NCBI GenBank assembly: GCA_001789515.1
Contig: MFZT01000037.1
Coordinates: 1-14,644, forward strand
Reading direction: 5' to 3'
Source: Candidatus Roizmanbacteria bacterium RIFCSPHIGHO2_02_FULL_43_11
GTDB lineage: Bacteria; Patescibacteriota; Microgenomatia; UBA1406; HO2-37-13b
DNA: 14,644 nt
Below are positions 1 through 14,644 of the stretch, one piece after another. A program made the position numbers and the translations under genes. The notes below the pieces were generated by a model that saw nothing but the letters and a program-made list of their open reading frames with translations, had not been told where the DNA came from and did no database searches. The number at the start of each line of letters is the position of its first letter. Positions within the stretch are counted from its first letter, which is position 1.

Positions 1-44
1 GTGTCCAGGCTGGTTGAATATGTTGGAAATTATTATTTAATCAA

Positions 45-563
45 TCAGAGATCGAGTTTCCCTTGAAAAGTCCCTGCACATTTATTATTTATACACTTAC
101 AACCATCAACTGAGGGGAATCCACAAGAGCCTGACACATCGTTCTTCTCGCATTGCTTCTTTACAAAATCAGGATTCGGTTTTGCATTAACATTCATGCA
201 CTGAGGAAACTGTCCACAACAAGAACCTGCATCTTTGATAACACAATCTGCATCAGATTGACAAGAATAATCTATTTGCGGTGGCATTGTTGAATCTGTA
301 ACTGTGTTTGTTGGGATGATTGTTGGAACTTGATTATTGGTGGGTGCTGGGGAACTAATAGCAACAGTTGGAATGACTGAAGGTACAATCGGAGTTTGTG
401 TTGATAGCTTACCTACATAATAGGCTCCTACTCCAAAAGCAAGAAAAAATAAACTAACAAAAATTAAAAGGGCTAACTTTTTATGAACATGAAAGACAAA
501 CGCTTGATGCTGGGTATTCTCTATATTTTGAACTGGTTGCTGCTGTTGGACTGGTTCCTCCAT
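45..563 (-). CDS. Cysteine-rich membrane-anchored protein (unknown function)
   Basis: This is a 172-aa protein. A Gln-rich cytoplasmic N-terminus (residues 1-27) is followed by one hydrophobic segment (about 29-50), a Pro/Thr/Ser/Val-rich linker (about 55-95) and a C-terminal domain with ten cysteines, including a CC pair and a CKC. The pattern of a Ser/Asp-rich stretch followed by DC, then SCC and several spaced Cys resembles the small disulfide-rich 'eight-cysteine-cluster' domains of secreted bacterial proteins, but I cannot assign a family securely. The likely topology is an N-terminal anchor with the Cys domain outside, where it could be disulfide-bonded. An extended -10 box (TGG plus TATACT, 572-580) lies 8 nt before the ATG, so the transcript would be nearly leaderless, and this supports the start. 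The gene is downstream of tRNA-Tyr on the same strand but has its own promoter. Function is unknown. Confidence 0.8.
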   Translation of the reverse strand: MEEPVQQQQPVQNIENTQHQAFVFHVHKKLALLIFVSLFFLAFGVGAYYVGKLSTQTPIVPSVIPTVAISSPAPTNNQVPTIIPTNTVTDSTMPPQIDYSCQSDADCVIKDAGSCCGQFPQCMNVNAKPNPDFVKKQCEKNDVSGSCGFPSVDGCKCINNKCAGTFQGKLDL

Positions 564-571
564 ACGATTTT

Positions 572-580
572 AGTATACCA
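572..580 (-). promoter_or_regulatory. Extended -10 promoter of the Cys-rich protein gene
   Basis: On the minus strand the sequence reads TGGTATACT, an extended -10 element. It ends 8 nt upstream of the ATG at 563, which puts the expected start of transcription about 2 nt before the ATG. No convincing -35 is visible, as is common with extended -10 promoters. Confidence 0.6.
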
Positions 581-641
581 TGAGTTCCAACTGTAATTTG
601 TCTGTTTCTAGAAAGATTATTGGGGTAGTCTAAAAAGTGTG

Positions 642-724
642 TCCAGGGGGAAGGATTCGAACCTCCGTAGGCATAAGCCGCCTGATTTACAGTCAGGAGC
701 GATTGACCACTCCGCCACCCCTGG
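642..724 (-). tRNA. tRNA-Tyr (anticodon GTA)
   Basis: Read on the minus strand, the 83-nt gene folds as a class II tRNA. The 7-bp acceptor stem is CCAGGGG/CCCCTGG (718-724 with 643-649), with discriminator A at 642. The anticodon stem is CCTGA/TCAGG around the loop CTGTAAA, giving anticodon GTA (complement of 688-690). A long variable arm typical of bacterial tRNA-Tyr is present, as is a T arm with the TTCGAAT loop. The bases after the discriminator read CAC, so the 3' CCA is not encoded and must be added by CCA-adding enzyme. Anticodon and long variable arm agree on tyrosine. Confidence 0.96.
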
Positions 725-780
725 TTTGAAGGGCAAAAAGCAAATATCTGGACGATCACGCTTGCATTTCAAGCTCACAC

Positions 781-789
781 ATTATAGCA
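781..789 (-). promoter_or_regulatory. Extended -10 promoter of tRNA-Tyr
   Basis: The minus strand reads TGCTATAAT, a perfect extended -10. The predicted transcription start is near 774, giving a 5' leader of about 50 nt to be removed by RNase P. No other gene lies between this site and the tRNA. Confidence 0.65.
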
Positions 790-839
790 TACTAGCAGAG
801 CCTATTTAGAAGTTATAGCAAACCTAAGATTATGACAGC

Positions 840-870
840 AATGTCGTTCTAGGTTCAAAGAAACGACATT
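840..870. repeat. 9-bp inverted repeat (hairpin) upstream of the dehydrogenase gene
   Basis: AATGTCGTT (840-848) is perfectly complementary to AACGACATT (862-870), separated by 13 nt and followed by a T-rich run on the plus strand. It resembles a terminator hairpin, but no plus-strand gene lies upstream. Because its right arm covers the -35 region of the promoter at 884-892, it could instead be an operator. Confidence 0.55.
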
Positions 871-883
871 TTGTTTTTGCAGG

Positions 884-892
884 TGCTATAGT
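884..892 (+). promoter_or_regulatory. Extended -10 promoter of the dehydrogenase gene
   Basis: TGC plus TATAGT forms an extended -10. The predicted start of transcription is about 899, leaving a leader of only about 9 nt before the ATG at 908 with no clear Shine-Dalgarno sequence. Confidence 0.5.
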
Positions 893-907
893 AAAAAACA
901 GAGCTGT

Positions 908-1912
908 ATGAAGGTGGCATTTTTCGATATTGATTCATGGTCCAGTCCGTACATCAAAAGAGCTTTTCCTGGTGCAATTCTTATTGAAGACAGACTCTCT
1001 CTTGAGAATGTTTATAACCATAAAGATACGCAGATCTTATCCACATTTCACACCTCTGATCTTTCGCGAGTTGTTCTTGAAAAGTTGCCGCATCTTAAAC
1101 TTGCCGCTATCCGCGCGACAGGTTATAACAATGTTGACATGCAGTATTGTGCAAAGTCAAATGTAATTGTCTGCAATGTGCCGACCTATGGTCGCCGTAC
1201 TGTCGCAGAGCATGCATTCGGTCTCATTCTCACACTAACGCGTAAGCTCTATACAGCTATCGATCGTGTGAAAAAAGATGGCAAGTTTAATATTATCGGC
1301 CTTCAGGGGACTGACCTTTTTGGCAAAACTATAGGAATCGTCGGCCTTGGTGAAATTGGCACAAGCATGCTTAAAATCGCAAAAGGCTTTGGTATGGATG
1401 TGCTGATCTATACCCGCACACAAGACCCGACTCTCGCGCAGGAGATGGACTTTGAATATGCTCAAGACCTTGATGATCTTCTTGGCCGATCCGACATCAT
1501 CACTCTCCACCTACCACTTAACGAGCACACGCAGCACACCATCAACGCCAAAAACATCCAAAACATCAAAAAAGGTGCGTACCTCATTAATACAGCTCGA
1601 GGGGGGCTCATTGAGACAGAGGCGATCCTTCAAGCTTTAGAAGAGGAAATTCTTGCCGGTGTGGGGCTTGATGTCCTCGAGAATGAGGTTGAGTTTCAGG
1701 AGGAGGCAGATTTGCTTTCAAGCCATGTGAGAGCAAAAATTGACTATGAAAATCTGGTCCTTGATCATGTGCTCATCAAGCACGAAAAAGTTGTGGTGAC
1801 ACCCCATAATGCATTTAACAGTAACGAGGCACGGCTTAAAATTCTCACAACTTCATTTGAAAACATTCACAATTTTCTTGATGGAAAGCCGCAGAACGTG
1901 GTAACTGCTTGA
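908..1912 (+). CDS. D-2-hydroxyacid dehydrogenase (D-lactate dehydrogenase-like)
   Basis: This 334-aa protein belongs to the NAD-dependent D-isomer-specific 2-hydroxyacid dehydrogenases, which interconvert 2-oxo acids and D-2-hydroxy acids in the cytoplasm. The nucleotide-binding domain carries GIVGLGEIG (about 142-150). The catalytic Arg lies in INTARGG (near 230), the acidic partner in the GLDVLENEVE region (near 257), and the catalytic His in TPHNAF (near 300). The insertion between the acidic residue and the His, followed by VVVTPHNAF, resembles D-lactate dehydrogenases more than glycerate or phosphoglycerate dehydrogenases, so pyruvate to D-lactate in fermentative NADH reoxidation is the likeliest role. 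Length is normal for the family. It is a stand-alone gene with its own short-leader promoter and a TGA stop. The exact substrate is an inference. Confidence 0.9.
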   Translation: MKVAFFDIDSWSSPYIKRAFPGAILIEDRLSLENVYNHKDTQILSTFHTSDLSRVVLEKLPHLKLAAIRATGYNNVDMQYCAKSNVIVCNVPTYGRRTVAEHAFGLILTLTRKLYTAIDRVKKDGKFNIIGLQGTDLFGKTIGIVGLGEIGTSMLKIAKGFGMDVLIYTRTQDPTLAQEMDFEYAQDLDDLLGRSDIITLHLPLNEHTQHTINAKNIQNIKKGAYLINTARGGLIETEAILQALEEEILAGVGLDVLENEVEFQEEADLLSSHVRAKIDYENLVLDHVLIKHEKVVVTPHNAFNSNEARLKILTTSFENIHNFLDGKPQNVVTA

Positions 1913-1985
1913 GTTCTCCACCTAAAGTTATCCCATAGCATCAAAATAGAGCTGCATAATTTTTGGGAGGTTTGTGCGGTCCCGG

Positions 1986-2014
1986 TTGCTCACTAGGCTC
2001 TGCTGTGTTACAAT
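1986..2014 (+). promoter_or_regulatory. Promoter of the nusA-infB-DHH operon
   Basis: TTGCTC (1986-1991), a 17-nt spacer and TACAAT (2009-2014) form a good housekeeping-type promoter. The expected start is about 2021, only 3 nt before the nusA ATG, so the operon mRNA is predicted to be essentially leaderless. Confidence 0.6.
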
Positions 2015-2023
2015 TGAGCAGAT

Positions 2024-3199
2024 ATGACAGTAATAAAAAGTGATTTTTTTCTAGCATTAAACCAAGTTGCAACCGAGCGTGGGATATCGCTTGATGATGT
2101 GCTTTTCTCAATGAGAGAGGCTATCTTGGCAGCCTATCACAAAGAATATGGTACAACAGAAGAGCCTGAAGAAGGGGTTGAGGTAAAAATAAACCAAGAA
2201 AGTGGCGAAATGCATATCTATAAAAATGATCAAGATATTACTCCTCCTGGTTTTGGACGGATTGCTGCCCAAACTGCAAGGCAGGTTGTCTTGCAAAGTA
2301 TCAGGGAAGCTGAAAAGCGAACGATAGTCAAACATTATAGCGGCCAGGTTGGGGCTATTGCGAAAGGTCGTGTCATTCGCTTCGAGGGTCGCAACGTACT
2401 CCTGGATCTTGGAAAAGCTGAAGGATTTCTGCCGGTTGAAGAACAAATTCGCTCAGAACGTTACCATCTTAATGATACTCTCACGGTCTATATTAAGGAG
2501 ATAAAGGAAGATGCCTATGGTAACTCTCGCATTGTAATTTCCCGCATAGATCCGGAACTTGTCAAACAACTTTTCATGAAGGAAGTCCCGGAAATTGAAA
2601 ATGGGACAGTTAAAGTTCACGTAGTTATTCGTGAGCCGGGTGAGCGCACAAAGATTGCGGTTCACTCTGATCAAACAGGTGTAGATCCTGTTGGTGCATG
2701 TGTTGGTCAAAAGGGGATCAGAGTAAAAGCAGTGACTGATGAACTTGGAGGTGCTGAAAAGATCGATATTATTCAATATAACCCCGATGATGCACTATTC
2801 ATCCGCGAGGCTCTATCACCAGCCAAAGTGCTTTCTGTGAAGATTGATAAAAAAAGGCGCTTAGCAACTGTTGAGGTCGATGAAGATCAAGCGCCTCTTG
2901 CTATTGGGCAAAAAGGGGTGAATGTCAACCTCGCGGGTAGACTAACTGACTATACTATTGACATCAAGCAGATTATGCCTGAGGGATCTGACGCAAAAAA
3001 AGAACCTCCAGCGAAGCCCCTTACGTCTACAGAGCCTTCTGAAGAGCAGCCCAAAGAAGTCTCTGCCAAGGAGGAAGAACCGACTCAAACAACAGAAGAA
3101 AGCGCAGAAGAGGCTCCTAAGGAAAAATCTTCAGATGAGATCCTCCCTACTCCACCTACAGATAGTATGAATGATAAGTCAGAAATGGCTTCCTCATAA
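2024..3199 (+). CDS. nusA: Transcription termination/antitermination factor NusA
   Basis: This 391-aa protein binds RNA polymerase and nascent RNA and modulates pausing, termination and antitermination. The NusA N-terminal domain covers about 1-100. The S1 domain runs from about 106 to 165 (G-V-I-R-F-E-G-R-N-V-L-L-D-L-G type core). KH1 carries the GQKG loop (about 229-232), and KH2 the AIGQKGVNVNLA motif (about 291-302). After KH2 there is no AR repeat domain. Instead the protein ends in a roughly 65-residue Glu/Lys/Pro/Ser-rich, probably disordered tail. It is the first gene of an operon with infB 14 nt downstream. The start is fixed by the promoter just upstream, and no Shine-Dalgarno sequence is seen. 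Confidence 0.95.
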   Translation: MTVIKSDFFLALNQVATERGISLDDVLFSMREAILAAYHKEYGTTEEPEEGVEVKINQESGEMHIYKNDQDITPPGFGRIAAQTARQVVLQSIREAEKRTIVKHYSGQVGAIAKGRVIRFEGRNVLLDLGKAEGFLPVEEQIRSERYHLNDTLTVYIKEIKEDAYGNSRIVISRIDPELVKQLFMKEVPEIENGTVKVHVVIREPGERTKIAVHSDQTGVDPVGACVGQKGIRVKAVTDELGGAEKIDIIQYNPDDALFIREALSPAKVLSVKIDKKRRLATVEVDEDQAPLAIGQKGVNVNLAGRLTDYTIDIKQIMPEGSDAKKEPPAKPLTSTEPSEEQPKEVSAKEEEPTQTTEESAEEAPKEKSSDEILPTPPTDSMNDKSEMASS

Positions 3200-3213
3200 T
3201 TTCACACAAGCAT

Positions 3214-4671
3214 ATGGCAAAAGGATATCGAGCACCAGTAGTAGTTGTATTAGGTCATGTTGATCATGGCAAGACTACTTTGCTTGATTATATCCGCAAA
3301 AGCCATGTCGCAGATAAAGAAGCTGGCAAAATTACTCAAAGTATCGGTGCCTACTCAGCGCATGTCCCAATTGAGGGATACCACACGCAGGATATCACCT
3401 TTATTGACACTCCGGGCCATGAGGCATTCACACAATTGAGAGTAAGAGGAGCGAATATTGCGGACATTGCAATTCTTATTATCGACGCTTCAGCTTCGGT
3501 GATGCCCCAAACTATTGAGTCAATTTCCCACATTCAAGCAGCAAATATCCCCTTCTTAGTGGCAATGAATAAGGTGGACATGCAAACAGCGAACCAAGAT
3601 AAAGTTAAAGCTGACCTTGCAAAACATGGCGTGCTCACAGAAGGTTATGGAGGCAATGTCCCTGCGGTACCGATTTCAGCTCTCAAGGGTGATGGCGTGC
3701 AAGATCTCCTTGAAACCCTACTTCTCATGGCTGCAGAGAAAAATTTTACCTATGACACCGAAAGTGAGCTTCAGGCATATATTATTGAAACGCATCAGGA
3801 CAGGGCAGGAACAGCTGCGTCATGTGTGATCAAAAATGGCTCTCTTGCCGTCGGCGACACAGTATTTGCAGCGCAAAATGAGGCTCGCATTAAAGCGCTG
3901 ATCAATGATAGTGGTGTACGTGTGAAAGAGGTTGTGCCCTCCATGCCATTTGTGTTGTTTGGTTTTAAAGAAATGCCTGAAGTTGGCATGGCTTTAACTC
4001 GCGCGAAGGGTGCGGGAAAGTTATCAGAGCCCTCTCCTTCAGACGTTCCTTCTGCTGATCCTTTTGCTGATTTTTTTAAACAGGACGAAGCGAAAAAGCT
4101 AAAGATTGTTCTTAAAGCTGATAGTGCAGGTTCTCTTGAAGCTATCACTCCGGCTCTTCAGAAAAATGACAATCTCGAAGTTATGTTAGGCGGAATTGGT
4201 GAAATTTTAGAGTCTGACATTTTTCTTGCCAAGGTTTCTGAGGCAATTGTAATCGGATTTTCAGTCCCGGTCCCTAAAAATGTTGAGTCAATGGCAAAAA
4301 CAGAGAAAGTTGTTATCAAAACCTATAATATTATCTATAAACTTCTCGAAGAACTCCAGGAGGTTTCTGAGCTCATTAAAGAGAAAGAAGAGCAAGCGCG
4401 AACTTTCAAAGGCGAGGGGAAAGTTCAGGCGATTTTCCACATAGATGGTCTAACTATTGCTGGTGTAAAAATCACCAAAGGGCGTATTGATTTACACGAT
4501 AGAGCCGAGCATATTCGTGATAATGCCCTAAAAGATGAGGCAATTATTGTCTCAATAAAGCAGCGAGCACATGATGTTGATACTGCAAAAAAGGGTGAAG
4601 AGGCAGGTATTCAGCTAGACCCTCAACTTGACATAAAACAGGGTGACGTGATAAAATCTTATAGTATATGA
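3214..4671 (+). CDS. infB: Translation initiation factor IF-2, short form lacking the N-terminal region
   Basis: IF-2 is the GTPase that recruits fMet-tRNA to the 30S subunit and promotes subunit joining. At 485 aa this is far shorter than B. subtilis (about 716) or E. coli (890) IF-2, because it begins directly with the G domain. The G motifs are all present: G1 GHVDHGKT (about 14-21), switch I KITQSIGAY, G3 DTPGHEAF with the catalytic His, G4 NKVD and G5 SALKG. Domains II, III and IV follow. Two normally conserved spots differ. Switch I reads TQSIG where bacterial IF-2 usually has TQHIG, and domain IV reads EEAGI where the family has ECGI. It follows nusA by 14 nt, and its TGA stop overlaps the next ATG (ATGA). 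There is no Shine-Dalgarno sequence, so translation is probably coupled within the operon. Confidence 0.95.
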   Translation: MAKGYRAPVVVVLGHVDHGKTTLLDYIRKSHVADKEAGKITQSIGAYSAHVPIEGYHTQDITFIDTPGHEAFTQLRVRGANIADIAILIIDASASVMPQTIESISHIQAANIPFLVAMNKVDMQTANQDKVKADLAKHGVLTEGYGGNVPAVPISALKGDGVQDLLETLLLMAAEKNFTYDTESELQAYIIETHQDRAGTAASCVIKNGSLAVGDTVFAAQNEARIKALINDSGVRVKEVVPSMPFVLFGFKEMPEVGMALTRAKGAGKLSEPSPSDVPSADPFADFFKQDEAKKLKIVLKADSAGSLEAITPALQKNDNLEVMLGGIGEILESDIFLAKVSEAIVIGFSVPVPKNVESMAKTEKVVIKTYNIIYKLLEELQEVSELIKEKEEQARTFKGEGKVQAIFHIDGLTIAGVKITKGRIDLHDRAEHIRDNALKDEAIIVSIKQRAHDVDTAKKGEEAGIQLDPQLDIKQGDVIKSYSI

Positions 4672-5834
4672 AAGACGGTAATGAAGTCGCCCATATTGTG
4701 CAGTTTCTGAAAGAAAAATTGTCGATTGTGATATGCCTTCCTGTCCAACCGACGCTTGACGCATCAGCTGCAGCACTGGCTCTATATTTAGGCCTATTGA
4801 AAGATGGCAAACAGGTCACCATTACATGCTCTGATGAAATAAATCCTGATTTTATGCTTCCCGGACAGGAAAATGTCCTTTCTGAAATTCAAGCGCCAGG
4901 TGATACCCTTGTTGTGTCAATCCCTATTCAGGGAACTGGAGTTCAGGATGTAACTTATACCATTGAAAATGAAAAGGTGAATATTGTTATTAAACCAGAG
5001 GAAGGCTTAGAAAAGTTTAACCCCAAAAATGTTCAATACTCCTATAAAGGTGGCAAGCCAGATCTGATTATAACTATATATGCTCCAACACTTGAATCTC
5101 TTGGAGAGCTTTACACAAACAACATGGAGGCGTTCCAGGGTGTAAGCATCATTAACATTGACAGACACTTCACAAATTCAGGGTTCGGCACTGTAAACTA
5201 TGTGGATAAACAAAATCCGTCAATGGCCCAAATGGTGTTTGATATCTTAAAAGATTTGAAAACAGAGTTTGATAAAGATATTGCAACAAACTTATATGCG
5301 GGGCTCAGTACTGCAACCAACAATTTTTCTGCACACACCGTTAATGCACAAACATTCCGTCTTGCTGCATTGCTTTTAGAGAAGGGTGCGGAGAAGCGTG
5401 CGATGCGGCCTCTGATGCCGATGCAAGGAATGAGAATGCCCATGGGAGGTGTGATGCCGTCTGGATTTGGTGCACCGCCGGTGAGCTATTCATACCCCGA
5501 GCCTGCTGACATGATGGCTGTAGACGGTCAACAAATGCCCATAGTACAGTCCGTGCCTATATCTTCGCAACAAAGGCAACCCAAGCAACAACAGCAACAA
5601 ATGCCTCAACAGCAACAAACTGCGGCACAACAGCGGCCCTCACGTCCACAACGTCCGCCGCAACCTCAACAGGATATTCCCCAGATTGGGACCTCGGAAG
5701 AAAAGGAAAGCCAACCGCAAACTATGCCGGTACAGCCCGAGCCAGGTCCTGAGCCTGAACCTGAAGACTGGCTTAAGCCAAAAATTTTCCAAGGAAATGT
5801 ACCAGCGCAGGGTGGGGGCGGAATGAAAGTGTAA
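4668..5834 (+). CDS. Degenerate DHH-family phosphoesterase homologue with Gln/Pro-rich tail
   Basis: This 388-aa protein starts inside the infB stop codon (ATGA overlap), so the two are translationally coupled. Residues about 1-245 align by pattern with NrnA-like DHH phosphoesterases, whose genes often sit in nusA-infB operons. The metal-binding motifs are eroded. Motif I (H-x-x-P-D-x-D) is P-V-Q-P-T-L-D (25-31). The motif II Asp has no equivalent in VVSIPIQG. DHH is DRH (165-167), and motif IV G-I-x-x-D-T is GLSTAT (212-217) with the Asp as Ala. The surrounding hydrophobic framework is intact (IINIDRHFTNSGFGTVNYVD; AQTFRLAALLLEKGA). The DHHA1 domain is missing. It is replaced by about 140 residues of low complexity: Met/Pro/Gly, then Gln runs, then Pro/Glu. 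It is probably not a nuclease and may be a scaffold or nucleotide-binding pseudoenzyme. That role is inference. Confidence 0.75.
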   Translation: MKDGNEVAHIVQFLKEKLSIVICLPVQPTLDASAAALALYLGLLKDGKQVTITCSDEINPDFMLPGQENVLSEIQAPGDTLVVSIPIQGTGVQDVTYTIENEKVNIVIKPEEGLEKFNPKNVQYSYKGGKPDLIITIYAPTLESLGELYTNNMEAFQGVSIINIDRHFTNSGFGTVNYVDKQNPSMAQMVFDILKDLKTEFDKDIATNLYAGLSTATNNFSAHTVNAQTFRLAALLLEKGAEKRAMRPLMPMQGMRMPMGGVMPSGFGAPPVSYSYPEPADMMAVDGQQMPIVQSVPISSQQRQPKQQQQQMPQQQQTAAQQRPSRPQRPPQPQQDIPQIGTSEEKESQPQTMPVQPEPGPEPEPEDWLKPKIFQGNVPAQGGGGMKV

Positions 5835-5835
5835 A

Positions 5836-6660
5836 TTAATGGTGATGGGAAGGCACTTGCCTCCCTGTTTTTACTTCAACAAGAATGTGTCCCCAAAGGT
5901 CATCAAATTCGTGCTGTGCCTGCTGCACAGTGACATCTTCACCTGCAGTAAGGCGTGCAGCCCAACTGCCAACAAGGCCGTCAATTTTTCCGGCGATAGT
6001 GTAGTCACCTTCAGATGATGTTGCAGGCAACATGCTATTTATCTGTGCTATTGCCTGATCGGTCATTTCTGCTCCGCTAATGCCCGTATCAAACCTGCGA
6101 CCGTCTTCTGTGGCATATGAGGCTGATCCCATGTGTACGCCTGGAGCCTCTGTTGTCTCCTTAATGTATGCCGCATCTTCAGGGTCTTCCATAGTTGGCT
6201 CGGAACCGACTTCTTGCAAAGCAGTAGCGGCTAAAACTTTGTTGACTGCATAACGTGCTAAGCCTCCAGGGAAAAGTAGCTGACCATCCCCGTCTGTCCT
6301 CGTGTGTAAGTCCCCCTCTTGTTCAGAGAAATACATGTGACCTGTTGACTTTTCAACTATTGCAACTGTGCAGGCGCCATTAAATAAGGGGATGGCACCA
6401 AGATGGAGACCTTTCATGATTTCTAAAAGTTGAGCAAAACGTGGAACCTCTTCAACCATTCCTAATGTTTTCAACGTAGTCATAGCCTCTGAGGTAAGTT
6501 TCATTGGCGGGCGAATTGCAGTGTGGAGGTTTTTGAGTTCTGCTTCGAAGGTTGGTAGGCCATGAGGAGGATATTGCACGAACGATATAACTCTTTTAAT
6601 CAATGATTTCGCTTCAGCAAACGGTTCATGTATATCAGCAGGGCTTAATGTATCAACCAT
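5836..6660 (-). CDS. Uncharacterised 274-aa soluble protein
   Basis: I do not recognise this protein. It has no signal peptide or membrane segment and is slightly acidic. A central region with alternating hydrophobic strands (CTVAIVEKSTGHMYFSEQEG, about 97-116) is followed by a helical Ala-rich part (LARYAVNKVLAATALQEVG). A segment ending in DGRRFDTGISGAEMTDQAI comes next, then a C-terminal helical region ending in a Ser-His-His-His tail. Its stop codon lies one base beyond the stop of the convergent DHH-like gene, with no visible terminator between them. The start at 6660 is supported by an extended -10 box (TGGTATACT, 6670-6678) 9 nt upstream, which gives a 3-nt leader. It is divergent from the RmuC gene. 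No function is proposed. Confidence 0.8.
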   Translation of the reverse strand: MVDTLSPADIHEPFAEAKSLIKRVISFVQYPPHGLPTFEAELKNLHTAIRPPMKLTSEAMTTLKTLGMVEEVPRFAQLLEIMKGLHLGAIPLFNGACTVAIVEKSTGHMYFSEQEGDLHTRTDGDGQLLFPGGLARYAVNKVLAATALQEVGSEPTMEDPEDAAYIKETTEAPGVHMGSASYATEDGRRFDTGISGAEMTDQAIAQINSMLPATSSEGDYTIAGKIDGLVGSWAARLTAGEDVTVQQAQHEFDDLWGHILVEVKTGRQVPSHHH

Positions 6661-6669
6661 ACAGGCTCA

Positions 6670-6678
6670 AGTATACCA
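6670..6678 (-). promoter_or_regulatory. Extended -10 promoter of the 274-aa protein gene
   Basis: The minus strand reads TGGTATACT, identical to the element upstream of the gene at 563. It ends 9 nt before the ATG at 6660, so transcription should start about 3 nt before the ATG. Confidence 0.6.
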
Positions 6679-6730
6679 AATAGTGCCTCAAAAGAAAAGG
6701 TTTGGGCTGCCCGTGTGTGTTAATTTCTAG

Positions 6731-6736
6731 TATACT
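6731..6736 (+). promoter_or_regulatory. -10 box of the RmuC gene
   Basis: TATACT lies 9 nt upstream of the ATG at 6746, predicting a 3-nt leader. It is part of the palindrome AGTATACT (6729-6736). No good -35 is visible. It sits about 55 bp from the divergent -10 at 6670-6675. Confidence 0.5.
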
Positions 6737-6745
6737 GTCCCTACC

Positions 6746-7828
6746 ATGTCTCCTGATATTCTGATCGGTGTCTTAATTGGTGCTTCCCTAGCTGTTTCAA
6801 CGCTCCTTTTTATACAAAAACGTAAACACGACGAGAGGTCTATGCAGGATCTTGAGCAGAAACTGACTGAAATCTTTCCGAAAGTATTGCAGCATGCAAA
6901 CGAACAGCTGATATCCATGGCTCATCAAAAACTTGGCGCAGAAAAGCAGGAAATTAAAACGGACCTGGAAAACAAACGTCGTCAAATTGAAAAACTTGTC
7001 GAGTCAGTCCAAAGGGACTTACGTGATACAGACAAAACAGCTCAATCTATCCGGCAACAGATAAAAGATCATGAGAAAATCACAAAAGAATTATCTGTAA
7101 CAACTGAAGGACTGCGCAAGGTTTTGACGAATAATCAATTGCGGGGACAATTTGGTGAGCAAGTCGCAGAAGATTTGCTTAAAATGGTGGGTTTTGTCAA
7201 AGGTGTCGATTTTGAGTACAACAAAGCACAGTCAAACGCGACAAGACCAGACTTTTCGATCTTCCTGCCAGATAAGACGCGTATTAATGTGGATGTCAAA
7301 TTCCCCTATGCAAACCTTCAAAAAGCCACAGAGACCGATGATAGTGCCCAGAAAGAACAGCATCTAAAAGCATTTGCCCAAGACGTGAAACAAAAAATCG
7401 CCCAGGTAACATCACGCGACTATATTAACCCGGATGAGCGTACAGTGGATTTCGTAATTTTGTTCGTACCAAATGAGATGATCTTTTCATACATTTATGA
7501 CAAAATGAATGAAATTTGGACAGATGGTATGACAAAAAAGGTTATACTTGCCGGTCCATTTAGCTTTACTGCTATCCTGCGCATGGTGCGACAGGCATAC
7601 GATAATTTCAGATATCAAAAAGACATTCACCAAATTGTAGCGCACATCAAAGAATTTGAACGGCAGTTTGATATGTACAGCGAAGAGTTTGTAAAACTGG
7701 GGTCACAATTGCGGACTGTTCAAACCACCTATGAGAAGGTTGATTCAACACGCACACGCCAGTTAAGCAAAGTTGTGGAAAGAATACGCATCGACTCAGA
7801 AACAACACCTACCCCACTGCTTGAATAA
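6746..7828 (+). CDS. rmuC: RmuC-family DNA recombination protein
   Basis: This 360-aa protein has the RmuC layout. An N-terminal membrane segment (about 4-24) precedes a long coiled coil (about 28-130). The conserved nuclease-like core follows, beginning LRGQFGEQVAEDLL and containing RPDFSIFLPDKTRINVDVKFPY (about 166-187), whose D...D-x-K residues match the PD-(D/E)xK-type site proposed for the family. RmuC is linked to limiting inversions and rearrangements at repeats in E. coli, and its biochemical activity is poorly defined. The TM-plus-coiled-coil arrangement suggests a membrane-tethered protein facing the cytoplasm. Length is a little short of typical (about 400-475). It is transcribed alone from a near-leaderless promoter and converges on the uracil-DNA glycosylase gene. 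Confidence 0.9.
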   Translation: MSPDILIGVLIGASLAVSTLLFIQKRKHDERSMQDLEQKLTEIFPKVLQHANEQLISMAHQKLGAEKQEIKTDLENKRRQIEKLVESVQRDLRDTDKTAQSIRQQIKDHEKITKELSVTTEGLRKVLTNNQLRGQFGEQVAEDLLKMVGFVKGVDFEYNKAQSNATRPDFSIFLPDKTRINVDVKFPYANLQKATETDDSAQKEQHLKAFAQDVKQKIAQVTSRDYINPDERTVDFVILFVPNEMIFSYIYDKMNEIWTDGMTKKVILAGPFSFTAILRMVRQAYDNFRYQKDIHQIVAHIKEFERQFDMYSEEFVKLGSQLRTVQTTYEKVDSTRTRQLSKVVERIRIDSETTPTPLLE

Positions 7829-7851
7829 TCCAGAGCAGCACCAATTCCACT

Positions 7852-7869
7852 CTATAGGACCTTCTATAG
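7852..7869. repeat. Short inverted repeat between convergent rmuC and UDG genes
   Basis: Two copies of the self-complementary hexamer CTATAG (7852-7857 and 7864-7869) are separated by 6 nt and overlap the UDG stop codon. A 6-bp A/T-rich stem could form on either strand. It could weakly act as a bidirectional transcription end, but it lacks a T-run. Confidence 0.35.
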
Positions 7870-8484
7870 CCAAGAATGGAGCTGGATAACTTGGAAATCC
7901 TCCTTGAGTGTCTCCCTCATGCTCCCGTTGTACAATGCCACTGCGGGGTGATAGAGTGGGACAATATTGATCTCACCCCAGTCAGTTTGTGCAATGTAAC
8001 AATGCCCATGCATGGCACTAATTTGGGTGACCTTATCACCTATCCCCATACGATCCATAACATATGCAGTTGAAAAACGGCCAAGTGTGGCGATAGCTTT
8101 CGGCTGGATGATCTTAATCTGGCGATCGAGGAACGGGGCGTACAAAGCAATTTCCTCAGGAGTGGGATCTCTATTCTCAGGTGGGCGATCCTTGACAATG
8201 TTGGTAATATACACATCCTTACGCTGCAGACCAATCGAAGTAAGCAATTCATCCAAAATTCTCCCTGCTGCGCCACAGAATGGCCTTCCTTGCTTTGCCT
8301 CATTTTCTCCAGGCGCTTCACCGATAAACATAATATGAGCATGATGACTCCCCTCCCCAATCACAGGAAAATAGTGGTTTTGGGTGCGATATTCATAAAG
8401 AGGCGACTCCTTGAAAGTGAGCAATTCATCGCGAATAGCCTTCATCCTCTCAAAACGATCATAGTTTGCAGGTGTATCAGACAT
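7864..8484 (-). CDS. Family-4-like uracil-DNA glycosylase lacking Fe-S ligands
   Basis: This 206-aa protein would excise uracil from DNA as the first step of base-excision repair. It carries motif 1 GEAPGENEAKQGRPFCGAAG (about 55-74), the VYITNIVK...RPPENR region (91-105) and motif 2 YHPA (178-181), all characteristic of family 4 UDGs. The four cysteines that hold the 4Fe-4S cluster in that family are absent. The N-terminal C-x-x-C-P-L is F-K-E-S-P-L (24-29), the Cys in K-C-R-P-P is Asp99, and the Cys in E-I-x-x-C is Tyr115. The chosen start at 8484 lies 8 nt after the stop of the upstream membrane-protein gene. An in-frame ATG at 8508 would overlap that gene by 16 nt and adds nothing recognisable. 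It is probably co-transcribed with that gene. Confidence 0.88.
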   Translation of the reverse strand: MSDTPANYDRFERMKAIRDELLTFKESPLYEYRTQNHYFPVIGEGSHHAHIMFIGEAPGENEAKQGRPFCGAAGRILDELLTSIGLQRKDVYITNIVKDRPPENRDPTPEEIALYAPFLDRQIKIIQPKAIATLGRFSTAYVMDRMGIGDKVTQISAMHGHCYIAQTDWGEINIVPLYHPAVALYNGSMRETLKEDFQVIQLHSWL

Positions 8485-8492
8485 AGAAACTG

Positions 8493-8828
8493 TTACTTGG
8501 CAATCCAAGTTAAGACACCGCTGACAAGAGTGACGAAAATACTAAAGACGAGTGCAGCAAAAAAAGAATCTACTGTAAAGCCCTGAACAAATTGACCCGC
8601 GAGTATTACCATGAGCGCATTAATGACAAAAGTAAAGAGTCCGAGAGTGAGGAAGTTAATAGGGAGTGTTAAAAGAAGCAGAACCGGCCTTACAACTGCG
8701 TTAATCACACCAAGTACAATTGCCACAAATAATGCAGTCTTAAGATCAGCAAGGTGAACCCCTGGAACTATTTGAGATGCAATATAAATCGCAAGGGCAT
8801 TGATAAGCAGACGAATAACAAGTCCCAT
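8493..8828 (-). CDS. Phage-holin-family-4 / YvlD-like membrane protein
   Basis: This 111-aa, very hydrophobic protein has about four membrane segments. The pattern LLINALAIYIASQIVPGV near the start, ALFVAIVLGVINAVVRPVL in the middle and LTLPINFLTLGLFTFVINALM is typical of the PF04020-type family (phage holin 4 / YvlD), whose N-A-V-(V/I)-R-P motif is present. Despite the name, chromosomal members are mostly membrane proteins of unknown function tied to envelope stress rather than lysis. The ATG at 8828 is chosen over one at 8903 because a perfect TATAAT (8835-8840) with TTGCAT at -35 would start transcription exactly at this ATG, and the family begins with this hydrophobic helix. The UDG gene follows 8 nt downstream. 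Confidence 0.85.
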   Translation of the reverse strand: MGLVIRLLINALAIYIASQIVPGVHLADLKTALFVAIVLGVINAVVRPVLLLLTLPINFLTLGLFTFVINALMVILAGQFVQGFTVDSFFAALVFSIFVTLVSGVLTWIAK

Positions 8829-8834
8829 ATCATC

Positions 8835-8862
8835 ATTATAATTCTTTTGCTTTAAGATGCAA
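8835..8862 (-). promoter_or_regulatory. Promoter giving a fully leaderless mRNA for the YvlD-like gene
   Basis: On the minus strand TTGCAT (8857-8862), a 16-nt spacer and a consensus TATAAT (8835-8840) lie upstream, with only 6 nt between the -10 and the ATG at 8828. Standard spacing puts the transcription start on the A of the ATG. Confidence 0.7.
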
Positions 8863-8874
8863 GATTTCTTTATC

Positions 8875-8997
8875 TCAAACAGGCACAATCCCCTTTTTAA
8901 CAAGTATATTTAGCCCCAAGGCGGCCACAGCAATTACTGCAGCCACCTTTAAGGCAAACCATCCTGTTTCCTTCACAAATCGTGGAATTTCCGGCAT
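8875..8997 (-). CDS. 40-aa single-pass membrane microprotein
   Basis: The ORF runs from ATG at 8997 to TGA at 8875. It encodes a 40-residue protein beginning MPEIPRFVKETGWFALK, with one hydrophobic helix (about 14-32; AVIAVAALGLNILV) and a C-terminal KKGIVPV. A perfect TATAAT box (9008-9013) lies 10 nt before the ATG, predicting a 4-nt leader, as for several other genes here. The placement of this promoter is the main evidence that it is a real gene. It lies immediately upstream of the YvlD-like gene, which has its own promoter. I do not recognise a family. Charges are N-terminal mixed and C-terminal KK, so orientation is uncertain. Confidence 0.55.
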   Translation of the reverse strand: MPEIPRFVKETGWFALKVAAVIAVAALGLNILVKKGIVPV

Positions 8998-9007
8998 AGA
9001 CTCACAC

Positions 9008-9013
9008 ATTATA
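9008..9013 (-). promoter_or_regulatory. Consensus -10 box of the 40-aa membrane protein gene
   Basis: The minus strand reads TATAAT, 10 nt upstream of the ATG at 8997. The expected transcript start is near 9001. The -35 region is weak. Confidence 0.55.
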
Positions 9014-9074
9014 TCCCACTTTCACAGCCCCGCATAAAAGTCCTGGCAACCCATAGCACAAAAATAGTGCGGGC

Positions 9075-9764
9075 CTAGTCTATGGTAAAAGTTATGATTA
9101 CATCAAGAGATTTTCCCTGAGCAATCAAGTCTGGCCCAACAATGGCGTTTAGATGCAAGTCTGCGGCTGTGCCGGCGTCAATTGCGCCTCTCTGTGTTCC
9201 TTTTTCTAAACGGATTTTTCCAAATGCAGCAAGCTCAGAAAGTGAGATCTTGCTATCAGGGATTGTGCCATCTATGCCATCAACTGTGGTTGCTGTAAAA
9301 GGCTGGCCATTTGCAGCCTGTTTGGCAAAATACTCGGTATCTGGTACGCCAAGAAGAGCGGTCGTAAGATTGATAGTCGATGAGTCACTGCCACTGCTTC
9401 CACCAAACCGGAAACCTGTTCCCACGTTGTTAAAAATGATATTTTTTGCAAGATCTGCATCACCTGTGTAGCTGAACTGAATATCCAGATGCTGAGCATT
9501 CACTGAACCAGCGTTGTATACCTCAATTCTGCTTTGTGGCAACTGAGTACCAGGTACCAAATTACTCCCATCCCAACTGTCGGAAATAGCTGCCTGTTGT
9601 GTCTCATTTGTGTCTGAAAGCACAACCATCATGGTACCGGTGCTCAAAGTATTATTCGAAGAAGTAGCAGTACTTGTAAAATAAGCTCCGGAAAATCCCC
9701 CAAACCCTATTAGAAGCCCCAACATAACAATAGTAGATACAATAATGCCCTTTTTTTTCTTCAT
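9075..9764 (-). CDS. CalY/TasA-like secreted fibre subunit (camelysin family)
   Basis: This 229-aa protein has an N-terminal signal peptide (KKKK, then a hydrophobic stretch to about residue 27). The signature following it, GAYFTSTATSSNNTLSTGTM (about 26-45), marks the TasA/CalY family. Members of that family are exported, cleaved by the SipW-type signal peptidase and assemble into surface or biofilm fibres in Bacillus. The remainder is rich in Thr/Ser/Asn/Gly and beta-strand patterns with no cysteines, as expected for an extracellular beta-sandwich. The SipW-like peptidase gene lies 66 nt upstream, reproducing the sipW-tasA/calY arrangement. A strong Shine-Dalgarno sequence (AAGGGGGTG, 9770-9778) 5 nt from the ATG fits high expression and fixes the start. 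A fibre role in this organism is inferred from the family. Confidence 0.85.
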   Translation of the reverse strand: MKKKKGIIVSTIVMLGLLIGFGGFSGAYFTSTATSSNNTLSTGTMMVVLSDTNETQQAAISDSWDGSNLVPGTQLPQSRIEVYNAGSVNAQHLDIQFSYTGDADLAKNIIFNNVGTGFRFGGSSGSDSSTINLTTALLGVPDTEYFAKQAANGQPFTATTVDGIDGTIPDSKISLSELAAFGKIRLEKGTQRGAIDAGTAADLHLNAIVGPDLIAQGKSLDVIITFTID

Positions 9765-9769
9765 ATTTT

Positions 9770-9778
9770 CACCCCCTT
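9770..9778 (-). promoter_or_regulatory. Strong Shine-Dalgarno site of the CalY-like gene
   Basis: The minus strand reads AAGGGGGTG, 5 nt before the ATG at 9764. It is one of only two strong Shine-Dalgarno sequences I see in the window; the other is at 13684-13691. Confidence 0.75.
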
Positions 9779-9789
9779 TCTGAAATCAT

Positions 9790-9820
9790 CCCTAACTTTG
9801 ACACGGGATAATGTTTAGGG
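9790..9820. repeat. Inverted repeat in the SipW-CalY intergenic leader
   Basis: CCCTAA (9790-9795) is complementary to TTAGGG (9815-9820) and can extend by one C/G pair with a bulge. In the minus-strand mRNA this hairpin would lie between the peptidase stop and the CalY Shine-Dalgarno site. It could stabilise or mark the 5' end of a processed CalY transcript. That role is inference. Confidence 0.35.
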
Positions 9821-9830
9821 TTGCAGCATA

Positions 9831-10133
9831 TCAGGCAGATGTGAAAAAAATATGAAACATCCGGCCGAAAGGCAAAACGAAACATACTTTTCCAATCACA
9901 TCCTGCTTAGATATATGAACCTGATCAGGTGTGCCATTTGCGTCGCCTTTTGTTATGATCGTGCGAGCTGTCTCCAGTGCTCTGTGAGTTACGATAGTAT
10001 CCTGTCTTTTAAATGTGATGATATCACCGGATTTGACATACCGCGTAGGACAAGTAAAGACCACATCTCCCTTAAACAAAGAGGGCCGCATTGAACTGGA
10101 AGCGATAATAAATGCACTGATAAACCCAAGCAT
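9831..10133 (-). CDS. Short SipW-type (Ser/His) signal peptidase I
   Basis: This 100-aa protein is predicted to cleave signal peptides of exported proteins, most likely the CalY-like protein encoded just downstream. The catalytic Ser is in SSSMRPSL (about 12-19). The family GD motif is in LFKGDVV, the SPase D-x-I-T-F region is in SGDIITFKR, and the His that replaces Lys in SipW/ER-type enzymes is in VTHRALE. A TKGDANGTPD motif matches the conserved G-D-x-N-x-x-x-D box. It is much shorter than B. subtilis SipW (about 190 aa). Only about 12 hydrophobic residues precede the Ser, and the C-terminal membrane segment is almost absent. An in-frame TAG 12 nt upstream of the ATG rules out a longer version in this frame. 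No Shine-Dalgarno sequence is seen. Confidence 0.8.
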   Translation of the reverse strand: MLGFISAFIIASSSMRPSLFKGDVVFTCPTRYVKSGDIITFKRQDTIVTHRALETARTIITKGDANGTPDQVHISKQDVIGKVCFVLPFGRMFHIFFTSA

Positions 10134-10146
10134 AAGGAGATGCTAG

Positions 10147-10152
10147 ATGATA
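10147..10152 (-). promoter_or_regulatory. Possible -10 box for the SipW-CalY pair
   Basis: The minus strand reads TATCAT (one mismatch to consensus), 13 nt upstream of the ATG at 10133. This would give a 7-nt leader. The -35 is poor, and an alternative TATATC lies at 10174-10179. Confidence 0.3.
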
Positions 10153-10180
10153 AAAATGAAAAAAAGATGAAATGATATAG

Positions 10181-10212
10181 TAGAGGGATAGAGGGTGTAG
10201 AAGTGTAGAGGA
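10181..10212 (+). repeat. Purine-rich 8-bp imperfect tandem repeats
   Basis: Four units read TAGAGGGA, TAGAGGGT, GTAGAAGT and GTAGAGGA on the plus strand (pyrimidine-rich on the transcribed minus strand). They lie between the sortase stop and the SipW start. Function is unknown; they could bind protein or act as an RNA element. Confidence 0.4.
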
Positions 10213-10243
10213 ATGGGAATTATCACTCCGAATCTCAATTTAC

Positions 10244-10294
10244 CAGTTCACCTAGTTAAAACTAGTTATAACTAGTTCACCTAGTTGTAACTAG
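10244..10294. repeat. About 10-bp tandem repeat with five phased CTAG motifs
   Basis: CTAG occurs at 10252, 10262, 10272, 10281 and 10291 (first base), spaced 10, 10, 9 and 10 bp. The units are variants of CTAGTT followed by 3-4 bases. Within them lie a perfect 18-bp palindrome (10260-10277, AACTAGTT-AT-AACTAGTT) and a 13-bp direct repeat AGTTCACCTAGTT (10245-10257 and 10274-10286). A further degenerate unit (CCAGTTCAC) starts at 10244. The last unit contains the sortase stop codon. It is a candidate multi-site operator or structured 3' end. Confidence 0.7.
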
Positions 10295-10935
10295 TAGTTT
10301 GAAACAAGCTTCGCCGTCACTAAATACCGCTGCCATGTTGTTCCAGGGGGCCAGCATGTCATCAAGGTAAGTGTTTGCAAGTTCCCTTTTTGCAAATACT
10401 CTACTGAATCCGCTGGCACTTTTTTTGCGTCTATAACTGAGTATCGATATTTATCGCCTTTGTAAAAAATGTAGATATCATCATCTTTTTGCAGCTTGGT
10501 CAAAAGGTAAAAAATGGCGTTGTATCGGGTAGCTGCATAGAAATCAACGGCAGAATGTGCAAATAGAAAGACATTGCCATTTTCACCTGGTAGGGCACTC
10601 CCTTTTGCGTGAGCGACCCCTTTTGTCAAAGCCTGTTGATACACCTGTGGATCTTGAGGATCAATATCTGGGACAACAATTGCGTTTGCTGAAATTTTCG
10701 GAATCACAATGCCAAACTCCGAGCTTACAGGAGTGACGACTTCATTACCAGGGTGTTTTTCCACAACTGCTCCAGCTCCTTTATCGGAATAGATATAGCG
10801 TAACTCCTGCTTAATGATTGGCGCATAGATAAAAAGCCCAAGAATAAGGCCAGCGGCAATGAATAGAGAACCGGCATCTGTAAGTTGACGACCAAGTCGC
10901 TTCTGCTTAGTGTTTTTTGCGTGTGTAGATGGCAT
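10291..10935 (-). CDS. Sortase (class D/E-like) transpeptidase
   Basis: This 214-aa membrane-anchored cysteine transpeptidase would cleave LPxTG-type signals and attach surface proteins. A basic N-terminus (about 1-18) and one membrane helix (about 22-40) precede the sortase fold. The catalytic His is in FLFAHSAVD, the Cys in TLMTCWPPGTT and the Arg in the following TTWQR, four residues after the T-T. The C-W-P-P-G-T spacing resembles class D/E enzymes. The start at 10935 is chosen because it gives a normal basic N-terminus. It overlaps the upstream surface-protein gene by 29 nt, whereas an ATG at 10977 would overlap by 71 nt. The overlap implies translational coupling with its probable LPATG substrate. 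The stop codon lies inside the phased CTAG repeats. Confidence 0.9.
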   Translation of the reverse strand: MPSTHAKNTKQKRLGRQLTDAGSLFIAAGLILGLFIYAPIIKQELRYIYSDKGAGAVVEKHPGNEVVTPVSSEFGIVIPKISANAIVVPDIDPQDPQVYQQALTKGVAHAKGSALPGENGNVFLFAHSAVDFYAATRYNAIFYLLTKLQKDDDIYIFYKGDKYRYSVIDAKKVPADSVEYLQKGNLQTLTLMTCWPPGTTWQRYLVTAKLVSNY

Positions 10936-13513
10936 ACCCAACAAGTATAGCGATGGCAAGGGCTGCGAGCAACCCAAGGTTTTTGGTTGTGAATAACTTC
11001 TCTGTTACTGAACCAAGTACTCCGGGTGTCGTTTCCTCCTTCTGCACAACTTCTTCCTGGGGTGTTGGGTTTTCACCCTCTGCAGGTGCAGTTACTTGAC
11101 TCTCTCCAGAAGCAACCGTTTGTGCGCCTGTACCCAGATTATTTCCTGCAAAGCCTGTCGCAAGTGTGCTGGTAGAACTGCTCGATGTGGTAATAATGAC
11201 GGCTTTATCACCGATAGGATCAGAAGCATTTCCCTGTCCATCAATGGCACGAATGACATAGTAGTAGGTCTTGTTGCAGTCAGGAACAAAATCGGTATAA
11301 CTGCTCTCTTGATTTGGACCAATAGAGAGAGTCGCAACGCGTGTTGAGGGTTGCATGGTAAATTCAACGACATCGCTTCGGTACACTTCAACTTTCTGTG
11401 TAAGACCATCATTTGCTGTTCTAAACGCGATCTTATTTTCGCACCCACTTATGTTACTGCGAGAATATGATGAAGGCTTTTCTGGTCGCTGATTGCTGTA
11501 ATTTACACTTACGCTATTGCTCTCCACAGCATCACCTCCTGCAATCGCAATGGTTTTGAACTGATATGTTCCCTGCGGATCAAGCAAAGAGCTGTTAACA
11601 AGGCATTTCCCACTATCCCCTCCTGATTTGAGATTCATATCAGAGCTGAACTGAATGAACATCCCGTCTGATGGGGATTTTTTGTAACACTTAACTGTTA
11701 TAGACCTTCCTTGCTGGTCAAGAGCAACAAAATTAATATTGAAATCAACTTTGCGTACAGGTGACTCAGGTTCTTCAATGCGGATGAATAAAGACGCTGC
11801 ATATGTTTGTGTTGCACCGGCAACAAGGATAAGGGTCGAAGTGGCAACTATTGCAAAGAGCTGCTTTGCATAGCGTCTGATCAGACTTTTCTTTTTTTGC
11901 ATGTCACGTCCGGCAAATACTAGACCAAGACCAAAAGTAACTAAGAGGCCCGCGAGAATTGTCCACATAGAATTTGCCCCTGTTGCAGGAAGAATATTCC
12001 CTATTGTTACACCAAGAACGGCAGATGCAGATTGTATTTCCACAATGTTGATGACGGCCCGATCAGGTTCTGGGGTGCTCACAACTTTGACTTTTGTTCC
12101 AACATAATTGATATCCACATACCCAGTTGGCTCTGCAAGTGCAAGAATATTCGAACTTTCTTCTTCGTTTGAGGTGCCCTGTGCCCATGCAAGATCAGGA
12201 TAGATGCCATCATCGGTGCCACTTCCTATCTTTGCGATATAGGTAAGTGTGACAACCTCCCCATCAGTCATGTCTCCAAGATTCCACATACCAGGAGAAG
12301 CGTATGTTGGCTCGGTTGTGGTCCCTGCACCTTTTAGATCTCCCCGCGTGGATGAAACTGATGTCCATGTTCCAGCTTGGTAGGCAAATTCATGAGGTGG
12401 GAGGTCTGTGACAATTACTCCTTGTACCGCACTATGACGGGCAGTGACTTTGAGGGTGTAGGTCACAGTATTCCCGATTACTTCTTCCGTGGGGAATGAA
12501 TCATTATATTTCTGAATAAGCAACTCTGGCTTATTACGCACCTCAGGTGTGGGAGACGTGGTAGGGCTTGCTGAGGGCGAAGATGTTGGGGTCTCGGTGG
12601 GAGTTGGCGTGGGAGTAGGTGTGCCGCTTGGTGACTCTGTTGGGGTTGGTGAACCAGTCGGTGCCTCTGTAGGAGTCGGCGTTGGTCTTTCAGAAGGCTC
12701 TGTGTTATCATTGCCAAAGTTGGCTTCATCGCAGTCGTTGACGTAATCAATGACTCTCCTGTGACACTGCTGACCTTCTTCCTGGGAGCTTGGTGACTGG
12801 TTATCTATTGCTTGTCCAGGATATGTCTGTGCCCAACCATCTTTTTGAACTTCACACAAGTAATATGTCCCGATTGATAGACCGTTAAAGGTGTATCGAC
12901 CATCTCCGTTTGTGGTTGCTTGGGTAATAAAATCCCAGTTTGCATCGTAAAGACGGATAATCCAGCCTTCAAGGAAGGATTCTTCAGGATGAATAAGATC
13001 AAAACGACCATTGCCATTCATGTCATAATATTTTCTTCCAGTTATTTTAGAAGGTAGCTCACGTGAAGGTGTTGGAGTAAGAGTTGGCGAAGGAGTCGGG
13101 GTGACTGAAGGAGGTTCCTCAACTTCCCGAGTCTCAACCCTGAATGACGCGTGCGAAATATCTTGACATGTATGAGAATCTGGCCCAATCTTTTGTGCTG
13201 ATGCAAATGAACTTCCCATCCCGTTTGCTTGCCAGCAGCCGTTATTTCCATCTGACATAAAATTTACTTTGTTCTGACCACCTTTTATACACACTTCTGC
13301 AACATAGTACCCCTCGTTTGCTTGATATGACGGATTTGTACCATCAACCTTGACCCAATTACTTGTCTTTGGGCAGGTCTCATCCTGGGAAGCAAAAGCC
13401 TTTTGGGTAATATCCAGGAAAGGATAAAACAGATTAAAAATCAACGAGACTGATAGAAAGAACGAAACAACCTTTGCAAAGCGTCTTTGATGTTCTCTCC
13501 GGTTTTTCCTCAT
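10907..13513 (-). CDS. Double surface protein: SdrD_B/DUF11-like LPATG protein fused in frame to a second signal-peptide surface protein
   Basis: This is one 868-aa reading frame with two complete-looking export modules. Part 1 (1-537) has a basic signal peptide (1-41, AFA/S), then a Cys-containing domain (about 45-125) and a Pro/Thr linker (135-150). An SdrD_B-like domain (about 155-232, DMNGNGRFD loop) follows, then a 50-residue Pro/Thr/Ser-rich stalk (272-323), a DUF11-like domain (about 327-465), LPATG (508-512), a membrane helix (about 516-534) and Arg. Part 2 (538-868) restarts with MQKKKSLIRR, a hydrophobic stretch and TQTYAA, which is a textbook signal peptide. It continues with an Ig/FN3-like domain (about 675-755), a Ser/Thr/Glu/Pro linker and a C-terminal helix with RKKH. 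The start at 13513 is chosen for the signal peptide; 38 upstream residues are unlikely to be translated. The sortase gene overlaps the 3' end. Confidence 0.8.
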   Translation of the reverse strand: MRKNRREHQRRFAKVVSFFLSVSLIFNLFYPFLDITQKAFASQDETCPKTSNWVKVDGTNPSYQANEGYYVAEVCIKGGQNKVNFMSDGNNGCWQANGMGSSFASAQKIGPDSHTCQDISHASFRVETREVEEPPSVTPTPSPTLTPTPSRELPSKITGRKYYDMNGNGRFDLIHPEESFLEGWIIRLYDANWDFITQATTNGDGRYTFNGLSIGTYYLCEVQKDGWAQTYPGQAIDNQSPSSQEEGQQCHRRVIDYVNDCDEANFGNDNTEPSERPTPTPTEAPTGSPTPTESPSGTPTPTPTPTETPTSSPSASPTTSPTPEVRNKPELLIQKYNDSFPTEEVIGNTVTYTLKVTARHSAVQGVIVTDLPPHEFAYQAGTWTSVSSTRGDLKGAGTTTEPTYASPGMWNLGDMTDGEVVTLTYIAKIGSGTDDGIYPDLAWAQGTSNEEESSNILALAEPTGYVDINYVGTKVKVVSTPEPDRAVINIVEIQSASAVLGVTIGNILPATGANSMWTILAGLLVTFGLGLVFAGRDMQKKKSLIRRYAKQLFAIVATSTLILVAGATQTYAASLFIRIEEPESPVRKVDFNINFVALDQQGRSITVKCYKKSPSDGMFIQFSSDMNLKSGGDSGKCLVNSSLLDPQGTYQFKTIAIAGGDAVESNSVSVNYSNQRPEKPSSYSRSNISGCENKIAFRTANDGLTQKVEVYRSDVVEFTMQPSTRVATLSIGPNQESSYTDFVPDCNKTYYYVIRAIDGQGNASDPIGDKAVIITTSSSSTSTLATGFAGNNLGTGAQTVASGESQVTAPAEGENPTPQEEVVQKEETTPGVLGSVTEKLFTTKNLGLLAALAIAILVGYAIYTRKKH
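11891..11906 (-). other. Junction of the two surface-protein modules: TGACATG plus A7 slippery run
   Basis: Part 2 of the surface protein begins with an in-frame ATG at 11902. An out-of-frame TGA (11906-11904) sits one base upstream (TGACATG). Directly after the ATG comes A7G (11898-11891), which in the reading frame is A-AAA-AAG, the classic bacterial slippery heptamer. A +1 shift there meets TGA after two or three codons. The site could separate the two proteins by reinitiation or slippage, or mark a one-base indel. Confidence 0.5.
12560..12700 (-). repeat. Low-complexity GGNGTN repeat encoding the Pro/Thr/Ser stalk
   Basis: Imperfect repeats of GGAGTNGGNGTN on the plus strand encode alternating Thr-Pro and Ser-Pro residues (about 272-323) of the surface protein. 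A shorter version occurs at 13065-13105. Such tracts are prone to length change by slippage and usually form an extended cell-wall spanning stalk. Confidence 0.65.
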
Positions 13514-13537
13514 GGATATAACAATTTGTATGCGGAT

Positions 13538-13565
13538 ATTGTACACTCCAACACTCAAAAAGCAA
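13538..13565 (-). promoter_or_regulatory. Putative promoter of the surface protein-sortase operon
   Basis: On the minus strand TTGCTT (13560-13565), a 16-nt spacer and TACAAT (13538-13543) lie upstream of the ATG at 13513. This predicts an 18-nt leader without a Shine-Dalgarno sequence, longer than at the other minus-strand promoters here. Confidence 0.45.
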
Positions 13566-13620
13566 CCGCAAGTAATGTGCAACGAAATCATCCCCCTACG
13601 AACATCTAACTCAAATGAAC

Positions 13621-13650
13621 TTGACATTCATGTTTTCATTCGCTTAGAAT
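13621..13650 (+). promoter_or_regulatory. Strong promoter of the 67-aa protein gene
   Basis: A perfect TTGACA (13621-13626), an 18-nt spacer and TAGAAT (13645-13650, one mismatch) form the closest match to a full consensus promoter in the window. The predicted start is about 13657, giving a leader of about 41 nt. Confidence 0.65.
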
Positions 13651-13660
13651 GAGGAGAGTT

Positions 13661-13677
13661 ACGCTCAATTTGAGCGT
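13661..13677 (+). repeat. 17-bp perfect palindrome in the leader of the 67-aa gene
   Basis: ACGCTCAA-T-TTGAGCGT lies just after the predicted transcription start and just before the Shine-Dalgarno site. As RNA it would form a 5'-end hairpin; as DNA it is a symmetric operator-like site. Confidence 0.6.
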
Positions 13678-13683
13678 TATGAG

Positions 13684-13691
13684 AGGAGGTG
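13684..13691 (+). promoter_or_regulatory. Consensus Shine-Dalgarno site of the 67-aa gene
   Basis: AGGAGGTG lies 6 nt before the ATG at 13698. It decides this start over the in-frame GTG at 13689, which lies inside the Shine-Dalgarno sequence itself. Confidence 0.85.
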
Positions 13692-13697
13692 AAATAT

Positions 13698-13901
13698 ATG
13701 GCTATTCAATTTTATGACGTAAAAAACAGAAAGAAAGTTGACGTTCCAGAAGGCCAAGTTAAAAAAGTTAAGTACGAACGCAGTACCAAAAATGGTACCA
13801 TGCAAGTTCGCTACGCTGTAAAAGCTGAAATGAATGGTGTCAAACTCACCAAATTTGTCAGCAAAGACATGTGGGACAATCTGAGTGCACCAATGGCATA
13901 A
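13698..13901 (+). CDS. 67-aa basic protein of unknown function, predicted highly expressed
   Basis: This is a 67-residue protein starting MAIQFYDVKNRKKVDVP. It has 11 Lys and 3 Arg against 7 acidic residues (net about +7), no Cys, no His and no membrane segment. Alternating hydrophobic and charged residues (VKKVKYERS; TMQVRYAVKAEM; VKLTKFVSKDMW) suggest a small beta-rich fold with a final short helix. A consensus -35, a good -10, a leader hairpin and a perfect Shine-Dalgarno sequence together predict strong expression, unlike the leaderless neighbours. Size, charge and expression would fit a small nucleic-acid-binding or chromatin-type protein. I do not recognise a family, so this is only inference. 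It is a single-gene unit divergent from the surface-protein operon. Confidence 0.85.
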   Translation: MAIQFYDVKNRKKVDVPEGQVKKVKYERSTKNGTMQVRYAVKAEMNGVKLTKFVSKDMWDNLSAPMA

Positions 13902-13923
13902 TGCGTGCCCAGCTCCATTTTTT
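13883..13923 (+). terminator. Weak terminator-like sequence after the 67-aa gene
   Basis: GCAC (13887-13890 region) can pair with GTGC (13905-13908) with partial extension by GAG/CTC, followed by six T (13918-13923). The stem is short and imperfect and overlaps the stop codon. The T-run is the main support. Confidence 0.3.
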
Positions 13924-13980
13924 ACTATAAAGATAGGCTTTGGTAATGGTGGGGCTGGGGAAACTGCCGACGCAGTAGCT

Positions 13981-14644
13981 TCACACCTGAATATGCTTCT
14001 GATAGACCTCCAGAGTGGTGATGAAAAGGATCATAATAATAGGGCCAAACAAAATCCCTGAAAGTCCAAATACAGAGATACCTCCTACAAGTGAAATCAG
14101 CATTAAAGCAGGATGCAAAGACGTATTTCGTGAAATAATCGCGGCAGCTAAAATGTTATCGATATTGGTTACAAAAATGAGTTGGCCAAACAGGATTATA
14201 GAGGCGCTTGCGTAATTTCCTTGCATAAGTTGCCATACTGCAATTGGCAGAACAATAATATTTGTTCCGATAAACGGGATAAGTGATGTAAAAATAAGCA
14301 AAATTGTAAAGGTTAAAATATACGGTATCCCCGCAATCCATAGGAACATACCTCCAAGAATCCCCTGCGCGAAAGCAATGACAAAGACAGTTTTCAGCAA
14401 AGAAAGGATGAGTGAAAGCGAGCGATTGACATACAACTCATCAATATTGTCATGAAATGGACTTATCGAAAGGAGGAATGCCTTTATTTTTGACAAAGAT
14501 GGAATCAAGAAATAAGTCAAAATTAAGAAAATAAACAACTGAGCAAGATATTTAATCGAAGTTCCTCCAATGAAAAGCAGAGTATCAAAGAAATAGGTAT
14601 CAATATTCATCTTAACATTTTCTATGGCCTGCGTGACGTGCTGG
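13981..14644 (-). CDS. AI-2E family transporter, 3' part (gene runs off the right edge)
   Basis: At least 221 codons are present. The frame is open from the right edge of the window (QHVTQAIENVK precedes the first ATG at 14610), so the real start lies outside and the family's usual length is about 340-380 aa. Several membrane helices are visible. The C-terminal half has the family pattern of an F-T-S-L-I-P-F-I-G-T turn (about 110 residues into the part from 14610), N-x-D-N-I-L-x-x-x-I-I, L-H-P-A-L-M-L-I-S-L-V-G-G and F-G-L-S-G-I-L-F-G-P. Members are membrane permeases or antiporters; autoinducer-2 export is established only for some, so the substrate here is unknown. Only a 5-bp hairpin (13963-13976) follows the stop. 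Confidence 0.88.
   Translation of the reverse strand, partial: QHVTQAIENVKMNIDTYFFDTLLFIGGTSIKYLAQLFIFLILTYFLIPSLSKIKAFLLSISPFHDNIDELYVNRSLSLILSLLKTVFVIAFAQGILGGMFLWIAGIPYILTFTILLIFTSLIPFIGTNIIVLPIAVWQLMQGNYASASIILFGQLIFVTNIDNILAAAIISRNTSLHPALMLISLVGGISVFGLSGILFGPIIMILFITTLEVYQKHIQV

Follow-up and report, generated by a model that had tools for sequence, protein, structure and literature searches.

A predicted surface polyprotein of Patescibacteria, with a sortase motif and a second signal peptide inside one reading frame

The locus in Candidatus Roizmanbacteria

The DNA considered here, called the window throughout, is a stretch of 14,644 nucleotides from Candidatus Roizmanbacteria bacterium RIFCSPHIGHO2_02_FULL_43_11, whose genome is a 0.71 Mb draft in 51 contigs, 87% complete. 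An ordinary LPXTG surface protein has a signal peptide, exported domains and an LPXTG motif followed by a helix and a basic tail, with a dedicated sortase gene adjoining. The window encodes a protein that is built in this way up to the basic tail, which, unlike that of the ordinary protein, leads on in frame to another signal peptide and another protein (Table 1). An earlier note on this DNA had read a single frame running from a signal peptide through LPATG and a second signal peptide to a C-terminal anchor, with a sortase gene overlapping its end. Both parts of that reading hold: the frame is open over its whole length, and the overlap amounts to 29 nt if the sortase starts at its ATG.

Table 1. 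Positions in the window of the fused gene, its parts and the overlapping sortase gene.
Feature	Position	Strand	Basis
Fused gene, adhesin half and anchored half	10907-13513	minus	single uninterrupted frame, 868 codons
First signal peptide, residues 1-41, ending ...KAFA|S	13391..13513	minus	sequence; cut site by eye
SdrD_B-like domain (residues 161-252), then Thr/Pro-rich linker	12530..13033	minus	PF17210, E 3.8e-10
DUF11 domain, residues 342-455	12149..12490	minus	PF01345, E 1.5e-7
LPATG sortase motif, residues 508-512	11978..11992	minus	sequence and profile models
Helix 1, stop-transfer helix of the sorting signal, residues ~517-535	11909..11965	minus	sequence
Basic loop RDMQKKKSLIRRYAKQ, predicted cytoplasmic, residues 536-551	11861..11908	minus	16 residues: 7 K/R, 1 D
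Second, internal signal peptide, ending TQTYA, residues 552-572	11798..11860	minus	sequence
Anchored half, exported part: Ig/FN3-like pair, four conserved Cys, linker; residues 573-845	10979..11797	minus	authors' reading of sequence
C-terminal membrane helix, residues ~846-863, then TRKKH	10925..10978	minus	sequence
Sortase gene overlapping the end of the fused gene	10291..10935	minus	PF04203, E 8.9e-23; ATG 10935 taken as start

The features of an LPXTG substrate are all present in the window protein: the motif, a hydrophobic helix and basic residues. The NCBIfam LPXTG_anchor model scores 17.2 bits, over its cut-off of 15.9, and Pfam Gram_pos_anchor 17.6 bits, just under its cut-off of 20. 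This sorting signal is not C-terminal, since 356 in-frame residues follow LPATG. A search of the organism's own genome for other LPXTG genes, with Leu codons of the form CTN and S, P, T or A in the third place of the motif, found the window motif as its sole match. Many members of the family have a VLG motif twice, once closely preceding LPxTG and once ahead of the second half's C-terminal helix (in the window at 11992-12020 and 11000-11030).

For the second half, Pfam gives no match with the window copy and weak, scattered ones with 36 other members; a 37-row profile compared with the PDB gave chance-level matches only (E 0.41 and 0.77). Its sequence pattern reads to us as a probable pair of Ig/FN3-like domains. 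The four cysteines are kept in 69, 69, 67 and 67 of 69 main-clade rows, a count made without the 16 rows of families f7, f12, f16, f19, f23, f27 and f37, and this conservation suggests disulfides. The idea that a fixed lysine makes the second half an acceptor for sortase (by an isopeptide bond) is unsupported: no lysine column is invariant, so the half is unmarked as an acceptor. The best column, at position 111 of the domain, has K in 73 of 85 copies and R in that of the window.

The window sortase was searched for domains from 10932, that is without the Met of the ATG at 10935. It matched seven models and rose above the cut-off for one, the general TIGR01076, remaining under every NCBIfam class cut-off; class C (pilin) is nearest by score, yet reaches 57.8 bits against a cut-off of 160. 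Three sortases, a full signal peptidase I (173 bits) and five penicillin-binding transpeptidase matches are encoded in the genome, making both processing enzymes and a wall acceptor plausible.

Other features lie around these genes. Right behind the sortase stop, at ~10240-10295, short AACTAG-like repeats form a run of several stop codons. At 9831-10133 (minus strand) there is a small signal peptidase of the SipW/archaeal type with a short N-terminus (TIGR02228, 68.9 bits), and the signal peptidase match extends across an upstream TAG. The adjoining gene at 9075-9764 (minus strand) encodes an apparently exported protein with, in our reading, the look of TasA/camelysin; it has a weak TIGR04087 match (E 0.092) and no Pfam match. 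A similar-looking pair lies divergently upstream of the fused gene in genome G003 (L046:681-1979). In G019 (L045:4200-7715, minus strand), a 1171-aa protein combines signal peptidase S26, fn3 and lamin-tail domains, a protease-adhesin fusion near the polyprotein operon.

Fused and split forms across Patescibacteria

The two halves were searched for separately in 57 genomes, the window's own among them. The second half is present in 10, and in nine of these the halves share one frame (the window's genome, G003, G009, G011, G018, G019, G020, G025 and G026); in the tenth, G036, the locus is cut by a contig end. The first half alone has matches in 38 of the 57, often over its low-complexity linker or a repeat only. 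Wider profile searches detected the second half in 13 of 83 genomes of the order, 65 of 372 of the class and 47 of 379 of the phylum; the three sets overlap, those for class and phylum being drawn evenly from larger groups. The DNA around strong matches was then taken, and a domain model detects the second half in all 87 loci so obtained. The counts leave out weak or partial matches (E > ~1e-19) in 16 genomes (G105, G229, G377, G430, G473, G481, G485, G507, G521, G525, G542, G618, G623, G683, G721 and G731) and four extra pieces of G658 on other contigs.

The 87 loci belong to 85 Patescibacteria genomes. In 49 of them (47 genomes, G284 and G714 having two each) the halves are fused, 36 hold an adjacent gene pair, and two, G036 and G658:C5, are truncated by contig ends. 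The halves therefore lie in one frame in several genomes, and the window's gene is no lone exception among two-gene homologues, the outcome on which the earlier note had let its reading depend. Among the named relatives, Candidatus Roizmanbacteria have the fused gene and Candidatus Daviesbacteria the split pair; NCBI taxonomy places both in the Microgenomates group of Patescibacteria. Both states occur in families f10, f19 and f84, the fused state only in 11 families (two of which, f2 and f64, have one truncated locus apiece besides) and the split state only in eight.

In all 36 split loci the upstream frame stops at the point corresponding to the junction, with a tail of motif, helix and basic residues. 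Its motif is LPx[TA]G in 34 (LPAAG in three of them), LPSSG in one and masked in one. From the upstream stop to the next start the distance is -23 to +5 nt, most commonly -8; these gaps are approximate, as the start was picked by rule as the first ATG in a range. The split homologues show each half to be, by itself, a gene for an exported protein. The sortase lies directly downstream on the same strand in 40 of the 49 fused, 28 of the 36 split and both truncated loci, and upstream on the same strand in eight fused and seven split ones; one fused and one split locus have no sortase within the fetched stretch. Adhesin and second half are closely linked in 36 of 36 split loci, mostly with a sortase as well, which suggests a role for the second half in support of the adhesin, such as that of a membrane partner.

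Over evolution the fused gene has alternated with a pair of closely spaced genes that usually overlap. On a quick tree of the domain, a partly resolved one with 27 of 82 inner branches starred, seven changes of state are needed, against a mean of 27.4 for shuffled labels (minimum 21, n=200). A careful tree needs eight, and bootstrap trees (300 of 1000 examined) need 7-10; these are unrooted counts, in which joining and splitting are not distinguishable. Fusion was gained or lost at least seven times on the trees examined, which suggests either a repeated advantage or an easy neutral path.

Signals and selection at the junction

A motif of the form [LM]PxTG is found in 42 of the 49 fused loci (41 by pattern, plus the MPATG of G357). 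In the remaining seven, VLGAATG takes its place in four (L116, L118, L119 and L137, of families f7, f12, f16 and f37) and LPAAG in three f19 forms (L120, L126 and L130); both are perhaps other sortase motifs. For the loops that follow, a script took the stretch of lowest hydrophobicity between the helices, so that their limits are approximate. As drawn, they are 5-18 residues long and contain 208 K/R against 16 D/E over 409 residues; the charge is net positive in 48 of 49, G354 being the sole exception, with a net negative loop.

Just before the second domain, [AV]xA occurs in 43 of the 49 fused loci, against 19.4 expected when the same residues are shuffled. As controls, the ends of helix 1 have it in 6 of 49 and protein ends in 14 of 85. 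The looser pattern [AVTSGILC]xA, the only one of the two that fits the window's TYA, is a weak test: it occurs in 49 of 49 fused loci (40.9 expected) and 36 of 36 split ones (34.1 expected), and the two controls match it as well, in 23 of 49 ends of helix 1 and 47 of 85 protein ends. Among the split genes even [AV]xA stands out less, at 33 of 36 against 21.6 expected by shuffling. The predicted cut lies 45-64 residues (median 53) past LPxTG. The out-in-out topology and the two predicted cutting signals described in the earlier note for one protein are, in short, widely kept across the fused loci.

The junction is under purifying, coding selection. Over nine close pairs of fused genes, not all independent because some genes were used in two pairs, the junction has a pN/pS of 0.47 (single pairs, 0.07-0.75) and the domain one of 0.18. 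Given this selection and a feature order that recurs in 49 loci (47 genomes), the fused frame is not a product of chance.

It is likely, with a probability that we put at about 0.8, that the gene encodes a bacterial surface polyprotein: one translation product that yields two secreted units through predicted cuts by sortase and signal peptidase I. One translation event would make the adhesin half together with the smaller, membrane-anchored half. The Sec system would export the first half until the LPATG helix stops transfer and brings the chain back to the cytoplasm, where the short basic loop would lie. The second signal peptide would then reopen export for the second half, which would stop at its own C-terminal anchor. 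Signal peptidase I would cleave at the AxA site, and a sortase, most likely the overlapping one, would cleave LPATG and link the adhesin to an acceptor, probably peptidoglycan; a small two-helix piece would be left over after both cuts. A fuller version, to which we give somewhat less than even odds, describes a dual-cut family: from each chain, sortase and signal peptidase would produce an adhesin together with a membrane-anchored partner for it, the halves would re-associate, and fusion would provide them in a 1:1 dose with newly made partners side by side. What the sequences themselves show is the single frame with its conservation, the recurring signals, selection on the junction, the gene order and the presence of genes for both enzymes. 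Besides both cuts, then, we infer the wall acceptor, the equal dosage and the re-association of the halves.

The best-surviving alternative, an unlikely one, has a single cut. Sortase would free the adhesin and leave the rest as a three-helix membrane protein, or signal peptidase would cut alone; the three-helix remainder is a possible stable topology, and both cuts are predicted from motifs. Against a single cut, [AV]xA is kept in the fused loci at the frequency given above despite variable helix sequences, and in the split genes the corresponding stretch forms the N-terminal signal peptide, 33 of 36 having [AV]xA.

Less probable still is that the fusion is largely a side effect, with synthesis of the second half still beginning at an internal codon (Met538 in the window) and read-through incidental. 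Split genes mostly overlap, at a commonest spacing of -8 nt, and in 27 of the 49 fused loci the wider junction stretch contains an in-frame ATG. A Shine-Dalgarno-like match of at least 4 nt is present in 10 of these 27; background ATG codons have one in 88 cases of 381, and split genes in 21 of 36. The count takes the best of several ATGs and so favours the junction and the split genes. However, the wider stretch has no ATG in the other 22 of 49, the loop region is without ATG, GTG or TTG in 20 of 49, and Met538 is not conserved among the first nine sequences. With coding selection running across the junction as well, an internal start of the second half is mostly rejected. That a sequencing or assembly indel joined two genes in the window's genome, as a single indel could do because most split relatives overlap out of frame, has next to no probability, being already refuted at family level by the same open junction in 46 other genomes, spread over 14 families with fused forms, and by the clustering of the two states on the tree (7 changes against a shuffled mean of 27.4).

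Known systems and the meaning of the fused form

Cleavage of polyproteins by membrane processing enzymes is, to our knowledge, a practice of viruses that bacteria rarely share. The FbcH cytochrome b/c1 precursor is a bacterial polyprotein cut by signal peptidase, its internal signal peptide giving rise to two proteins. It resembles the polyprotein proposed here in that an internal signal peptide divides one translation product into two proteins, and it comes without sortase, LPXTG or surface proteins. Two marks of a polyprotein cut by signal peptidase I are found in the present family, namely an exported domain preceded by an internal signal peptide and its AxA-type site ([AV]xA in 43 of 49 fused loci) and the occurrence of the parts as separate genes elsewhere (36 of 87 loci). 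In the literature searched for the word polyprotein together with sortase, signal peptidase and LPXTG, no such bacterial protein was found; there, the word stands in a reference list alone, for a virus.

The nearest precedent for the motif itself is provided by the M26 IgA1 metalloproteases and Zmp proteins of streptococci. Passages on these enzymes describe an LPXTG that is N-terminal, not C-terminal, in a chain that continues into a large exported domain and is cut 56 residues farther on (PMC9637739; also PMC7939560). That distance is similar to the predicted 45-64 residues (median 53) here. In contrast with M26, where LPXTG lies near the N-terminus of the enzyme, the motif here ends a large adhesin (~500 to 2,500 aa) before a small anchored protein; the fused family also differs in its attached sortase gene and its two-gene relatives, the comparison being one of layout, not of sequence. 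Neither an M26 protease domain nor a G5 domain is matched by Pfam in the window protein up to an E-value of 0.1. The earlier note knew of no standard example of the arrangement. This stands for the in-frame second secreted protein and needs a qualifier for the rest: an internal LPXTG followed by a cut is not new, as the passages on M26 IgA1 proteases show (PMC9637739). What is new, as far as the literature was searched, is that a sortase substrate and a second complete secreted protein share one frame, and that this state recurs in evolution.

Sortase family fam000526 is described as widespread in the Candidate Phyla Radiation and near ubiquitous in Microgenomates; the section on that family mentions neither sortase substrates nor a joined substrate gene (PMC6744442). 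The parts of the sortase literature on the Candidate Phyla Radiation/Patescibacteria that were covered make no mention of such a joined protein. Routine annotation can miss the fused form: homologue P0048, for one, goes under the name of LPXTG anchor protein only.

The family amounts to a natural experiment, in which joined and separate forms of the same pair exist with several switches between them. Two questions become testable with it: how the export machinery deals with a stop-transfer sorting signal that has a new signal peptide behind it, and whether an internal motif can be used by sortase. In Patescibacteria, whose ways of attaching to other cells are little known, adhesin, anchored partner and sortase form a conserved three-part surface module.
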